A DNA stretch of 64,000 nt from Pseudochrobactrum saccharolyticum (lineage in GTDB: Bacteria; Pseudomonadota; Alphaproteobacteria; Rhizobiales; Rhizobiaceae): positions 1 through 64,000 of the forward strand of contig NZ_VZPG01000006.1 in assembly GCF_008801715.1 (NCBI RefSeq), in the 5' to 3' direction. A program made the translations under genes and the position numbers. Positions 1-64,000 of this stretch are shown here, one piece after another. The notes below the pieces were generated by a model that saw only the letters and a list, made by a program, of their open reading frames with translations, made no database searches and was not told the origin of the DNA. The first letter of the stretch is position 1; the number at the start of each line of letters is the position of its first letter.

Positions 1-105
1 AATCAATCTCTCAATCTTTTCAGTGCTTTAACCAGCTAACCAATTCCTCAGTCAACCAATATCAGGGGCGAAGCTCTCTGCCGCTAGCAGCGCCGCCGCC
101 CTCGT
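1..105 (-). other. Untranslated leader running off the left edge
   Basis: This stretch lies downstream of the leftward promoter and has no convincing reading frame. On the minus strand it carries three TTGGTT-like repeats and ends in a purine-rich run. It is best read as the 5' leader of the off-window transcript, possibly a 16S rRNA leader. Confidence 0.4.
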
Positions 106-143
106 TGTGTCGCTATATAGACCCCACCAATCCAAACTGTCAA
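106..143 (-). promoter_or_regulatory. Strong leftward promoter, probably of an rRNA operon
   Basis: On the minus strand a perfect -35 hexamer TTGACA (138-143) is followed after 17 bases by CTATAT (115-120), or after 18 by TATATA. Upstream, roughly 144-200, the minus strand is rich in A/T runs like an UP element. Downstream is a GC-rich discriminator, then a leader without start codon or ribosome site that runs off the left edge. This design is typical of alphaproteobacterial rrn promoters. The rRNA operon itself is not visible, so its identity is inferred. Confidence 0.6.
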
Positions 144-169
144 CACGACAAAACACCTTTTATGGAATT

Positions 170-683
170 TTTATAACAAAAATCGAAAAACAGCGCCCAT
201 CACCCCGCTTTATCCCCTCACCACACTACTCCAACACCCAAAACCTCCCCAAATCACCCCAAAAACAAAGCCAAATATATCAAATCACACCCACAAACCC
301 TTGTTTCGACTCATAAATTCAGAATCAAAACGCGGAATCATTCACCTCACACCCGAATCCATGTCCAAAACAGTGTTTTTCATGAGACCATTGATGCTCA
401 TTATATATAGTGCTTTTCACAGCCTAATAATGTAGCGATCATAAACACGCCCCATTCCGGTCGTACGCACACATCTGAAATGAAATAGGTTCAGTGCTCC
501 GGTTTAAATAAGGCGAATAATCGTGGAATGATTCCACATATCCCGATTGTTTGCCGTCTTCTCATTGACTTGACCGGTATGCACAGGCAAAACTTTGCTC
601 CTCACCTGAGGTAATTCAATATTACGCAGATTTTTCCGCAGCCTGCGGTGCGCAATATATAATAAGGAATGGTACTGCGCGGC
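170..683. other. Gene-less region upstream of the M23 peptidase
   Basis: The first half is A/C-rich on the plus strand with no coding signal; a 69-codon frame at 107-316 has no ribosome site and low-complexity composition. The second half must hold the promoter of the downstream peptidase gene, but no clear hexamer pair was found. Nothing else is recognisable here. Confidence 0.5.
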
Positions 684-2651
684 ATGAATCAGCAGATCGT
701 GACCAACTCCAGCGACCCCGGAGATGAGCCGCCGCTCATCACGGACGGGCGTCGCGGACCACCGGATCGGCGTGAAGTTTCTGCGCGATGGCTGGCCGGT
801 ACTTTTCTGACCGGCATTACAGCTTCATTACTCATTGGTGTTGCACTCTTTGCAGCACTCGACGGACGTCAGCAATTAGCGACGCCTCCGGAGCTTGTTA
901 CAAAAGAAGAAATGCCGGCGAAATCGGATGCTCAGGACAGCACCAAGGGCAACCGCGTTATTGCAACTGTCACCAAACAAAAAAGCCGCGACCGCCGCCG
1001 CATGGAAGTTTCAACCATGCAGAAAGTTGGCGAGCGCGAGGTTATCCGTACCAAACCTTTTGAATATGTCCGTATGGCTTTGGCCGCCGATCATCCGGCA
1101 AGCCGCCAATATCCGGCATTTGATGCTATGGCTGTTTTCTCTGACGGCGCTAAACAACAGGTGCAGGCTGCGAGTACCGGACAAATTTACGGCGCGAAGG
1201 TTGAAAGTGAAATCAGTCTGCGTACGATCGATTTTCCGGTTAATGCCGGAAATTATGATTCAGCATCAGATCTTACCAGCGACGAAGTTGAAAAAGTCGT
1301 CCGCAGCACCGGTCAGCTGCTGACTGACGGCGATGTGCAGATCGCGTCTCTTCATTATGTCGATCCGCTCCGCTTTGGTAATAGCGGCGATTCCCCTTAT
1401 ACCCTGACACAACCGCTTGGCGTGCGTATCACGCAGGAGAATGTCAGCGTCAGCAACCGCCTTCTCGATGGTGAAACCAATACCGGCTTCTCCGAAGATA
1501 TTATTCCTTTCCGTTCGGATTCGAAAATCATCGATGCTCTGAATAAGAGCGGCTATGAGGGGGAAGATGCGGATAATATTGCTGAAGCCCTGAGCAAGTT
1601 GATGAATTCGCCGCGCCTGAAGGCTGGCAGCGTATTGCGTGTGGGCGTGACCTCTTCTGAAGAAGAAGATCATATTGTCCGTGTGACACTCTATAACGGA
1701 ACAACCCATATTGTTACGGTCGCTCTTGATGACCAAAACCAATATGTTCCGTCTGATGAACCGGAAATGACCCCGCTTCTGCAAACTGCATTTGATGATA
1801 ATGCACCGCCGCCGACAATCCGCGGTGAGCTGCCATCTGTTTATGATGCCGTTTATAAAGCAGCTCTTGCCTATGGCATGACCAATGATATGGCACGGCA
1901 GCTGATAAAAATGCTGGCGAATGATGTCGATCTGCAATCCAAGATCACCCGCTCCGATGCGATTGAAGCATTCTTCTCCCTGCCGGAAGATTCCGAAAGT
2001 GCGAATGAAGAATCTCAGCTGCTCTATGTCAGCGCCAATATGGGCGGCACGACCAAAAAATTCTACCGCTACCAGTCGCCGGAAGGCAGCGTGGAATTTT
2101 ATGATGAGAATGGCCGCAGTGCCCAGCAATTCCTGATCCGTAAACCGGTTCCGAACGGTGTCTTCGGTTCGCCATTCGGCGGACGACGCCATCCTATCCT
2201 CGGTTATGTCCGCATGCATACAGGTGTCGACTGGCGCGCACCGCGCGGCTCCCCGATTCTTGCTGCCGGTAATGGTGTTGTTGAAAAAGCCGGTTGGGCC
2301 AATGGTTACGGCAATCAGACCATTATTCGTCACGGCAACGGCTATCAGACCAGTTACAACCACCAGAACGCGATTGCTTCCGGCATTACACCTGGCGCCC
2401 GCGTTCGTCAGGGGCAGCTGATCGGTTATGTCGGTTCAACCGGTCTATCGACCGGCCCGCATTTGCACTATGAAGTGATTGTGAATGGCGCAAAAGTTGA
2501 TCCGATGCGTATCCGTATGCCGCAAAGTCAGTCTCTGGGTGGAAAACAGCTGGAAGTCTTTACGCGTGAACGTAACCGTATTGATCAGCTGCTGGATGGT
2601 AAGGGAGATGCCCCTGCCAAGGTTGCCAATACATCTCAGGCAAAAAGCTGA
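684..2651 (+). CDS. M23 family metallopeptidase (membrane-anchored murein endopeptidase)
   Basis: This protein of about 655 residues is predicted to cut peptidoglycan cross-links in the periplasm. An N-terminal cytoplasmic stretch is followed by one membrane segment near residues 40-60 (WLAGTFLTGITASLLIG region), a long unassigned periplasmic part, and a C-terminal peptidase_M23 domain. The zinc ligands of the LytM type are visible: H-x3-D in MHTGVDW, and HLH in GPHLHYEV. An earlier ATG at 669 touches the AAGGA of the ribosome site, so the ATG at 684 was preferred, although its spacing is long. The gene is followed by a strong terminator. It stands alone, convergent with an L,D-transpeptidase, so both cell-wall genes share that terminator. 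The family call is firm; the exact substrate is not known. Confidence 0.88.
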   Translation: MNQQIVTNSSDPGDEPPLITDGRRGPPDRREVSARWLAGTFLTGITASLLIGVALFAALDGRQQLATPPELVTKEEMPAKSDAQDSTKGNRVIATVTKQKSRDRRRMEVSTMQKVGEREVIRTKPFEYVRMALAADHPASRQYPAFDAMAVFSDGAKQQVQAASTGQIYGAKVESEISLRTIDFPVNAGNYDSASDLTSDEVEKVVRSTGQLLTDGDVQIASLHYVDPLRFGNSGDSPYTLTQPLGVRITQENVSVSNRLLDGETNTGFSEDIIPFRSDSKIIDALNKSGYEGEDADNIAEALSKLMNSPRLKAGSVLRVGVTSSEEEDHIVRVTLYNGTTHIVTVALDDQNQYVPSDEPEMTPLLQTAFDDNAPPPTIRGELPSVYDAVYKAALAYGMTNDMARQLIKMLANDVDLQSKITRSDAIEAFFSLPEDSESANEESQLLYVSANMGGTTKKFYRYQSPEGSVEFYDENGRSAQQFLIRKPVPNGVFGSPFGGRRHPILGYVRMHTGVDWRAPRGSPILAAGNGVVEKAGWANGYGNQTIIRHGNGYQTSYNHQNAIASGITPGARVRQGQLIGYVGSTGLSTGPHLHYEVIVNGAKVDPMRIRMPQSQSLGGKQLEVFTRERNRIDQLLDGKGDAPAKVANTSQAKS

Positions 2652-2664
2652 TAATTTTATAGAA

Positions 2665-2696
2665 TAAAAAAGCGGCCGTTCAGGCCGCTTTTTTAT
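2665..2696. terminator. Bidirectional intrinsic terminator
   Basis: A GC-rich stem AAGCGGCC/GGCCGCTT with a 5-base loop is flanked by A and T runs on both sides. It serves the M23 peptidase gene on the plus strand and the L,D-transpeptidase gene on the minus strand. Confidence 0.9.
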
Positions 2697-2699
2697 TTC

Positions 2700-4145
2700 T
2701 TATTCCGTAAACTCCACGGTCACTCCGGGTTTTACAAGCTTGACCAGTTCTTCCGCATCCCAGTTGGCAAGGCGTATACAACCGTGACTGGCTGTTTTAC
2801 CGATACGGGACGGATCAGGGGTGCCGTGAATACCATAAGTCGGCTTTGACAGTGCAATCCACACAGTGCCCACCGGCCCGTTTGGCCCCGGCGGCACAAT
2901 CAGCACCTTGTCATTATTACCCTGTTTAAAATTAATCTTCGGATTATAGGTGTAATTCGGATTGGTCGCGATACGCTCAACCGTCACAATGCCTGAAGGC
3001 GAAGGATTATCTGCCGAGCCGATTGTCGACGGGTAAGCCACAACCAGTTTGCCGTTTGCATCATAGCCGCGCACTTGTTTGCGCGCCTTATCCGCAATAA
3101 TTTTGGCAATAGGCGCACGCTTCTGCTTGCCCAGATTAGGCACACGGATCACTTCACCGGGCTGGCGGAAACTGATCCCCGGATTGATTTCCTGAAGATA
3201 ATTTTCATCAATGTGGAATTTTTCAGCCAGCATTTCACGCGGCGAGACATAGGCCATTTCCGGCAGCTTTGCCTTCTCGCTGTAATCATTGGGGACAGAA
3301 GCCAGATAAAAGCGCCCGATATCCTCATTGGTAATCGTATATTCTGTGAAAGCAGGGCCGCCTGTGGCTTCGAGCTGGGCATTGACCTGCGTTTCATCTG
3401 CCGGATTAATGCTCAGACCTGTTACTTCCAGATAGGACGCCGCCGCCTTGTCAACATTGCTGCCCGCTTTGCCGTCGATCACGCCCGGTGATGTACCGGC
3501 ACGATCCAGCATGATCTGATAGGCTGCAAATTTAGCTTTCGCACCCTGACCTTTCGGCATCACAACTGGCGGTGTCTGTGAACCGGACATGCCGGAAGAC
3601 GTGTTCGGATATTGTCCGTAAGGATCTTCAATCGCCGGTTTGAAATCATTATCATCCGGTGACGGTGCAGCACCGACATCCGGCAAAGCAGAACGGTCAA
3701 CTGCTGCATTATTCACACCCGTATTGCCTCGTGGTGCTGCCGGAAAATAATCCGTGCCGGCATCATCCGGCACATTGGCAAAGCCGTCATAAGGCACTCC
3801 GCCGCCGACCGGTCCGTTCAATGTCCAGTTATCATTAGAATCCGGTTGCTGCGGAGGCTGTTGCGGATAGCCGCCCGGCTGTTCCTGAATACGCAAAATC
3901 TTGCCGCTATTATCCATGGTCACCTGACGCCCTGAAGCATCAATATAGACCCGTACTTTATTATCCTGATAAATAACTTCACCCGGATCATAAAGCTGTG
4001 CCATCAACACGGGACGCTCCTCACCGGAAGCAGAACCACCAATATCAAAAGGGGACGCATAAGCGGTCGCCGCTGTCAGACCCGTCAGCGCTGTCACCGA
4101 CAGTCCGAGATAAGTCTTCCGTAGAATTCCCCGCATTTTATGCAT
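2700..4145 (-). CDS. L,D-transpeptidase (YkuD domain), exported
   Basis: This 481-residue periplasmic enzyme is expected to form 3-3 peptidoglycan cross-links or attach proteins to murein. An N-terminal signal peptide ends near TAATAYA. It is followed by a Pro/Asp/Asn-rich spacer, a peptidoglycan-binding-like helical part, a LysM-like stretch (FHIDENYLQEINPG) and a C-terminal YkuD domain with the catalytic signature SHGCIRL and an upstream HGT histidine. The ATG at 4145 was chosen because AAAGGG lies six bases upstream; a TTG seven codons earlier has no such site. The gene is convergent with the M23 peptidase. Its family is well supported, while the donor and acceptor it uses cannot be read from the sequence. 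Confidence 0.9.
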   Translation of the reverse strand: MHKMRGILRKTYLGLSVTALTGLTAATAYASPFDIGGSASGEERPVLMAQLYDPGEVIYQDNKVRVYIDASGRQVTMDNSGKILRIQEQPGGYPQQPPQQPDSNDNWTLNGPVGGGVPYDGFANVPDDAGTDYFPAAPRGNTGVNNAAVDRSALPDVGAAPSPDDNDFKPAIEDPYGQYPNTSSGMSGSQTPPVVMPKGQGAKAKFAAYQIMLDRAGTSPGVIDGKAGSNVDKAAASYLEVTGLSINPADETQVNAQLEATGGPAFTEYTITNEDIGRFYLASVPNDYSEKAKLPEMAYVSPREMLAEKFHIDENYLQEINPGISFRQPGEVIRVPNLGKQKRAPIAKIIADKARKQVRGYDANGKLVVAYPSTIGSADNPSPSGIVTVERIATNPNYTYNPKINFKQGNNDKVLIVPPGPNGPVGTVWIALSKPTYGIHGTPDPSRIGKTASHGCIRLANWDAEELVKLVKPGVTVEFTE

Positions 4146-4357
4146 ACCACACCCTTTAAAGCGCAAATCTTGTTTCTTCAGCCAGTCGCCTGACCTGAAA
4201 TGCCTTAGTCACAGATCAGGCCATTTTTATGGTTAATAACTTAACTGCATATGAAGAAGACAATCCGCAACAGATATTTTTTATAAAGCATGACGCAGCT
4301 CAATGGACTCATTGAGCGTCCGCGAGCATGCGACAATTCAATAAAGCCAAAGCGCCA

Positions 4358-4394
4358 TGAAAAAGCGGCACCACATTCAGTGATGCCGCTTGCC
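4358..4394 (-). terminator. Intrinsic terminator of clpB
   Basis: Read on the minus strand, the stem AAGCGGCA/TGCCGCTT closes a loop of about 13 bases and is followed by TTTTC. It lies about 40 bases beyond the clpB stop codon. Confidence 0.7.
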
Positions 4395-4433
4395 ATCTCT
4401 TCACTCAATCAGGGTGTATTGTCCCCCTGAAGC

Positions 4434-7019
4434 TCAGTGTTTCGGCTTGGGCTGGAAAACCAGCCGGTCTGATCCGGCCGAAATATCCACAACCGAACCA
4501 TCGAGGATATCGCCGCCAAGAATTTTCTCGGCGAGCGGGTCCTGTACCTGTTTCTGGATCACCCGTTTCAGCGGGCGGGCACCATAAGCAGGATCATAGC
4601 CCTTATCGGCCAGCCAGTTACGGGCATCATCCTCAACATCCAGCGTGATCTTGCGGTCACTCAGCAGGTTCTGCAACCTTGCCAGCTGAATATCGACAAT
4701 CGCACCCATTTCGGAGCGGCGCAGGCGATGGAACAGAATAATCTCATCCACGCGGTTGAGAAATTCCGGACGGAAAGATGCACGGACAACGCCCATAACT
4801 TCTTCACGTACGCTATCCACATCCTGATCTTCATTCAGTGCAACAAGATATTCCGCACCGAGATTGGAGGTCATGATAATCAGCGTATTGCGGAAATCCA
4901 CCGTACGCCCCTGACCATCGGTCAGACGACCATCATCCAGCACCTGCAACAGCACGTTGAAGACATCCGGATGTGCCTTTTCAATCTCGTCGAACAGGAT
5001 CACCTGATACGGACGACGACGCACAGCTTCTGTCAGCACACCGCCTTCCTCATAACCGACATAGCCCGGAGGGGCACCGATCAGACGGGCAACCGAGTGT
5101 TTTTCCATGAATTCGGACATATCAATCCGCACCATGGCTGTTTCATCGGAAAACAGGAATGTGGCCAAAGCTTTGGTCAGTTCTGTTTTACCAACACCGG
5201 TTGGTCCTAAGAAGATGAACGAGCCGATCGGACGGTTCGGATCCTGCAGACCGGCACGGGCACGACGCACCGCACGCGAGACCGCCTGCACTGCTTCACC
5301 CTGACCGATCACCCGCTTGCCGAGTTCGTCTTCCATCCGCAACAATTTTTCCCGTTCGCCTTCCAGCATCCGGTCAACCGGAATACCGGTCCAGCGGGAA
5401 ATGATCTGCGCAATATGATCCGGCGATACAGTTTCTTCCAGCATTGTGCCGGTATTTTCCTGTGCTTCCGCATCGCTCAGCTGTTTTTCCAGCTGCGGGA
5501 TCGTACCATAGGCCAGTTCACCGGCTTTCTGGAATTCACCATTCCGCTGGGCAGTCGCCAAAGCATTACGCGCATCTTCAAGCTGCTTTTTCAGATCTGC
5601 CGCATGGCCGAGTTTCTGCTTTTCTGCCTGCCATTTGGCAGTCAGCTCAGCGGATTCCTCTTCCAGATCGGTCAGTTCTTTTTCAAGACGCTGCAACCGG
5701 TCTTTCGAAGCCGTATCCGTTTCCAGCTTGAGCGCTTCACGCTCAATCTTCAGCTGCATGACACGGCGATCCATCTCGTCCAGCTCTTCCGGCTTGGAAT
5801 CCACCTGCATACGCAAACGCGCAGCCGCTTCATCCACAAGGTCAATTGCCTTATCCGGCAGAAAACGATCCGTGATGTAGCGGTTCGACAAGCTTGCGGC
5901 TGATACCAGAGCAGAATCCGAGATACGCACTTTGTGGTGCTGCTCGTATTTTTCCTTCAGACCGCGCAGGATCGAGATCGTATCTTCAATGGTTGGCTCA
6001 TTGACAAATACCGGCTGAAAACGACGGGCAAGCGCCGCATCTTTTTCAACATATTTGCGGTATTCTTCCAATGTGGTTGCGCCAACACAATGCAGCTCAC
6101 CACGGGCAAGCGCAGGCTTCAGCAGATTAGACGCATCCATCGCGCCGTCCGATTTACCGGCACCGACCAGAGTGTGCATTTCGTCGATGAACAGGATGAT
6201 TTCGCCTGCCGCCGCTTCAACTTCCGTCAGCACAGCTTTCAGGCGTTCTTCAAATTCACCGCGATATTTCGCACCGGCAATCAGTGCGCCCATATCCAGC
6301 GCCATCAACCGCTTGTCTTTCAGCGATTCCGGCACATCACCATTGACGATACGCAGTGCCAAACCTTCAGCAATCGCGGTTTTACCCACGCCCGGTTCAC
6401 CGATCAGCACCGGATTATTCTTGGTACGACGCGACAGAACCTGAATGGTACGGCGGATTTCTTCATCACGGCCAATCACCGGATCAAGCTTACCGGAACG
6501 CGCATCCTCGGTCAGGTCACGGGCATATTTTTTCAGCGCTTCGAAATTGGCTTCGGCAGAAGCACTATCGGCAGTCCGGCCTTTACGCATCTGATTAATC
6601 ACCTCATTCAAAGCTTTGGCTGTGACACCGGCATGTGTCAGAATTTCATAGGTTTTTGCGCTTTTTTCCAGTGTGAAAGCGGTGAGCAAACGCTCAACCG
6701 TGACATAGCTGTCACCGGCTTTGGTGGCCAGTTCTTCCGCAGTGGTCAGGATTTTTGCAAGTGCAGGCGACAGATATAGCTGTCCGCTACCGCCGGTTAC
6801 TTTCGGCAGCGCAGCCAAGGCACTCTGTAATCCGAGCTTAAGATCAGCAAGGCGACCGCCTGCCCGTTCGATCAGGCCGGAAGCCAGACCTTCTTCATCA
6901 TCCACCAAAACTTTCAGCAGATGTTCAGGGGCAAATTGCTGGTTATCAGAATTCAATGCAAAGCTTTGCGCTGACTGGAGAAAACCCTGTACGCGCTCGC
7001 TGTATTTTTCAATATTCAT
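4434..7019 (-). CDS. clpB: ATP-dependent disaggregase ClpB
   Basis: ClpB is a cytosolic hexameric AAA+ chaperone that works with DnaK to pull proteins out of aggregates. At 861 residues it has the normal family length. The order is an N-terminal Clp-N domain, a first AAA+ module with Walker [14 protein letters not shown] near residue 207, a coiled-coil middle domain (about 410-525), and a second AAA+ module with [14 protein letters not shown] near residue 605. The C terminus has the ClpB type and no ClpP-binding loop was noticed. AAGGAG precedes the ATG at a good distance. A perfect sigma-32 promoter lies upstream, so the gene is very probably heat-shock controlled by RpoH, which is encoded near 54 kb in this window. 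Confidence 0.97.
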
Positions 7020-7204
7020 AGTGTCTCCTTTTCGCCCGCCAGCCCTTCAAGGCACCGGCAGATCATGGGTGACGGCTCCCCCTTAAAGGCAGGAACCATT
7101 ATTCAGCAGATTTAGATAAACGGGACAAAATATTCTGGCAAAAATCAGAACCAGTTTCACTGGAAATGCATGGAATAAATTGCTCCGGCATCCTGTCACA
7201 AGGG

Positions 7205-7233
7205 ATATGGGGCGATAGTCCTCTCCCTGCAAG
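7205..7233 (-). promoter_or_regulatory. Sigma-32 (RpoH) heat-shock promoter of clpB
   Basis: On the minus strand CTTG (233 to 230) is followed after exactly 17 bases by CCCCATAT (212 to 205), which matches the heat-shock consensus CTTGAAA-N-CCCCATNT in its most conserved positions. Initiation near 7198 would give a leader of about 180 bases before clpB. Confidence 0.8.
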
Positions 7234-7325
7234 GGCTGAAAGCATGAAGGTGAAAAATTATTATCACAACAGGGGTTAAGCCCCGCCCGTAGTTATGCAA
7301 AGCCGCAGTCATGCCCCCCGCACAT

Positions 7326-7360
7326 AAAAAAACCGGCAGATTTCCCTGCCGGTTTTTATT
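7326..7360 (-). terminator. Intrinsic terminator of the DUF4167 gene
   Basis: A 12-bp stem AAAAACCGGCAG/CTGCCGGTTTTT with a 6-base loop lies directly after the stop codon on the minus strand and has T/A runs on both sides. Confidence 0.85.
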
Positions 7361-7378
7361 CTCTCTTATGCAAACAGA

Positions 7379-8299
7379 TTATTCTGTTTCAGCAAAAGCG
7401 GTATCCTGATCCTGATTTTCACCATCAGCCTTCGCTGCACGGCTTGTCGTGCGGCGCGGGCGCAGAACACGGCGGGTGCGCGGTGCCGGTGCTTCATCCG
7501 CACCGGTTGCTTCAGCAACAACATCCTTCTTCGCTTCAACTGCCGGTGCATCATCACCGTCCTGCATAACAGGCGCAGCGGCACGCGGACGACGGCGGGT
7601 AACAGGCGCTTCCACAACTTCAGTCACAACCGGTTCAGCAAAGTTTGACGTGACAACCGGCTGTTCAGCAGACTGATCAAAAGGCACCTGTGCGGCTGCA
7701 ACCGGCGCTTCCTGTCCCTGATCTGCACCATATTCCGGACGCTGATGACGGCGCGGACGCTGCATGCGACCCTGACGGTCATTGTTACGGTCGTTACGAT
7801 CATTGCGATCATTACGGTCGCCGCGATCCTGACGATTATTCTGCTGACGGTTATTACGGTTGGAAGAACGGGAATTTTCTTCGCCATACATGACTTCAGC
7901 AGGCGTGCCTTCGATCACAGGCTGCGGGCCGCTGCCATCATAGACTTCCTGATGCGATACGGACTGGCCGGAATGACCCTGCTCCATACCTTCTTCATCA
8001 TCAAAGTCATCATCAAAAGCTTCATCGCGCTGCACCGGCGCAGGATTTTGTGCCTGTGCCGCCAGAATAATGCGATTGTAATGTTCAGCGTGCTGCAAAT
8101 AATTTTCTGCAATCACCCGGTCGCCGGTCGCCTGCGCATCACGGGCCAAAGTCATATATTTTTCGGCAATATGCTGCGCATTACCCCTGATTTTTACATC
8201 AGGTCCGTTACTTTCGTAATTACGGGAAAGAGGATTAGGGCCCTTACGGTTATTATTCCCCCGTCCACGCATGCGCCTGTTCTGCTGTCCTGGCCTCAT
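7379..8299 (-). CDS. DUF4167 domain protein
   Basis: This 306-residue protein has a conserved N-terminal domain (GQQNRRMRGRG; SRNYESNGPDVKIRGNAQ; AEKYMTLARDA; YLQHAEHYNRI) characteristic of DUF4167, found in Alphaproteobacteria. The rest is low complexity. An Arg/Asn/Asp-rich run near residues 145-185 contains RNDRNDRNDRN repeats, and the C terminus is rich in Ala, Val and Arg. The basic and disordered character suggests RNA or nucleic-acid binding, but no function is established that I know of. The ATG at 8299 was chosen over one at 8305 because AAAAGAG lies at proper spacing only from the inner one. It is transcribed alone and ends at a strong terminator. Confidence 0.85.
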   Translation of the reverse strand: MRPGQQNRRMRGRGNNNRKGPNPLSRNYESNGPDVKIRGNAQHIAEKYMTLARDAQATGDRVIAENYLQHAEHYNRIILAAQAQNPAPVQRDEAFDDDFDDEEGMEQGHSGQSVSHQEVYDGSGPQPVIEGTPAEVMYGEENSRSSNRNNRQQNNRQDRGDRNDRNDRNDRNNDRQGRMQRPRRHQRPEYGADQGQEAPVAAAQVPFDQSAEQPVVTSNFAEPVVTEVVEAPVTRRRPRAAAPVMQDGDDAPAVEAKKDVVAEATGADEAPAPRTRRVLRPRRTTSRAAKADGENQDQDTAFAETE

Positions 8300-8761
8300 A
8301 CTCATCTCTTTTCAGATTAGGGGCGAAGAAATCATTTCAGCTGAAAGGGCTGAGCGACTTCATAACTACAATAACAGAAAGCGCGCCCCGCACTTTCAGC
8401 GTATAATTTTAATTTAAGTTTTGTGCTGCCGTGTCAGCAACTCCGCAAAGGAGGTCGGTTGAAAAACCACCGGACAGCTGCTGATCAAAATGTCTGAATC
8501 ACTCATAATTTCGCGTCGCATGACACGGTTTTATAAAGATACAAATTCAAACATATAATTTCAGGCTGACAACCCTGTCCGACATACCAATGCATAATTC
8601 TTTAAATCGCTGCCGGTTTAAAAATGAGATTACGCATTAGTCCGAATTGTTACCGCATCTTTCATCCATCCTACAGGACATGCGATGCAGTAGCGGTGAC
8701 AGGAAATTAGACGTGTTTGCCGTAAATTCCAAGTCTTTTTTGGGCATATTAAACATTAAAG
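8300..8761. other. Intergenic region between the DUF4167 gene and prmC
   Basis: No gene is supported. The plus strand has an isolated strong ribosome-site-like AAAGGAGG (about 8447-8455) followed by a TTG frame of only 12 codons, ending before 8500. The minus strand should carry the DUF4167 promoter. No terminator was recognised after prmC. Confidence 0.4.
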
Positions 8762-9637
8762 TCAACGCTGAAATGACAATGCCCGTTTATGACCGGCCAA
8801 ATCTTCGGCTACGCTTGTCAGACGGAATGAATATTGTGCAAAAATTGCCTCCGTATCATCCGCCTGTCCTGCCCCGATTTCCACAGCAACTATACCATTA
8901 TCATGTAGGTAGGCGCCACTGTGCTTTGCAAGAGCACGATAAAAATTTAATCCGTCTTCTCCGCCGTCCAGAGCACGGCGCGGATCGTAATCTTTAACTT
9001 CCTTGTCCAGTTCAAGCACTGTTTTTGCCGGAATATAGGGCGGATTCGAGACAATCAGGTCATATTTTCCGCGAACAGCACCAAACCAGTCACTTTTCAG
9101 AACAGCCAGACGTGATGAAACACCCGCCAATTTTGCATTGATCCGTGCCGCTTGCAGGGCGCCTTCAGCAATATCAACAGCAACACCGCGCACGGTCTTT
9201 ATTTCATGCAACAGGGTAATCGCAATTGCCCCCGTACCGGTGCCCATATCCAGAAGATCAACGAAGCCCTTTTCCGAGCTTCTCTGTTCGAGAAACGGCA
9301 ATACCAGCCCGATCAACGCCTCTGTATCAGGGCGCGGCTCAAGCGTATCGGCATTTAATTTAAAGCTCAGACCATAAAATTCGCGCTCACCGATGATTCG
9401 GTGTACCGGCTCACCGGCCAGCCTGCGCTGCATTGCACCCAGCACTTGCTCCGTCACATCCGGCGCAACTACTGCATCCGAACGGATCACAAAATCTGTC
9501 AGCGATGCACCGGTAAAATGCTGCACCAGCAGGCGTGCATCCAGCTCGGCACCATCAATTTCTGCCTGTCGCAACTCAAGCCGCACATGGGCTAAAAGCT
9601 GACCAAGCGTGTTATTTGTAGTTTTCGGTTCAGTCAT
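8762..9637 (-). CDS. prmC: Peptide chain release factor N5-glutamine methyltransferase PrmC
   Basis: PrmC methylates the glutamine of the GGQ motif in release factors, using S-adenosylmethionine in the cytosol. The 291-residue protein has the N-terminal helical PrmC domain and a Rossmann methyltransferase domain with the SAM loop LLDMGTGTGAIAI and the catalytic NPPYIP motif of N-methyltransferases. The ATG at 9637 follows the prfA stop by eight bases; a TTG at 9649 overlapping that stop is also possible. Its position directly behind prfA, its substrate gene, is the classic arrangement and supports cotranscription. Confidence 0.96.
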   Translation of the reverse strand: MTEPKTTNNTLGQLLAHVRLELRQAEIDGAELDARLLVQHFTGASLTDFVIRSDAVVAPDVTEQVLGAMQRRLAGEPVHRIIGEREFYGLSFKLNADTLEPRPDTEALIGLVLPFLEQRSSEKGFVDLLDMGTGTGAIAITLLHEIKTVRGVAVDIAEGALQAARINAKLAGVSSRLAVLKSDWFGAVRGKYDLIVSNPPYIPAKTVLELDKEVKDYDPRRALDGGEDGLNFYRALAKHSGAYLHDNGIVAVEIGAGQADDTEAIFAQYSFRLTSVAEDLAGHKRALSFQR

Positions 9638-9645
9638 AACGGCGA

Positions 9646-10722
9646 TCAATTATCACCCAATTCCGCCAGCAATGCGGTCTGGTGATCCGAAATCAATGCA
9701 TCCACCAACTCATCAAGCTCGCCCATCATCACGCGGTCAAGCTTGTAGAGTGTGAGATTAATCCGGTGATCCGTCACACGGCCTTGCGGAAAATTATAGG
9801 TACGGATGCGCTCTGAACGATCGCCGGAGCCAACCTGGCTGCGCCGCGCTTCCGAACGCTCACTTTCCGCACGCTGGCGTTCCATGTCATAAAGACGGGC
9901 ACGCAAAATCTGCATCGCACGCGCACGGTTCTGGTGCTGCGATTTTTCTGCCTGCACCACCATAATCCCGGTCGGAATATGGGTGATACGTACGGCCGAG
10001 TCCGTGGTATTGACGTGCTGACCACCGGCACCGGACGCGCGCATCGTATCAATACGAATATCTTCATTGCGGATTTCAATATCAATATCTTCCGCTTCCG
10101 GCAGTACAGCCACCGTTGCCGCCGAGGTATGAATACGTCCGCTGGCTTCTGTTTCCGGCACGCGCTGCACGCGATGCACACCGGATTCAAATTTCATCTT
10201 GGAAAACACACCCTTACCGGAAATTGTCGCAATGATTTCCTTAAAACCACCGGCATCACCTTCACTGGCAGAGACAACTTCCACACGCCAGCCTTTATCC
10301 GCTGCATAACGCTCATACATGCGGAAGAGATCGCCGCCAAACAAGGCCGCCTCGGAACCGCCGGTACCGGCACGAATTTCCAGAATAGCGTTTTTCTCAT
10401 CCGCCGCATCTTTCGGCAGCAGCAAAATCTGGACTTCGGCTTCCAGCGCCTCGACTTTTTCTTCCGTATCCGGAATTTCCATTTCAGCCAAAGCGCGCAT
10501 TTCTGCATCGCCTGACGTATCATCACGCATGGAAACCAGATCGCTCAGCTCCTGACGGGCAGCCTGCAATTCACGGATTTTCAGCGCCACATCTTGCAGC
10601 TCGGAATATTCCGACGCCAGTTTGACATAGGTTTCCGGCGAAGGATTATTCGCCATCTGCGCTTCAAGCATGACAAAATGCTTTAACAACTGATCCATTC
10701 TGTCTTGCGGAAGCGCGACCAT
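9646..10722 (-). CDS. prfA: Peptide chain release factor 1
   Basis: RF1 reads UAA and UAG at the ribosomal A site and triggers hydrolysis of peptidyl-tRNA. The 358-residue protein has the family length. The GGQ catalytic motif is at residues 233-235 ([16 protein letters not shown]), and the RF1-type codon-recognition tripeptide P-x-T appears as PET in [14 protein letters not shown], not the SPF of RF2. AGGA precedes the ATG by eight bases. It is followed immediately by prmC, which methylates Gln235, and preceded by ptsP with a hairpin in between. Confidence 0.97.
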
Positions 10723-10792
10723 GCGATAATCCTGATAATATAATTATATCTCTGAAATTCAGTTTTCAGCTTGATGAGGGCACCCATAAAGC

Positions 10793-10828
10793 ATTTCGCA
10801 ATCAAACGGAAATGCCTGATTGCGAAAT
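10793..10828 (-). terminator. Hairpin between ptsP and prfA
   Basis: A 12-bp perfect inverted repeat (ATTTCGCAATCA/TGATTGCGAAAT, 12-base loop) lies just past the ptsP stop codon on the minus strand. The following T run is short, so it may act as a weak terminator or as a transcript-stabilising hairpin. Confidence 0.5.
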
Positions 10829-10862
10829 TTTCTGCACAAATGTCAGCGCTTTTAGTGGTCTG

Positions 10863-13133
10863 TTACAGAGGAATGCCCTGTACAGTTGCAAAACGAACCA
10901 GATGCTCGCGGATTGATCCGTTGGCATCGGGTCTCTGCACGAGGTCGCTCAGAACCGTATTCAGTTGCGCCGCATCAAGCGACAACAGCATATTTTTCAC
11001 CGGTCCGATTGCCGCTGCAGACATTGAGATCGAGCGGAAGCCCAGCCCCACCAGCATCATCGCCGTTAATGGCTTACCCGCCATTTCACCGCAGAGTGTC
11101 ACCGGTTTATTGTGGCGCTTGCCCGCTTCGGCAATCTGCTGCAACACCCGCAAAAATGCCGGAGACAACTGGTCAAAACGATCCGCAATCTGCGCATTGC
11201 CACGGTCAACCGCCATAATGAACTGGAACAGATCATTCGACCCTACCGAGGCGAAATCCACTTCGCGCATTAGCTCATCCAGCTGCCACAACAGTGACGG
11301 CACCTCGATCATCGCCCCTACTTTCAGGCTGCTCGGCGGCTGATAATCAAAACGGGTCAGGTAATTGACTTCCCGTTCGATAATCTCGCGGGTCGCTTTC
11401 ACCTCTGCCACTTCTGTCACCATCGGCAACATAATGCGCAATTCACGACCGCCCGCAGCTTTCAGCAGCGCGCGCAACTGCGTACGCATCAGACCTGGCC
11501 GGTCCAGAGCAAGGCGGATCGCCCGCCACCCCATCGCCGGATTTTCTTCATGGGCGTTGGAGCGGAAATAAGGCAGCACCTTATCACCGCCGATATCCAA
11601 TGTGCGGAAGGTTACCGGCTTATCACCCGCCGCTTCCAGCACTGCGCGATAGAGCTTTTCCTGCTGTCCTGAACGCGGGAAAGTGGAAGCCACCATGAAT
11701 TGCAGTTCCGTGCGGAACAGGCCGACACCATCCGCACCGGATTCCTTCAGCTGTGGCAGATCAACAATCAGACCGCCATTCATCAGCAAGGAAACCGGCT
11801 GACCATCTTTGGTAATCGTCGGCTTATCGCGCAACTCACGATAAAGCGCCTGTCTTTTAGCGCGGAAACGGACTTTCTCCGCATAGGCTGCTTCAACATC
11901 AGACTGCGGCCGCAGATGAACACGGCCATCCTCGCCGTCAATTATGATCGCATCATTATTTTCAGCCAGTGCAACCACGCCTTTAGCCTGCCCGACCACC
12001 GGAATACCCATAGCACGCGCGACAATCACCACATGGCTTGTCGTTGCACCGTCTTCCAGCACCAGACCGCGCACACGTTCGCGCGGATAATCCAGCAGTT
12101 CCGCAGCCCCCATGGAACGGGCAACGATGATTGAATCCTTCGCCATCATTTCCGCAGCGGTTTTCGGGTCATACCCCATCAGCTGCCGCATCAGACGATT
12201 GGCAAGATCGTCAAAATCACTGAGACGCTCACGCATATAAGGATCGCTCAGATGCATCATCCGTGCGCGCGTATCGCTCTGCACCTTTTCAACCGCTGCT
12301 TCTGCGGTCAGGCCATTGCGGATAGCTTCCTCAAGGCGGCGCATCCAACCACGGTCATGGGCAAACATCCGGTAGGCTTCAAGCACATCCCGATGCTCAC
12401 CCTCTACCGCCACATCGCGGCGCGATAACATATCGTCAATCGAGAGACGCAAAGACCCCATCGCCTCATCAAGGCGGGTGATCTCATGCTCAATATCTTC
12501 ATTAAAGAGATTGGTCACAACAATGCGCGGTTCATGCAGCAGCACATGCCCGAGGCCTACGCCATCATTATAGGCATGACCGTTGAAGCTGACAGAACGC
12601 CCGTTAGTCAGTTCCACACCGGGACGCGCAAGGCGGGTGAGATTGCCTGCGGCAACCATTTCCGCCAGCACCATGGCGGTTGTTTCCAAAGCTTCCAGCT
12701 CATCTTCGCGATAAGCCCGTTTGGTGCGGTTCTGCACAACCAGCACGCCCATCGTCCGGCCTGCGCGCAATACCGGCACACCGAGGAAGGAGTTATAAAT
12801 TTCTTCGCCGGTTTCTGGCAGATAAGTGAAAGCCGGATGGCTTTGCGCATCAGTCAGATTGAGCGGGCGAGCGGTTGCGGCAATCGTACCGACAAGCCCC
12901 TGCCCCAGACGCAGCTGCGCCAGATGCACGGCCTGCGGATTCAGACCTTCGGTCGCATAGAGCTCTAGAATTTCATCAGATCGGAGCACATAGAATGAAC
13001 AGACCTCCGCCACCATATTTTGCGCGATTTCGCGCACGATACGGTCAAGACGTTCCTGCGGTTCGAGCGCTTCCGCCATTAAAGCGCGAAGACGCTTGAG
13101 CAAAATCCGGGGTCCGGCTGTCAGCTCACGCAT
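10863..13133 (-). CDS. ptsP: Phosphoenolpyruvate-protein phosphotransferase of the nitrogen PTS (EI-Ntr)
   Basis: EI-Ntr takes phosphate from phosphoenolpyruvate and passes it to NPr and then EIIA-Ntr, a regulatory chain in the cytosol that affects nitrogen, potassium and (p)ppGpp signalling. The 756-residue protein has an N-terminal GAF domain (about 1-165), which separates EI-Ntr from the sugar EI. A linker and the EI phosphohistidine domain follow, with the active histidine near residue 367 in GATTSHVVIVARAMGIPVVG. The C terminus is a PEP-binding TIM barrel with DGVGLFRTELQFM and LCGEMAG. It lies between lysC and prfA, as in other Hyphomicrobiales. Confidence 0.96.
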   Translation of the reverse strand: MRELTAGPRILLKRLRALMAEALEPQERLDRIVREIAQNMVAEVCSFYVLRSDEILELYATEGLNPQAVHLAQLRLGQGLVGTIAATARPLNLTDAQSHPAFTYLPETGEEIYNSFLGVPVLRAGRTMGVLVVQNRTKRAYREDELEALETTAMVLAEMVAAGNLTRLARPGVELTNGRSVSFNGHAYNDGVGLGHVLLHEPRIVVTNLFNEDIEHEITRLDEAMGSLRLSIDDMLSRRDVAVEGEHRDVLEAYRMFAHDRGWMRRLEEAIRNGLTAEAAVEKVQSDTRARMMHLSDPYMRERLSDFDDLANRLMRQLMGYDPKTAAEMMAKDSIIVARSMGAAELLDYPRERVRGLVLEDGATTSHVVIVARAMGIPVVGQAKGVVALAENNDAIIIDGEDGRVHLRPQSDVEAAYAEKVRFRAKRQALYRELRDKPTITKDGQPVSLLMNGGLIVDLPQLKESGADGVGLFRTELQFMVASTFPRSGQQEKLYRAVLEAAGDKPVTFRTLDIGGDKVLPYFRSNAHEENPAMGWRAIRLALDRPGLMRTQLRALLKAAGGRELRIMLPMVTEVAEVKATREIIEREVNYLTRFDYQPPSSLKVGAMIEVPSLLWQLDELMREVDFASVGSNDLFQFIMAVDRGNAQIADRFDQLSPAFLRVLQQIAEAGKRHNKPVTLCGEMAGKPLTAMMLVGLGFRSISMSAAAIGPVKNMLLSLDAAQLNTVLSDLVQRPDANGSIREHLVRFATVQGIPL

Positions 13134-13565
13134 AGGGTCTCAATGCTCCTCCATATGCCTCATGCCAATCTCAAACCACAATACACAATGTATGTGGTTA
13201 CTCGTCGGCTTTTACCGCTTTTCCGATCGGCCGGTCAGGCATTGTTTCATCCTGATACTACAAGACCAGTCCGATCACGAATCACACCGCTGTGTGCATA
13301 GCTCAGTTTGGTTTGCTTGTGAGCATTTTTCTCACAATCGTCCAGAGTACAATTATCAAATCTTATTATTCATTGTGCTCTTATTGCAGTTTACGTGTCT
13401 AAAATGGGGCATAAACCGATTAAAGCCTCTCCATCAACAAAAATGATTTTATTCGCCCCGCTGCCTGCACCTGACCAGAACCGGATCGCTCTGCTCTTAT
13501 TCTTGCTCGCCAGCTATGCAATGACTGCATAGCTAAACCCTGTATTTCCGTTTACCCCTGAAAAG
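13134..13565. other. Intergenic region upstream of ptsP
   Basis: No gene is supported. The minus strand should carry the ptsP promoter. One hairpin is visible at 13513-13535 (AGCTATGCA/TGCATAGCT, 5-base loop). The adjoining 13566-13650 holds a palindromic repeat described separately. Confidence 0.4.
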
Positions 13566-13570
13566 ATAAT

Positions 13571-13650
13571 AGCATGTCGCGGAAAAGTGAGTACCGGTTT
13601 TCCGATAGTGACATGCGTAAAAACAAAGAGATAGAGCGAACGCCATGAAT
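13571..13650. repeat. RIME-like palindromic intergenic repeat, copy 1
   Basis: A hairpin with outer arms GCATGTC/GACATGC and inner arms GGAAAA/TTTTCC around ACCGG is followed by AAAACAAAGAGATAGAGCG. The same pattern occurs near 46137, 60470 and 40632 in this window. Such elements are common between genes in Rhizobium and Brucella relatives. Confidence 0.75.
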
Positions 13651-13712
13651 GTGATTAAACGCAACACGGCCTGGTATAATGTTGCCGCCCAACAGAAATG
13701 AAGAGAATAAGG

Positions 13713-13748
13713 CAGAAAAAAAGGCAGCGCCGCGAAGCACTGCCTTTC
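13713..13748 (-). terminator. Intrinsic terminator of lysC
   Basis: On the minus strand the stem AAAGGCAG/CTGCCTTT closes a GC-rich loop and is followed by a run of T (plus strand A run 13716-13722). It lies about 25 bases past the lysC stop codon. Confidence 0.85.
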
Positions 13749-13773
13749 TGAAACTTTATAACTCACGCAGCTG

Positions 13774-15027
13774 TTAGTGCTTATCCAGCCCGTAAACAGA
13801 ATGCAGGGTTCGTACCGCCAGTTCTGTATATGCGCTGTCAATCAGGATCGAGATTTTAATCTCGGAGGTCGTGATTGCGCGAATATTGATGCCTTTTTCA
13901 GCCAGCGCCTTAAATGCAGTCGCTGCAACACCTGCGTGAGAACGCATACCGGTGCCGATCACCGAAATTTTTGCCAGACCGGTTTCCGACTGGATGGAGT
14001 CACAGCCGATTTCAGCCTTTACCTTATCCAGCGCATGCACAGCCTTATCCATATCACCGGAAGGAACGGTGAAGGTCATGTCGGTTTTTGAACCGTCTTC
14101 GGAAACATTCTGAACAATCATATCAACATTGATATGTTCTTCAGCCAACGGGACAAAAATCGCCGCAGATACACCCGGGCGGTCGGCCACGCGGCGCAAT
14201 GAGATCTGAGCTTCATCTCGGGCGAAAGCAATACCAGTTACAACCTGTTGTTCCACGATTTCATCCTCATCGCAAATCAGTGTTCCGGGAGGGTTGAGCG
14301 GATCACCCATGCCCGGCGCATGCGGATCTTCAAAACTTGAACGTACAAATGTACGCACTTTATGCACCATGGCCAGTTCTACGGAGCGAACCTGCAGCAC
14401 TTTAGCGCCAAGGGATGCCATTTCCAGCATCTCTTCAAAAGAAATCTTGGCCATACGGCGGGCTTTAGGCTCTACGCGCGGATCGGTCGTATAAACACCA
14501 TCCACATCCGTATAAATATCACAGCGATCAGCTTTAACCGCTGCCGCAACGGCAACAGCCGAAGTATCGGAACCACCGCGACCGAGCGTCGAAATACGAT
14601 TATCCGGGCTGATACCCTGGAAACCGGCAATCACCGCAACCTGACCTTCGCCAAAGCGCTTAATCAGGAAAGAACCGTCAATATCCGTAATACGTGCCGC
14701 ACCATGCGTCATGTCGGTTTTGATCGGGATCTGCCAGCCTTGCCATGAACGTGCATTCACGCCCATAGACTGCAGCACAATCGCCAGAAGACCGGCCGTT
14801 ACCTGCTCGCCCGATGCAACAATCGCATCATATTCACGGGCATCATGCATCGGTGATGCTTCACGCGTCCAGGCAACCAGCTCATTGGTTTTACCGGCCA
14901 TAGCCGAAACCACAACTGCCACTTCATTGCCGGAATCGACTTCACGTTTAACGTGACGCGCCACATTCCGGATCCGTTCAAGATCGGCCACAGAAGTACC
15001 GCCGAATTTCATCACAATGCGCGCCAT
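13774..15027 (-). CDS. lysC: Aspartate kinase
   Basis: Aspartokinase phosphorylates L-aspartate, the first step of lysine, threonine, methionine and diaminopimelate synthesis. The 417-residue protein has the amino-acid kinase domain beginning MARIVMKFGGTSVADLERI, substrate motifs such as GRGGSDTSAVAVAAA and YTDVDGVYTTDPR, and two C-terminal ACT domains (from about residue 265) for feedback control. The ATG at 15027 fits the conserved KFGGTS start; the open frame upstream of it lacks homology. It is monocistronic with its own terminator and lies divergently from ubiG. Confidence 0.96.
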   Translation of the reverse strand: MARIVMKFGGTSVADLERIRNVARHVKREVDSGNEVAVVVSAMAGKTNELVAWTREASPMHDAREYDAIVASGEQVTAGLLAIVLQSMGVNARSWQGWQIPIKTDMTHGAARITDIDGSFLIKRFGEGQVAVIAGFQGISPDNRISTLGRGGSDTSAVAVAAAVKADRCDIYTDVDGVYTTDPRVEPKARRMAKISFEEMLEMASLGAKVLQVRSVELAMVHKVRTFVRSSFEDPHAPGMGDPLNPPGTLICDEDEIVEQQVVTGIAFARDEAQISLRRVADRPGVSAAIFVPLAEEHINVDMIVQNVSEDGSKTDMTFTVPSGDMDKAVHALDKVKAEIGCDSIQSETGLAKISVIGTGMRSHAGVAATAFKALAEKGINIRAITTSEIKISILIDSAYTELAVRTLHSVYGLDKH

Positions 15028-15213
15028 TATGTCGACATATCCTAAATGAAAATGAGAACCAACGGAACCTGCCATCGTACTGAGAGGTACTCCTGACAGG
15101 TAAGTGATGCTGACATACCGAAATTATGACCACTTCGCAAGCGCAACAGGCGAAAAGATACTTGACTTTCATCAATGAACAGACAAGTCCATTGGTAGGA
15201 AATGGAGAAAGCT

Positions 15214-16005
15214 ATGTCCGACACGTCCAGACAGACAGATACTGGCTCACAACAGCCACCGGAATCCGTATCCGGCCGTACCACGATTGATCCCGCTGAA
15301 GTTGCGCATTTTTCGCGCATTGCCAGCGAATGGTGGAACCCGCAGGGCAAATTCCGCCCGCTCCATAAATTCAACCCGACCCGTCTGGAATATCTGAAAG
15401 AACAGATCTGCAAGCATTTCAACCGTGATCCGCTGGCGGCAAGACCGCTGGAAGGCCTGCGCATTCTGGATATTGGTTGCGGCGGCGGTCTGCTCTGCGA
15501 ACCGATGGCACGCCTTGGCGCGACAGTTATCGGTGCCGATGCCTCAACCACCAATATTGAAGTCGCAAAAATCCATGCTGCGGAAATGGGCATTGAAATC
15601 GATTATCGTGCCACCACAGCAGAAGATCTGGCCGATGCCGGTGAACAATTCGATATCGTGCTGAATATGGAAGTAGTTGAGCATGTTTCCGACGTTGATC
15701 TGTTCATGTCGGCGACAGCGAAAATGGTCAAGCCGCAGGGACTGATGTTTGTTGCCACCATCAACCGCACACTCAAAGCATGGGGTCTGGCGATTATCGG
15801 CGCAGAATATGTGCTGCGCTGGCTGCCGAAAGGCACCCATCAATATGAAAAACTGGTGCGTCCCGAAGAGCTGGAAAAACCATTGCAGGCTGCCGGTCTG
15901 ACTGTGCTGGAAAAAACCGGCGTGAGCTATAATCCGCTCAATGATACATGGAGCCGCTCACGCGATCTCGACGTGAATTATATGGTTCTGGCGCAGCGCC
16001 GCTAA
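15214..16005 (+). CDS. ubiG: Ubiquinone biosynthesis O-methyltransferase
   Basis: UbiG carries out both O-methylations in ubiquinone synthesis, using SAM and acting at the membrane surface. The 263-residue protein has the typical N-terminal [25 protein letters not shown] block, the SAM-binding loop [10 protein letters not shown] at about 85-94, and the later motifs LNMEVVEHV and [15 protein letters not shown] lies seven bases before the ATG at 15214, so that start is preferred to the ATG at 15202. The gene is divergent from lysC and convergent with the DUF1178 operon. Confidence 0.96.
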
Positions 16006-16016
16006 ATTATGCTTGG

Positions 16017-16045
16017 AAAAACTGATCCGTTTATACGGATCAGTT
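16017..16045. terminator. Terminator shared by ubiG and the DUF1178 operon
   Basis: An 11-bp perfect stem AACTGATCCGT/ACGGATCAGTT has a 4-base loop. The T run (GTTTTTCC) is on the minus-strand side, so it best terminates the leftward grxC-nitrilase-DUF1178 transcript. For ubiG it gives only a weak tail. Confidence 0.75.
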
Positions 16046-16046
16046 A

Positions 16047-16152
16047 TAGAGCATTTCACATTCAAGTTGATACAACTTGAATGGCATGACAATGCGACCA
16101 CTAAAGAATCTAGAGCGAGCACTGTGATCCAACTTGAACGTAAACCGCTCTA
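16047..16152. repeat. Palindromic element of about 106 bp (Bru-RS-like), copy A
   Basis: The element is bounded by TAGAGC and GCTCTA and contains the inner motif CAAGTTGATACAACTTG. It is the inverse-orientation relative of two 107-bp copies at 50715 and 54679. Its size and termini recall Brucella Bru-RS elements. It sits directly behind the ubiG terminator. Confidence 0.85.
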
Positions 16153-16178
16153 GTCTTCAGCCATTGAACCGGCACGGT

Positions 16179-16604
16179 TCAATTATAATCCTCAGGCAAC
16201 ACCGGCAACGGCAGAATTTCCACACCATCCTCAACGAGCGATGTGATTTCTTCCTTCGTTGCCTCACCGTAAATGCCGCGCTCTTCCGTTTCACCATGGT
16301 GAATTTTACGCGCTTCCTCGGCAAAACGATCGCCGACATAATCGGCATTCTCTTTCACCTTGCGGCTGATCTCACGCATCTCATCCAGCAATTTGCGCTG
16401 GGCTTCACCCATGGTCGCTGCAATTTTCTCTTTGGTGCGACCGGTGGTGACGGACGGTGCCATCAGCGCCTTATTCACATTAGGTGAGTGACAAACAGGG
16501 CATTGCACCAGACCGCGTGCGGTCTGGTTGTCGAAATCCTCATTATTACGAAACCAGCCCTCAAATTCATGGGACTGGTCACAGTGCAGAGAAAACCGCA
16601 TCAT
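16179..16604 (-). CDS. DUF1178 family protein
   Basis: This 141-residue cytosolic protein begins MMRFSLHCDQSHEFEGWFR and has a zinc-ribbon-like pair, an N-terminal cysteine and CPVCHSPNV near residue 35, then a charged helical C-terminal half. It matches the DUF1178 family, widespread in Alphaproteobacteria and without an established function that I know. The start overlaps the nitrilase stop as ATGA, which indicates translational coupling and the same operon. A second ATG follows immediately. The gene ends before a 106-bp palindromic repeat and a terminator. Confidence 0.88.
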   Translation of the reverse strand: MMRFSLHCDQSHEFEGWFRNNEDFDNQTARGLVQCPVCHSPNVNKALMAPSVTTGRTKEKIAATMGEAQRKLLDEMREISRKVKENADYVGDRFAEEARKIHHGETEERGIYGEATKEEITSLVEDGVEILPLPVLPEDYN

Positions 16605-17458
16605 GCCTTGATCGTTTCACCTTCCGCGACAATGGTTTCCAGTTTGAATTCCCGCGCATTTTTCAAATTCGGGATTTTATTACGGGCAGCAGCGCTGTCC
16701 GCCACATCAATATCCGCATAGATCACCGCCGGATTATCGTGATCGGCTTCCGCCAGAACTTTCCCCCATGGCGAAACAATAATTGTATGACCATAGGTCT
16801 GGCGATTGCCGTTATGCAGACCGCCCTGCGCAGCAGAAATCAGGAAGGCACCATTTTCAATGGCACGCGCCCGCTGCAAGATATGCCAATGCGCCTCACC
16901 GGTCTGACGGGTGAAAGCAGCAGGCGCGGAAATCACATTGGCACCGGCATTGGCCTGCGCCTGAAACAGTTGCGGAAAGCGGATATCATAGCAGATTGCC
17001 AGTCCGAGTTTCATAAATGGCAGTTCCGCTACTACTGCGCGATCCCCTGCCGAAATCGTATCGGATTCACGCCAGCTCTCACCATTATCCAGATCCACAT
17101 CAAACATATGGATCTTGTCATAAGTGGTGATTTTTGAGCCATCCGGCGCAAAAACAAAAGCACGGTTGGCGATCAGCCCGCTCTCAAGTTTAATCGGCGT
17201 GGAACCGATATGGAGATGAATGCCGTGCCGCTTTGCCAGAACCGAGGCTTCACGCACCACAGGATCATCCTGCTCCGCATGAAGGCTGGCACGGTAAAGC
17301 GCACGGTCATTCTGAATAATGCCGGTATTTTCAGGCGTCTGCACATATTGCGCACCTTGGGCGGCAGCCTCTCCGACCATACGGCTGAGGGCTTCAATAT
17401 TGGCGGACATATCGCCATCTGAACGCATCTGCACTGCTGCAACTTTAACCATCGACAT
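16601..17458 (-). CDS. Carbon-nitrogen hydrolase (Nit2/omega-amidase-like)
   Basis: This 285-residue enzyme belongs to the nitrilase superfamily and probably hydrolyses a small amide such as deaminated glutathione or alpha-ketoglutaramate in the cytosol. The Glu-Lys-Cys triad is readable: Glu in QTPENTG, Lys in YDKIHMFDVDL and Cys in GLAICYDIRFPQLF. The ATG at 17458 has GGGGAG five bases upstream. It sits between grxC and the DUF1178 gene in one leftward operon, an order conserved in Hyphomicrobiales. The link to a glutaredoxin is compatible with glutathione repair, but the substrate is inferred only. Confidence 0.9.
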   Translation of the reverse strand: MSMVKVAAVQMRSDGDMSANIEALSRMVGEAAAQGAQYVQTPENTGIIQNDRALYRASLHAEQDDPVVREASVLAKRHGIHLHIGSTPIKLESGLIANRAFVFAPDGSKITTYDKIHMFDVDLDNGESWRESDTISAGDRAVVAELPFMKLGLAICYDIRFPQLFQAQANAGANVISAPAAFTRQTGEAHWHILQRARAIENGAFLISAAQGGLHNGNRQTYGHTIIVSPWGKVLAEADHDNPAVIYADIDVADSAAARNKIPNLKNAREFKLETIVAEGETIKA

Positions 17459-17483
17459 TATTCTCCCCTTTATGCCTTATAGA

Positions 17484-17747
17484 TTAGTCTGCTTTACCGG
17501 TTTCCAGCAGAGTAACCAGCTTGCCTGCACGATCCAGCGCATGAAGATCGTCACAACCGCCGACATGCACATCACCGATAAAAATCTGCGGAAATGTTGT
17601 ACCGCCGGAGCGGGTCATCATTTCTTCGCGATATTTCGGATCAACACTCGCATTAAATTCCGTGTAGCCAGGCGCACGTTCATTCAGCAATTGTTTTGCA
17701 CGTGCGCAGTAACCACAGCCGTCACGGGTATAAATTTCAACATTCAT
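17484..17747 (-). CDS. grxC: Glutaredoxin 3
   Basis: GrxC reduces disulfides and glutathionylated proteins with glutathione in the cytosol. The 87-residue protein has the dithiol active site CGYC in MNVEIYTRDGCGYCARAKQLL, the TFPQIFIG cis-proline loop and the HVGGCDDLHAL glutathione-binding region. The ATG at 17747 has GGAG nine bases upstream; an open frame extends 17 codons further but is not conserved in type. It begins or continues a comF-grxC-nitrilase-DUF1178 run on the minus strand. Confidence 0.96.
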   Translation of the reverse strand: MNVEIYTRDGCGYCARAKQLLNERAPGYTEFNASVDPKYREEMMTRSGGTTFPQIFIGDVHVGGCDDLHALDRAGKLVTLLETGKAD

Positions 17748-17832
17748 TTCAAGAGTCTCCAGAGTTTCAACTCTATATAACCATGCCTGCACAATCATCC
17801 AAGCATTTGCTGCCGGTTTGTTGTCGCGGGTA

Positions 17833-18633
17833 TTATTTCTGTATGTCCGGTAAAACCCTGCCGAACGTCAGCACATCCACCTCTGCCGCTCCTGCTTTCA
17901 GCAAAGCACGGCAGGCCGCTTTGACTGTCGCACCGGTCGTATAAACATCATCAATCAGCAACACAGTGCGCCCCTGCACGCTGCTTCGCCCTGCCTCAGG
18001 CACCTGAAATGCACCTGCCACATTACGCAACCGCTCGGACTGGCTCAGCTCCGCCTGCTGCCGTGTATCCTTGATACGCTGCAAGGCTGCAGCCTCATAA
18101 TTTTTGCCACTGAGCTTCGCCAAAACCCGCGCCAGTTCTGCTGCCTGATTATAACGGCGCTTCCACAAGCGCTTACGATGCAGCGGCACCGGAATAATCA
18201 CATCACATCCCTCAAGCAATTCATGCCCCGCCCGCTGCATCCAGCGTGCCATCCAGGGGGCGAGATCAAGCCGGTCATAATATTTCAGCGAAATACCGGC
18301 ATGACGGGCTGAACCATCGTGACAGGCGACAGAACGCAAGCGCCGGAAAGGCGGCTGATCGGCAATTGCCTCGACTGAGAGAAAATGCTCGCCAAAATCA
18401 TGTGTAAAGGGCGTACCCATCACCGGACACAATGGCGCTTCCAGAAAGCGCATCTCATTCCAGCAAGCCCCGCATAAAGTGCCGGCCTGTGAAACGGGGC
18501 TGTCGCAACCCTCGCAAAGTGCCGGAAAAATCCTGTCCGGCAGCGTTTTTAAACAGGCTTGTATATTTTGCAGCAAGCGCTGAAAACCTGTCTCTCTCAC
18601 AACAGTTTCATGAGAAAGCGGCAATTCCCCCAT
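17833..18633 (-). CDS. ComF family phosphoribosyltransferase-like protein
   Basis: ComF proteins have an N-terminal zinc finger and a type I phosphoribosyltransferase fold, and in transformable bacteria assist DNA uptake. The 266-residue protein shows the zinc-finger cysteines (CEGCDSP and LCGACWNEM, with a further Cys in APLCPV) and the PRPP loop VLLIDDVYTTGATV near residue 225. It lies 85 bases upstream of grxC on the same strand. No other competence genes are seen in the window, so a role in uptake cannot be claimed. Confidence 0.92.
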   Translation of the reverse strand: MGELPLSHETVVRETGFQRLLQNIQACLKTLPDRIFPALCEGCDSPVSQAGTLCGACWNEMRFLEAPLCPVMGTPFTHDFGEHFLSVEAIADQPPFRRLRSVACHDGSARHAGISLKYYDRLDLAPWMARWMQRAGHELLEGCDVIIPVPLHRKRLWKRRYNQAAELARVLAKLSGKNYEAAALQRIKDTRQQAELSQSERLRNVAGAFQVPEAGRSSVQGRTVLLIDDVYTTGATVKAACRALLKAGAAEVDVLTFGRVLPDIQK

Positions 18634-18715
18634 TGCATTCGCCCCCGATTGAACGCATTTACATCACCATGCCAGATGCACCGGTGTAGTCCAGAGAAAT
18701 ATCGGGATACGAGAA

Positions 18716-19591
18716 ATGCCAGCAACAGAAACCACACCAAACACTATTTTCGACAGCGCATTGCTGCAACAGCGCCTGAAACGGGCGATACAGCGCAATG
18801 TAAGTGGTGCGGATTTTCTGCTGGAGCGCACGGTGCAGGATCTGGAAGACAGGCTTTCAACGGTTGAGCGTCAGTTTTCCCGTGCTGTAATCGTCAATCC
18901 CTATACGCCGTCTGCTGCTTTATCTTTGCAACAGTCCGGCAAGGCAGAAGTGATTGAAAGCATTGACTATCAGTCAAAAGACAGCACGGAATATCTGCCG
19001 CTGGAACCACAAAGTGCTGATCTGATTATCTCACTGCTATCATTACAGTTTACCAATGACACGCCGGGACTGATGATGCAAATCAAACAGGCGCTGAAGC
19101 CTGACGGATTGTTTCTCGGTTGCATGGCGGGTGCCGGCACACTCGGAGAGCTGCGTGAATCGCTGTTGCAGGCCGAGTCTGAACTGACCGGCGGCGTCAG
19201 CCCGCGTGTGGCACCTTTTGCCGATGTGCGTGATGGTGGTGCCCTGTTGCAGCGTGCCGGTTTTGCGCTACCGGTGACGGATATTGAGAATGTCACTGTG
19301 CGCTATGACAATATGTTTGCGTTGATGGCCGATATCCGCGCCATGGGTATGGCCAATATTCTCACCGGCCGTTCGCGCAAACCGGTTGGCCGTCGTCTGT
19401 TCATGCGGGCTGCGGAGATTTATGCCGAGCGCTTCAGCGATCCCGACGGGCGCATCCGCGCAACATTCTCATTCATCTGGATGTCCGGCTGGGCACCCCA
19501 TGCCTCGCAGCAGCAGCCGTTGAAACCGGGATCGGCCAAGGCTTCACTGGCTGAAGCCCTGCTTGCTACGGAAAAAGAACCGAAAAAGTAA
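18716..19591 (+). CDS. SAM-dependent methyltransferase-fold protein (NDUFAF5/BioC-like)
   Basis: This 291-residue protein has a class I methyltransferase fold with degenerate SAM motifs and a central SADLIISLLSLQFTNDTPGLMMQIKQ stretch split over residues 98-125. Such proteins in Alphaproteobacteria resemble mitochondrial NDUFAF5, which acts in complex I assembly. It starts close to comF on the opposite strand, an arrangement known in this order. The glycine-rich SAM loop is poor, so the catalytic activity is uncertain. A weak ribosome site precedes the ATG. Confidence 0.8.
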   Translation: MPATETTPNTIFDSALLQQRLKRAIQRNVSGADFLLERTVQDLEDRLSTVERQFSRAVIVNPYTPSAALSLQQSGKAEVIESIDYQSKDSTEYLPLEPQSADLIISLLSLQFTNDTPGLMMQIKQALKPDGLFLGCMAGAGTLGELRESLLQAESELTGGVSPRVAPFADVRDGGALLQRAGFALPVTDIENVTVRYDNMFALMADIRAMGMANILTGRSRKPVGRRLFMRAAEIYAERFSDPDGRIRATFSFIWMSGWAPHASQQQPLKPGSAKASLAEALLATEKEPKK

Positions 19592-19600
19592 CAAGAAAGA

Positions 19601-19957
19601 TCAGCAGTCGCCCTGCTGTGAGCCGTCACGGGCAATCACGCAAACTGCTTCCGGTGAGGATTGCAGCAGGCTTTTGCGCTCAATATAGGCTTTGTCAGTA
19701 TTGCCGCGCTGAATAGAACCGGTGGACATCATATCCACACCGGCAGGAAACAGCGATTGCGCGGTTTGCTTATTGGCTTTCTGGCTCAGCACCGGCACGA
19801 TGACCAGCGTCAATGCGAGAATTGCGGAACCGAACAGCAAAATGCAACGGACAAAGCCGCTTTTGGCAACAGGCATAAAGCCCGATTTTGTCTCTTCATC
19901 ATCTTTAAAAAAGTCTGTCAGAAATTCTGACTGATACTGACTGCGATTGCTGCTCAT
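19601..19957 (-). CDS. Small single-pass membrane protein, unknown function
   Basis: This product of 118 residues has a charged cytoplasmic N terminus (FLTDFFKDDEETKSG), one membrane helix near residues 35-55 (CILLFGSAILALTLVIV) and a periplasmic tail with one cysteine. The ATG at 19957 has GGAG seven bases upstream; an ATG two codons earlier would be too close. It is convergent with the methyltransferase gene with only nine bases between the stops. I do not recognise the family. Confidence 0.7.
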   Translation of the reverse strand: MSSNRSQYQSEFLTDFFKDDEETKSGFMPVAKSGFVRCILLFGSAILALTLVIVPVLSQKANKQTAQSLFPAGVDMMSTGSIQRGNTDKAYIERKSLLQSSPEAVCVIARDGSQQGDC

Positions 19958-20079
19958 CGTCATACTCCGGCGCGATGATCCCACCATGCGGCATGTCAGT
20001 GAATCATCCCTTAACAAAATCGTAAAAACCCGTCTTACGACTAAAAATAACCGGCAATTATCAAGGATGCGCTGGAGGA

Positions 20080-20490
20080 TTACAGGAGATCCATCAGGAA
20101 AGGGATCAGCGGCTCATCGGCAGGCGGCATCGGATAGGAGCGGAGGTCTTTTGGTTTGACCCATTTCAGCGCCTGCCCTTCCATCGAGCGGGCAATGCCC
20201 TCATAGCGCCGGCAGATATAAAGCGGCATCAGCAAATGAAATTTATCGTAAGAATAGCTGGCAAAAGTCAGCGGCGCGAGGCAGGCATGTTTGGTGATAA
20301 TGCCCAGCTCTTCCTGCAATTCGCGGATCAGCGCATCTTCCGGTGTTTCACCGCTTTCAACTTTACCGCCCGGAAACTCCCAAAGACCGGCCAAATTTTT
20401 GCCCTCAGGGCGCTGTGCCAGCAAAATACGGCCGTCCGTATCAATCAGCGCACAGGCTGCCACCAGCACAATCTTTTTGCCCTCAGTCAT
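20080..20490 (-). CDS. mutT: MutT-type (deoxy)nucleoside triphosphate pyrophosphohydrolase
   Basis: MutT removes 8-oxo-dGTP from the nucleotide pool and so prevents A-to-C transversions. The 136-residue protein carries the complete Nudix box, visible as GGKVESGETPEDALIRELQEELG at about residues 38-60 (written here in parts: GGKVESGE and RELQEELG). It starts at the ATG at 20490, one codon inside a TTG. It lies just downstream of argJ and an acetyltransferase gene on the same strand, with ten bases between them, so one operon is likely. Nudix substrates can vary, but the length and place favour MutT. Confidence 0.92.
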   Translation of the reverse strand: MTEGKKIVLVAACALIDTDGRILLAQRPEGKNLAGLWEFPGGKVESGETPEDALIRELQEELGIITKHACLAPLTFASYSYDKFHLLMPLYICRRYEGIARSMEGQALKWVKPKDLRSYPMPPADEPLIPFLMDLL

Positions 20491-20500
20491 CAAATACTAC

Positions 20501-21262
20501 CTATCTGCAATAATAAATATAATCATAGACAGTGGTGAAGCCTAACCCCTGATACAAAGCACGCGCTGCTGCATTCGCGCTTTCCACTTGCAACCAGAAA
20601 AAATGATCGCCGCGGGATAAGGCCTGCGCCATCTCATTCAGAACCAGTGCTTTTGCAAAACCACGCCGTCTGAACGCCTCACCAATACACAAATCCAGCA
20701 GACCGGTATAGCCGTTCTCACTCACACAAAGCAGTGTTGCCGCAGGTTCAGCTCCGGCAAAACCGGCAATGACATATTTCTGCGGCTTGATTGAACGCAG
20801 AACTTCCGCCAGTCCCTCCACCAGCGGCTCAGGACGGTCGTGAAACGCACCGGAAATCCGGCTATAGCCGATCTCCTGCCCGTCACGAAACTGCACAAGC
20901 CGTAACGGCAGACGCGGCTGCGGGGTCTTCAACGCTGCGTTATCACGCAAATCACAGGCCATCACTGATGATGCGCCCGTGGCCGTATAGCCGCGCTTTA
21001 CCAGATAATCGGCCAATGCGGGCGGTGCCAGCGGTGTCAGCCGGAAAACCGGCTGTTTGCCCTGCGCTGTAAACAGCGCTTCACAGGCCTCGGCCCGCTG
21101 CGCCAGATCCGCATCATCAGTCGGGTTCAGCAGATTAACCGAATTGCCGCGTTTTGACGGATAGTAAGGTGTCAGTTGAACAGCCCAGTCCCCGAAATGC
21201 GTGACCTGCAAAGCGGGCCATGCATGAAAACCAAGCTCTTCAAACTGACGAATTTCAGACAT
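20501..21262 (-). CDS. GNAT family N-acetyltransferase
   Basis: This 253-residue protein has a C-terminal GNAT fold with the acetyl-CoA loop seen as CIGEAFRRRGFAKALVLNEM and the late SANAAARALYQGLGF motif. The N-terminal half is a second, degenerate acetyltransferase-like half. Its ATG overlaps the argJ stop codon as TGATG, which implies translational coupling. It may therefore modify an amino-acid-like substrate, but nothing shows which one. The mutT gene follows after ten bases. Confidence 0.88.
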   Translation of the reverse strand: MSEIRQFEELGFHAWPALQVTHFGDWAVQLTPYYPSKRGNSVNLLNPTDDADLAQRAEACEALFTAQGKQPVFRLTPLAPPALADYLVKRGYTATGASSVMACDLRDNAALKTPQPRLPLRLVQFRDGQEIGYSRISGAFHDRPEPLVEGLAEVLRSIKPQKYVIAGFAGAEPAATLLCVSENGYTGLLDLCIGEAFRRRGFAKALVLNEMAQALSRGDHFFWLQVESANAAARALYQGLGFTTVYDYIYYCR

Positions 21263-22503
21263 CACGACCGGTAATCACCGTTAATGGCCACATATTCCTT
21301 GGTCAGATCGCAAGTCCAGACCGTGGCTGTGCCCTCGCCCATACCAAGCTCAACCGTGATGAGAATATCCTCACCCTTCATATAGGCAGAAGCCGCAGCT
21401 TCCGAATAATCAGGATCGCGTTCACCATCGACCGCCACGCGGATATTACCAAAGCTGATGGCGAGACGATCACGGTCAGCCGGTTCACCCGCCTTACCAA
21501 CAGCCATCACCACGCGTCCCCAATTGGCATCTTCACCGGCAGCCGCTGTCTTCACCAATGGCGAATTGGCAATTGACAGACCAATACGCTTGGCAGACAC
21601 ATCAGACACCGCACCTTTCACGGTGATTTCCAGCATTTTGCGTGCGCCTTCGCCATCGCGCACAACCTGCAAAGCCAGATTTTTCAGAAGCTTACGCAAA
21701 GCGCGGTCAAATTCTGCCAGACGGTCATCATCAGCTGATGTTACAACAACAGCGCCGCGTTCGGCGGCTGTGCCGGTCGCAAACAGCATCAGCGTGTCAG
21801 ACGTGGAAGTATCGCTGTCCACAGTCACCGCATTGAAACTGGAATCCACCGCTTTGGACAACAGGCCCTGCAAGACATCAGAGGCAATCGGCGCATCTGT
21901 CACCACAAAAGACAACATGGTCGCCATATCCGGCGCAATCATACCGGCACCTTTGGCGATGCCATTAATCGTCACCGGCACACCGCCAAGCAGCACGGTT
22001 TCCGTTGCCACTTTCGGATAAGTATCGGTGGTCATGATCGCTTTGGCCGCTTCCAGCCAGCCATTATTATCGGCACGCGCATTCATATCACCGAAGAGAT
22101 GCGAAAATTTGCCGGCATCCAGCGGCTCGCCGATCACACCGGTTGAAGCGAGAAAGATTTCATGCGCTTCACAGCCCAGCGCCTCACAGGCAGCTTTGGC
22201 TGTGGCTGTCGTTGTTTCACGACCTTTTTTACCGGTAAAGGCATTGGCATTACCGGAATTGACGATCACCGCTTTGGCTGTTCCGTGTTTCAGGCTCTCG
22301 CGGCAAAAATCCACCGGCGCAGACGGGCATTTGGAGCGGGTGAAAACACCGGCAACAGAAGCAGGCTTATCAAAAACCATCATCAGCACGTCTGTTCGGT
22401 TTTTATATTTAATCCCCGCTTCGGCAGTTGCCATTCGCACACCGGTAATCACCGGCATGGCAGGATAATGTTTTGGTGCAAGCGGAGAAACAGAAGAAGA
22501 CAT
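21262..22503 (-). CDS. argJ: Bifunctional glutamate N-acetyltransferase/ornithine acetyltransferase
   Basis: ArgJ moves the acetyl group from N-acetylornithine to glutamate, recycling it in arginine synthesis. The 413-residue precursor has the normal length and the autocleavage site [16 protein letters not shown], in which the Thr of ATML becomes the N-terminal nucleophile of the beta chain. Other conserved blocks are [13 protein letters not shown] and [16 protein letters not shown]. The ATG at 22503 is clear. The gene heads an argJ-acetyltransferase-mutT operon and lies downstream of a parvulin gene on the same strand, an order conserved in Brucellaceae. Confidence 0.97.
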
Positions 22504-22699
22504 GCGTGCCTCGAGAATAAAAGCATTACCGACAAAACTGAAAATAGTTTTGCGTCATGGTCATGCGGCTAAATACCAATGAATTTTAACCGAAATAAAA
22601 CAGCTCGTATCCTGAGTGCCTTTCAGATGCTGTCGGCACATCAAATCACCCGCCATTTCACCTCAGGTTGAGGCCAATAAATGACGGATAGGCATAAAA

Positions 22700-22745
22700 T
22701 GCAATCACCTGCCCGAAATAATCAGCGCAGGTGATCATTTTTATC
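22700..22745 (-). terminator. Possible terminator after the parvulin gene
   Basis: A perfect 9-bp inverted repeat ATCACCTGC/GCAGGTGAT (22704-22712 and 22727-22735) has T-rich sequence on both sides. It lies about 60 bases beyond the parvulin stop codon on the minus strand, separating it from argJ. Confidence 0.5.
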
Positions 22746-22799
22746 AAAATTCGCCTTAAACTTACCAGATTGGCAATCACATCAAAGCAAAATGTAAGC

Positions 22800-23726
22800 T
22801 TATTGAGCGGCTTTCGCAGCTGCATCCTGTGCGTCGGCAGCTTCTTTCATCGCTTTGGCAACAGCTTCGTCTTCATAAGTGATTTTCGAACCGTCACGCA
22901 GCTTCTTGACCATTTCGATATATTTTTCACGAATGACGATCGAGCGAACCTGATCTTTCACTTCATCAAATGCAGGCGGCTGCTGCTGGCGCTTATCTTC
23001 CAGCTTGATGATGTGATAGCCGAACTGCGACTTCACAGGCTCTTTGGTATAGCTGCCGACTTCCAGTGCAAAGGCAGCTTTTTCGAATTCAGGCACCATC
23101 ATGCCTTCGCCGAAATAGCCCAGATCACCGCCCTGTGCGGCAGAACCATCGGTTGAGCTTTCTTTTGCCAGATCTTCAAACTTGGCACCGCCTTCAAGCT
23201 TCTTAATGATTGCTTTGGCTTCGTCTTCAGTTTTTACGAGAATATGACGCGCACGAACTTCGTTCTTCGCAGGCATTGCCGCGATTTCCTTGTCATAACG
23301 GGCACGTACATCTGCATCGGAGATCTTGTCTACGATTGCAGTCTGGAAATATTCATTATGCAGCGCGCGGTCTTTCAGAAACTCGATGCGCTGTTTGAAA
23401 TCTGCACTGTCGTCGAGTTTTTCAGTTTTCGCGGCAGCGGCCAGAACTTTGATATCAACCAGAGCAGCCAGTGCAGCAAGACGGCGCTGATCATCCGGCA
23501 AACGGGAGAACTGCGGATCCAGATCGCTCGAAGCCTGATCAACTTCGCCCTGTGTCAGCTTAACGCCGTTTACAGTGGCAAGCACTTTGTTCGGATCGGC
23601 TTTTTCAGCCGGTTTTGCTGCAGTTTCAGTCTTTGCAGCGGTGCCTTGCGCATAGGCAGAGCCTGCAGCAGTGGTCAAAAGCAGACCGGCTGCAAGCTGA
23701 ATCAGGACTTTACGGGTACGGGTCAT
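22800..23726 (-). CDS. Exported parvulin-type peptidyl-prolyl cis-trans isomerase
   Basis: This 308-residue protein helps outer-membrane and periplasmic proteins fold. It has a signal peptide ending near GSAYAQG, an N-terminal SurA-like chaperone part and a parvulin domain (about 150-250), recognisable by VRARHILVKTEDEA and GGDLGYFGEGMMVPEFEKAAF. The C-terminal tail is Ala/Lys-rich and charged. It is divergent from secA and upstream of argJ, which matches other Brucellaceae. The ATG at 23726 starts a good signal sequence. Confidence 0.95.
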   Translation of the reverse strand: MTRTRKVLIQLAAGLLLTTAAGSAYAQGTAAKTETAAKPAEKADPNKVLATVNGVKLTQGEVDQASSDLDPQFSRLPDDQRRLAALAALVDIKVLAAAAKTEKLDDSADFKQRIEFLKDRALHNEYFQTAIVDKISDADVRARYDKEIAAMPAKNEVRARHILVKTEDEAKAIIKKLEGGAKFEDLAKESSTDGSAAQGGDLGYFGEGMMVPEFEKAAFALEVGSYTKEPVKSQFGYHIIKLEDKRQQQPPAFDEVKDQVRSIVIREKYIEMVKKLRDGSKITYEDEAVAKAMKEAADAQDAAAKAAQ

Positions 23727-24119
23727 CAGTGATTTCTCCTTCGGGGACGAAGTACCGTCCCAAGAATAAGGCAGAATTTTGCTGCTTCGCTCTCATTCGG
23801 ATAAAGCAGAATAGTTTTTAGGCGATATGGCAATTTTCTGCACAATATATATATTTCAGCAGTAATAGTCCCTTTTGTTATGCGCATATAATCGCATTGC
23901 TCGGGACTATGACTGTTGTCAAATCATTGACATCGCCGCACTCCCCTCTTATCTGTCCATCGGCTTTGCGTCCAGAGAGCTGCCAGAGAGAAATTGCGCG
24001 AAATGTCTTTTCGACAGCGTGTTTTCTTGCCATAAGTCTCGCATAAACAAATAAAGCCGATGACAGAGCGCCGCGCAGGCGGCGACACACTTGGCTGAAG
24101 ATTTAAGAAAGGACCAGCG
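23727..24119. other. Intergenic region between the parvulin gene and secA
   Basis: This 390-base region separates two divergent genes and must hold both promoters. A short minus-strand frame at 23878-24090 has no ribosome site or protein-like composition. No conserved hexamer pair, operator or hairpin stands out to me. Confidence 0.4.
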
Positions 24120-26840
24120 ATGGTCAGCTTTGGCGGTCTCGCCCGTATGATTTTCGGCTCATCCAATGAGCGTCGCATCAAAGGCCTTCGTCCTCGCGCA
24201 GCAGAAATTACCGCGCTTGAGAAACAATATGAAGGCTTAAGCGATGCTGAGCTTCAGGCTAAGACCGATGAATTCCGTGCCCAGCTTAGCAGCGGCAAAA
24301 CACTGGATAACATTCTGCCTCATGCTTTCGCCACGGTGCGTGAAGCGGCGAAACGCACACTTGGTATGCGCCCGTTTGATGTGCAGCTGATCGGCGGCAT
24401 GGTGCTGCATGACCGCTCCATCGCGGAAATGCGCACCGGTGAAGGTAAAACCCTGATGGCAACCCTGCCGGTTTACCTCAATGCGCTTGAAGGTAAAGGC
24501 GTGCATGTCGTGACAGTCAACGACTATCTCGCCACCCGCGATGCGCAGACCATGGGTGTGCTTTACAACTTCCTCGGTCTGACTGTCGGCGTGATTGCTC
24601 ACGGCCTTGATGACGATCAGCGTCGCGAGGCCTATGCCTGCGATATTACCTACGCAACCAATAACGAACTCGGCTTCGATTATCTGCGTGATAATATGAA
24701 ATATGAGCGCGCCCAGATGGTGCAGCGCGAACATAACTACGCCATCGTCGACGAAGTTGATTCGATCCTGATCGACGAAGCCCGTACCCCGCTGATTATT
24801 TCCGGCCCGCTGGAAGACCGCTCAGACTTCTATTCACTGATCGACACTTTCATTCCGCAGTTGCAAGCGGAAGATTACGAAGTTGACGAGAAGCAGAAGA
24901 CTGCGATCTTCACCGAAGTCGGTACAGAAAAGATCGAAAGACTGCTGGAAGCTGCAGGCCACCTGAAGGGCGAAAGCCTTTACGATGTTGAGAATGTGGC
25001 TGTTGTTCACCACCTCAACAACGCCCTGCGCGCCCATAAGCTGTTCCAGCTCGACAAGGACTATATCGTCCGTAATGACGAACTGGTCATCATCGACGAA
25101 TTTACCGGTCGTATGATGCCGGGCCGCCGTTATTCCGAAGGCCTGCATCAGGCACTGGAAGCCAAAGAAAAAGTAACGATTCAGCCGGAAAACCAGACAC
25201 TGGCTTCGATCACCTTCCAGAACTATTTCCGTATGTATAAAAAACTGGCCGGTATGACCGGTACAGCGGCAACGGAAGCGGAAGAATTCGGCAATATTTA
25301 CGGCCTTGATGTTGCAACCATCCCGACCAATCTGCCGGTTGCCCGTATTGATGCCGATGATGAAGTTTACCGTACGGTTGATGAAAAATATAAAGCCATC
25401 ATCCGCGATATTCGTGAATCCCACGAAAAAGGCCAGCCGGTTCTGGTTGGTACAACTTCCATCGAAAAATCCGAAATTCTGGCTGAACGTCTGAAAAAAG
25501 ACGGAGTGAAGAATATTCAGGTTCTGAATGCCCGTTATCACGAGCAGGAAGCCTATATTGTTGCACAGGCCGGTGTTCCGGGCGCGATCACCATTGCGAC
25601 CAATATGGCCGGTCGCGGTACCGATATTCAGCTCGGCGGCAATCTGGAAATGCGCGTGAAGGTGGAACTGGCGGATGTACCTGCCGGTCCTGAGCGCGAT
25701 GCCAAGATTCAGGAAATCAAAGCGGATATCGCTCAGAAGAAAGAACAGGCACTGGCTGCCGGCGGTCTTTATGTTCTGGCGACAGAGCGTCACGAAAGCC
25801 GTCGTATCGACAACCAGCTGCGTGGCCGTTCCGGCCGTCAGGGCGATCCGGGCAAGTCGAAATTCTTCCTGTCCCTGCAGGACGATCTGATGCGCATTTT
25901 CGGCTCTGACCGTATGGACAGCATGCTGCAGAAGCTCGGTCTTAAAGAAGACGAAGCCATTGTGCATCCATGGATCAACAAAGCGCTGGAAAAGGCTCAG
26001 AAAAAAGTCGAAGCCCGCAACTTTGAAATCCGCAAAAACCTGCTCAAATATGATGATGTGATGAATGATCAGCGTAAGGTGATCTTCGAACAGCGTCTGG
26101 AAATGATGGATGCAGAAGATCTGACCGAAACGGTCGATGAAATGCGCCATGAAGTGATCGAGGATATGGTGCGTGCCCATATTCCTGAAAATGCCTATGC
26201 CGAACAATGGCGTGTGCCGGAGTTGAAGGAAGAGGTACTCAAAGTCCTCAATCTCGACCTGCCGGTGGATGCATGGGCGGCAGAAGAAGGTATTGCTGAA
26301 GAGCAGATCGAAGAGCGTATCAAGGAAGCTGCGGATAAGGCTGCTGCGGACCGTGCAGAGCGCTTCGGCCCGCAGATCATGGCCTATGTGCAGAAATCCG
26401 TTATCCTGCAGTCTCTGGACAATCTGTGGCGCGAGCATCTGGTCAATCTTGACCATCTGCGTTCCGTTGTCGGTTTCCGCGGCTATGCCCAGCGCGATCC
26501 TTTGAACGAATATAAGACCGAAGGTTTTGAACTGTTTCAGGCCATGCTGTCCAACCTGCGTGAAGTTGTGACATCGCAGCTGATGCGTGTGGAAATCATG
26601 CGTGAAGAACCGCAGCCGGAACTGCCTGAAATGCATGGCCACCATATTGACGGCACCACAGGTGAAGATGATTTCGGCGAAGGTTCTGAAGGCCCGCGTC
26701 TGGCAGACAGCGACCGCTTTGTTGATCCGACAGACCGTGATCCGGCTGATCCGTCGACATGGGGTCGTGTTGCCCGTAACGAAGCCTGCCCTTGCGGCTC
26801 CGGCAAGAAGTTCAAACATTGCCACGGCGCATTCGTTTAA
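24120..26840 (+). CDS. secA: Preprotein translocase ATPase SecA
   Basis: SecA drives preproteins through SecYEG by ATP hydrolysis at the inner membrane. The 906-residue protein has the normal length. Walker A is seen in [17 protein letters not shown] near residue 105, the DEAD-like box in [14 protein letters not shown] near 210, motif [11 protein letters not shown] near 500, and [21 protein letters not shown] in parts further on. The C terminus carries the SEC-C zinc motif [14 protein letters not shown], which binds SecB. AAAGGA precedes the ATG. The gene is followed by its own terminator. Confidence 0.98.
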
Positions 26841-26856
26841 ACGATAAGACCACTGA

Positions 26857-26896
26857 ATAAAAACACCGTCTGTCTTCGCAGGCGGTGTTTTCTTTT
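26857..26896 (+). terminator. Intrinsic terminator of secA
   Basis: The stem AAAACACCG-TCTG/CAGG-CGGTGTTTT is followed by CTTTTG on the plus strand and lies about 20 bases past the secA stop codon. Confidence 0.8.
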
Positions 26897-26931
26897 GTGG
26901 TAAGCACATAGACTGACTTTTAAACTATTCT

Positions 26932-28389
26932 GTGCAACAACAGCTGCATATCAAAGTTTTTCCGAGAGACGCATTGCCTGCAAAATTTCAGATCACATCA
27001 CTGGCTGAAAGATTCCTGCCTGCAAAACGGGCAGAACAGTTGCGTCCTTTTTTGCAGCGGGTAGACGGCTTGTTCTCCGGTGAGGATGAGCAGGCTCAGG
27101 CCAAACGCTCTTCGCTGATTGCTTTTGCAATTCGTATTGCCGGTGCGGCTCTGGCACTACTCAGTCAGGTTGTGCTGGCCCGTCTGATGGGCAGTTTTGA
27201 ATTCGGTATTTATGTCCTTGTCTGGACGGTTACGCTTATTCTCGGCGACCTCGCCTGTTTCGGGTTCCACACCACGATTATCCGCTATGTTCCGCAATAT
27301 TTGCAGAAAAATCAAACAGATGATGCACGCGGTATTCTGCGCACCGGCCCCGTTTTCGCGCTCATCAGCGCAAGCATCATTACCCTGATTGCAATTGTTC
27401 TTCTCAATAGTCTGAGTGCGCAATTTGCGCCCTATTACTGGCCTGCTTTCCTTATCGGCATTCTTTGTATTCCGGCGATTGCGCTCGGCAATATTTATGA
27501 CGGCACAGCACGCTCACAGGGCTGGATTCTGGCAGCACTCAGCCCCGGCTATATTCTCCGCCCGCTGATGATGTTGCTGATCTTCATCTTGCTGCTGCTG
27601 ACAGGATGGCAGCCACAAGCCACCACAGCACTTATCGCAGCCTTTTCCGGCACTGCGCTGACCGTCATCAGCCAACAACTATTCCTGCGCAAACGCATTG
27701 CAACAGTTCTGCCAAAAGGTGCGGGAACCTATCATTTACGGGAATGGATACGGGTATCCCTGCCGATATTCCTCATTGAAGGTTTCTTCTTCCTGCTCAT
27801 CAATATTGATGTGCTGATGGTCGGCCGCATGATGGAACCGGACAGTGTAGCGCTGTATTTTGCGGTCACCAAAGTGCTGGCACTGGCACATTTCGTCTAT
27901 TTTGCCGTCAAATCCAGTGTGGCACAGCGCTATTCCCAGCTGCTGCATGGCGGCGACAGACAGGCCTTCAACGATTTCGCCCGCAACTCCGCCCGCTGGA
28001 CATTCTGGCCGTCTTTATTGCTCGGTATTCTGTTGCTGGCCGCCGGCTGGCCTTTGCTGGCATTGTTCGGCCATGAATTCACCAAAGGCTATCCGCTGCT
28101 GTTCATCCTGATTTTCGGGGTGATTGCGCGTGCCAGTGTCGGCCCTTGCGAAAGCCTGCTCTCCATGTCCGGCAATCAGAATATCTGCGCGCTGCTCTAT
28201 GCGCTGGCACTGATCGTCAATATCGCGCTGAACATTACCCTGATCCCGCTTCTGGGCTTGAGTGGCGCAGCAATTGCCACGGTCTGCGCTATGGCCACAG
28301 AAGCAGCCACCCTCTCCTTTGTGGTTTATAAACGTCTGGGTATCACAATGTTTGTGTTTGCCCCTTCAGCCCGCCGTGCCGGAGATTAA
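26932..28389 (+). CDS. Polysaccharide flippase (Wzx/MOP superfamily)
   Basis: This 485-residue integral membrane protein has about 12-14 hydrophobic helices and the pattern of the oligosaccharide flippase family, which moves lipid-linked sugars across the inner membrane. Cytoplasmic N-terminal residues 1-60 are charged, and the first helix lies near FAIRIAGAALALLSQVVLARLMG. The start is uncertain: the frame opens with a GTG at 26932 without a clear ribosome site. The next gene begins two bases after the stop, so both are cotranscribed. No glycosyltransferase cluster surrounds it, so the glycan is unknown. Confidence 0.82.
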   Translation: MQQQLHIKVFPRDALPAKFQITSLAERFLPAKRAEQLRPFLQRVDGLFSGEDEQAQAKRSSLIAFAIRIAGAALALLSQVVLARLMGSFEFGIYVLVWTVTLILGDLACFGFHTTIIRYVPQYLQKNQTDDARGILRTGPVFALISASIITLIAIVLLNSLSAQFAPYYWPAFLIGILCIPAIALGNIYDGTARSQGWILAALSPGYILRPLMMLLIFILLLLTGWQPQATTALIAAFSGTALTVISQQLFLRKRIATVLPKGAGTYHLREWIRVSLPIFLIEGFFFLLINIDVLMVGRMMEPDSVALYFAVTKVLALAHFVYFAVKSSVAQRYSQLLHGGDRQAFNDFARNSARWTFWPSLLLGILLLAAGWPLLALFGHEFTKGYPLLFILIFGVIARASVGPCESLLSMSGNQNICALLYALALIVNIALNITLIPLLGLSGAAIATVCAMATEAATLSFVVYKRLGITMFVFAPSARRAGD

Positions 28390-28391
28390 TC

Positions 28392-29513
28392 ATGATGCAA
28401 ATCTTGCAGAAAGCTGAAGCTCTTGAGCATCTGAAAAATTTGCAGATCCCATCTGTTGCAGAAGCAAATATTTTCAATCATCCGGATTTTTTGCATCCAG
28501 CACTTGCGCATTTCGCATCCGATGATTGCGCATTACTCCTTACCGATGGTCCTGAAACCGCATTTCTGATGCCCTTTCAGATAACCCGTGCCGGACTTGG
28601 TTTTAAAAAGTCACTTTGCGGCTGGAGCAATATCTATGCCACGCAAGGCACACCATTAATCGCTGCAGGCAATCCGACACACACTCTGGAAACTGCGCTG
28701 GCTGTATTACAGCAACCGGAGCGCGGGTTACCGGATACGCTCATTCTGCCGGATATCAATCTCGAAGCCCCTGTTGCAATTGCGATCAAAGAACTGGCAC
28801 AGCGCAAAAATCTGCCTTTTCACATTACGCGACAGGAAGAGCGTCCGGTTTTGTCTAATGGCAGTGATGCAGAAACCTATCTAACCAATGCAATCGGCAA
28901 AAATCATCGTCGTGAATATCGCCGCCTGTGGCGCAGACTGTCCGAAACAGGCAGTCTGGAGTACCGCATTATTACAGGTAAAACGGCGATCAAAAATGCA
29001 TTCAATGACTTTCTGTCACTGGAAGCTGCGGGCTGGAAAGGCACACGCGGCACGGCTTTTCTGAGCAAACAGGCTGATGCGGATTTTGCCCGTAAAACTG
29101 TCCGCGCCTTGACCGAGCGTGATCTGGTACGCATTCACACCCTGACACTGGATGACAGGCTCATTGCCAGCCTTGTGGTCTTTGTGCAGGGGGATCAGGC
29201 ATGGACGTGGAAAACCGCCTATGACGAAGCTCTGCGCGCCTACTCCCCCGGTGTGTTGCTGATGATTGAAGTATTGAAAAACCATCTCGAAAATCCGGCA
29301 TTGCGCATCACCGATTCCTGCGCCATTCCCGATCATCCGGTTATGTCGCGCCTGTTTCATGAGCGCGAGAGTTTCGGCACGATCATTCTTGGCCTGAGCG
29401 CCCAAAGCCAGCAGAGCGTGTATAAAATAGCCCGCCAGCTCAACCGCTATGACCGCCTGCGCTCAGCATTACGCCACATCAAATCCCGCCTGCAAAAACG
29501 GCTGAAACGCTAA
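28392..29513 (+). CDS. GNAT-fold acyltransferase (acetyltransferase_6, CelD/BioF2-like)
   Basis: This 373-residue cytosolic protein has the GNAT_6 pattern of two tandem halves. The C-terminal half contains FLSLEAAGWKGTRGTAFL and the tail VQGDQAWTWKTAYDEALRAYSPGVLL, which resembles proteins annotated as acetyltransferases of polysaccharide synthesis. It follows the flippase by two bases, so it may modify the same glycan or its lipid carrier. Two ATGs in tandem begin the frame. Substrate and reaction are inferred from fold and neighbour only. Confidence 0.8.
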   Translation: MMQILQKAEALEHLKNLQIPSVAEANIFNHPDFLHPALAHFASDDCALLLTDGPETAFLMPFQITRAGLGFKKSLCGWSNIYATQGTPLIAAGNPTHTLETALAVLQQPERGLPDTLILPDINLEAPVAIAIKELAQRKNLPFHITRQEERPVLSNGSDAETYLTNAIGKNHRREYRRLWRRLSETGSLEYRIITGKTAIKNAFNDFLSLEAAGWKGTRGTAFLSKQADADFARKTVRALTERDLVRIHTLTLDDRLIASLVVFVQGDQAWTWKTAYDEALRAYSPGVLLMIEVLKNHLENPALRITDSCAIPDHPVMSRLFHERESFGTIILGLSAQSQQSVYKIARQLNRYDRLRSALRHIKSRLQKRLKR

Positions 29514-29516
29514 ACG

Positions 29517-30374
29517 TCAAATTTTACGCGTCTGTACACGCTGCCCGAGCCAGACGCTGAACAGCACAATCGCCATACCTGTGATTTGCAACAAGTTCAG
29601 CTGCTGCCCCAGCAGCCCCCAGCCAAGGATCACAGCGGTCAGCGGGCTTAAAAAACCGAGTGAAGCAGCGACAGATGATTCCAGCCGTGCCAATCCGCGA
29701 AACCACAAAAGATAGGTGACAGCACCGCCGATCAGGCCGAGATAAATCAGTCCGAGCCAGTTTGTCAGTGTCAGTACCGGCAAAGCCGGTTCCAGCGACA
29801 AGGCCACCGGTACCAGCAACAAACCACCGGCCGTCAACTGCCATGCGGTAAAGGTGAGCGGAGAGACCGGCGGCTGCCAGTAGCGGCTCAGAACCGTGCC
29901 CGCAGCCATCGAAAATGCACCGGCCAGCGCCGCAATGATCCCTGTCTGATCCAGAGCACTGTCAGGCTTCAGCACCAGCAATGCCACACCGACAATCCCT
30001 GCCAGAGCAGCAGCAACCGCAACAATGCGCAATCTTGTTCCCAGTACCATACGCGCCAGAAACACGACTATCAGCGGCTGCACAGCCCCCACGGTGGCTG
30101 CAACACCACCGGGCAAGCGATAGGCAGCGACAAACAACATTGCCCAGAAGAATGAAAAATTCAGCGCACCAAGGATAAACACACGCAGCCACCAGATACC
30201 CTGCGGCAATTGGCGGACAAGCAACAAGAGTACCAGCCCTGCAGGCAGAGCACGCAGCATCGCGACTGTCATCGGATAACCGGCAGGCAGCATTTGCGTG
30301 GTGACAATATAGGTACTGCCCCAGATCGCCGGTGCCAATGCTGTCAGCAGCAAATCCGTGCGTGTCGATGTCAT
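29517..30374 (-). CDS. EamA family (DMT) transporter
   Basis: This 285-residue inner-membrane protein has ten hydrophobic helices in two EamA repeats (about 5-135 and 145-280), the standard build of drug/metabolite exporters of the RhtA/YdcZ type. The first helix contains the typical LAPAIWGSTYIVT. GGAG lies eight bases before the ATG at 30374. It is divergent from a LysR-type gene with a short palindrome between, so that regulator probably controls it. The exported compound cannot be told. Confidence 0.9.
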   Translation of the reverse strand: MTSTRTDLLLTALAPAIWGSTYIVTTQMLPAGYPMTVAMLRALPAGLVLLLLVRQLPQGIWWLRVFILGALNFSFFWAMLFVAAYRLPGGVAATVGAVQPLIVVFLARMVLGTRLRIVAVAAALAGIVGVALLVLKPDSALDQTGIIAALAGAFSMAAGTVLSRYWQPPVSPLTFTAWQLTAGGLLLVPVALSLEPALPVLTLTNWLGLIYLGLIGGAVTYLLWFRGLARLESSVAASLGFLSPLTAVILGWGLLGQQLNLLQITGMAIVLFSVWLGQRVQTRKI

Positions 30375-30415
30375 ATACAGTCTCCATAAGTTCTCATATG
30401 CCGGTACAGCGCACC

Positions 30416-30429
30416 ATAATTACAATTAT
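30416..30429. promoter_or_regulatory. Palindrome between the EamA and LysR genes, candidate operator
   Basis: ATAATT-AC-AATTAT is a perfect dyad located in the 130-base divergent promoter region. LysR regulators commonly bind AT-rich dyads placed there, so this is a candidate site. The short length makes chance occurrence possible. Confidence 0.4.
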
Positions 30430-30503
30430 TGGAGATGATAATTTCTTGTTTTGCGATTATATTACCAACTAAAAGTTTTGAATATTTTGATTACAGGCAA
30501 GAT

Positions 30504-31391
30504 ATGGATCAGCTCAGCGCATTACGTCTCTTCCGCAAAACCGCTGAACTGGGCAGTTTTGCCGAAACTGCACGCGCAAGCGGTCTGACTGCGGCAGCGG
30601 TCGGAAAAAGCATCGGTGAGCTTGAATCCCATCTGAAAGTCCGGCTATTCAACCGCACCACGCGACGCATGAGCCTGACAGAAGCCGGCACGATCTATTA
30701 TGAGCAGATTGCCCCGATCATCGAACAGCTTGAAGAAGCCGACCGCTCGCTGACACCACATAATAATCAGCCATCCGGCCTGCTGCGCGTGACGGCACCG
30801 CTGACCATGACGATTGTCAGTCTGTCCCGGTTCATACCGGAATTTTTAGAGCGCTATCCTGAGATCACACTGGAACTGAACCTTGATGACCGGCAGATTG
30901 ATATTGTCAGGGAAGGTTATGATATCGCCGTCAAAGGCAGCGACAGTTTGAAAAATTCCAGCCTCATAAGCAGACGCCTGTCCACACTCCATCATGTGGT
31001 TTGCGCTTCGCCTTCTTATTTCGAAAAGCACGGTAAGCCTAAGGAACCAGCGGATCTGCGTCACCACAACTGTATCCGCTACAGCCTGTCCGGACATGTC
31101 CATGAATGGGAATTCCGCAAAGGAGAACGAACAGAGCGCATACCGGTGACCGGACGCTATATTGTTTCATCCAGCTTTGCAGTACGCGATGCTTTATGCG
31201 CCGGTTTTGGCCTGAGCCTGATCCCGCTCAGCTATGTACAAAATGATCTTGCTGAAGGCAGACTGGTTACAGCACTGGACGACTGGCAGCAGATGACAAC
31301 CGGCATTTACGCCTTTTATCCGTCTCGTCAGTATCTGGCACCCAAGGTGCGGGTATTTCTCGATTTCTTAAGCGAAAAGCTCGAAAGTTGA
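30504..31391 (+). CDS. LysR family transcriptional regulator
   Basis: This 295-residue DNA-binding protein begins MDQLSALRLFRKTAELGSF and has the LysR winged helix-turn-helix at residues 1-60 (ARASGLTAAAVGKSIGELE, then FNRTTRRMSLTEAG). A substrate-binding domain of the LTTR type follows, with the FIPEFLERYPEITLELNLDDR stretch in two parts. It resembles the CrgA/DmlR group. The ATG at 30504 follows AGG at a good distance, while the upstream frame is AT-rich and not conserved. It faces the EamA exporter gene, its likely target. Confidence 0.92.
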   Translation: MDQLSALRLFRKTAELGSFAETARASGLTAAAVGKSIGELESHLKVRLFNRTTRRMSLTEAGTIYYEQIAPIIEQLEEADRSLTPHNNQPSGLLRVTAPLTMTIVSLSRFIPEFLERYPEITLELNLDDRQIDIVREGYDIAVKGSDSLKNSSLISRRLSTLHHVVCASPSYFEKHGKPKEPADLRHHNCIRYSLSGHVHEWEFRKGERTERIPVTGRYIVSSSFAVRDALCAGFGLSLIPLSYVQNDLAEGRLVTALDDWQQMTTGIYAFYPSRQYLAPKVRVFLDFLSEKLES

Positions 31392-31396
31392 GAAAA

Positions 31397-32176
31397 TCAG
31401 TCACGGGCGCCCGGAACGCGTCCCCAGCGCTTCTTTGTGAAACAATTGATGTAAAGTCCCCATAAACCGGTTTTACCACGGACAAACACTCGCTTCACTT
31501 CACGTTTCAGCCTTTGCATTTTGGCCGGCGGGCAATATTGCGAGGACCGCTCAGGACTCAATGTGCTTTCCAGCCCCGCTTGCATGCAAATTGCAGGACT
31601 GACCTGATAAACCGTCATTTGCGGGAAGAAACCACAGGATGGCGTAAAGAGGAGATGATCGATCGGCGAGGCCGCATCATTCATACGGCACAGTAATTTT
31701 CTCGCACAATCACGGGAAACAATATAGCCGGCAGCAAGAATATGCTGGCTGCGCAATTGTGCCACTGTATAGCGACCGGCAATTGTCACAACCGGCTTGT
31801 CAGTCAGAACTTTTTTGCCCTGAGTTTCAATTTTAATCAGCTCGGCATTGTCCGGAATCCAGTCTGTGGATTCAAAAAACTGCCGCGTGTCTTTCGACAG
31901 GGTTACATCATCTTCAAAAATTGCTGCGAAACGATCTTCACCCTGCGCTATGAGCTCCAGACATTTCCGGTGGCTCAAAAAACAACCGATTTCTGTTCTT
32001 GTCAGAGGCTCTTTCCAGGACGGTATGCGAATGATGGACGCCAACTCCTGATCGCTGAGATTTTTGCCATCCACAGCCGCGACACGTTCAAAAGGAACTG
32101 ACGCTTTGGCAAATTGCTCCTGCATGCGCACCAAGCGTTCAGGACAACGATCCAGATTAATCAAATAGGCTTTCAC
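31397..32176 (-). CDS. Glycosyltransferase family 25 protein
   Basis: This 259-residue protein begins MKAYLINLDRCPERLVRM, the hallmark of GT25 (LgtB/Lob1-type) transferases that add galactose or glucose to lipo-oligosaccharide cores in the cytosol. Further motifs are RVAAVDGKNLS, TRTEIGCFLSHRKCLE and the acidic IFEDDVTLS. The C terminus is basic (KMQRLKREVKRVFVRGK). The frame starts with GTG at 32176 preceded by a GCGGAAA ribosome site. It is convergent with the LysR gene and lies next to a tRNA gene; the sugar acceptor is unknown. Confidence 0.88.
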   Translation of the reverse strand: MKAYLINLDRCPERLVRMQEQFAKASVPFERVAAVDGKNLSDQELASIIRIPSWKEPLTRTEIGCFLSHRKCLELIAQGEDRFAAIFEDDVTLSKDTRQFFESTDWIPDNAELIKIETQGKKVLTDKPVVTIAGRYTVAQLRSQHILAAGYIVSRDCARKLLCRMNDAASPIDHLLFTPSCGFFPQMTVYQVSPAICMQAGLESTLSPERSSQYCPPAKMQRLKREVKRVFVRGKTGLWGLYINCFTKKRWGRVPGARD

Positions 32177-32314
32177 TGCAATTTCCGCCCTAGAGAATAT
32201 TCTATTTCGGTAAAATATGTCCGCATATCTTTCAAGAGATATTAGGTAAATTTTACTCAGGTTTAACGGTAAAAAAGTGAAGGAACGTTACGGCGAAATT
32301 TTGTCAGGGAAAAG

Positions 32315-32399
32315 TGGTGCGGGTGGTCGGAATCGAACCGACACTCCTTTCGGAACCGGATTTTGAGTCCGGCGCGTCTACCAGTTCCACCACACCCGC
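32315..32399 (-). tRNA. tRNA-Leu (anticodon CAA)
   Basis: The minus strand folds as a class II tRNA of 85 bases. The acceptor stem is GCGGGTG/CACCCGC with discriminator A and encoded CCA. The anticodon stem GCCGGA/TCCGGT carries the loop CTCAAAA, giving anticodon CAA, and the variable arm is long, as expected for leucine. The T arm GTCGG-TTCGATT-CCGAC is intact. Confidence 0.97.
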
Positions 32400-32675
32400 A
32401 CATTCGCAGGCACTTCATACTCAAAGCGCTGCACTGGTGCGCCGAAATATAGTGAGAACCACCTTCCCGTCAACTGCAAAACCTGTTTGTTTCAAATTAT
32501 TTCAACAAAATTCATCCGCGCAGAAAATTCAGCCTTTGCTCACGGATTGTAAAACCATTCATAACGAATTCCGGCACACATTGCCCTGCGAAGTTTTTCG
32601 TTTTACACACAGCATCAAAATTCCGCATGGCTTTGGCCGTACCATCATAATTGCTGAGAACCGACAGAGGCCATC

Positions 32676-33266
32676 ATGCTGCGCAAACTCTACGACTGGA
32701 CCATTTCCCTTGCAGCGCGCAAATCCGCAGCTGCATGGCTGGCCGTCATCGCTTTTCTCGAAAGCTCGGTCTTTCTGATTCCCGCAGATGTCCTGTTCGT
32801 ACCGATGGGTATCGCCCGCCCGAAAAAAGTCTGGCATTACGCACTGATTGCCACGGTCATGTCCGTGCTCGGCGGTATTCTTGGCTGGTATATCGGCCAT
32901 TATGCCTATGAAACCGTCGCCAAGCCGGTTCTGCATTTTTACGGCAAGCTCGATACATTCGAAGCCATGCGCGGCAGCACCAGCGCCGATATGATTCTGC
33001 TGCTGCTCATCACTTCCGGCCTGTCTCATCTGCCGCCGATGAAAGTTGTAACCATTCTCTCCGGTGCCGCAGGCGTCAATATCTGGCTGTTTATCCTGTC
33101 AGCTATTATCACCCGGGGCGCACGGTTCATATTGCTGGCATGGCTGTTGCAGCGCTTTGGCGAACCGATCCGCAACTTCATTGAAAAGCGTCTCGGATTG
33201 ATCGCGGCCACGGTTGCTGTCATCCTGATTCTGTTATTTATGGTCGTCAAATATCTTCACGCCTAA
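32676..33266 (+). CDS. YqaA/DedA-like membrane protein (VTT domain)
   Basis: This 196-residue inner-membrane protein belongs to the SNARE-associated/DedA-related group by its FLESSVFLIPADVLFVPMGIA block, re-entrant loop and five or so hydrophobic segments. Members help maintain membrane lipids and proton-motive force, but YqaA itself has no settled role. GAGG lies a few bases before the ATG. It is followed at 80 bases by dsbB on the same strand, and they may share a transcript. Confidence 0.9.
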   Translation: MLRKLYDWTISLAARKSAAAWLAVIAFLESSVFLIPADVLFVPMGIARPKKVWHYALIATVMSVLGGILGWYIGHYAYETVAKPVLHFYGKLDTFEAMRGSTSADMILLLLITSGLSHLPPMKVVTILSGAAGVNIWLFILSAIITRGARFILLAWLLQRFGEPIRNFIEKRLGLIAATVAVILILLFMVVKYLHA

Positions 33267-33347
33267 AAAGCATCAGGCAGCCATGTTTATGCCATAAGGT
33301 CATGGCTGAGCTGGGTTTAAACTGATTTTTGCAACAAGGATTTTCCT

Positions 33348-33878
33348 GTGTCTTCAACCGGTACTGCTCAGACAACCCGTTCGCAACATACGCTTATTTC
33401 AGCATTCCTTGCGGTGAGCATGGCCGGTGTCGTGGGCTCCGCACTGGCGTTTCAATATATTGGCGGTTATCTGCCGTGCAAATTATGCCTTGAAGAGCGC
33501 ATTCCCTATTATATCGGCGTACCGCTGATGCTTCTCAGTGCATTGCTGGCAGCGCTTGGAAAGTCGGAAAAACTGACCCGTCTTTTCCTGCTGATCGCCG
33601 GATTGCTGATGACCTATGGCCTGATTCTTTCGATTTATCATTCGGGTGTGGAATGGAAATTCTGGGCAGGTCCTGCTGATTGCGCAACCGGTGCAGTATC
33701 CATCACCACCAGCGCAGGCAATCTGCTTGGTGATCTCAATGCGGTTAAACCGGCCGCCTGCGATGTTGCCGCCGGACGCTTCCTCGGTATTTCCTTTGCC
33801 GGATGGAATGGTGTTGCTTCGCTGATCCTCGCCATCATTGCCTTTTACGGCGCATCGCTCAAAACCCGTAAAGCGTGA
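33348..33878 (+). CDS. dsbB: Disulfide bond formation protein B
   Basis: DsbB reoxidises DsbA in the periplasm and passes electrons to quinone. The 176-residue protein has four membrane helices, a first periplasmic loop with the redox pair in YLPCKLCLEERIPYY, and a second loop whose two cysteines appear in ADCATG and AACDVAA. The frame starts with GTG at 33348 with AAGGA seven bases upstream. It is convergent with the HNH nuclease gene; the two share a terminator hairpin. Confidence 0.93.
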   Translation: MSSTGTAQTTRSQHTLISAFLAVSMAGVVGSALAFQYIGGYLPCKLCLEERIPYYIGVPLMLLSALLAALGKSEKLTRLFLLIAGLLMTYGLILSIYHSGVEWKFWAGPADCATGAVSITTSAGNLLGDLNAVKPAACDVAAGRFLGISFAGWNGVASLILAIIAFYGASLKTRKA

Positions 33879-33882
33879 TCTA

Positions 33883-33912
33883 AAAAACCGGAGCTGTATC
33901 TTTACGGCTCCA
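33883..33912 (-). terminator. Terminator overlapping the HNH gene stop codon
   Basis: A hairpin with arms GGAGC and GCTCC around an 11-base loop is followed, on the minus strand, by GGTTTTTTAG. It ends the HNH transcript and can also act on dsbB from the other side. Confidence 0.6.
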
Positions 33913-34459
33913 GTTCCACATCCCAGTATAAATAATCCATCCAGCTTTCATGCAAATGGTTCGGCGGAAACCGCCTGCCGTTTTTATGCAGATCAAAAAC
34001 ACTCGGCATATAGGGTTTTTGTCGCGGCCACATTTGCGCTTTGGCAGGCATCATGCCACCCTTGCGCAAATTACACGGAGAACAGGCAGCGACCACATTT
34101 TCCCAGGTTGTTTCGCCGCCGCTGCAACGCGGTATAACATGGTCAAATGTCAGTTCATGATGCGCGCCGCAATACTGGCACTCAAAACGATCCCGCAGAA
34201 ACAGATTGAATCGTGTAAACGCCGGATAGGTCGGCGGAGCTACATAGGTTTTAAGACTAATAACACTTGGCAGCCGCATGGAAAAAGTCGGAGAGCTGAC
34301 TTCCGCATCATATTCCGCAACAATATTTACGCGCTCAAGAAAAACAGCTTTGATCGCGTCCTGCCACGACCAGAGGGATAAAGGATAATAGCTGAGCGGA
34401 CGAAAATCCGCGTTCAGAACCAGTGCCGGCAATTTGCCGGCAAATGCGGCAATGTTCAA
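33902..34459 (-). CDS. HNH endonuclease family protein
   Basis: This 185-residue protein has an N-terminal unit starting NIAAFAGKLPALVLNADFRPLSYYP and a C-terminal HNH domain with CQYCG, LTFDHVIPRCSGG, NVVAACSPCNLRKGG; the zinc cysteines and the catalytic His are all present. It begins with TTG at 34459, chosen because a perfect AAAGGAGGTG lies six bases upstream. The GTG start of the longer frame has no such site. Similar stand-alone HNH proteins are common in Hyphomicrobiales chromosomes; no methylase or phage gene is near, so a restriction or mobile role is not supported. Confidence 0.9.
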   Translation of the reverse strand: MNIAAFAGKLPALVLNADFRPLSYYPLSLWSWQDAIKAVFLERVNIVAEYDAEVSSPTFSMRLPSVISLKTYVAPPTYPAFTRFNLFLRDRFECQYCGAHHELTFDHVIPRCSGGETTWENVVAACSPCNLRKGGMMPAKAQMWPRQKPYMPSVFDLHKNGRRFPPNHLHESWMDYLYWDVELEP

Positions 34460-34979
34460 GAAACACCTCCTTTGTGCATCTTGCAACACTGCGGTTCATG
34501 CGATTGCAAAACGCGGCTTCAAAGAGACAGAGCAAACACGCGGTTTACCCTGCTTGCATTCCATTCCGTCTCTGCCAGCTATATTTTTTGAGGCGCTTCA
34601 CTCTTCAATGTACCTGACAGAATGATACGTGAAAAACGAATGCTTTTACCGGTCATAATATGTAAGCAGGACATGTCAGTATTGTGAAGCCAGACTGTTT
34701 ATCAGTCAATTTCTATTCATGCTGCCGATGGATAATCCTGTAACAAAATCAGCCCTCGGCTTTCAAAATTCCGTGCTTTGATAAGGAATTCAGACCAGAC
34801 AGCGTAAACAGTGTTTGATTATACGCATTATCGGCTTTGAATATTGTAGACAATTATGTAAACATGCATTGACAGCTTTGACAAAACAAAGCCGTAACCG
34901 TGCTTGTCCATTGCCGCCCGTTCAGACTAAGCTGCGCAGGACAAGCTGGTTAGCACAGAGATCAGACAGGGAGCGAGTG
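34460..34979. other. Intergenic region between the HNH gene and glcB
   Basis: This 520-base region separates divergent genes. It includes the strong ribosome site of the HNH gene at 34464-34473. The glcB promoter must lie in the right half, but no clear hexamer pair, operator or hairpin was recognised. Longer in-frame extensions of glcB into this region look non-coding. Confidence 0.4.
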
Positions 34980-37163
34980 ATGAGTGGTCGTATTGAACAT
35001 GCAGGTCTGCAGGTTGATCAGGAACTGAGCAATTTCCTGACAAGAGAAGTCTTGCCGGAAACCGGCATTGCGGCAGATGCCTTCTGGAGCGGCCTTGCCG
35101 GCATGGTCAAAGAGCTGGCGCCCCGCAATAAAGCCCTGCTTGCCAAGCGTGATGATATTCAGGCTAAACTCGACGCATGGTACAAAGCCAACCGCAATTA
35201 CGCGATGGCGGACTATCAGGCTTATTTACGCGAAATCGGCTATCTCCTGCCGGAAGGTGAAGATTTTCAGGTCACCACTGCCAATGTAGACAGTGAGATT
35301 ACCAGCCTTGCAGGTCCGCAGCTTGTTGTACCTGTCATGAATGCCCGTTATGCGCTCAATGCTGCCAATGCGCGCTGGGGTTCGCTCTATGATGCGCTTT
35401 ACGGCACAGATGCTATCAGCGAAGACAATGGCGCGGAAAAACGCAAAGCCTATAATCCTGTGCGCGGCGCAAAAGTTATTGCATGGGCAAAAGCATTTCT
35501 TGATGAAGCCACCCCGCTGAGCGATGGCCGCTGGGATGAGGTCACCGGTTTCTCTGTCGCCAATGGCCAGCTTGTTCTCACACTCGGTAACGGCAAAACT
35601 GCATCCCTGAAAAATACCCAAGGCTTTGCAGGCTATCAGGGCGATGCATCTGCCCCTTCCCTCGTGCTTCTGAAGAATAACGGGCTGCATATCGAGATCC
35701 GCTGCGATGCCGCTCATGTCATCGGCAAGACCGATCCGGCACATATTGTCGATATCACACTGGAATCTGCTCTCAGCACCATTCAGGACTGTGAAGATTC
35801 CGTTGCAGCAGTTGATGCTGCCGATAAGGTTCTGGCCTATCGCAACATTCTCGGCCTGTTCAAAGGCACTTTGTCGGAGAGCTTTGACAAGGGCGGTAAA
35901 ACCATCACCCGCAAGCTCAATGCCGACCGTAGCTATACCGCACCGGATGGCTCCACCCTCACTTTGCCTGGCCGCTCACTGTTGCTGATCCGCAATGTCG
36001 GTCATCTAATGACCAATCCTGCCATTCTCGACAGCGAAGGCAATGAAATTCCGGAAGGCATTCTTGATGCAGCTTTCACCGCAGTGATTGCGCTCCACGA
36101 TATCGGTACGCAGGACGGCAAACTCAAAGGCACGCATCTCAATTCCCGCACCGGTTCGGTCTATATTGTGAAGCCGAAAATGCACGGGCCGGAAGAAGTC
36201 GCCTTTGCCGCAGAAATCTTCGCTCGCGCTGAAGCATTGGCAGGTCTTAAGCCGAATACGCTGAAAATGGGTATCATGGATGAAGAGCGCCGCATGACGG
36301 TGAATCTCAAAGAAGCCATCCGTGCTGCCAAAGAACGGGTCTTCTTCATCAATACCGGCTTCCTCGACCGTACCGGCGATGAAATCCATACTTCTATGGA
36401 AGCAGGACCTGTTATCCGCAAAGGCGAGATGAAACAGGCGGCATGGATTGCAGCTTACGAAAACTGGAATGTGGATACCGGCCTCGCCTGTGGTCTGACC
36501 GGCCATGCACAGATCGGCAAGGGCATGTGGGCGATGCCGGATCTGATGGCGGCGATGCTGGAGCAGAAGATCGCCCATCCGAAAGCCGGAGCCAATACCG
36601 CATGGGTGCCGTCCCCGACAGCAGCAACATTACATGCCACGCATTATCACAAGATTGATGTGGCAGCTGTGCAGAACCAGCTCAAGTCCCGCACAAAAGC
36701 CAAGCTTGAAGACATTCTGACCATTCCTGTTGCCCGTGACACCAATTGGGCACCTTCAGATGTGCAGGCAGAAATCGACAATAATGCACAGGGCATTCTT
36801 GGTTATGTTGTGCGCTGGATCGATCAGGGCGTTGGCTGCTCCAAAGTGCCGGACATCAACAATGTCGGCCTGATGGAAGACCGTGCAACCTTGCGTATCT
36901 CGGCACAGCATATCGCCAACTGGCTGCATCATGGCATTGTCAGCGAAGCACAGGTCTTGGAAACTATGAAGCGCATGGCCGCCGTGGTAGATGCGCAGAA
37001 TGCCGGTGATGAAGCCTATCAGCCGATGGCTGCGGATTTTGATGGCTCTATCGCTTTTCAGGCAGCCTGTGAGCTGGTCTTTAAAGGCCGCGAGCAGCCA
37101 AACGGCTATACCGAGCCGGTTCTCCATGCCCGTCGTTTGCAGTTCAAAGCTGCCCAAAAATAA
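34980..37163 (+). CDS. glcB: Malate synthase G
   Basis: Malate synthase G condenses glyoxylate with acetyl-CoA to malate in the cytosol, the second step of the glyoxylate bypass. The 727-residue protein has the single-chain G-form length (A forms are near 530). Conserved blocks include [26 protein letters not shown] in two parts, the magnesium and catalytic region [14 protein letters not shown], and the late [23 protein letters not shown] lies six bases before the ATG at 34980. Isocitrate lyase is not in the window. The gene ends in a very strong terminator. Confidence 0.97.
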
Positions 37164-37190
37164 ATTCTTGACGCTTTTCACAAGCGGCAT

Positions 37191-37233
37191 AAAAGTGGCG
37201 GACAAGATCTTCTTGTCCGCCACTTTTATTTTT
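37191..37233 (+). terminator. Intrinsic terminator of glcB
   Basis: A perfect 17-bp stem (37191-37207 with 37211-37227) closes a 3-base loop and is followed by ATTTTTG. It is among the strongest hairpins in the window. Confidence 0.92.
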
Positions 37234-37298
37234 GTTTTTGCGCATTATCCTACGCAAAACCGCTTCACACTTTTGCTGGAAATGCTTTGAGGCCGATC

Positions 37299-37790
37299 AT
37301 GCTGACCATACAGCACGCTGACACCACCCACCTGCCCGCAATCCTTGATATTTATAATGATGCGATTACCAATACGACGGCCGTTTTCATCAGCCAGAAG
37401 GTCAATTTACAAAACCGTGCGGAATGGCTGACATCGCGCCAAAACGCGGGTTTTCCGGTACTGGTGCTGACAGAGGGGGACGAGCTGCTCGGCTATGCCA
37501 GCTACGGCGCTTTTCGTGCTTTTGAATGTTATAAACATACGGCAGAACTCTCGATTTATATTGCCGGTCATGCGCGCGGCAAAGGTGCCGGTGACAGACT
37601 AATGCGCGCCTTGCTGGAACATGCAGCGGGCAATAATATCCATGTCCTTCTTGGCGCTATTGAAGCGCAGAATACTGCTTCTCTTCGTCTGCATGAAAAA
37701 CACGGCTTTACACAAACCGGTCTTCTGCCGCAGGTCGGCCGAAAATTCGACCGCTGGCTTGATCTGGTACTGATGCAACGCATTCTCTGA
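37299..37790 (+). CDS. GNAT acetyltransferase, phosphinothricin acetyltransferase-like
   Basis: This 163-residue protein has the full single-domain GNAT fold of the PAT/YncA type, with the start LTIQHADTTHLPAILDIYNDAI, the WLTSRQNAGFPVLV segment, the acetyl-CoA loop HARGKGAGDRLMRALLEHA and the end HEKHGFTQTGLLPQVGRKF. Relatives acetylate phosphinothricin or methionine sulfone-like amino acids. GAGG lies at proper distance from the ATG at 37299; a TTG four codons earlier is less likely. The natural substrate is not known. Confidence 0.9.
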   Translation: MLTIQHADTTHLPAILDIYNDAITNTTAVFISQKVNLQNRAEWLTSRQNAGFPVLVLTEGDELLGYASYGAFRAFECYKHTAELSIYIAGHARGKGAGDRLMRALLEHAAGNNIHVLLGAIEAQNTASLRLHEKHGFTQTGLLPQVGRKFDRWLDLVLMQRIL

Positions 37791-37831
37791 ACACGCACTA
37801 ATCTGGTCAAGCTCTGCAAAAGGAGCTTGAT

Positions 37832-37873
37832 TTTAGAATTATTCCAAACTATTAAATTTAGAACAATTCTAAA
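37832..37873 (+). promoter_or_regulatory. Two iron control elements (ICE, Irr-binding) upstream of mbfA
   Basis: TTTAGAACAATTCTAAA at 37857-37873 is a perfect dyad of the Irr-binding iron control element. A second, one-mismatch copy, TTTAGAATTATTCCAAA, lies at 37832-37848, 25 bases away centre to centre. The proximal copy ends two bases before the ribosome site of mbfA, so bound Irr would block transcription under iron limitation. Confidence 0.85.
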
Positions 37874-37884
37874 AAGGAACTTCC

Positions 37885-38868
37885 ATGTTCTCCTCCCTTT
37901 TCTCGCCGTCACGCCGGTCTTTTGAAAGTCTCTCCGAACAGGAAATGCTGGCACTTGCCATTTCCTCCGAAGAGGATGATGCCCGCATCTATCTCAGCTA
38001 TGCGGACGGATTGCGTGAGGCTTACCCACAATCGGCGAAAATTTTTGAGGCGATGGCCGAGGAAGAGCACAATCACCGTGCACGTCTGATTGAACTGCAT
38101 CGCCAGCGCTTCGGCGAAACCATTCCGCTGATCCGCCGCGAGCATGTGCGCGGTTATTATGAACGCAAGCCCGACTGGCTGGTGCGCCCGCTCGGCATCG
38201 ATAAAGTACGCAATATGGCGGCACAGATGGAGGAGCAGGCTGCACGTTTTTACGAACAGGCAGCCATGCGTGTTTCCGATGCTGCCACGCGTAAATTGCT
38301 CGGTGATCTGGCGCTGGAAGAAAAACATCATGAGCAACGCGCCCATCATCTGGAAGAAAAACTGACGCCGGATAATGTGCAGGATGAAGAACGTGCCGGT
38401 GAGCGCAAACAACTGATCCTGACCTATATCCAGCCAGGCCTCGCAGGTCTGATGGATGGTTCGGTTTCCACGCTGGCACCGATTTTTGCCGCGGCCTTTG
38501 CCACGCAGGATACATGGCAAACATTTCTCGTTGGTTTGTCTGCTTCCGTCGGTGCCGGTATTTCCATGGGCTTCACAGAAGCTGCCCATGATGACGGCAA
38601 ACTTTCAGGCCGTGGCTCGCCGGTCAAACGTGGCCTTGCCAGCGGTATTATGACCACTGTCGGCGGCCTCGGTCATGCCCTGCCCTATCTGATTACCGAC
38701 TTCTGGACTGCAACCGGCATTGCGGTATTCGTCGTCTTTGTCGAGCTCTGGGCGATTGCCTATATCCAGAACCGCTTCATGGAAACACCGTTCATGCGTG
38801 CAGCCTTTCAGGTCGTACTCGGTGGTGCACTGGTGCTCGCAGCCGGTATTCTTATCGGTAATGCCTGA
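37885..38868 (+). CDS. mbfA: Membrane-bound ferritin A-type iron exporter
   Basis: MbfA exports iron across the inner membrane and protects rhizobia-like cells from iron and peroxide stress. The 327-residue protein has an N-terminal ferritin-like (erythrin) domain with ligands in SEEDDARIY, AEEEHNHRARL and LEEKHHEQRAHH, and a C-terminal VIT1-type domain (about 170-327) with several membrane helices. AAAAAGGA precedes the ATG. Two Irr control elements overlap the promoter region, as described for Bradyrhizobium and Agrobacterium mbfA, so the gene should be expressed when iron is plentiful. Confidence 0.95.
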   Translation: MFSSLFSPSRRSFESLSEQEMLALAISSEEDDARIYLSYADGLREAYPQSAKIFEAMAEEEHNHRARLIELHRQRFGETIPLIRREHVRGYYERKPDWLVRPLGIDKVRNMAAQMEEQAARFYEQAAMRVSDAATRKLLGDLALEEKHHEQRAHHLEEKLTPDNVQDEERAGERKQLILTYIQPGLAGLMDGSVSTLAPIFAAAFATQDTWQTFLVGLSASVGAGISMGFTEAAHDDGKLSGRGSPVKRGLASGIMTTVGGLGHALPYLITDFWTATGIAVFVVFVELWAIAYIQNRFMETPFMRAAFQVVLGGALVLAAGILIGNA

Positions 38869-38874
38869 TAAAAA

Positions 38875-39699
38875 TTAGCCTGCCACAACAGCAAGCGTTG
38901 CGGCAGGCTTCACTACAGACTGCTCGTCCATAAACGGCTCAATGCAGATATGATTGGGCTTGTTAATGGTCACAAAACTATTGCGCGGCACCGCCATCCA
39001 GTTTTCTGCAACACCGTCCAGCGGCTCAGAAACAACACATATTCCCGTAGAGGATGCCATTTTGGCGGTGTAAAGCGTTGGTGCATAAGTATCGCTGGCA
39101 TAGCGTACTGCAAACAGTGAATGACCATCTGAGAATGCTGCTGTCAGACGGATAAAAGGCGGCACTTTTGCACTTTCCGCAGCCTCATAAATTGTCTCGA
39201 CAGTGCGCGTCAGAGCACGGAGCGGATCATCATCCAGCCCGAAATGCAGCATCAGCAGGAAGAAGAGTTCTGAATCGGTCGAACCCGATTTATGGCTGTA
39301 AAGCGCATCCGGCAGCAAACTCTCCAGCGGACGGCGCAAACGGTCAAAACTGCCGATCTGACCATTATGCATAAAGCTCCAGCGCTGAAACACGAACGGA
39401 TGGCAATTTGCACGGCTGGTTTCACCACCGGTGGAAGCACGCACATGCGCCAGAAACAGGCGCGAATTAATCTGGCGCGCAAGACTGCGCAAATTCTGGT
39501 CAGACCATGCAGGCAGAAGATCGCGGTATAATCCCGGCTCCTCGCGCGTGCCGTACCACGCCACGCCAAAGCCATCGCCATTGGTCGCGGTTTTCGCCTC
39601 AGTCGCATGATGGCTTTGCGCAATCAGCGAATGACAAGGCGAAGTGATAATATCTTCAAGATACAGATCAGATCCGAAATACGCAGCCCAGCGGCACAT
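38875..39699 (-). CDS. Class II glutamine amidotransferase (YafJ-like)
   Basis: This 274-residue protein has the Ntn-type glutaminase fold. The ATG at 39699 gives MCRWAAYFG, placing the nucleophile at Cys2, which decides the start over an ATG-like codon six residues earlier. Other motifs are HATEAKTATNGDGFGVAWYG in parts, HVRASTGG and HNGQIGSFDRL. Stand-alone proteins of this kind (YafJ) release ammonia from glutamine-like substrates but lack a known synthase partner. It converges on mbfA with six bases between the stops. Confidence 0.93.
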   Translation of the reverse strand: MCRWAAYFGSDLYLEDIITSPCHSLIAQSHHATEAKTATNGDGFGVAWYGTREEPGLYRDLLPAWSDQNLRSLARQINSRLFLAHVRASTGGETSRANCHPFVFQRWSFMHNGQIGSFDRLRRPLESLLPDALYSHKSGSTDSELFFLLMLHFGLDDDPLRALTRTVETIYEAAESAKVPPFIRLTAAFSDGHSLFAVRYASDTYAPTLYTAKMASSTGICVVSEPLDGVAENWMAVPRNSFVTINKPNHICIEPFMDEQSVVKPAATLAVVAG

Positions 39700-39795
39700 G
39701 AAAACACACTCTGACAAGTGAGCGAAAGATAGGAACCTGCCGTTATTTATAGCCGGTTACAACAGTGATCTTCCGCCACTATAGTTAACAATTCA

Positions 39796-40014
39796 CTATT
39801 CAGCCGCGCGCTTATGCGTTTTGGCATAAAGCTTCGCGACAATAGTGCTGGCTGTTTTGTCGAATAAAAATGGCAAAATTGCATGGATCAGAGCTGCAAA
39901 AGCGGCAGCAAAAAGCTTGAATGAAAATTTGCCCGCAAAAGCCATATGTTCAAAATAGGTTTCGTTGACGGATGCCGGATGTTCCGTAAACAGACGTGAA
40001 ATTTTGGTTTGCAT
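39796..40014 (-). CDS. Small DUF6356-like protein
   Basis: This 72-residue protein begins MQTKISRLFTEHPASVNETYFEHM and has a hydrophobic middle (about residues 30-50, FAAAFAALIHAILPFLF) and a basic end. The composition and FTEHPASVNETYFEHM block match the short family named DUF6356 in Alphaproteobacteria. GGGG precedes the ATG at 40014; the longer frame upstream is not protein-like. It is divergent from the Lrp-type regulator. Its role is unknown. Confidence 0.78.
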   Translation of the reverse strand: MQTKISRLFTEHPASVNETYFEHMAFAGKFSFKLFAAAFAALIHAILPFLFDKTASTIVAKLYAKTHKRAAE

Positions 40015-40142
40015 GAGTTTCCCCGTTATCAATTTTAAAATCAGCAAGATAGGTTTCTGATTTAAAATACTAACACCGCCAAACGCATATTTTGTCTCAA
40101 AAAATCCTTGATAATATAAATCTTTGGGACAATTATCCCTAT

Positions 40143-40619
40143 ATGGCACATAATATAGACGAAACAGACCGCCGCATCCTTCAGGAATTACAGAAAGATG
40201 CCACTCTATCGGTAGACGCGCTTTCCGCCCGTATCCACCTGTCGCGCAATGCATGCTGGCGGCGGCTGAAACGGCTGGAAGATGACGGCATTCTCAAAGG
40301 CCGTGTTGCAATCGTGGATGCCGACAAGCTCGGCCTTGGCCTCACCGTTTTCATGCTGATCAGAACCAGCAATCATGATCCGAAATGGCTGGAACAATTT
40401 CGCGCGGCAGTCACATCGCTGACAGAGGTTGTCGGCGTTTATCGCATGAGCGGGGATCTTGATTATATTATCCGTGCCCGCATTGAAGATATGAAAGCCT
40501 ATGACCGGCTCTATCAGAAACTCATCACCCGTGTGCCGCTATCAGATGTCTCTGCGTCCTTCGTAATGGAAGAAATTAAGGACAGCACGGAAATCCCGCT
40601 TTTCGGTTACACACCATAA
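40143..40619 (+). CDS. Lrp/AsnC family transcriptional regulator
   Basis: This 158-residue DNA-binding protein begins MAHNIDETDRRILQELQKDA and has the AsnC-type helix-turn-helix (LSARIHLSRNACWRRLKRLE, about 20-50) followed by the RAM effector domain (about 70-145) with VVGVYRMSGDLDYIIRA. The ATG at 40143 matches family starts. Its neighbour on the other strand is a small DUF6356-like gene; no amino-acid transport gene is adjacent, so targets are unknown. Confidence 0.92.
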   Translation: MAHNIDETDRRILQELQKDATLSVDALSARIHLSRNACWRRLKRLEDDGILKGRVAIVDADKLGLGLTVFMLIRTSNHDPKWLEQFRAAVTSLTEVVGVYRMSGDLDYIIRARIEDMKAYDRLYQKLITRVPLSDVSASFVMEEIKDSTEIPLFGYTP

Positions 40620-40631
40620 GAAAAGAGCCCC

Positions 40632-40735
40632 TAAAGCGTATCCCAAAAAGTGCGAAGCGGTTATCGAATAAGATACGCGTAAAACAAAGAGTTAGAGCGG
40701 TTCTACCGATGCAATGTTAACCGGAACCGCTCTAA
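40632..40735. repeat. RIME-like palindromic intergenic repeat, copy 4
   Basis: The first half is a hairpin with arms GCGTATC/GATACGC (40636-40642 and 40672-40678) followed by AAAACAAAGAGTTAGAGCGG. The second half closes with the dyad AGAGCGGTT/AACCGCTCT. It fills most of the gap before dut and is the most diverged of the four copies. Confidence 0.7.
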
Positions 40736-40827
40736 TTATTTTTGAAAAAAGCATACGGCTCTTTCAAAAAGGGCCTCAATATGTTTAGTGCTCATTTTAA
40801 ATCATATATTGCTGAAAAGGGTTTATC

Positions 40828-41310
40828 ATGTCTGCCAATTCCCCTTCATCATCCAGCCGCCCGAAGCTCGGAATTGTCCGTCTTGAACATGCTGCAGGCC
40901 TTGATCTGCCGGCCTATGAAACATCAGGTTCTGCTGGTGTTGATCTGCGTGCTGCCGTACCGGAAGACCGCCAGATCGTGCTGCTGCCGGGTCGCCGTAC
41001 ACTTGTGCCGACCGGCCTGATTTTTGAACTGGAAGAAGGTTATGAAGCGCAAATCCGTCCGCGCTCCGGTCTGGCTTTCAAACATGGCATCACCTGCCTG
41101 AACACTCCGGGCACCATCGACAGCGATTACCGCGGCGAAGTCAAAGTCCTGCTGATCAATCTCGGTGATGATGATTTCCGCATCGAGCGCGGCATGCGCA
41201 TTGCGCAGGCGGTGATTTCTCCTGTTGTGCAGGTTGAAATAGAAGAACGCTCAGAAGTCGGCGAAACCGAACGCGGTGCCGGTGGTTTTGGCTCAACCGG
41301 CCATAAATAA
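40828..41310 (+). CDS. dut: Deoxyuridine 5'-triphosphate nucleotidohydrolase
   Basis: dUTPase hydrolyses dUTP to dUMP, keeping uracil out of DNA and feeding thymidylate synthesis. The 160-residue protein is the trimeric type with all five motifs: [43 protein letters not shown] and [17 protein letters not shown] precedes the ATG. In many Alphaproteobacteria dut lies next to coaBC; here it follows a palindromic repeat and ends at a strong terminator shared with tonB. Confidence 0.97.
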
Positions 41311-41330
41311 GAGTGCTGTAAAGCTGAAAA

Positions 41331-41371
41331 TAAAAAAGCCCCGCATGAAACTCATGCGGGGCTTTTTTATG
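41331..41371. terminator. Bidirectional terminator of dut and tonB
   Basis: The stem AAAAGCCCCGCATGA/TCATGCGGGGCTTTT closes a short loop and has A and T runs on both sides. It ends dut on the plus strand and the exbB-exbD-tonB operon on the minus strand. Confidence 0.93.
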
Positions 41372-41379
41372 CTGTTATA

Positions 41380-42309
41380 TCAGTTGAATTTGAAAGGCAC
41401 TTGAAACGGAATCCGTGCAGCTGCCATTGCCGGTGGCGGTGCCGGAACCGGTGAAGCCGCTTTCACAGCTGTCAAAGCAGCCTGGTCCACTTGCGGATTG
41501 CCCGATGTCCCCGAAATACGGGCAGACAATACATTGCCCCCTGCATCAATCACAAAAGCAATCTGCACAATACCTTTATCGCCGCGTCCAAGCTTGCGCT
41601 GTGCTGTGCGTTTCTTACGCTCAAGATGTGCCTGCACTTTCGACTGCCATTTTGCCGAACTGACACCGGCAGATGCCGAGCTCTGGCGATTGGCATTAGC
41701 CGCAACGCGGGAAGAATTCTTCGCATTGATCTGCGGTGCGGAAGCGGCCTGTGTCTGCTCAGCTTTCTGAGTTTTCTTGGCTTTTTCTTTAGGTTTCGGC
41801 TTTTCTTTAGGCTTTTCCTGCTTTGGTTCTTTCTTTTCGACCTTAGGTTTTTCAACAACCTTCGGCAGAACCACTTCAGGCTTAGGCGCTTCAATGATTT
41901 CCGGAACTTCTTCTTCTACCGGCTCAGCTTCAGCCACTTCCTGAGGCTCTTCAACAGGTTCTTCAGGCGTTACTTCTTCAACCTGTTCAACCGGTTTTTC
42001 CGGTTCGATTTCAGCTTCATCGGGATTCTGAGAAGCCTCGGCAGAAGGGGCAATGGAATCTTCTTCCACTTCCGGTGCCTGAGGAACCGGATCAAGCTCC
42101 ATCATAATCGCTGCAGGCGGCTCACCATCCGGCACCATTTCCGGTACTGATGCATGTAGAGCATAAGCACCGGCTGCATGCGCCATCAGCACGGCGGCAC
42201 CGGCACCCAGCCAGCGCACCATATCTTTCCAGAGACCGGATGACGGTTCAACTGCGGAACCGTTTTTCATACCCCGAACCGGCGGATGATCGATCGGTAA
42301 TTCCTTCAC
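41380..42309 (-). CDS. tonB: Energy transducer TonB
   Basis: TonB couples the proton-motive force captured by ExbBD to outer-membrane receptors for siderophores and heme. The 309-residue protein has a short cytoplasmic start, a membrane helix near residues 33-52 (WLGAGAAVLMAHAAGAYAL), a long Pro/Glu/Lys-rich periplasmic spacer (EPVEEPQEV and KPKEKAKK runs), and a C-terminal TonB domain with GKGIVQ-like GDKGIVQIAFVIDAGGNVLSA in parts. It starts at GTG 42309 with GGAG upstream. It is the last gene of the exbB-exbD-tonB operon, three bases after exbD. Confidence 0.94.
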   Translation of the reverse strand: MKELPIDHPPVRGMKNGSAVEPSSGLWKDMVRWLGAGAAVLMAHAAGAYALHASVPEMVPDGEPPAAIMMELDPVPQAPEVEEDSIAPSAEASQNPDEAEIEPEKPVEQVEEVTPEEPVEEPQEVAEAEPVEEEVPEIIEAPKPEVVLPKVVEKPKVEKKEPKQEKPKEKPKPKEKAKKTQKAEQTQAASAPQINAKNSSRVAANANRQSSASAGVSSAKWQSKVQAHLERKKRTAQRKLGRGDKGIVQIAFVIDAGGNVLSARISGTSGNPQVDQAALTAVKAASPVPAPPPAMAAARIPFQVPFKFN

Positions 42310-42312
42310 GTC

Positions 42313-42831
42313 TCACTCTCCTGCATTCTGGCCCGAAGTCTGACCCGAGCTTTGAGCTTCAGGCTGACCTGCCGGTGATCCCGCTGCAGGCGCACCGGTT
42401 GCATCACCCGCACCAAGCGTTTCCAGACCGACCAGCGCGATTTTGAGATAACCGGCCTCACGCAGCAGGTTCATAACATTCATCAGCTCGCCATAGCCGA
42501 CAGTCTTGTCTGCACGGAGGAAAATACGCGTGTCTTTATTGCCTGCCGCCAGACGATCCAGTGTCGGCGCCAGCAAATCACGATTTACCGCGTCATTACC
42601 AAGGCTAAGGCTCAGATCTTCCTTCAGCGTCAGATAAACCGGCTTGTCAGGGCGTGGCTGCGGCGTAGCACTTGCCGCAGGCAGATCAACATTAATATCA
42701 ACGGTTGCCAGAGGCGCTGCCACCATGAAGATAATCAGAAGCACCAGCATCACGTCGATAAACGGCGTTACGTTGATTTCATGGCTTTCCTGCAGGTCAT
42801 CACCGGCATCTTCACGCAAACGGCTGCCCAT
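42313..42831 (-). CDS. exbD: Biopolymer transport protein ExbD
   Basis: ExbD is the small subunit of the TonB motor. The 172-residue protein begins with EINVTPFIDVMLVLLIIFMV, which holds the membrane helix and the essential proton-carrying aspartate (Asp in TPFIDVMLV, near residue 25). A periplasmic domain follows, and the tail is rich in Gly, Ala and Gln. It starts five bases after exbB and ends three bases before tonB, so all three are one operon. Confidence 0.95.
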   Translation of the reverse strand: MGSRLREDAGDDLQESHEINVTPFIDVMLVLLIIFMVAAPLATVDINVDLPAASATPQPRPDKPVYLTLKEDLSLSLGNDAVNRDLLAPTLDRLAAGNKDTRIFLRADKTVGYGELMNVMNLLREAGYLKIALVGLETLGAGDATGAPAAGSPAGQPEAQSSGQTSGQNAGE

Positions 42832-42836
42832 ATTCT

Positions 42837-44090
42837 TTACTCCGCTGCTTTCGTGACCGGAACAGTCTGAGCCGCATTCTGACGGGCTGCCTGTTTCTGC
42901 ACAATGTCACGGGCTGCACGCATATCCAGATCACGGCTGACAAGACGCTCAACACCGGCACTCACATCGGCCAGCAGATGGCGGTAGGCGGTCACCGAGC
43001 GGGCAAACATATTATAAATAATCACTGCTGGAATAGCGGCAACAAGACCGATAGCTGTTGCCAGAAGCGCCTCGGCAATACCCGGTGCCACAACAGCCAG
43101 ATTGGTGGTCTGCGCTTCGGAAATACCGATAAAGGAATTCATAATCCCCCATACAGTACCGAACAAACCGACAAATGGTGCAACAGAACCAATTGTTGCG
43201 AGAATACCGGTACCTTTGGCAAGACGGCGTCCTGCACCGGCTTCAATACGGCTGAGACGGGAAGCAACGCGTTCTTTCAGGCCTTCCCCGCCGACATAGG
43301 CGGCAGCAGATGCAGATTGTGTTACTTCTTCCTGTGCCGCACGGACAAGATGCGCACCGGGACCACGGGTTTTATCCAGTGCCTGCACTGCAGAGGCCAG
43401 ATTGTCCGCATGAGATACTTCTTTCAAGGCGCGGCGTGCACGGCTGCGGGCACCGGTAATTTCCAGTGTCTTGGCAAGCCAGACTGTCCATGTGGCCAAT
43501 GATGCAATCGCCAGACCGATCATAACGGCTTTAACAACCCAGTCAGCAGCCATGAACATACCCCAAGGGGAAAGATCATGCGGAATCTGCAAGCCGTTAT
43601 CAGCAGTACGAACCGGTGCGGCAACCTGAGACTGACCGACTTCCGGTGCAATACTGACCGGCTGACCGGCAGGTTCTGTTTGCGCAGGCGTTACGGCAGA
43701 CGGCGCGGACTGAGAGGATTGAGCTGCGGGATTGACCGGAGCCGGATTTGTTGCTGCCGGAGCAGCAGTGCCTGTGGCTGGCTGCGAGGCAGCAGGCTCA
43801 TTGACAGGAGAAGATGTGGCCGGAGCGGACGTCGGTGCCTGTGCCGCTGGCGCTACAGGCGCTGCAGCAGGAGCAGATGGCGCTGCCTGAGGCGCAGATT
43901 GTGTTGCCGGAGAGGTTTGTGGGGCAGTCTGCTGTGGCTGCGCTTCCTGCGCCATAACCGGCGCTGAAAGTGTCAGCACATTACCGCCCGCAAGAAATGC
44001 GGAAAGAATGAAAGCTGACAATCCTGTCTTGAATGATATTGCTGCCTTGGACACTGTCTTAACCACCGCGACGACCTCACTGCATTTCAT
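42837..44090 (-). CDS. exbB: TonB-system energizer ExbB
   Basis: ExbB forms the pentameric proton channel of the TonB motor. The 417-residue protein has a signal sequence ending near APVMAQE, an unusually long Ala/Pro/Gln/Ser-rich periplasmic segment (about residues 50-160), and the conserved MotA/TolQ/ExbB domain with three helices, marked by IGLAIASLATWTVWLAKTLE, GTVWGIMNSFIGI and EALLATAIGLVAAIPAVI. The ATG at 44090 was preferred; the frame continues upstream without family character. A palindrome matching the RirA box TGA-N9-TCA lies 120 bases upstream, which fits iron control. Confidence 0.94.
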   Translation of the reverse strand: MKCSEVVAVVKTVSKAAISFKTGLSAFILSAFLAGGNVLTLSAPVMAQEAQPQQTAPQTSPATQSAPQAAPSAPAAAPVAPAAQAPTSAPATSSPVNEPAASQPATGTAAPAATNPAPVNPAAQSSQSAPSAVTPAQTEPAGQPVSIAPEVGQSQVAAPVRTADNGLQIPHDLSPWGMFMAADWVVKAVMIGLAIASLATWTVWLAKTLEITGARSRARRALKEVSHADNLASAVQALDKTRGPGAHLVRAAQEEVTQSASAAAYVGGEGLKERVASRLSRIEAGAGRRLAKGTGILATIGSVAPFVGLFGTVWGIMNSFIGISEAQTTNLAVVAPGIAEALLATAIGLVAAIPAVIIYNMFARSVTAYRHLLADVSAGVERLVSRDLDMRAARDIVQKQAARQNAAQTVPVTKAAE

Positions 44091-44210
44091 TATCAGGGAC
44101 AGCCGGCCTGTATTATTTCCAGCCTGTACAGGATCAACCTGCTCCGCATGTATGCGGATGTGCTGCATCAACCAGCAACTGCCTTTTTCGGGTTATGCAA
44201 TACAACCATC

Positions 44211-44235
44211 AAACATGACTTCGCAAGTCATGTTT
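44211..44235 (-). promoter_or_regulatory. Perfect 25-base palindrome with TGA-N9-TCA, candidate RirA operator of exbB
   Basis: The arms AAACATGACTT and AAGTCATGTTT flank the trinucleotide CGC. The inner part TGA-CTTCGCAAG-TCA matches the iron-responsive operator bound by RirA in rhizobia and Brucella. It lies 120 bases before the exbB start codon. A terminator role is less likely because no gene ends nearby on the plus strand. Confidence 0.65.
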
Positions 44236-44472
44236 TAAAAAAACCCGTCATTCTGCTGCTATTTGACCGGAAAGCGGAAGTTATTCACCAAAACAAACGG
44301 ATGTTTTACGAATTTCATCACTGTCGCAAGGATTTCTCACATCCGCAATGCAGCTCCGGTGAGTCGCAGCTCCAGATTATGAGGGCACTATAACGGCAAA
44401 ACCATAATATGACAATTTGAAACAAGTTTGAGCGCAAACCCGATAATCAGGGAAATATTAAGATCCTGACAA

Positions 44473-44497
44473 GGAACAATCATAAACCTGACGCATT
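44473..44497 (+). promoter_or_regulatory. Near-consensus EcfG promoter of the 52-residue membrane protein gene
   Basis: GGAAC (44473-44477) is followed after 17 bases by ATT (44495-44497), one base off the EcfG consensus GGAAC-N17-GTT. It lies about 70 bases before the start codon. The same GCATT variant occurs in front of nepR. Confidence 0.5.
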
Positions 44498-44565
44498 AAA
44501 GCCGCATAATGCAGTGCATACCGTTATTGACTGACACCAATATCATCATGCTCCGGAGACAGTAG

Positions 44566-44724
44566 ATGTTGCACAAAGACATGCAAACCATTGAAACTGC
44601 CGCCCGTACCGCAATGGCGGGATCTTATGAACCGGAACAACAGGAAAACGCGGTCTTACGTACCGGTTTTTATGTGACAGCCGGTTGTATTCTGATTGCA
44701 GCTCTCATTCTTATGATTGCCTGA
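44566..44724 (+). CDS. Small membrane protein of 52 residues, unknown function
   Basis: The short frame begins MLHKDMQTIETAARTA and ends with a hydrophobic helix (about residues 34-52, TGFYVTAGCILIAALILMIA). CGGAGACAG lies at good distance before the ATG. The cytoplasmic start is amphipathic and rich in Ala, Glu and Gln. A near-consensus EcfG promoter upstream and the neighbouring stress genes suggest it belongs to the general stress response. It has no family I can name and is too short to be found by length-filtered gene callers. Confidence 0.65.
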   Translation: MLHKDMQTIETAARTAMAGSYEPEQQENAVLRTGFYVTAGCILIAALILMIA

Positions 44725-44876
44725 CACTCCTGCACTTTCTCTCAGGTTTCCAATACAGGCTATGCCCGGCATATGCCTGTCTGCTTCCGCATGGTCTGAA
44801 TTTGGAAACTGTGGCAATTAACCTTGGCAGCTGAATATCATCCTGACCGGCAACTGCTCTCTGGCGATGAATGCAC

Positions 44877-44901
44877 GGAACCATTACGTTAAAGCCACGT
44901 T
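44877..44901 (+). promoter_or_regulatory. EcfG promoter of the YqjD/YqjE-like pair
   Basis: GGAAC (44877-44881) and GTT (44899-44901) are separated by exactly 17 bases, in the context GGAACC...ACGTTAT. This fits the EcfG consensus. It lies 90 bases before the start codon at 44991. Confidence 0.8.
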
Positions 44902-44990
44902 ATATTTCTGAACCCAGACAATATGACTGAGCAGTCTCAAAGAAAATGAAATTGCTCAGTCATTTGAAATTTCAGCTTCCGGAGGCATCC

Positions 44991-45320
44991 ATGGCTCGTG
45001 ATACCAAAATCGTAAATGACATTCAGGACGACAGCACAGCAGAATTGCAGGCACAGATTGCCCAGCTTAAAGAAGATATTGCATCGATTGCCGCAACACT
45101 GACAGAAATGGGCTCACGAAAAATCAATCAGGCCAGACAAGATGCATCCGATGCCTATCAGGATATTTATGAACAGGGCGAAGATGCTCTGAGTTCTCTG
45201 AAGGACAGTGCCTGCTCCCTTGAGCAACAGGTCACCGATTATGTTCAGGAACGTCCGGTCACATCGATCGCTCTGGCAGCCGCGTTCGGTTATCTTTTCG
45301 CAGCTCTGACACGGCGCTGA
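44991..45320 (+). CDS. DUF883/YqjD-like membrane-anchored protein
   Basis: This 109-residue protein has a long amphipathic helix or coiled coil (about residues 10-85) rich in Ala, Asp, Gln and Glu, and a C-terminal membrane helix ERPVTSIALAAAFGYLFAAL followed by TRR. That architecture matches the DUF883 (ElaB/YqjD) family, in which E. coli members are stationary-phase, inner-membrane proteins that bind ribosomes. GGAGG lies five bases before the ATG at 44991. The YqjE-like gene starts one base after its stop, and an EcfG promoter lies upstream. Confidence 0.8.
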   Translation: MARDTKIVNDIQDDSTAELQAQIAQLKEDIASIAATLTEMGSRKINQARQDASDAYQDIYEQGEDALSSLKDSACSLEQQVTDYVQERPVTSIALAAAFGYLFAALTRR

Positions 45321-45321
45321 T

Positions 45322-45780
45322 ATGCTGAAATTGTTCACACCGGTCATTTCAGCCATTATCGGCAGCGAAGTGCAGGCCGCAACGCAGCGCGCCAAACGCA
45401 GTGCCATTCTCTATGCGATTATGGCCGTGGCGCTGCTCACAGGTGCGTTCTTTCTGCTCCTCGCAGTCTTTTTCATTCTCATGATGAAATACGGTCTGAT
45501 TATCGCAGCTCTGATGATCACAACTGGCTGTGTGGTGCTGGCGATCCTTGCCTATATCGTCAACCGCGTGATGGATAAGGCCGAGAAACGCCGTCTAGAA
45601 GAAAGACGCGCTGCGATTGACACCAATGCAGCGCTCACAGCAGCAGCGGTTGCCGCCGTGCCGACCTTGCTCAAAAAACCGCTTTTAACTTTAGCAGTAC
45701 CGCTTGCAGGACTGATTGCAGTGACATTGCTGTCGCGGGACAAAAAATCCGGCAATAAAAAGCAGGATCAGGGCGGATAA
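45322..45780 (+). CDS. YqjE/phage-holin-superfamily-like membrane protein
   Basis: This 152-residue protein has two close membrane helices near residues 30-75 (YAIMAVALLTGAFFLLLAVF and LIIAALMITTGCVVLAILAY), a charged KRRLEERRAA loop, and a third, weaker hydrophobic stretch near 120-135. It matches the putative Actinobacteriophage-holin superfamily III/YqjE pattern, which occurs in chromosomal stress operons and is not evidence of a prophage. It follows the YqjD-like gene by one base, paralleling E. coli yqjD-yqjE. Confidence 0.78.
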   Translation: MLKLFTPVISAIIGSEVQAATQRAKRSAILYAIMAVALLTGAFFLLLAVFFILMMKYGLIIAALMITTGCVVLAILAYIVNRVMDKAEKRRLEERRAAIDTNAALTAAAVAAVPTLLKKPLLTLAVPLAGLIAVTLLSRDKKSGNKKQDQGG

Positions 45781-45806
45781 GTTCCGCCCCCTCTCCCTTC
45801 GCAGTT

Positions 45807-45834
45807 TTAGGGCCGCAGTGTTAGGGCCGCAATG
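45807..45834 (+). repeat. Two tandem 14-base units
   Basis: TTAGGGCCGCAGTG is followed directly by TTAGGGCCGCAATG, differing at one base, in the gap between the YqjE-like gene and the next small gene. It looks like a recent slippage duplication. Confidence 0.8.
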
Positions 45835-45884
45835 TTCGGGTCAAGGAGTTCAGTCCGCAAAGCCAAACCCTAAGGAGACCATTA

Positions 45885-46121
45885 ATGACCAGTTCAACAA
45901 AAGCACAGCTTAATGAGATCCTCGCAGATATGTCCCTCACCAATCTGGATAAATCTGCTGCTATTCTGAAACTTCAGGAAGATGCGCGCGATCTTCAGCG
46001 CGCCGCAACAGAAGGCGGCATGGACCCTGATGACGGGCTGAACAAGGACCTGCGGGAAATTGAACTTGCACTGGAAACACTCGGTGTCAGTTCGGATGAG
46101 ACCGGAGCAGCAACGCTTTAG
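45885..46121 (+). CDS. Small acidic soluble protein, unknown function
   Basis: The 78-residue product begins MTSSTKAQLNEILADMSLTN and is predicted to be helical and acidic, with heptad-like Leu spacing and no membrane segment. GGAG lies seven bases before the ATG. It lies 105 bases after the YqjD/YqjE-like pair on the same strand without a terminator in between, so it may be the third gene of that EcfG-controlled unit. I do not recognise a family. Confidence 0.65.
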   Translation: MTSSTKAQLNEILADMSLTNLDKSAAILKLQEDARDLQRAATEGGMDPDDGLNKDLREIELALETLGVSSDETGAATL

Positions 46122-46230
46122 AGCATTTCTGCCAGACCATGTCGCGGAAAAATGGGCACCGGTTTTCCGATAACGACATGCGCGACACAAGGAGACAGAG
46201 CGAGCGCAGTGGATACAATTAAACGCGTCA
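46119..46230. repeat. RIME-like palindromic intergenic repeat, copy 2
   Basis: Starting TAGAGCATTT, it contains the hairpin CATGTCG/CGACATG with inner GGAAAA/TTTTCC around ACCGG, followed by GAGACAGAGCGAGCGC and AATTAAACGC. It closely matches the copy near 13571 throughout its length. Confidence 0.75.
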
Positions 46231-46253
46231 CACTCTGATTGCTCCGGCTATAA

Positions 46254-46288
46254 ACAACACCGCACAAAGCGATTTGTGCGGTGTTTTC
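46254..46288. terminator. Intrinsic terminator between the stress genes and the lipid kinase gene
   Basis: A perfect 13-bp stem AACACCGCACAAA/TTTGTGCGGTGTT has a 4-base loop and is followed by TTCAT on the plus strand. It can end the rightward small-gene transcript; on the minus strand it lies about 25 bases past the lipid kinase stop. Confidence 0.85.
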
Positions 46289-46311
46289 ATGCGCTCGCCA
46301 ATTCTGACCAG

Positions 46312-47217
46312 TCAGTTCTCACTCTGCGGCACCAGCACGCGCAATGCCGCCGGATGAATACGAATATCCAGCTCGGCCGGTAATGGCAGTAATTCACCGT
46401 CAACAGACATATACTGATGCGCTTTATGATTGAGGATTGTCAGCTGAACTGAACGGGCATGGTCTTCCTCAATCGCCAGATTACTGCGCCACTGTCCGCG
46501 CGCAATATCCCAGAACAGCTTAAGCATACCGCTGACGGGAAGAGGCTTTGCCAGATAAAAACCGAGATGTCCTGTCTGCACATCCGGTGCAACGGGCAGC
46601 ACACTGTCTCCGTAAGGATTGTTCGACACGGCAAGGGCAGAATACACCCCTTTGACTGCGCGCCCGTCAATATCCGCAACCGCTTTCACGCGCGGTACAT
46701 GGGTAATCAGCTGCCCCATAGCGCGGAAATTCGCCAGAATTTTCCCCAAACGCGAGGCATAGCTGTATTTTTCACGATATCTGACCAGCATCGGATGGAG
46801 ACCTATCGCCACCTGATGCACAAAGGACTGGCCGTTACAGGTACCGATATCAACATTTTCAGCACCAGCCTTTGCCAGTGCGTGAATGGCCTCAGTAACA
46901 TTTTGCGGAATATTCAGTGAGCGGGCGAAGAGGTTCATCGTACCAGCTGGCAACACGCCCAGAATTTTATCATTCTGCCAGGCCAGTGCAGCTGCCGCAG
47001 AAATCGTGCCGTCACCGCCACCGGCCAGCAGCACATCATAATCATGATTTTGTGCGGCTTTTTCCAAAGCGGCAAGAATATTATCACCATCTGTCAGCAC
47101 ACAGGACAGTTCGTGCCCCTCGGCAGCAAAAGCAGCACATGCGTCATCAATAAACGCATCAATATCCATCGTCCGCAAAGTGCCGCTTTGACTGTTGAGA
47201 ACAGCAATAATCTTCAA
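46312..47217 (-). CDS. Diacylglycerol kinase family lipid kinase (YegS-like)
   Basis: This 301-residue protein phosphorylates a membrane diacylglycerol or related lipid at the cytosolic face. The catalytic domain shows the GGGDGT nucleotide loop (LAGGGDGTISAAAA, near residue 62) and GVLPAGTMNLFARSL, hallmarks of DAGK_cat; the C-terminal domain is of the YegS/LuxE-associated type. The ATG at 47217 opens MKIIAVLNSQSGTLRTMD. It lies between the stress genes and ecfG; no EcfG site was found before it. Confidence 0.92.
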   Translation of the reverse strand: MKIIAVLNSQSGTLRTMDIDAFIDDACAAFAAEGHELSCVLTDGDNILAALEKAAQNHDYDVLLAGGGDGTISAAAALAWQNDKILGVLPAGTMNLFARSLNIPQNVTEAIHALAKAGAENVDIGTCNGQSFVHQVAIGLHPMLVRYREKYSYASRLGKILANFRAMGQLITHVPRVKAVADIDGRAVKGVYSALAVSNNPYGDSVLPVAPDVQTGHLGFYLAKPLPVSGMLKLFWDIARGQWRSNLAIEEDHARSVQLTILNHKAHQYMSVDGELLPLPAELDIRIHPAALRVLVPQSEN

Positions 47218-47280
47218 ATAAATCTCCGCTCCGGATGACAGCTAATCATTCGGTCACACTCTGATGATCGCAAAAACCGT

Positions 47281-47829
47281 TTAGAAAGAGCGCATCGTCA
47301 CTTGGGACGACGTATCATCGGGGCCGTAATCAGAATTACCTTTAACATCGAGCAATTCCTGCAGCCGGACACGCGCACGGCTGACACGGCTCTTGATTGT
47401 GCCGACAGCACATTCACAGATTTCCGCAGCTTCTTCATAGGAAAAGCCGGAAGCGCCGATCAGAATAATGGCTTCACGCTGATCATCCGGCAATTCGTTC
47501 AGAGCCTTGCGAAAATCCTGCAAATCCAGCGATCCGTATTGAGACGGATGAACGGCCAGCCGCTCCGTATACAACCCGTCCGTATCCTGTATCTCACGGC
47601 CGCGCTTACGCATCTGGCTGTAAAACTCATTACGCAAAATCGTAAACAGCCAGGCTTTGATATTGGTGCCCATTTCGAAACTGTCGCGCTTGCCCCACGC
47701 TTTCATAATCGTATCCTGCACCAGATCATCAGCCTTATCCTGCTGACCTGATAAAGATACCGCGAAAGCCCGCAAGCCCGGCAGGGCCGCAAGCATCAGC
47801 CGCTTGAATTCGTCTCTCTCCTCCGCCAT
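47281..47829 (-). CDS. ecfG: EcfG-type general stress response sigma factor
   Basis: EcfG (SigT/RpoE1-type) directs RNA polymerase to general stress genes after the PhyR-NepR partner switch. The 182-residue protein has sigma-2 (ADDLVQDTIMKAWGKRDSF, with FTILRNEFYSQMRKRGRE) and sigma-4 (LPDDQREAIILIGASGFSYEEAAEI and GTIKSRVSRARVRL, in parts), no extra domain, and the EcfG spacing. The ATG at 47829 follows nepR by five bases; AAGGA lies ten bases upstream. Its nepR neighbour and facing phyR gene define the conserved stress locus. Confidence 0.95.
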   Translation of the reverse strand: MAEERDEFKRLMLAALPGLRAFAVSLSGQQDKADDLVQDTIMKAWGKRDSFEMGTNIKAWLFTILRNEFYSQMRKRGREIQDTDGLYTERLAVHPSQYGSLDLQDFRKALNELPDDQREAIILIGASGFSYEEAAEICECAVGTIKSRVSRARVRLQELLDVKGNSDYGPDDTSSQVTMRSF

Positions 47830-47834
47830 TCCTG

Positions 47835-48092
47835 TCAATTCCTTGAATGAGAAGCAGATTTACGTTCAGCCTGATCCAGTTTCTCCAAAAGATCAAGAAA
47901 ACGGTCAGGAATCGTTTCATCCTGAATACTGGAATAAAGAGCACGCAATTTGGAACCGATCTCGGAATTGGGTCCCAGTTCATCGCCTTTATTCAAACTG
48001 CCGGCCTGCGAGCTGCCTTGCGCGGAAAAATCGCGCGAAAATGAGGTCATAGCGTTGTCTTGATCCTGAAGCGGTTTCTTAGTGTTGGTCAT
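47835..48092 (-). CDS. nepR: Anti-sigma factor NepR
   Basis: NepR holds EcfG inactive until phosphorylated PhyR binds it. The product of 85 residues has the short conserved NepR block at its C-terminal half: LGPNSEIGSKLRALYSSIQD and PDRFLDLLEKLDQAE. The N-terminal part is disordered and variable. The ATG at 48092 was chosen; an ATG 13 codons further in is also possible and would give 72 residues. It overlaps the region before ecfG by a few bases and is cotranscribed with it, facing phyR. Confidence 0.92.
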   Translation of the reverse strand: MTNTKKPLQDQDNAMTSFSRDFSAQGSSQAGSLNKGDELGPNSEIGSKLRALYSSIQDETIPDRFLDLLEKLDQAERKSASHSRN

Positions 48093-48220
48093 CTCAGTCG
48101 TATTCCGGTTAATGCCACCAGAGCTCAGCTGCGGCTCTGATGTGATCTTGATGCGGCCTTGGTGCGGCCCTGTTTCAAGCACTAAAACCCTGCCCGATTG
48201 AGACGCTGTATCCAAGTCAT

Positions 48221-48245
48221 AATGCGGGCGTGAATAATTAGTTCC
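48221..48245 (-). promoter_or_regulatory. Near-consensus EcfG promoter of nepR-ecfG
   Basis: On the minus strand GGAAC (245 to 241) is followed after 17 bases by ATT (223 to 221), one base short of GTT. It points toward nepR and lies back to back with the phyR promoter, so the sigma factor would amplify its own operon. Confidence 0.6.
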
Positions 48246-48253
48246 CAAACACA

Positions 48254-48278
48254 GGAACAATTTTTATAGTCAGCCGTT
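48254..48278 (+). promoter_or_regulatory. EcfG promoter of phyR
   Basis: GGAAC (48254-48258) and GTT (48276-48278), in the context CCGTTAG, are separated by exactly 17 bases. It lies about 50 bases before the phyR start codon and only nine bases from the oppositely directed nepR site. Confidence 0.85.
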
Positions 48279-48329
48279 AGAACCATAAACAGGCTGTAAT
48301 CCTATCAGCCCATATAAATGGAGCATTCA

Positions 48330-49127
48330 ATGTCATTGTCCACGCGTATTGCACCACATTTGCCATATCTGCGCCGTTTCTCGCGCGCCGTGACCGGCTC
48401 TCAGTCAGCCGGAGATGCATATGTTGCAGCAATTCTCGAAACTCTGATCGATGATATTTCTGTATTTCCTGAGGCCTCATCCGATAAGATAGCGCTCTAT
48501 CGTCTTTATTCCAGTATTTTCGACCGTACTTCTGTCGAAATTCCGGAAACCGACTCTCAGCATGCATGGGAAAAACGGGCCGCAAATAATCTGGCAATGC
48601 TGACTCCACGTTCGCGTCAGGCTTTTCTTCTGGTTTCCGTTGAAGGCTTTAATGAAAAAGAAGCCGCAGAGATCATGCAGGAAGACGAAGCCGGTTTTTC
48701 AGCTCTGCTGACGGAAGCCTCGGAGCAGATTTCCCGCCACGTTGCCACCCGCATTCTGATTATCGAAGATGAGCCGCTGATTGCCATGGATATTGAACAG
48801 ATGGTGGAGACGCTGGGACATGAAGTTGTGGGCATCGCCCGCACCCATCAGGAAGCGCTGACACTTTATAAGGCAGAAAAACCGTCGATGGTTCTGGCGG
48901 ATATTCAGCTTGCAGACGGCAGTTCAGGCATCGATGCGGTCAATGATATTCTCAAAAGTGATACAATTCCGGTTATCTTCATTACCGCGTTCCCGGAACG
49001 TCTTCTGACAGGAGAACGCTCGGAACCGACCTTCCTCGTTACCAAACCGTTCAATCCGGATATGGTGAAGGCGCTTATCAGTCAGGCGCTGTTTTTTGAA
49101 GAAGGTTCGCTGGCAAGAGCATCATAA
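48330..49127 (+). CDS. phyR: General stress response regulator PhyR
   Basis: PhyR is the anti-anti-sigma factor of the alphaproteobacterial stress response. When phosphorylated, its sigma-like domain binds NepR and frees EcfG. The 265-residue protein has an N-terminal ECF-like domain (about 1-135, with RQAFLLVSVEGFNEKEAAEIM) and a C-terminal receiver domain from RILIIEDEPLIAMDIEQM; the phospho-acceptor is Asp191 in VLADIQLADG. GGAG lies seven bases before the ATG at 48330; an ATG four codons earlier lacks a site. It faces nepR-ecfG across a pair of EcfG promoters. Confidence 0.96.
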   Translation: MSLSTRIAPHLPYLRRFSRAVTGSQSAGDAYVAAILETLIDDISVFPEASSDKIALYRLYSSIFDRTSVEIPETDSQHAWEKRAANNLAMLTPRSRQAFLLVSVEGFNEKEAAEIMQEDEAGFSALLTEASEQISRHVATRILIIEDEPLIAMDIEQMVETLGHEVVGIARTHQEALTLYKAEKPSMVLADIQLADGSSGIDAVNDILKSDTIPVIFITAFPERLLTGERSEPTFLVTKPFNPDMVKALISQALFFEEGSLARAS

Positions 49128-49169
49128 TTGGCAAATTGAACAGGGATTTGAGCTGAAAATGCTTTAGCC

Positions 49170-49194
49170 GGAACCAAAACCCGCAACGGGCGTT
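49170..49194 (+). promoter_or_regulatory. EcfG promoter of the DUF1328 gene
   Basis: GGAAC (49170-49174) and GTT (49192-49194) stand exactly 17 bases apart, in the context GGAACC...GCGTTAT, a perfect match to the EcfG consensus. It lies 83 bases before the DUF1328 start codon and 43 bases after phyR. Confidence 0.82.
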
Positions 49195-49276
49195 ATTTTA
49201 ACATGCAATGACCTTCAAAAATCCGGTCATTCCATAAAGCGGGCAATTCTTTACCTGCCTGCAAGAGGAGGTTGAC

Positions 49277-49441
49277 ATGTTATATTATGCTGTAGTTTTT
49301 CTGATTATCGCCATTATCGCCGGTGCTTTGGGTTTTGGTGGTATTGCCGGTGCATCAACAGGCATAGCGCAAATTCTGTTCTTTATTTTCCTCGGCTTAC
49401 TGTTGCTGTCACTGATCGCCAGCATCATAAGGAAAGCATAA
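49277..49441 (+). CDS. DUF1328 family small membrane protein (YtjA-like)
   Basis: This 54-residue protein begins [20 protein letters not shown] and has two membrane helices separated by [12 protein letters not shown], ending [10 protein letters not shown]. It is a clear member of DUF1328 (YtjA), small inner-membrane proteins often induced in stress but without a known function. A perfect GAGGAGG precedes the ATG. It lies behind an EcfG promoter between phyR and the sensor kinase, as such genes often do in this order. Confidence 0.88.
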
Positions 49442-49480
49442 ATGCTGCAAAGCAATACGATCCGAAAACATCTGAACGGG

Positions 49481-49501
49481 ACGCCCGCGACGCGTCCCGA
49501 A
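49481..49501 (+). other. GC-rich hairpin after the DUF1328 gene
   Basis: GGGACGC/GCGTCCC with a 7-base loop lies 40 bases past the stop codon. It lacks a T run, so it may attenuate or protect the transcript rather than end it before the kinase gene. Confidence 0.5.
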
Positions 49502-49567
49502 CCTGTCTTGTGCGGAGCAATACTGTACCGCAGCTTATGCCGGTTTTAAGCACAGAAAGCGCAGACT

Positions 49568-50650
49568 ATGGCTCCTACTTCGCCCGTTTCAGGATATAGC
49601 AGTGCCGCTCAGATCCGGTTACGCTCTATGTTGCGAGCCATAAGAAACAGCAATGTTTCGGTTTTTTATCAAACCACGGATATGAATTACACTTGGGTAG
49701 AAAATCTGCCGGAGTTCTGGCTTTTGCCATGGCGCACGGGCATCGGTGAAAGTGACCTGATGCCCAAAGATATTGCGGCCAGACTGACAACTGCCAAAAG
49801 CCAGCTGCTTGCGACCGGCGATGCCCAGCGTCTGGAAATTTCGTTCCCCGACAAGAAAAATCCCCGCTGGTATGAATTCTTCATCGATTCCGACAAGGAT
49901 GAAAGCGGCGAAACTATCGGCATCGTCACGACTGCCGTTGAAATAAGCGAGTTGAAACACCGCGAGCAGGTTCTCAAAATATTGTTGCGCGAAGTCAGCC
50001 ACCGCTCAAAAAATCTGCTGGCCATTATTCAGAGTATCGCCATGCAGACAGCACGGTTCTCCGGCTCGGTGGATCAGTTCTTGCAAAAATTCCGCGGCCG
50101 TCTCTATTCCCTGTCCAATTCGCAGGATCTGGTAACGGATTCCAACTGGCATGGCGCAGCCTTTCGGGAATTGCTGCATTCACAGCTGGAAAAATACATC
50201 CATCCCAAAGATCCGCGCCTGACGATTACCGGCAAAGATGTTTATCTTTTCCCCGGAGCAGCACTGCATGTCGGCCTTGCTTTCCACGAATTGATTGTCA
50301 ACTCCGCCTCTTATGGCGCACTGGCCTGTGAAAATGGCAGTCTGACGATTTCAGCGGAGCTGGAGCCGGACGGTGAAGGCGAGATGGATCTGATTATTCA
50401 CTGGAAGGAAACAAGTCCTGCAACGGAAAACGATCTGTCCGGCCGTCCGCCGGATATATTAGCTACCGAAAACCACATGCATGATGAAGTGTCAGACCTT
50501 AAAATAAAATCCTATGAAACATCCCGTTTCGGCAGCGCGGTTTTGCTGCGGATCGTTCCTCAGGCCGTCAGCGGTACGGCCTGCTACAGGATTGAGGATA
50601 AGAGCGTAGAATATTATCTGCGCATTCCCCACCGGAATTTCGATTTTTAA
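49568..50650 (+). CDS. HWE/HisKA_2-type sensor histidine kinase, PhyK-like
   Basis: This 360-residue protein is a likely kinase for PhyR. An N-terminal PAS domain (about 15-125, ending VTTAVEISELK) is followed by the HisKA_2/HWE dimerisation domain with phospho-acceptor His145 in REVSHRSKNLLAIIQSIA and the ATPase domain whose N box is FHELIVNSASYGAL. No membrane helix is seen, so it is cytosolic. HRxKN-type kinases next to phyR control its phosphorylation in several Alphaproteobacteria. The signal it senses is unknown, and its ribosome site is weak. Confidence 0.9.
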   Translation: MAPTSPVSGYSSAAQIRLRSMLRAIRNSNVSVFYQTTDMNYTWVENLPEFWLLPWRTGIGESDLMPKDIAARLTTAKSQLLATGDAQRLEISFPDKKNPRWYEFFIDSDKDESGETIGIVTTAVEISELKHREQVLKILLREVSHRSKNLLAIIQSIAMQTARFSGSVDQFLQKFRGRLYSLSNSQDLVTDSNWHGAAFRELLHSQLEKYIHPKDPRLTITGKDVYLFPGAALHVGLAFHELIVNSASYGALACENGSLTISAELEPDGEGEMDLIIHWKETSPATENDLSGRPPDILATENHMHDEVSDLKIKSYETSRFGSAVLLRIVPQAVSGTACYRIEDKSVEYYLRIPHRNFDF

Positions 50651-50714
50651 GCTCGCCGGAAATATCCCGCTGCTGAGCCATTGCGCAATATTAAATCTGC
50701 TGCATCAGAGCGCC

Positions 50715-50821
50715 TAGAGCGGTTTACGTCCGGATTGGATCATAGCACTCGCTCCAGATTATTTATTTGGTCGCATTATCACGGTCGTCAAGTTGATCCA
50801 ACTTGACTGTAAAATGCTCTA
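50715..50821. repeat. Palindromic element of 107 bp (Bru-RS-like), copy B
   Basis: It begins TAGAGCGGTTTACG and ends AAATGCTCTA, with an inner dyad AAGTTGATCCAACTT. It is nearly identical in sequence, length and orientation to copy C at 54679. A 20-base unit GGCGCACAAAGGTCGCTCTA follows it at 50833-50852. Confidence 0.88.
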
Positions 50822-50868
50822 GAGCCCCGTTGGGCGCACAAAGGTCGCTCTACTTTAAATTCTCTTGG

Positions 50869-51030
50869 ATGGCATAAAAAAATAGCGCGCTCCGGAACAA
50901 CAGCTCCGTGAGCGCGCGGACCGGGGATTAGGGGGCGTGCCCGCGGTCGGTGAAAGGCCGAACTTGTGAGGGGGCGGAAAGTCAGCCTTTCACAAGGTTC
51001 ATAACGCCCATCCAGGCAATAAGTTTCACA
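50869..51030 (-). ncRNA. Candidate small RNA downstream of fur
   Basis: The minus strand between the fur stop codon and a very strong terminator folds into several stems: GTGAAAGGC with GCCTTTCAC, an alternative CTTGTGA with TCACAAG that overlaps it, and GACCG/CGGTC. Two loops carry the same C-rich motif GCCCCCT. It contains no open frame with a ribosome site. The start is not located, so the left and right limits are approximate. It could be an independent sRNA or a piece of the fur 3' region; no known family was recognised. Confidence 0.5.
50874..50918 (-). terminator. Strong intrinsic terminator of the candidate small RNA and fur
   Basis: Read on the minus strand, GCGCGCTC/GAGCGCGC with a further CGG/CCG extension closes a short loop and is followed by TATTTTTTTA. 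It is GC-rich and has a long T run. Confidence 0.92.
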
Positions 51031-51074
51031 CGAAACTGCATTATTTAAAAATAAATTCTGAAACACGCCGGAAT

Positions 51075-51485
51075 TTATTTCTTCAGCTTGCGGCCATAGA
51101 GTTCAAAACGGTGATGGATAATTTCATAACCCAGCGATCGGGCGATTTCTTCTTGTAATTTCTCAATCATTTCAGAGTGAAACTCGATCACATCACCGGT
51201 TTCCATATCAATGAGATGGTCGTGATGCTGATTGCCTGCCTGCTCGAAACGCGACGGCCCGCCGTCAAAAGCATGACGGTGAATAGCCCCCTGCTCTTCC
51301 AGCAATTTCATGGTCCGGTAGACAGTCGATAATGAAATACTGTTATCCACTTCAACAGCACGCTTGAAAATTTCCAGCGCATCCGGATGTCCGTCCGTCT
51401 GGGACAGAATATCCAGAATAACCCGTCTGGGGCGCGTGATCCGTACACCCGCATCACGAAGCTGTTTTTCATAATCATTTTTCAT
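51075..51485 (-). CDS. fur: Fur family transcriptional regulator (Fur/Mur)
   Basis: This 136-residue repressor senses Fe(II) or Mn(II). It has the Fur winged-helix domain ([38 protein letters not shown]) and a metal and dimerisation domain with [16 protein letters not shown] and [11 protein letters not shown]. In Hyphomicrobiales this branch usually acts as a manganese regulator (Mur) or a minor Fur, while Irr and RirA control iron. The ATG at 51485 follows GGGG; ATG or GTG starts a few codons upstream remain possible. The candidate small RNA lies just downstream. Confidence 0.92.
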
Positions 51486-51784
51486 TATTAAAATCCCCAT
51501 AGAACCCGACACTGTGCCTTAAACACAGCGCCAAGCGCAATTGCGGGTGAAACACGCATACTATGTCTGCACCATCAGCGGAACTGAACCGTGACGATTT
51601 CAGATGTCACTTTTACAAAACTTGGAACTCTCGTCAAACCAACAGGAATGAAGAATCTCTGATGTGCAACTTATAAATGAATGCCGGTCAGGCAAAGCCC
51701 TGATCCGGCCAGACTGTTATTGTGCAATAGTTTATCCCGCACTTATATATGTCCAATATATGCCCAGCGGAAATTTGCAGACAA
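51486..51784. other. Intergenic region upstream of fur
   Basis: About 300 bases hold the fur control region. The usual Mur or Fur box and any other operator were not recognised. Short plus-strand frames here have no ribosome site. Confidence 0.4.
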
Positions 51785-51785
51785 C

Positions 51786-51823
51786 AAAAAGCTCCGCACC
51801 GGTACTGTCCGGTGCGGAGCTGA
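51786..51823 (-). terminator. Intrinsic terminator of the 158-residue membrane protein gene
   Basis: A perfect 13-bp stem (51790-51802 with 51809-51821) closes a 6-base loop. The minus strand then runs TTTTTGTTGT. It lies about 20 bases past the stop codon. Confidence 0.92.
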
Positions 51824-51840
51824 TCTGTCAAAACAGAAAT

Positions 51841-52317
51841 CTATTCGAGATTGCCGAGGCGCATACGTCCGACAAAGCGCGACTGGCGATAGTCATAAAT
51901 CATGATCTCGGTACCGCCATCCGGCAGCAGGGTCTCAAGCGATACAAGATTGCCCGAGAGGCTCTGTGACAGGAGACGTGTCCCCGGAGCCAGTTCCAGC
52001 TGGGATTCAACCATTGGCAGCGGCTCGGCAGCTTTGCCTTCTGCATTCTGCGCCTGCGCGTCTGTTTTCGGAGCCTGTCCCGGAATATCCAATTGAGCTG
52101 TTTCAGTTTCTGCTGTATCGGGTGCCTTGTTGATTTTATAGACAACCGCAGCCAGCACCGCCATAAGACCTATCACCATAATGGCGATTGATATAATCAG
52201 CAGGCGAACCATTTTACGACGCACACGTTCCATAGCCGGATCGAGTTGAGGCTCCTGATACGTCTGAGCAGCATATTGCTGCTGTTCCGGGTGCTCTTGA
52301 TAATAGTGGTCCTGCAT
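51841..52317 (-). CDS. Single-pass membrane protein, unknown function
   Basis: This 158-residue protein has a Gln/Tyr-rich cytosolic start, one membrane helix near residues 38-60 (LLIISIAIMVIGLMAVLAAVV), an Ala/Glu/Asp-rich spacer and a compact C-terminal segment (LLSQSLSGNLVSLETLLPDG and YDYRQSRFVGRMRLGNLE). It may belong to a DUF6476-type family that neighbours rluD and rpoH in this class, but this is not certain. It is divergent from the RluD-type gene, 53 bases apart. Confidence 0.8.
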   Translation of the reverse strand: MQDHYYQEHPEQQQYAAQTYQEPQLDPAMERVRRKMVRLLIISIAIMVIGLMAVLAAVVYKINKAPDTAETETAQLDIPGQAPKTDAQAQNAEGKAAEPLPMVESQLELAPGTRLLSQSLSGNLVSLETLLPDGGTEIMIYDYRQSRFVGRMRLGNLE

Positions 52318-52370
52318 TAAGGTCTCCGATTACTGATATCGCGAGGCGTGATAACGAAGGGAAGAGACGA

Positions 52371-53384
52371 TTGAAAGAGCTAATTGCCGACGCAGATGCC
52401 GCAGGGAAGCGGCTGGATCAGTGGCTTGCTTCTCAACTCACGCCTGATCTTTCACGAAATCGCATCCAATCACTCATAAGTGCCGGCCATGTACAGGTAG
52501 ACAACCGGACTGTGAGTGAGCCTAAGCACAAATTGCGCGAAGGTTCAACGATTGTACTGCACATTCCGGAAGCCGAACCCGCTGAACCACAGCCGGAAGA
52601 CATTCCGCTTGATCTCCTTTATGAAGATAATGACATAATTGTGGTCAACAAGCCTGCCGGACTGGTTGTACACCCGGGAAATGGCAACTGGACCGGAACT
52701 TTGGTTAACGCTTTGATACATCATTGCGGTGACAGCCTCTCCGGTATCGGCGGCGTCAAACGTCCGGGCATTGTTCACCGGCTGGATAAAGACACATCCG
52801 GCGTGCTGGTTGTCGCCAAACATGACAAGGCGCATCAGAACTTAAGCGCACAATTTGCCGATCACGGTCGTAACGGAATGCTGGAACGCGCCTATATGGC
52901 CTTAGTTTGGGGTATGCCTGAGCGCCCTGCCGGTACGATTGATGCCCATCTCGGCCGTTCACATCGTGATCGCACCAAACAGGCGGTGGTACGTGAAGAC
53001 CGTGAAGATGCACGCTACGCCATTACCCATTATACAATTGAAGAGCGTTTCGGTGAGAACAGCGATGCCACAGCACTCGCTTCCCTCGTAGAGTGCCGCC
53101 TTGAAACCGGACGCACCCATCAGATCCGTGTGCATATGGCGCATATCGGCCATCCGCTGATCGGCGATAGTGAATATGGCGGCGCTTATAAAACCAAGGC
53201 CAACCGTCTGACTGACGAACTGAAAACAACCGTACAGAATTTCCATCGTCAGGCACTGCATGCACGGTTGCTGGCTTTTGAACATCCGATGACCGGTGAA
53301 TTTATGGAATTCACGGCTGACATGCCGGAAGATATGCAGATTCTGCTCGAAGCCTTCCGCCATGGCGGTCTTAAAGCGGATTAA
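52371..53384 (+). CDS. RluD-family 23S rRNA pseudouridine synthase
   Basis: This 337-residue enzyme isomerises uridines in 23S rRNA (RluD makes positions 1911, 1915 and 1917). It has an N-terminal S4 RNA-binding domain (about 15-70) and a PseudoU_synth_2 domain with catalytic Asp139 in VHRLDKDTSGVLVVAK, then GRTHQIRVHMAHIGHPLIGD. It starts at TTG 52371 with AAGGGA upstream; no better start was found. Followed by rpoH on the same strand, an order usual in Alphaproteobacteria. RluD rather than RluC or RluA is inferred from the S4 domain and length. Confidence 0.92.
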   Translation: MKELIADADAAGKRLDQWLASQLTPDLSRNRIQSLISAGHVQVDNRTVSEPKHKLREGSTIVLHIPEAEPAEPQPEDIPLDLLYEDNDIIVVNKPAGLVVHPGNGNWTGTLVNALIHHCGDSLSGIGGVKRPGIVHRLDKDTSGVLVVAKHDKAHQNLSAQFADHGRNGMLERAYMALVWGMPERPAGTIDAHLGRSHRDRTKQAVVREDREDARYAITHYTIEERFGENSDATALASLVECRLETGRTHQIRVHMAHIGHPLIGDSEYGGAYKTKANRLTDELKTTVQNFHRQALHARLLAFEHPMTGEFMEFTADMPEDMQILLEAFRHGGLKAD

Positions 53385-53410
53385 AACCGGTTCGCCATAT
53401 TAAATAATTG

Positions 53411-53455
53411 TAACAATCGGGAGCGGCAGCATGTTTGCTCCCGGTTGTTTTTTCC
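53411..53455 (+). terminator. Intrinsic terminator of the rluD-like gene
   Basis: The stem ACAATCGGGAGC/GCTCCCGGTTGT (one G-T pair) closes a 12-base loop and is followed by TTTTTTCC. Confidence 0.88.
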
Positions 53456-53690
53456 CTACAGACATTCCGTCACAATAATATTATTGATTTTCAATATGTT
53501 AATTAAAACACGCTTCTAAAATTTAATTCTGTAGTCATTTTGATAAAATTCTCGTGTTTTGTCACTTTGACCGTGTTTTCGCCTAAATTCTTCCTATATA
53601 CTCACTTTATGCGACGAACTGTCTGAAATGGTTATCATACAGACGCGGGTTCGCCTCAATGGGAACCTGTCACAAAAAGGAGGGTGCTAT
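53456..53690. other. Region upstream of rpoH
   Basis: It is AT-rich and must carry the rpoH promoter. TTGACC (53567-53572) and TATATA-like bases near 53595-53600 are visible, but the 21-22 base gap is too long for a standard promoter. AAGGAGGG just before 53691 is the rpoH ribosome site. Confidence 0.4.
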
Positions 53691-54566
53691 ATGGCCCGTG
53701 CAACTTTACCGGCTATCACCGCAGGTGATGGTGGTCTGACACGATATCTCGATGAAATCCGCCGCTTCCCGATGCTTCAGCCTCAGGAAGAATATATGCT
53801 TGCAAAACGCTATAGCGAGCATGCTGATCCGGAAGCAGCCCATAAGCTTGTTACCAGTCACCTGCGTCTTGTGGCCAAGATTGCCATGGGCTATCGCGGC
53901 TACGGCCTGCCGATCGGTGAAGTGATCTCTGAAGGCAATGTCGGCCTGATGCAGGCTGTCAAACGTTTTGAACCGGAACGCGGCTTCCGCCTCGCTACCT
54001 ATGCCATGTGGTGGATCAAAGCCTCGATTCAGGAATATGTGCTGCGGTCGTGGAGCCTTGTCAAAATGGGCACCACCGCAAACCAGAAGCGCCTGTTCTT
54101 TAACCTGCGTAAGGCTAAGAATAAGATTCAGGCACTGGATGACGGCGATCTGAACCCTGAACAGGTGAAAGAAATTGCTCACCGCCTGAGCGTTTCTGAG
54201 GAAGAAGTCGTATCCATGAACCGCCGCATGAGCGGTGACGCATCGCTGAATGCCCCAATCCGCGCTTCGGAAGGTGAAAGCGGTGAATGGCAGGACTGGC
54301 TGGTGGATGACAGCGCCTCTCAGGAACAGGTTCTGATTGACGAAGACGAACTGAACAGCCGCCGCACCATGCTTGAATCAGCAATGTCCAAGCTCAATGA
54401 CCGCGAACGCCGGATTTTTGAAGCCCGTCGTCTGGCAGAGGAACCGGTTACGCTTGAAGATTTGTCGACCGAATTCGGTATCAGCCGTGAGCGTGTCCGT
54501 CAGATTGAAGTCCGCGCTTTTGAAAAAGTACAGGAGGCTGTCATGGCCTCTGCGGAAGCTGCATAA
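53691..54566 (+). CDS. rpoH: Heat-shock sigma factor RpoH (sigma-32)
   Basis: RpoH directs transcription of heat-shock genes, including clpB. The 291-residue protein has sigma-1.2/2 regions with ITAGDGGLTRYLDEIRRFP and FRLATYAMWWIKASIQEY, the RpoH box region just beyond it, and sigma-4 with LSTEFGISRERVRQIE. AAGGAGGG precedes the ATG at 53691; the longer frame lacks similarity. Many Hyphomicrobiales carry two rpoH genes, so this is one paralogue. The gene ends in a T-rich terminator. Confidence 0.96.
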   Translation: MARATLPAITAGDGGLTRYLDEIRRFPMLQPQEEYMLAKRYSEHADPEAAHKLVTSHLRLVAKIAMGYRGYGLPIGEVISEGNVGLMQAVKRFEPERGFRLATYAMWWIKASIQEYVLRSWSLVKMGTTANQKRLFFNLRKAKNKIQALDDGDLNPEQVKEIAHRLSVSEEEVVSMNRRMSGDASLNAPIRASEGESGEWQDWLVDDSASQEQVLIDEDELNSRRTMLESAMSKLNDRERRIFEARRLAEEPVTLEDLSTEFGISRERVRQIEVRAFEKVQEAVMASAEAA

Positions 54567-54598
54567 AAGCGGATATCCCGTTTAGCATCCGGAATAAA

Positions 54599-54638
54599 AC
54601 AAAACCGCCCTGTACAAAGCACAAGGCGGTTTTTTTAT
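54599..54638 (+). terminator. Intrinsic terminator of rpoH
   Basis: The stem AAAACCGCC/GGCGGTTTT has a loop of about 14 bases and is followed by TTTTTTTAT. Confidence 0.9.
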
Positions 54639-54678
54639 TGGAGCGCAGTACGCCAGATTAGGCGCACAAAGGTCACTC

Positions 54679-54785
54679 TAGAGCGGTTTACGTCCAGATT
54701 GGATCATAGCGCTCGCTCTAGATTCTTTATTTGGTCGTATTATCACGAGCGTCAAGTTGATCCAACTTGGCGGTGAAATGCTCTA
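54679..54785. repeat. Palindromic element of 107 bp (Bru-RS-like), copy C
   Basis: It has the same length and termini as copy B at 50715 and differs at scattered positions only. It is directly preceded by the 20-base unit GGCGCACAAAGGTCACTCTA (54661-54680), which follows, not precedes, copy B. Confidence 0.88.
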
Positions 54786-54849
54786 ACACTTAAAACCAAA
54801 GCATAGCGCGTTTCATTTATTTCACACGCTCTTGCCCTGTTTATTCTTA

Positions 54850-56316
54850 TCAGTTGGCTGCCGGTGCTGTGTTGCCCCAGCTTTTCAGCACTTCATCAAA
54901 GACCTTATCACCCGGCACACCTTTTTCGATGCTGATCAGCGCACGGCGACCATTACGATAGGTGATCGGAATATCAATCCATTGCTGACGGCGCATCAGC
55001 GAAAGGTTCATATCAACAGCCGTACGGGCATCATTCAGCGCCACAAGGAAGAAGTTATCCGCGATTTTCATCGGAATAGCTGCCAGCGGATTACCTGCCG
55101 CCTGTTCGGAATCCTTGAAGGTCACGCGCTGCACATTCTCAATCACGCCGCCGTCGAAATCATCCGGCACTGTATAGATCATCTCGATCAGATGACTTGC
55201 AGGAATTGACTGATCCGCATTGCGGCGCAAGGTCATGCGCAGATTGATCTTTCTGTCCGGATAGCTGACATCGGCACGGATTGCCGGTTCATCCGGCACA
55301 CCTTCGCCCGGTGAATCCTGCACCACTGACCAGACAACATTACCCTTGATTGCAGCCGATGTTTCACCGCCGCGCTGTTCTTCATAGAAGAAAGCCGGCT
55401 GTCCGACCGGAATAGTCTGCGCCTGTGTATTCGTGTTAGCCGCAGGCTGACCATTGGTCGCCGGAGCAGTCCCTGTCACCGGTGCATTGGAGGTTCCCTC
55501 ACCGACTGTCGGCTTATCACCAGAAGTCCCTGCATCCACTTCACTGCCATCCGGCAGCAAACGCTGGGTCAGTTTCTGCTCACCTTCAGGCTTGGTCTGT
55601 GCCGGTGTTGTGTTGCTATCAGCATTACCGCCACTGTCATTATTCGTTGCAGGTGGTGTTGTTTCCGGCGGTGTTGTTGTTCCGGTGTCCGGTTCATCAC
55701 CGCTATCTTCGCCTGCATCTGTGCCCTCACCGCTATCCGTTGAACCGGCTGTGAGCGAAGAAACATAATCCTTAATCTGATCCTGATAGGTCCAGCCTGC
55801 ATAACCGGCACCGCCAAGCAGCAGAACTGCAATCAGTCCGGCAATCAGCCTTTTGGAGCTGCGGCTGCGCGGTTCTTCATCATAATCATTATAAGAGGAG
55901 CGTTCTGCAAAACCGGATGTGTCATCACGGTCATTCTGCCAGTCATCCTGCGTATTGCCATGCAATGTGCTGTCATGCGGATCATCCGGCAAGACAGAAG
56001 GTTCCGTATTTTGCTCATCAGCAACACCGGCTTCCTGAACCGCCTTCAGAAAATCTTCCAGCGGATCCGTCGCCTGCTCCGGCTGTGCAGCTTCTTCAGC
56101 AGCGCGCTCGGCAGCACGGTAATCGGTTTCAACTTCCTCAATCGCCGCTTCGAGCATCTGGCGCTGACGCTGGGCAACCGCGTCCGGCGCATTTGCAGCC
56201 GTCAGCTTCTGCTCGATCGTGGAGCGGGCCTTCGCATAGACACGCTGACGAAGCGCCTGATCAGGATTTTCCTGAGCATCAATTGTCTTTTTCAGTACCG
56301 CTGCAAAATCTGCCAT
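54850..56316 (-). CDS. Conserved membrane protein of 488 residues, unknown function
   Basis: The N-terminal part (about 1-75) is an alpha-helical Ala/Gln/Glu-rich domain of the form KKTIDAQENPDQALRQRVYA. A disordered acidic stretch leads to one membrane helix near residues 160-180 (LIAGLIAVLLLGGAGYAGW). The outer part has a long Thr/Pro/Asp/Gly-rich spacer (GSTDSGEGTDAGED and TTPPETTPP) and a compact C-terminal domain of about 170 residues (VGQPAFFYEEQRGGE, NVVWSVVQDSP, DNFFLVALND). I do not recognise the outer domain. It stands alone between rpoH and purA. Confidence 0.85.
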   Translation of the reverse strand: MADFAAVLKKTIDAQENPDQALRQRVYAKARSTIEQKLTAANAPDAVAQRQRQMLEAAIEEVETDYRAAERAAEEAAQPEQATDPLEDFLKAVQEAGVADEQNTEPSVLPDDPHDSTLHGNTQDDWQNDRDDTSGFAERSSYNDYDEEPRSRSSKRLIAGLIAVLLLGGAGYAGWTYQDQIKDYVSSLTAGSTDSGEGTDAGEDSGDEPDTGTTTPPETTPPATNNDSGGNADSNTTPAQTKPEGEQKLTQRLLPDGSEVDAGTSGDKPTVGEGTSNAPVTGTAPATNGQPAANTNTQAQTIPVGQPAFFYEEQRGGETSAAIKGNVVWSVVQDSPGEGVPDEPAIRADVSYPDRKINLRMTLRRNADQSIPASHLIEMIYTVPDDFDGGVIENVQRVTFKDSEQAAGNPLAAIPMKIADNFFLVALNDARTAVDMNLSLMRRQQWIDIPITYRNGRRALISIEKGVPGDKVFDEVLKSWGNTAPAAN

Positions 56317-56584
56317 ACTCTTCCAAATCCGTTACTGGCGACTGAATCTGCCTCTCCAAGCGCTTTTGCACAGCGCCATATCAGCCTATTCATGAGAAAA
56401 TCAGATGAAATCTGAATGTTTTATTAAACATAAGTCTTAACGAATGCAAAGTTTACTGTGTAATTCAACACCTTACAGACGAACATAAACGATAAAATAC
56501 CGTTAAAAAGTCCCCCATCACCCTGAAATCGTCCCCTGATCAACATGGAGCACTCCGCTTGCGCAATCAAGGGGCATAAAAAGC
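56317..56584. other. Intergenic region upstream of the 488-residue protein gene
   Basis: It holds the minus-strand promoter of the 488-residue protein gene; no specific motif was recognised. The purA terminator begins at its right end. Confidence 0.4.
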
Positions 56585-56616
56585 AAAAAAGGCGGGATCA
56601 AAATCCCGCCTTTTTC
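56585..56616. terminator. Intrinsic terminator of purA
   Basis: A perfect 13-bp stem AAAAAGGCGGGAT/ATCCCGCCTTTTT with a 4-base loop has A and T runs on both sides. It ends purA, transcribed leftward. Confidence 0.93.
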
Positions 56617-56638
56617 AAATCACATAATTTCAGAAATT

Positions 56639-57928
56639 TTAGTCCTGAAACGGATCTGTTACCAGAATTGTATCGTCACGCTCAGGGCTGGTCGAGAGCA
56701 TGGAAACCGGCGTACCGATCAGCTCTTCAATATAGCGAACATATTTCACAGCCTGTGCTGGCAGCTCATTCCATGAACGGGCACCGGCAGTTGTATCTTT
56801 CCAGCCTTCCAGCGTTTCGTAGATCGGCTTGACGCGTGCCTGTGCATCCATAGAGGCTGGCAGATAATCAATGCGTTTGCCGTCCAGCTCGTAAGCCACG
56901 CAAACCTTGATTTCATCCAGACCGTCAAGAACGTCCAGCTTGGTCAGTGCAATACCGGTAATACCGGAGGTGCGCACAGTCTGCTTAACCAGAACCGCAT
57001 CAAACCAGCCGCAACGGCGGGAGCGACCGGTGTTAACGCCAACTTCACGACCAACGGTCGAGAGATGTTCACCGATTGCATCATCCAGTTCGCACGGGAA
57101 CGGACCTTCACCAACGCGGGTGGTGTAAGCCTTGGTAATACCGAGCACATAACCGATTGCTGTCGGGCCAAGACCCGAACCGGCCGCTGCCTGACCGGCA
57201 ACAGTATTGGACGAAGTTACAAACGGATAGGTACCGTGGTCGTTATCGAGCAGCGCACCCTGCGCACCTTCAAACAGAATACGGGCACCGGCTTTGCGCT
57301 TGTCGTCCAGAATCTTCCAGACCTGATCCACATAAGGCAGGATCTTGTCAGCAACTTCTGTCAGTTCATTATGGATGCTGTCGACGGAAATTTCGGCAAG
57401 TCCCATACCGCGACGCAGCGCATTGTGGTGGGTCAGCAGGCGTTCAATTTTCGGACGCAGGCTTTCAGGCTCAGCCAGATCGATCACACGGATGGCACGA
57501 CGGCCAACCTTATCTTCGTATGCAGGGCCGATACCGCGCTTGGTAGTACCGATTTTCAGACCGGCAGAACCGTCTTCACGGATCGCGTCCAGCTCACGGT
57601 GCAGAGACAGGATCAGAGGAGCATTTTCAGCAATGCGCAGAACTTCAGGGGTTACTTCAACACCCTGCGCGCGCAGCTTTTCAACTTCTGTCACGAAATG
57701 ATGCGGGTCGACGACAACGCCGTTACCAATAACGGAAAGTTTGCCGCGTACGAGGCCGGAAGGAAGCAGTGCCAGCTTGTAGCTTACACCGTCAATCACC
57801 AGAGTATGACCGGCATTGTGGCCGCCCTGATAACGCACGATTACATCAGCGCGTTCCGACAACCAGTCAACGATCTTACCTTTACCTTCGTCGCCCCATT
57901 GCGAGCCGACGACGATCACATTAGCCAT
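56639..57928 (-). CDS. purA: Adenylosuccinate synthetase
   Basis: PurA joins aspartate to IMP with GTP, the first step from IMP to AMP. The 429-residue protein has the family length. Its N terminus carries the GTP loop in [18 protein letters not shown] with the catalytic Asp, and the later [42 protein letters not shown] and [16 protein letters not shown] blocks are intact. The ATG at 57928 matches other members. The acetyltransferase, serA and serC genes lie upstream on the same strand. Confidence 0.98.
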
Positions 57929-58133
57929 GAAGAAAACTCCTCAGTACAGAATGTACAGCTTGTTTGGAATTTGAATCGAGCCTGTGACACATGCCGCTTT
58001 AGGCCCGCTCTTTCTAAAACGCGTGCTTATGCAAGCCCGGATTTTTTACAGAACGTGAGCTTCTATACAGCGTCACAACAAAAAGTGCGACTCCCGATTG
58101 CCGGAAATCGTACCTCTTCCTGCAAAAACTGGC

Positions 58134-58655
58134 TTATTTTGCCAGATTGCGCATCATGAAACGGGCATCTTCAGAGTAACTGAGCAGTTTTTTCTGCAAA
58201 TGCGGCACATCCTGCACGGAGAATCCCTGTTTTTCCCAATAGGGCTGCGATCCGTTCACGGCCACCAGCGACAGTGAGTCGAAACCATGCGCTTCGGCCG
58301 TTTCCACGAGCAGTGTCACCAGCTTGCGTGCGGCACCGAATGCACGTGCCTGCGGCAGCAATGCCACATCATGCATATAGAAACTGTCTGCGCCTTCCGG
58401 CACCTGATGTAAAAGCGTGTTCAGCGCCGGTGCGGAAAAACGCATCCACGGATGGCTGAAACTATAACCGAGCAATTGTTTGTCGCCCTGCAACACAAAA
58501 GCACCGGCAGCAAAGACACTCAGCCGGTCAGCAAAAATCGCCGGATCCTCAGGAAAATCCGGATGCACTATGCAGCTCATATCATGCACTTCCGACAAGT
58601 CGGATGGCTGCATCAGCCGCCAGGCAGCAGTCAGCGGCGCTTTATTCTCAGACAT
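58134..58655 (-). CDS. GNAT family N-acetyltransferase
   Basis: This 173-residue protein has a single GNAT domain. The acetyl-CoA loop is seen as ALLPQARAFGAARKLVTLLV and the C-terminal motif as LSLVAVNGSQPYWEKQGFSV, and the N terminus runs LMQPSDLSEVHDMSCIVHPDFPED in parts. AAAGG lies eight bases before the ATG at 58655, so that start was chosen over the ATG at 58661. It lies between serA and purA on the same strand; the substrate is unknown. Confidence 0.87.
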   Translation of the reverse strand: MSENKAPLTAAWRLMQPSDLSEVHDMSCIVHPDFPEDPAIFADRLSVFAAGAFVLQGDKQLLGYSFSHPWMRFSAPALNTLLHQVPEGADSFYMHDVALLPQARAFGAARKLVTLLVETAEAHGFDSLSLVAVNGSQPYWEKQGFSVQDVPHLQKKLLSYSEDARFMMRNLAK

Positions 58656-58707
58656 AATCATTGCCTTTATTCATATGACGGAATGACTCGTCAATTTCCC
58701 GTCAGTT

Positions 58708-58752
58708 GATAAAGCACATCCCGAAAAGCACAAAACGCTTTCCGGGATGCCT
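58708..58752 (-). terminator. Terminator-like hairpin after serA
   Basis: On the minus strand GCATCCCGGAAAGC pairs imperfectly with GCTTTTCGGGATGTGC around a short loop, followed by TTTAT. Its core resembles half of the RIME-like repeats of the window, so it may derive from one. Confidence 0.6.
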
Positions 58753-58785
58753 ATTCATTTTAGATATTCAGGCTTAATGCCTTAA

Positions 58786-60387
58786 TCAATCCGCAGCAAT
58801 ATCAAAGACCAGCGGACGTGCCTGCACAATGGCTTCATTGGCACGCAACACATCAAGAACCGCATCCGGAATACGCTCATCCAGATAGAGAAGCGCAATC
58901 GCATCGCCGCCCATGCGCTCACGACCAAGCGAGAAATTTGCAATATTCACGCCGTGATTACCGCAAACTGTACCCAGCCAGCCGATCATGCCCGGCGTGT
59001 CATTATTGGTCGTATAAAGCATGTGCTGACCAACTTCCGCATCCAGATTAATACCCTTAATCTGGATGAAGCGCGGCTTACCATCGGAGAAGCAGGTGCC
59101 GGCAATCGAACGGGTGCGGGTTGTCGTGCGCACAGTGATCTTGATGTAACCGTCGAACACACCGGATTTATCGCGCTTCACTTCTGATACGATAATACCG
59201 CGTTCTTTCACCATTACCGGTGCCGATACCATATTCACATCAGAAACCTGCGGACGGATCAGACCGGCCAGCGCAGCACTCATCAGCGCACGGGTATTCA
59301 TGGCCGCGGTGGAACCGTCAAACAGGATTTCCACTTCCTGAATAGGTTCATCCGTCACCTGACCGATAAAGGCACCCAGAACTTCAGCCAGTTTTACAAA
59401 CGGCTTCAGGCGCGGTGCTTCTTCCGCAGTGATCGACGGCATGTTGATCGCATTGGTCACAGCACCTTTGATCAGATAGTCAGCCATCTGCTCGGCAACC
59501 TGCAACGCCACATTTTCCTGCGCTTCCGAGGTCGAAGCACCAAGATGCGGGGTGCAAACCACATTCGGCAAATTAAACAATTCGGATTCTGTTGCCGGTT
59601 CAACTTCAAATACGTCAATACCGGCACCGGCGACTTTGCCCGATTTCAGGGCTGCAACCAGATCAGCTTCAACAATCAGACCACCACGGGCACAATTGAT
59701 GATGCGCACGCCGTCTTTCATCTTGGCGATGTTTTCAGCATTGATGATATTGCGGGTCTTATCAGTCATCGGCGTATGCAGGCTGATGAAATCAGCGCGT
59801 GCCAGCAGATCGTCCAGTTCGACCTTCTCAACGCCCAGCTCTTCCGCACGACCTTCGGAGAGGAACGGATCGAAAGCCACCACATGCATTTTGAGGCCAA
59901 TGGCACGGGTCGCAACAATCGAACCGATATTACCGCAACCGATGACAGCGAGCGTCTTGCCGGTAATTTCCACACCCATGAAGCGGTTCTTTTCCCACTT
60001 ACCGGCGCGGGTTGACTGGTCAGCTTCCGGCAATTGGCGGGCAACAGCAAACATCAGCGCAATCGCATGTTCCGCAGTGGTGATCGAATTACCAAAAGGC
60101 GTATTCATCACGATGATACCGCGGCGTGAGGCAGCAGGAATATCCACATTATCCACACCAATACCGGCGCGGCCAACCACTTTTAGATTCTTTGCTGCTG
60201 CAATCAGCTTATCGGTCACTTTGGTAGCGGAACGGATCGCCAGACCATCATATTGGCCGATAACTTCGAGCAGTTTTTCTTTGTCTTTTCCGAGATCCGG
60301 CAAATAATCCACTTCAACGCCGCGATCTTTGAAGATCTGCACTGCGGTTGGCGACAATTTATCCGAAACGAGAACGCGAGGTGCCAT
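58786..60387 (-). CDS. serA: D-3-phosphoglycerate dehydrogenase
   Basis: SerA oxidises 3-phosphoglycerate with NAD to start serine synthesis. The 533-residue protein is the long form: catalytic and NAD-binding domains (GIGVDNVDIPAASRRGI, the dinucleotide loop VIGCGNIGSIVATRA, INCARGGLIVEADLVAA), then an intervening domain and a C-terminal ACT domain (NNDTPGMIGWLGTVCG) for serine control. GGAGG lies close before the ATG at 60387; the longer frame is not conserved. It lies downstream of serC with a palindromic repeat between. Confidence 0.97.
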   Translation of the reverse strand: MAPRVLVSDKLSPTAVQIFKDRGVEVDYLPDLGKDKEKLLEVIGQYDGLAIRSATKVTDKLIAAAKNLKVVGRAGIGVDNVDIPAASRRGIIVMNTPFGNSITTAEHAIALMFAVARQLPEADQSTRAGKWEKNRFMGVEITGKTLAVIGCGNIGSIVATRAIGLKMHVVAFDPFLSEGRAEELGVEKVELDDLLARADFISLHTPMTDKTRNIINAENIAKMKDGVRIINCARGGLIVEADLVAALKSGKVAGAGIDVFEVEPATESELFNLPNVVCTPHLGASTSEAQENVALQVAEQMADYLIKGAVTNAINMPSITAEEAPRLKPFVKLAEVLGAFIGQVTDEPIQEVEILFDGSTAAMNTRALMSAALAGLIRPQVSDVNMVSAPVMVKERGIIVSEVKRDKSGVFDGYIKITVRTTTRTRSIAGTCFSDGKPRFIQIKGINLDAEVGQHMLYTTNNDTPGMIGWLGTVCGNHGVNIANFSLGRERMGGDAIALLYLDERIPDAVLDVLRANEAIVQARPLVFDIAAD

Positions 60388-60469
60388 AACGGCCTCCGTA
60401 ATTGTGTGATAGCAGAAAATAAGGGTGGTGTGCCGCAACCGTCCCAACACAGTTGCAGCGGGTACTCAG

Positions 60470-60566
60470 CATGACCCCGAAAAGTGGAAACCGGTTTTCG
60501 GATAAGATCATGCATAATCAAAAGATTAGAGCGGGATAACTATTCAGCTAAAGACATCACGCTCTA
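60470..60566. repeat. RIME-like palindromic intergenic repeat, copy 3
   Basis: It contains the hairpin GCATGACCCCGAAAA/TTTTCGGATAAGATCATGC with loop ACCGG-type bases, followed by AAAAGATTAGAGCGGG, and ends in GCTCTA. It occupies the gap between serC and serA. Confidence 0.75.
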
Positions 60567-60601
60567 ACAATGCTCATAGCCTTGCGGCCGTATGAATGAT
60601 C

Positions 60602-61768
60602 TTAGGAAAGCTGCGCTTTTTGCGTCTGGAAAGCCCAGTCAAGCCATGGCAGCAATGCCTGCAGGTCTGATGTTTCAACCGTTGCACCGGTCCAGATACG
60701 CAGCCCCGACGGTGCATCACGATAGGCACCGATATCAAAGGCAACGCCTTCTTTTTCCAGCAGAGCCACAATCGCTTTGGCAAAAGCAGCCTGAGCATCT
60801 GCCGGCAAAGCTGCAACCTGTGCATCTTTAATCGACAGGCAAACAGAGGTATTGGAGCGCGTTTCCGGCACAACAGCCAGATTGGCAAGCCAGTCGCTCT
60901 TTTCAACAAAATCATTGAGCACGGCAAAATTCTTATTCGCACGCGCCATCAGACCCTGAAGACCACCGATCGACTGCGCCCATTGCAGCGCGTCCAGATA
61001 ATCTTCAACGCAGAGCATCGAAGGTGTGTTGATGGTTTCGCCGGTGAAGATACCTTCAATCAGCTTGCCGCCTTTGGTCATGCGGAAGATTTTCGGCAGC
61101 GGCCATTGAGGCTTATAGCTTTCAAGACGCTCTACTGCGCGCGGGGAAAGGATCAGCATACCATGCGCGCCCTCACCGCCGAGCACTTTCTGCCATGAGA
61201 AAGTAACGACATCGAGTTTGCTGTAATCCATATCCTGCGCAAAAGCAGAAGAAGTAGCATCACAAATGGTCAGACCTTTGCGATCTGCCGGAATGAAATC
61301 TGCATTCGGCACACGAACGCCGGAAGTCGTACCGTTCCATGTGAAAACCACATCACGGTCGAAATCCACTTTAGCGAAATCAACGATTTCACCATAAGGC
61401 GCATCAAATGTGCGGACATCTTTGAGTTGAAGCTGTTTTACAACATCGGTGACCCAACCGGCACCGAAGCTTTCCCACGCGACCATATCAACGCCGCGCT
61501 CACCAAGCAGTGACCACAAAGCCATTTCCATCGCACCGGTATCCGATGCCGGTACAATGCCGATGCGGTAATCTGCTGGAATTGCAAGAATTTCACGGGT
61601 CAGGTCAATCGCTGCTTTGAGCTTTGTCTTGCCAAGTTTAGCGCGGTGCGACCGGCCGAGCGGTGCATCTGTGAGCGCTTCCAATGTCCAGCCTGGACGC
61701 TTGGTGCAAGGACCTGAAGAAAATTGTGCATTAGCCGGACGGATGTCTGGCTTTGGAAAAGTCGTCAT
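60602..61768 (-). CDS. serC: Phosphoserine aminotransferase
   Basis: SerC transaminates 3-phosphohydroxypyruvate to phosphoserine with glutamate and pyridoxal phosphate, the second step of serine synthesis. The 388-residue protein starts [20 protein letters not shown] and carries the PLP lysine in [20 protein letters not shown]. The length and sequence type are those of the alphaproteobacterial SerC branch. The ATG at 61768 has GAAAGGG upstream, inside the structured leader. It is followed by serA and faces a marR gene. Confidence 0.96.
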
Positions 61769-61775
61769 TTTGTAT

Positions 61776-61813
61776 CTACCCTTTCAGATAGCACGCTTCC
61801 CGTTGGGGAGAAG
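61776..61813 (-). ncRNA. serC leader RNA motif
   Basis: Directly before serC the minus strand forms two hairpins. The first is CTTCTCCC/GGGAAG with loop CAAC; the second is CTATC/GGTAG with a loop containing the ribosome-site purines GAAAG. The arrangement, next to serC in an alphaproteobacterium, matches the serC RNA motif known from comparative genomics. It likely controls translation; no ligand is established. Confidence 0.75.
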
Positions 61814-61958
61814 TGGCCCACTGACGAAGCTATATAAAAGCCGCATCCTGCGCAAGTGGCTCAGAAACAAAACCGCCACTGAATTTATCATCTGCGACAA
61901 AATTACATCATTCGCATTAACTTGACATGTAATTAGGCACCATACTATATGTAGCCGT

Positions 61959-62471
61959 ATGGATATTCTAGAAATGAAACATCACGCCCTTTTGGGTGCG
62001 GAAACACCGGAAAACAGCCATTATCAGAATATGCGCCTGTGTTTTGAGCTGCTCAGTACTGCCAAAATGATTGATCTGAGCTGCGCACAACGCCTCGCCC
62101 CTTATCAGCTCTCCGAGAGCCGTTTTGTGATTCTGTTTTTGTTGCAGCAAGAGTCGGAAGGTCTGGCGCCCCATCTTTTGGCAGAGCGTGCCGGAATCAC
62201 CCGCGCCACTTTAACCGGCCTGCTCGACGGGCTGGAACACGATGGTTTTCTCATTCGCAATCACAGCCAGACAGACCGCCGCTCTATTATCGTGACACTG
62301 ACGGACAAGGGAAAACAGACCGCAACATCGCTGGTGAGCGATCATTCACAATGGATTGCCTCTCTGATGGCTCCGCTGAATGAACAAGAGAAACAAATGC
62401 TCAGTACCTTACTGGGTAAAATCTGGACAGCGGCACAGGAGCCGGCAGACCATGACCAAAGCACCCGTTAA
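61959..62471 (+). CDS. MarR family transcriptional regulator
   Basis: This 170-residue dimeric DNA-binding protein has the MarR winged-helix core (about 55-125): LSESRFVILFLLQQESEG, LAERAGITRATLTGLLDGLE and SQTDRRSIIVTLTDKG, the last covering the conserved DxRxx wing. The frame starts at ATG 61959 or at ATG 61974; no good ribosome site decides. The downstream alkylation-repair gene starts 20 bases before its stop, so both form one unit it may regulate. It faces serC. Confidence 0.9.
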   Translation: MDILEMKHHALLGAETPENSHYQNMRLCFELLSTAKMIDLSCAQRLAPYQLSESRFVILFLLQQESEGLAPHLLAERAGITRATLTGLLDGLEHDGFLIRNHSQTDRRSIIVTLTDKGKQTATSLVSDHSQWIASLMAPLNEQEKQMLSTLLGKIWTAAQEPADHDQSTR

Positions 62472-63222
62472 ATCTGTCCGCCGCATGAGCGACATCACAC
62501 CGGAACGGCTGGCCGAGCTGAATAGCGGCACAGCAGAAACCACCGTACTGACGGAATGCCTTGCCATTGATTTTGCACTGCTGATGCAGACTGTTTTTCC
62601 GGAAGTACCCGCAGAGCTGCATCAGCAGTTAAGCGGCACTTCGGCTGGTATCACCGCCCGTATGGCACTGGCAGCACAATTACTGCACAGCCACGATATA
62701 ATCAGTCTGCGTGACCTGAATACATATCAATCAGATACAATTCGCGGCTGGGCCTGTTATTTCATCGCCCAGCAACAGCAGCTTTCCCTGCAAGAAAAAC
62801 TGGAACTGATCCGCCCGCTTGCCGATGATCATCATTTTGGCGTGCGGGAATGGGCATGGCTGGCACTGCGCAATGATCTGATCGCGCAACCGGAACTGAG
62901 TTTCAGCCTGTTGCAGCCTTGGACGAATGATCCGTCCTATAAAATCCGGCGTTATGCCTGCGAGGCTGTCCGTCCACGTGGCGTATGGTGCGCCCATTTC
63001 AACCTGCTGAAAACCCAGCCGGAACTGGCACTCCCTATCCTTGAAGCACTGCGCAGTGATCCGGAAATTTATGTGCAGGATTCTGTCGCCAACTGGCTCA
63101 ATGATGCCTCCAAAACCACACCGGACTGGGTACGCGCCCTTTGCGACCGTTGGCTTCAGGAAAGCGCATCACCTTCTACCGCCCGCATCTGCAAACGCGC
63201 TTTGCGGACACTCAACAAATAA
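62452..63222 (+). CDS. DNA alkylation repair protein (AlkC/AlkD-like HEAT-repeat protein)
   Basis: This 256-residue helical protein resembles the AlkC/AlkD DNA glycosylase superfamily, which removes alkylated bases with HEAT-like repeats. Repeats are visible as VREWAWLALRNDL, IRRYACEAVRPRG and VQDSVANWLNDASK. The ATG at 62452 has GGAG nine bases upstream and lies inside the end of the marR gene, showing coupling. It is somewhat closer to the AlkC type. No O6-methyl transferase or ada gene is near; activity is inferred from the repeat pattern. Confidence 0.8.
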   Translation: MTKAPVKSVRRMSDITPERLAELNSGTAETTVLTECLAIDFALLMQTVFPEVPAELHQQLSGTSAGITARMALAAQLLHSHDIISLRDLNTYQSDTIRGWACYFIAQQQQLSLQEKLELIRPLADDHHFGVREWAWLALRNDLIAQPELSFSLLQPWTNDPSYKIRRYACEAVRPRGVWCAHFNLLKTQPELALPILEALRSDPEIYVQDSVANWLNDASKTTPDWVRALCDRWLQESASPSTARICKRALRTLNK

Positions 63223-63245
63223 TCCTCCCCGTAAATGAGACTGAT

Positions 63246-63584
63246 ATGACCCATTATCTTGCAGAATTATACAGCCCTAAAGCGGCATGGCTTACCCTGT
63301 CACCCGAGCAACGTCAGGCGTTTTTCGCCACAATAGGGTCAGGCATGGGCGGCCTGTCTGAACTTGGCATTGAACCGCTGGCCTTCGGTCAAACCGATTC
63401 GTCTCAACTCCATCCGGCACAGCAGCAGTTTTTCGCCATCTGGAAATTCAGTGACAAAGCAGCCGTTACAGCTTTGCTGGAAGCGATTGCGGCTACCGGT
63501 TGGCATGATTATTTCGACACGATCAATGCCGCAGGTGAAGCAACAGATATGAACACACATCTGGCACAGCTCGCCGCCTGCTAA
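63246..63584 (+). CDS. Conserved protein of 112 residues, unknown function
   Basis: The product begins MTHYLAELYSPKAAWLTLSP and shows a pattern of alternating strands and helices (AFFATIGSGMGGLSELGIE, HPAQQQFFAIWKFSDKAAV, LEAIAATGWHDYF), as in small dimeric alpha-beta barrel proteins; it may belong to DUF6616, but I am not sure. The start is 23 bases after the alkylation-repair gene, so the three genes form one operon. It ends at a strong terminator. Confidence 0.75.
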   Translation: MTHYLAELYSPKAAWLTLSPEQRQAFFATIGSGMGGLSELGIEPLAFGQTDSSQLHPAQQQFFAIWKFSDKAAVTALLEAIAATGWHDYFDTINAAGEATDMNTHLAQLAAC

Positions 63585-63587
63585 ACA

Positions 63588-63624
63588 AAAAATGCCGCGT
63601 TTATGGAAACGCGGCATTTCAATA
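63588..63624. terminator. Bidirectional intrinsic terminator
   Basis: A perfect 13-bp stem AAATGCCGCGTTT/AAACGCGGCATTT closes a 4-base loop. The T run is longer on the minus strand (TTTTTGTTTAG), so it ends the outer-membrane protein gene and, less strongly, the marR operon. Confidence 0.88.
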
Positions 63625-63645
63625 ATAGCAGAGATTTTAACCTGC

Positions 63646-64000
63646 TCACCAGGTTGTCATACGCAGACCTGCACGAATCTGATGCGATTCCAAACTATTA
63701 TCCGTAATCGTCAATGGCCCGATATTTCCGGCATCGCCGGATGATATACGTGCATAGCGGTAGCCGAAATCAAGTTTGACATTCTCGGTCACATCGATTG
63801 CCGCACCGGCCATCAGCGCCCATTGCAGACGCGTCGTATCACGGCCATTAATGTATTCACCAACTGGTCCGTGTACTTTGTAATCGACTTTCGCCATACC
63901 AAGACCGGCACCGACATAAGGTGTTACGCCTGAGAAATTACCGATATCATAATAGGCATTTGCCATCACATCCCAGATACCGGCTTCAACCGGCTCACGG
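63646..64000 (-). CDS. Outer-membrane beta-barrel protein (Omp25/Omp31-like), 5' end off the window
   Basis: The frame is open from the right edge to a stop at 63646 and continues outside, so only the C-terminal part of about 117 residues is seen. Alternating strands are clear: GVTPYVGAGLGMAKVDY, LQWALMAGAAIDVTENVKLDFGYRYAR and SHQIRAGLRMTTW (the last ends in the barrel type W or F). This matches the opacity-porin/Omp25-Omp31 group of Brucellaceae surface proteins. The gene ends in a strong terminator. The exact orthologue needs the missing N terminus. Confidence 0.85.
   Translation of the reverse strand, partial: REPVEAGIWDVMANAYYDIGNFSGVTPYVGAGLGMAKVDYKVHGPVGEYINGRDTTRLQWALMAGAAIDVTENVKLDFGYRYARISSGDAGNIGPLTITDNSLESHQIRAGLRMTTW

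Follow-up and report, generated by a model that had tools for sequence, protein, structure and literature searches.

Which genes answer to the stress switch encoded in this stretch of Pseudochrobactrum DNA, and do the small membrane-protein genes around it belong among them? Within the window, i.e. the whole 64,000-nucleotide stretch that was analysed, nepR-ecfG and phyR lie divergently, flanked by short genes with EcfG-type sites. The region very probably represents the alphaproteobacterial general stress response (GSR) locus of a Pseudochrobactrum species and, alongside it, several of its own outputs. Both the switch with its motif and the class of RNA found beside it are already known, while a link between the DUF883-YqjE gene pair and the EcfG switch was not found in the literature searched.

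The switch and its promoter motif

The features of the locus are, in order along the window:

44473..44497, plus: EcfG-type site, GGAAC-N16-CATT (motif scan)
44566..44724, plus: 52-residue membrane microprotein, one hydrophobic C-terminal stretch (read by eye)
44877..44901, plus: EcfG-type site of the DUF883-YqjE operon, GGAAC-N16-CGTT (motif scan)
44991..45320, plus: DUF883 protein, YqjD/ElaB-type, C-terminal glycine-zipper anchor (family profile), probable start
45322..45780, plus: YqjE-like membrane protein (PF07332, under curated cut-off), 1 bp behind DUF883
45885..46121, plus: 78-residue protein, no family match over cut-off in Pfam or NCBIfam
46312..47217, minus: DAGK/YegS-type lipid kinase (profile match), 63 bp behind ecfG
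47281..47838, minus: ecfG, general stress sigma factor (PRK12516 and PRK12547, above cut-off)
47835..48092, minus: nepR, anti-sigma factor (PF18557, E 1.4e-16, above Pfam cut-off), probable start
48221..48245, minus: EcfG-type site of nepR-ecfG, GGAAC-N16-CATT (motif scan)
48254..48278, plus: EcfG-type site of phyR, GGAAC-N16-CGTT (motif scan)
48318..49127, plus: phyR, anti-anti-sigma response regulator (PRK09191, above cut-off)
49170..49194, plus: EcfG-type site of DUF1328, GGAAC-N16-CGTT (motif scan)
49277..49441, plus: DUF1328 (YtjA-type) small membrane protein (PF07043, E 9.6e-15)
49568..50650, plus: PAS-HWE histidine kinase (PF07536, E 2.6e-25, above Pfam cut-off)
50875..50998, minus: GsrN/ReC64-like small RNA candidate, C-rich hairpin loops and intrinsic terminator
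51003..51027, minus: sixth EcfG-type site, GAAAC-N16-CGTT, one -35 mismatch (motif scan)

The identities first proposed for nepR-ecfG (minus strand) and phyR (plus strand) hold, with Pfam, NCBIfam or PRK matches above cut-off, and these genes and the histidine kinase each exceed a curated cut-off. The nepR product reaches 24 of the 100 bits of NCBIfam antisigmaTNepR, which is under the cut-off of that model, and its reading frame probably starts at 48092. The ecfG frame opens with TTG, with an ATG at 47829, and the listed frame overlaps that of nepR by 4 bp; the lipid kinase is possibly co-transcribed with ecfG.

The sequence-only reading had placed five matches to GGAAC-N17-GTT/ATT here, with GTT at 44877, 48254 and 49170 and ATT at 44473 and before nepR, and a scan of the window with GGAAC-N17-RTT recovered all of them with these endings. 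Since the final four bases are CGTT in three sites and CATT in two, the motif becomes GGAAC-N16-C(G/A)TT; GGAAC-N16-CGTT is called perfect below. Shuffling predicts about 3.5 RTT matches for the window and the motif is short, so the five sites might be chance matches. The window contains 11 (at least 11 arose in 1 of 100 shuffles), and while all five island sites are intergenic and outside ORFs of at least 150 aa, the other six (2128, 10354, 14230, 19003, 52207 and 52883) all lie within such ORFs, as does a longer-spacer match at 57832. Perfect sites number 54 in the 3.76 Mb genome, and positions 44473-50650 contain three of them against 0.09 expected at the genome-wide rate (P about 1e-4). 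The genome-wide count of the perfect motif is not enriched (54 against 74 for the reversed pattern); its placement is, with 10-13 of the first 30 genome matches listed falling outside ORFs as against 2-4 of the first 30 reversed ones.

Conservation of the sites and the small membrane-protein genes

Two overlapping sets of relatives, with at least seven contigs in common, were compared. The first holds the 80 named PhyR loci closest to the query; the second covers 61 genomes, with the best 30 loci per query and sites sought up to 300 bp upstream. The -35 box was widened to G(G/C)AAC after the data had been seen, and the reversed control was widened likewise. Conservation in relatives, the check proposed in the sequence-only reading, held for every site but that of the 52-residue gene. 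In the named loci, G(G/C)AAC-N16/17-CGTT precedes DUF883 in 69 of 74 (50 of 74 with GGAAC-CGTT alone), DUF1328 in 45 of 47 and phyR in 70 of 79, while nepR has an RTT site in 78 of 79. Two features of the switch promoters are themselves conserved: the ending, which is CATT at nepR (66 of the 78 loci with a site) and CGTT at phyR (70 of 78), and the 7-10 bp between the two -35 boxes.

The widened reversed CGTT motif was found at none of the named loci, and the reversed RTT motif before DUF883 in one, nepR in one, DUF1328 in two, the kinase in six, the 52-residue gene in one, and phyR and YqjE in none. In the 61-genome set, perfect sites precede DUF883 at 18/30 loci, phyR at 18/30 and DUF1328 at 22/30 (a count that includes locus L121, with only 91 bp of upstream sequence), where shuffling expects 0.04-0.08. 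This conservation, together with the empty reversed CGTT control, refutes the chance explanation, which is left with almost no credence; the exception is the site of the 52-residue gene, which rests on one genus.

That site is conserved only inside the genus. It is present at 5/5 named same-genus loci and in 7/7 same-genus genomes, the present one included, five of which are the same genomes as the named loci. Homologues of the protein (M-KDIQ-LE-AARTAMAG...) occur in Brucella/Ochrobactrum-type relatives and one Mesorhizobium, and all 17 outside the genus with enough upstream sequence are without a site of the tested form. No Pfam or NCBIfam family matched the protein.

The DUF883 frame opens at 44946, and the gene probably starts at 44991, where a MARDTK or MARETK start is common to five same-genus relatives. 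DUF883_C matches the window protein alone at E about 1.1e-3 to 1.3e-3, under the curated cut-off, and 22 of 27 family members at E<=0.01 (best 1.3e-8); the Pfam DUF883 N-terminal domain matches 4 of the 27 at the same threshold, and Apolipoprotein, a generic coiled-coil-type model, also matches 13. Profile comparison of the family with E. coli YqjD by hhalign gave E 1.3e-9 (prob 96). PF07332 matches the window YqjE-like protein alone at E 1.3e-4, again under the curated cut-off, and 18 of 24 family members at E<=0.01 (best 3e-9). E. coli YqjE matches the same model, and direct profile comparison of the family with it was not significant (E 0.042). The DUF1328 protein scores 55.1 bits against PF07043 (cut-off 27).

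DUF883 and YqjE-like genes are each present at 74 of the 80 named loci. DUF883 was found in 36/41 genomes with PhyR as against 1/20 without, and in 33 of these 37 it lies no more than 12 kb from a PhyR gene. Three named loci (L213, L223 and L276) have no site upstream of DUF883, even as RTT. Among the best 29 non-own DUF883 loci class-wide, 12 have GGAAC-N-CGTT (reversed, none) and 14 lack GGAAC-N-RTT; in the same scan locus L306 has no site, and reversed G(G/C)AAC-CGTT occurs at 1/30. All three DUF883 profile matches in the own genome, including paralogues outside the locus, have a perfect site upstream, for which the naive chance is about 3e-8 with a 450-bp window chosen afterwards. The proposal that a YqjD/YqjE-type pair is linked to the alphaproteobacterial stress switch is supported by the 69 conserved upstream sites, and its premise of an enterobacterial stationary-phase pair holds for E. 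coli, where yqjC and yqjD transcripts are reported to be sigma-S dependent and yqjE to be RpoS-upregulated (PMC10746276).

It could still be argued that EcfG drives only phyR, nepR-ecfG and the RNA, the sites before small membrane genes being relics or belonging to other sigma factors. The lack of genome-wide enrichment and the siteless 52-residue homologues outside the genus are consistent with this, but the DUF883 paralogues elsewhere in the genome are also sited, and the two commonest -35 boxes reported for the GSR of Sphingopyxis are GGAAC and GCAAC (PMC7083833). Site loss before DUF883 in Brucella-type genomes was considered and ruled out, as GCAAC-N16-CGTT stands at the same place. The change to GCAAC with -10 and spacing unchanged argues for selection on a working promoter, and restriction of EcfG to the switch and RNA is accordingly improbable.

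When the preferred reading, a switch with its own outputs, was extended to other families of sigma-S type, the outcome was mixed. Among the best 30 loci each, perfect sites lie upstream of CsbD in 16, DUF892 in 9 (21 as RTT) and Transgly_assoc in 5; reversed controls gave no perfect site and one RTT site (DUF892). In the own genome, 1/4 CsbD and 1/3 Transgly_assoc matches have a perfect site, CsbD C3:153170 (below cut-off) and Transgly_assoc C1:355743 being scored siteless from the genome-wide perfect-site scan alone. The sited genes of this genome also include lipocalins and a transglycosylase-associated membrane protein.

The histidine kinase and a candidate small RNA

The window scan found no GGAAC-N17-RTT directly before the HWE kinase, which is perhaps read from the DUF1328 promoter. 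The kinase adjoining the switch in S. meliloti is presumably SMc01507. An RpoH-like promoter is reported for SMc01507 (PMC3616915), and in Brucella neither of the two locus kinases reportedly phosphorylates PhyR (PMC4438053); the neighbouring kinase here may likewise not act on PhyR.

Behind the kinase stands the sixth site, absent from the sequence-only reading (51027-51003, minus strand), whose GAAAC form is kept in 5/5 same-genus relatives (L198-L202). The minus strand of 50870-51025 folds with z -4.2, none of 200 shuffles being as stable, and at 47 of the 64 named loci whose kinase is on the plus strand a site plus T-run occurs at the same place (none with the reversed motif, one on the plus strand). 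No small-RNA family in Rfam exceeded its cut-off at the locus. The candidate combines a location at the GSR locus, an EcfG-type promoter, an exposed C-rich loop and a terminator; the first two traits and a C-rich loop are likewise reported for GsrN of Caulobacter (PMC5869019) and ReC64 of R. etli (PMC3892343).

A model of the locus and its closest known systems

Conserved EcfG-type promoters are present on the switch genes (at nepR as RTT, mostly CATT), and promoter fusions of R. etli phyR, ecfG1 and ReC64 are reported to be EcfG-dependent (PMC3892343). From site conservation and these experiments on homologous promoters, we infer EcfG control of the sited genes. Under stress, PhyR would be phosphorylated and would pull NepR off EcfG, and EcfG-RNA polymerase would then fire all island promoters at once. 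Two back-to-back promoters would feed the switch itself, phyR from a consensus -10 and nepR-ecfG from the conserved off-consensus CATT. Of the others, one would serve the DUF883-YqjE operon, one DUF1328 and perhaps also the kinase behind it, one, genus-specific, the 52-residue microprotein, and one the GsrN/ReC64-like small RNA. By analogy only with E. coli YqjD/YqjE, the DUF883-YqjE products might act as membrane tethers for ribosomes and slow down growth.

Alternatively, EcfG does drive the small membrane genes, but the role of the pair is to protect the envelope, through a holin-like or permeability function or membrane stiffening, and not to silence ribosomes. We give this a little under an even chance: PF07332, which most YqjE-like family members match, is a holin-type model, the AlgU-controlled YqjD/YqjE operon PA3040-3042 of P. 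aeruginosa is reported to be tied to envelope stress (PMC11302039), and lipocalins and a transglycosylase-associated protein are among the sited genes, but the DUF883 protein still has the C-terminal anchor seen in YqjD, a membrane-anchored protein reported to bind ribosomes (PMC11302039), while the function of E. coli YqjE is given as unknown (PMC10746276).

The layout found in this soil-type bacterium and most of the promoters are conserved in many relatives, and this suggests stress-response control over a membrane module that gut bacteria are known to place under an unrelated stress regulator. More tentatively, and with the balance of our judgement against it, a broader joint reading can be drawn. 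Alphaproteobacteria would have tied DUF883-YqjE (with DUF1328, CsbD, DUF892 and YmgE-type genes) to EcfG, whereas in gammaproteobacteria the pair would have come under sigma-S along with several of these families and, by itself, under AlgU. On this view it would be a core effector of bacterial quiescence that silences ribosomes by tethering them to the membrane; three or more stress sigma factors of unrelated kinds would have recruited it, and Hyphomicrobiales would have kept it beside the switch. The switch would carry a conserved ratio-setting device in its back-to-back phyR/nepR promoters, with their closely spaced -35 boxes and CGTT/CATT strength difference.

Alphaproteobacterial GSR outputs are mostly genes without known function; in S. 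meliloti, where rpoE2 overexpression raised 202 protein genes, 150 of them are reported to be of this kind (PMC3616915). The YqjD/YqjE-type pair, DUF1328 and their relatives, as recurrent genes with conserved EcfG-type sites, form a short candidate list, and because this list overlaps the sigma-S regulon, the same function could be examined in two stress systems that are far apart. The two switch promoters also keep a fixed geometry, which yields a testable proposal for what sets the ratio of PhyR to NepR.

The R. etli ecfG1-phyR-tcrY locus shares the ecfG-phyR-kinase arrangement, GGAAC-N16-CGTT and a non-coding RNA behind the kinase, whereas sited DUF883-YqjE, DUF1328 and 52-residue neighbours are not mentioned in the available text of that report (PMC3892343). 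The sigma-S small proteins reported for Salmonella (YmgE, YjbJ, YtjA and the KGG proteins; PMC5437024) find counterparts in the Transgly_assoc, CsbD and DUF1328 genes behind EcfG-type sites here, although the sigma factor differs, the overlap is by family and the present regulon is predicted from sites. PA3040-3042 of P. aeruginosa are reported to combine a YqjD-like and YqjE-like pair with an ECF sigma factor and high stationary-phase induction (PMC11302039), but AlgU responds to envelope stress and is kept in check by MucA, not by a PhyR-NepR partner switch. Finally, E. coli yqjCDEK has a similar order, a DUF883 gene followed directly by a PF07332 gene (a YqjE-like one here), and is reported to be under stress-sigma control (PMC10746276), through a sigma-S promoter there and an EcfG-type one here.

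EcfG-type sites in the stress island and its relatives

The five EcfG-type promoter sites that the sequence-only reading had placed in the island at 44473-50650 were all recovered by a motif scan at the same positions, with the spacer written here as 16, and its gene identities in the island were upheld by family searches. A further site, 3' of the kinase, had been missed.

EcfG-type sites and associated features of the window and of contigs C2 and C6 of the same genome
44473: EcfG-type site, GGAAC-N16-CATT
44877: EcfG-type site, GGAAC-N16-CGTT
48254: EcfG-type site, GGAAC-N16-CGTT
49170: EcfG-type site, GGAAC-N16-CGTT
48245, minus strand: EcfG-type site, GGAAC-N16-CATT
48221-48278: back-to-back promoters of nepR and phyR, with 8 bp between their -35 boxes
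51027-51003, minus strand: EcfG-type site, GAAAC-N16-CGTT, 3' of the kinase
50875-51027, minus strand: GsrN/ReC64-like small-RNA candidate with its own GAAAC-variant promoter, between the kinase and a gene that we take to be Fur-like
C6:170332: second DUF883 gene, EcfG-type site at C6:170235
C2:717604: third DUF883 gene, 3' of a transglycosylase-associated gene, EcfG-type site at C2:717170

The 64 kb window contains 11 matches to GGAAC-N17-RTT, with 3.5 expected. The five island sites lie outside all ORFs of at least 150 aa, and the remaining six matches lie inside such ORFs.

Conservation among relatives, on which the sequence-only reading had hung its claim, was found in two tests, which have at least seven genomes in common and are therefore not independent. 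The first covered 61 genomes (own, genus, family and order); for each query, the best 30 loci were scored for a site no more than 300 bp from the matched start. Perfect sites (GGAAC-N16-CGTT) precede the YqjD/ElaB-type DUF883 gene in 18/30 loci and the YtjA-type DUF1328 gene in 22/30 (in each case the best 30 of 37 genomes with a match, seven of them the genus itself; one DUF1328 miss, locus L121, has just 91 bp of upstream sequence), and phyR in 18/30; 0.04-0.08 perfect sites are expected in the same stretches shuffled. The gene for the 52-residue membrane microprotein has a CATT-form site in 7 of 8 loci of this set, and these seven are the loci of the genus.

The second test took in up to 10 kb either side of 80 named PhyR loci. 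These were the 80 best among at least 584 confirmed candidates and form an uneven sample, weighted to genomes close to the query such as Brucella, Devosia, Rhizobium and their kin. DUF883 was found in 74 of these loci, the YqjE-like gene in 74, DUF1328 in 47, NepR in 79 and the HWE kinase in 66. G(G/C)AAC-N16/17-CGTT lies within 400 bp upstream of DUF883 in 69/74, DUF1328 in 45/47, phyR in 70/79 and the kinase in 30/66 (in Pseudochrobactrum the kinase site scored can be that of DUF1328), and the reversed motif precedes none of the four. No site, RTT form included, was found before DUF883 in loci L213, L223 and L276. In 67/74 loci the YqjE-like gene comes after DUF883 in the same orientation, no more than 150 bp away by profile coordinates. 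The DUF883 promoter reads GCAAC-N16-CGTT in Brucella-type genomes versus GGAAC in Pseudochrobactrum; these are the two most frequent -35 boxes reported for Sphingopyxis stress promoters (PMC7083833). From the gene content, the sites and the site conservation observed, we infer that EcfG controls DUF883-YqjE, DUF1328 and the 52-residue gene here.

PhyR is 91-100% identical between the window genome and five same-genus relatives (L198-L202), by which we assign the window to Pseudochrobactrum. The stress locus of L201 is Pseudochrobactrum-like; its record bears the title Bacillus subtilis strain SK6B4 and is probably mislabelled or contaminated.

DUF883 and other sited genes beyond the locus

A profile of the 27-member DUF883 family aligns with E. 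coli YqjD (hhalign E 1.3e-9, probability 96), and DUF883_C is matched in 22/27 members. PF07332 is matched in 18/24 members of the partner family and also by E. coli YqjE; the direct comparison of the partner family with E. coli YqjE was not significant.

Across the class, 76 of 241 genomes have a DUF883-profile match. Within 450 bp of 30 such loci (own included), GGAAC-N-CGTT occurs at 13 and GGAAC-N-RTT at 16; the reversed controls gave 0 for both and 1 for G(G/C)AAC-CGTT. Furthermore, the three DUF883 matches of the own genome (the island, C6 and C2) all have a site within 450 bp, for which the naive chance is ~3e-8, the 450-bp window having been picked after seeing them. Among the 61 genomes, DUF883 was found in 36/41 whose PhyR match is complete or nearly so and in 1/20 of the others, and it lies no more than 12 kb from a PhyR gene in 33/37. 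The single-sequence query may exaggerate the contrast, as may any of those 20 genomes that are small or incomplete. The third DUF883-like gene (G000:C2:717170-717804, locus L028) stands in an apparent operon behind a YmgE/GlsB-type transglycosylase-associated gene with a perfect EcfG-type site.

Genome-wide, 54 perfect matches face 74 reversed ones, so the count alone is uninformative. The matches do show a placement signal: taking the first 30 of each in contig order (30 of 54 perfect, 30 of 74 reversed), 10-13 perfect versus 2-4 reversed lie outside ORFs (P 0.007-0.02 by ORF length chosen). The genes with a site outside long ORFs and 24-107 bp 5' of their start include those for a Dps-type ferritin, CsbD, Transgly_assoc, two lipocalins, a DUF892 protein (presumably YciF-type), MgtC, a sigma-70 region 2 protein that we take to be RpoH2-like, the second DUF883 and several unassigned small proteins; many of the other matches fall inside ORFs. 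With loci drawn from 41 genomes for each family, a perfect site stands before CsbD in 16/30, DUF892 in 9/30 and Transgly_assoc in 5/30, with no reversed site. At L149 (G000:C3:158900-162900) three perfect sites are clustered before a DUF892 gene and two small-protein genes. One of the small proteins is basic, has 103 residues and KGG-like repeats (by eye) and matches no Pfam family; the other has 113 residues and begins in a signal-like manner.

Divergent promoters and a small-RNA candidate

In named loci the -10 element is CATT for nepR (66/78) and CGTT for phyR (70/78), and these forms are the commonest in each of four lineage groups drawn from titles and layout. An unnamed set (n=30) gave CATT 16 and CGTT 6 for nepR, and CGTT 18 and CATT 5 for phyR. 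Of 24 loci with both sites, 20 have 7-10 bp between the -35 boxes, seven of these being the genus. This arrangement may set the PhyR to NepR ratio, by weaker firing or mutual hindrance. The Sphingopyxis -10 box is reported to be flexible, with CGTT most frequent (PMC7083833).

A YegS/DAGK-type lipid kinase gene (46312-47217, minus) lies 63 bp 3' of ecfG, possibly on the nepR-ecfG transcript. Positions 46138-46180, perhaps a dispersed repeat, show a weak similarity of 22-23 bits, far under the cut-offs, to two Brucella sRNA families, BASRCI27 and BASRCI408.

The small-RNA candidate behind the HWE kinase comprises ~124 nt after the site, in which the hairpin loops are C-rich and the terminator is strong; the fold of 50870-51025 (minus) has a z of -4.2. 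A G(G/A)AAC-type site with a T-run occupies the equivalent position in 47/64 named loci with a plus-strand kinase, a few of them doubtful (e.g. L235), against 0 for the reversed motif and 1 on the other strand. In R. etli, ReC64 is found 3' of phyR-tcrY, with a transcription start that fits its own EcfG1 motif (PMC3892343), and there are predictions of GsrN homologues close to the locus for R. etli, S. meliloti and Brucella abortus (PMC5869019). By position and architecture we place the candidate with GsrN/ReC64.

Comparison with known stress regulons

The stress switch, the promoter motif and the small-RNA class are already known, and the PhyR-NepR-EcfG partner switch is established for the families. 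Among the open-access papers listed in the searches, none was seen to tie DUF883, YqjD or ElaB to EcfG, NepR, PhyR, RpoE2 or SigT, and none to tie DUF1328 to EcfG or NepR; supplementary regulon tables may well include the genes under no family name. An Ensifer passage lists DUF1328 proteins in a paper whose text mentions neither EcfG nor RpoE2 nor PhyR (PMC6637203). In R. etli, phyR, ecfG1 and ReC64 are EcfG-dependent (PMC3892343), and in Brucella, according to one report, PhyR is not phosphorylated by the kinases at the locus (PMC4438053).

By analogy, the DUF883 protein might tether ribosomes to the membrane. In E. coli, yqjC and yqjD transcripts are sigma-S dependent and yqjE is reported as RpoS-upregulated (PMC10746276), in Pseudomonas aeruginosa the YqjD/YqjE operon PA3040-3042 is under AlgU control (PMC11302039), and a table of sigma-S small proteins in Salmonella includes YmgE, YjbJ (CsbD), YtjA (DUF1328) and KGG proteins among its entries (PMC5437024).
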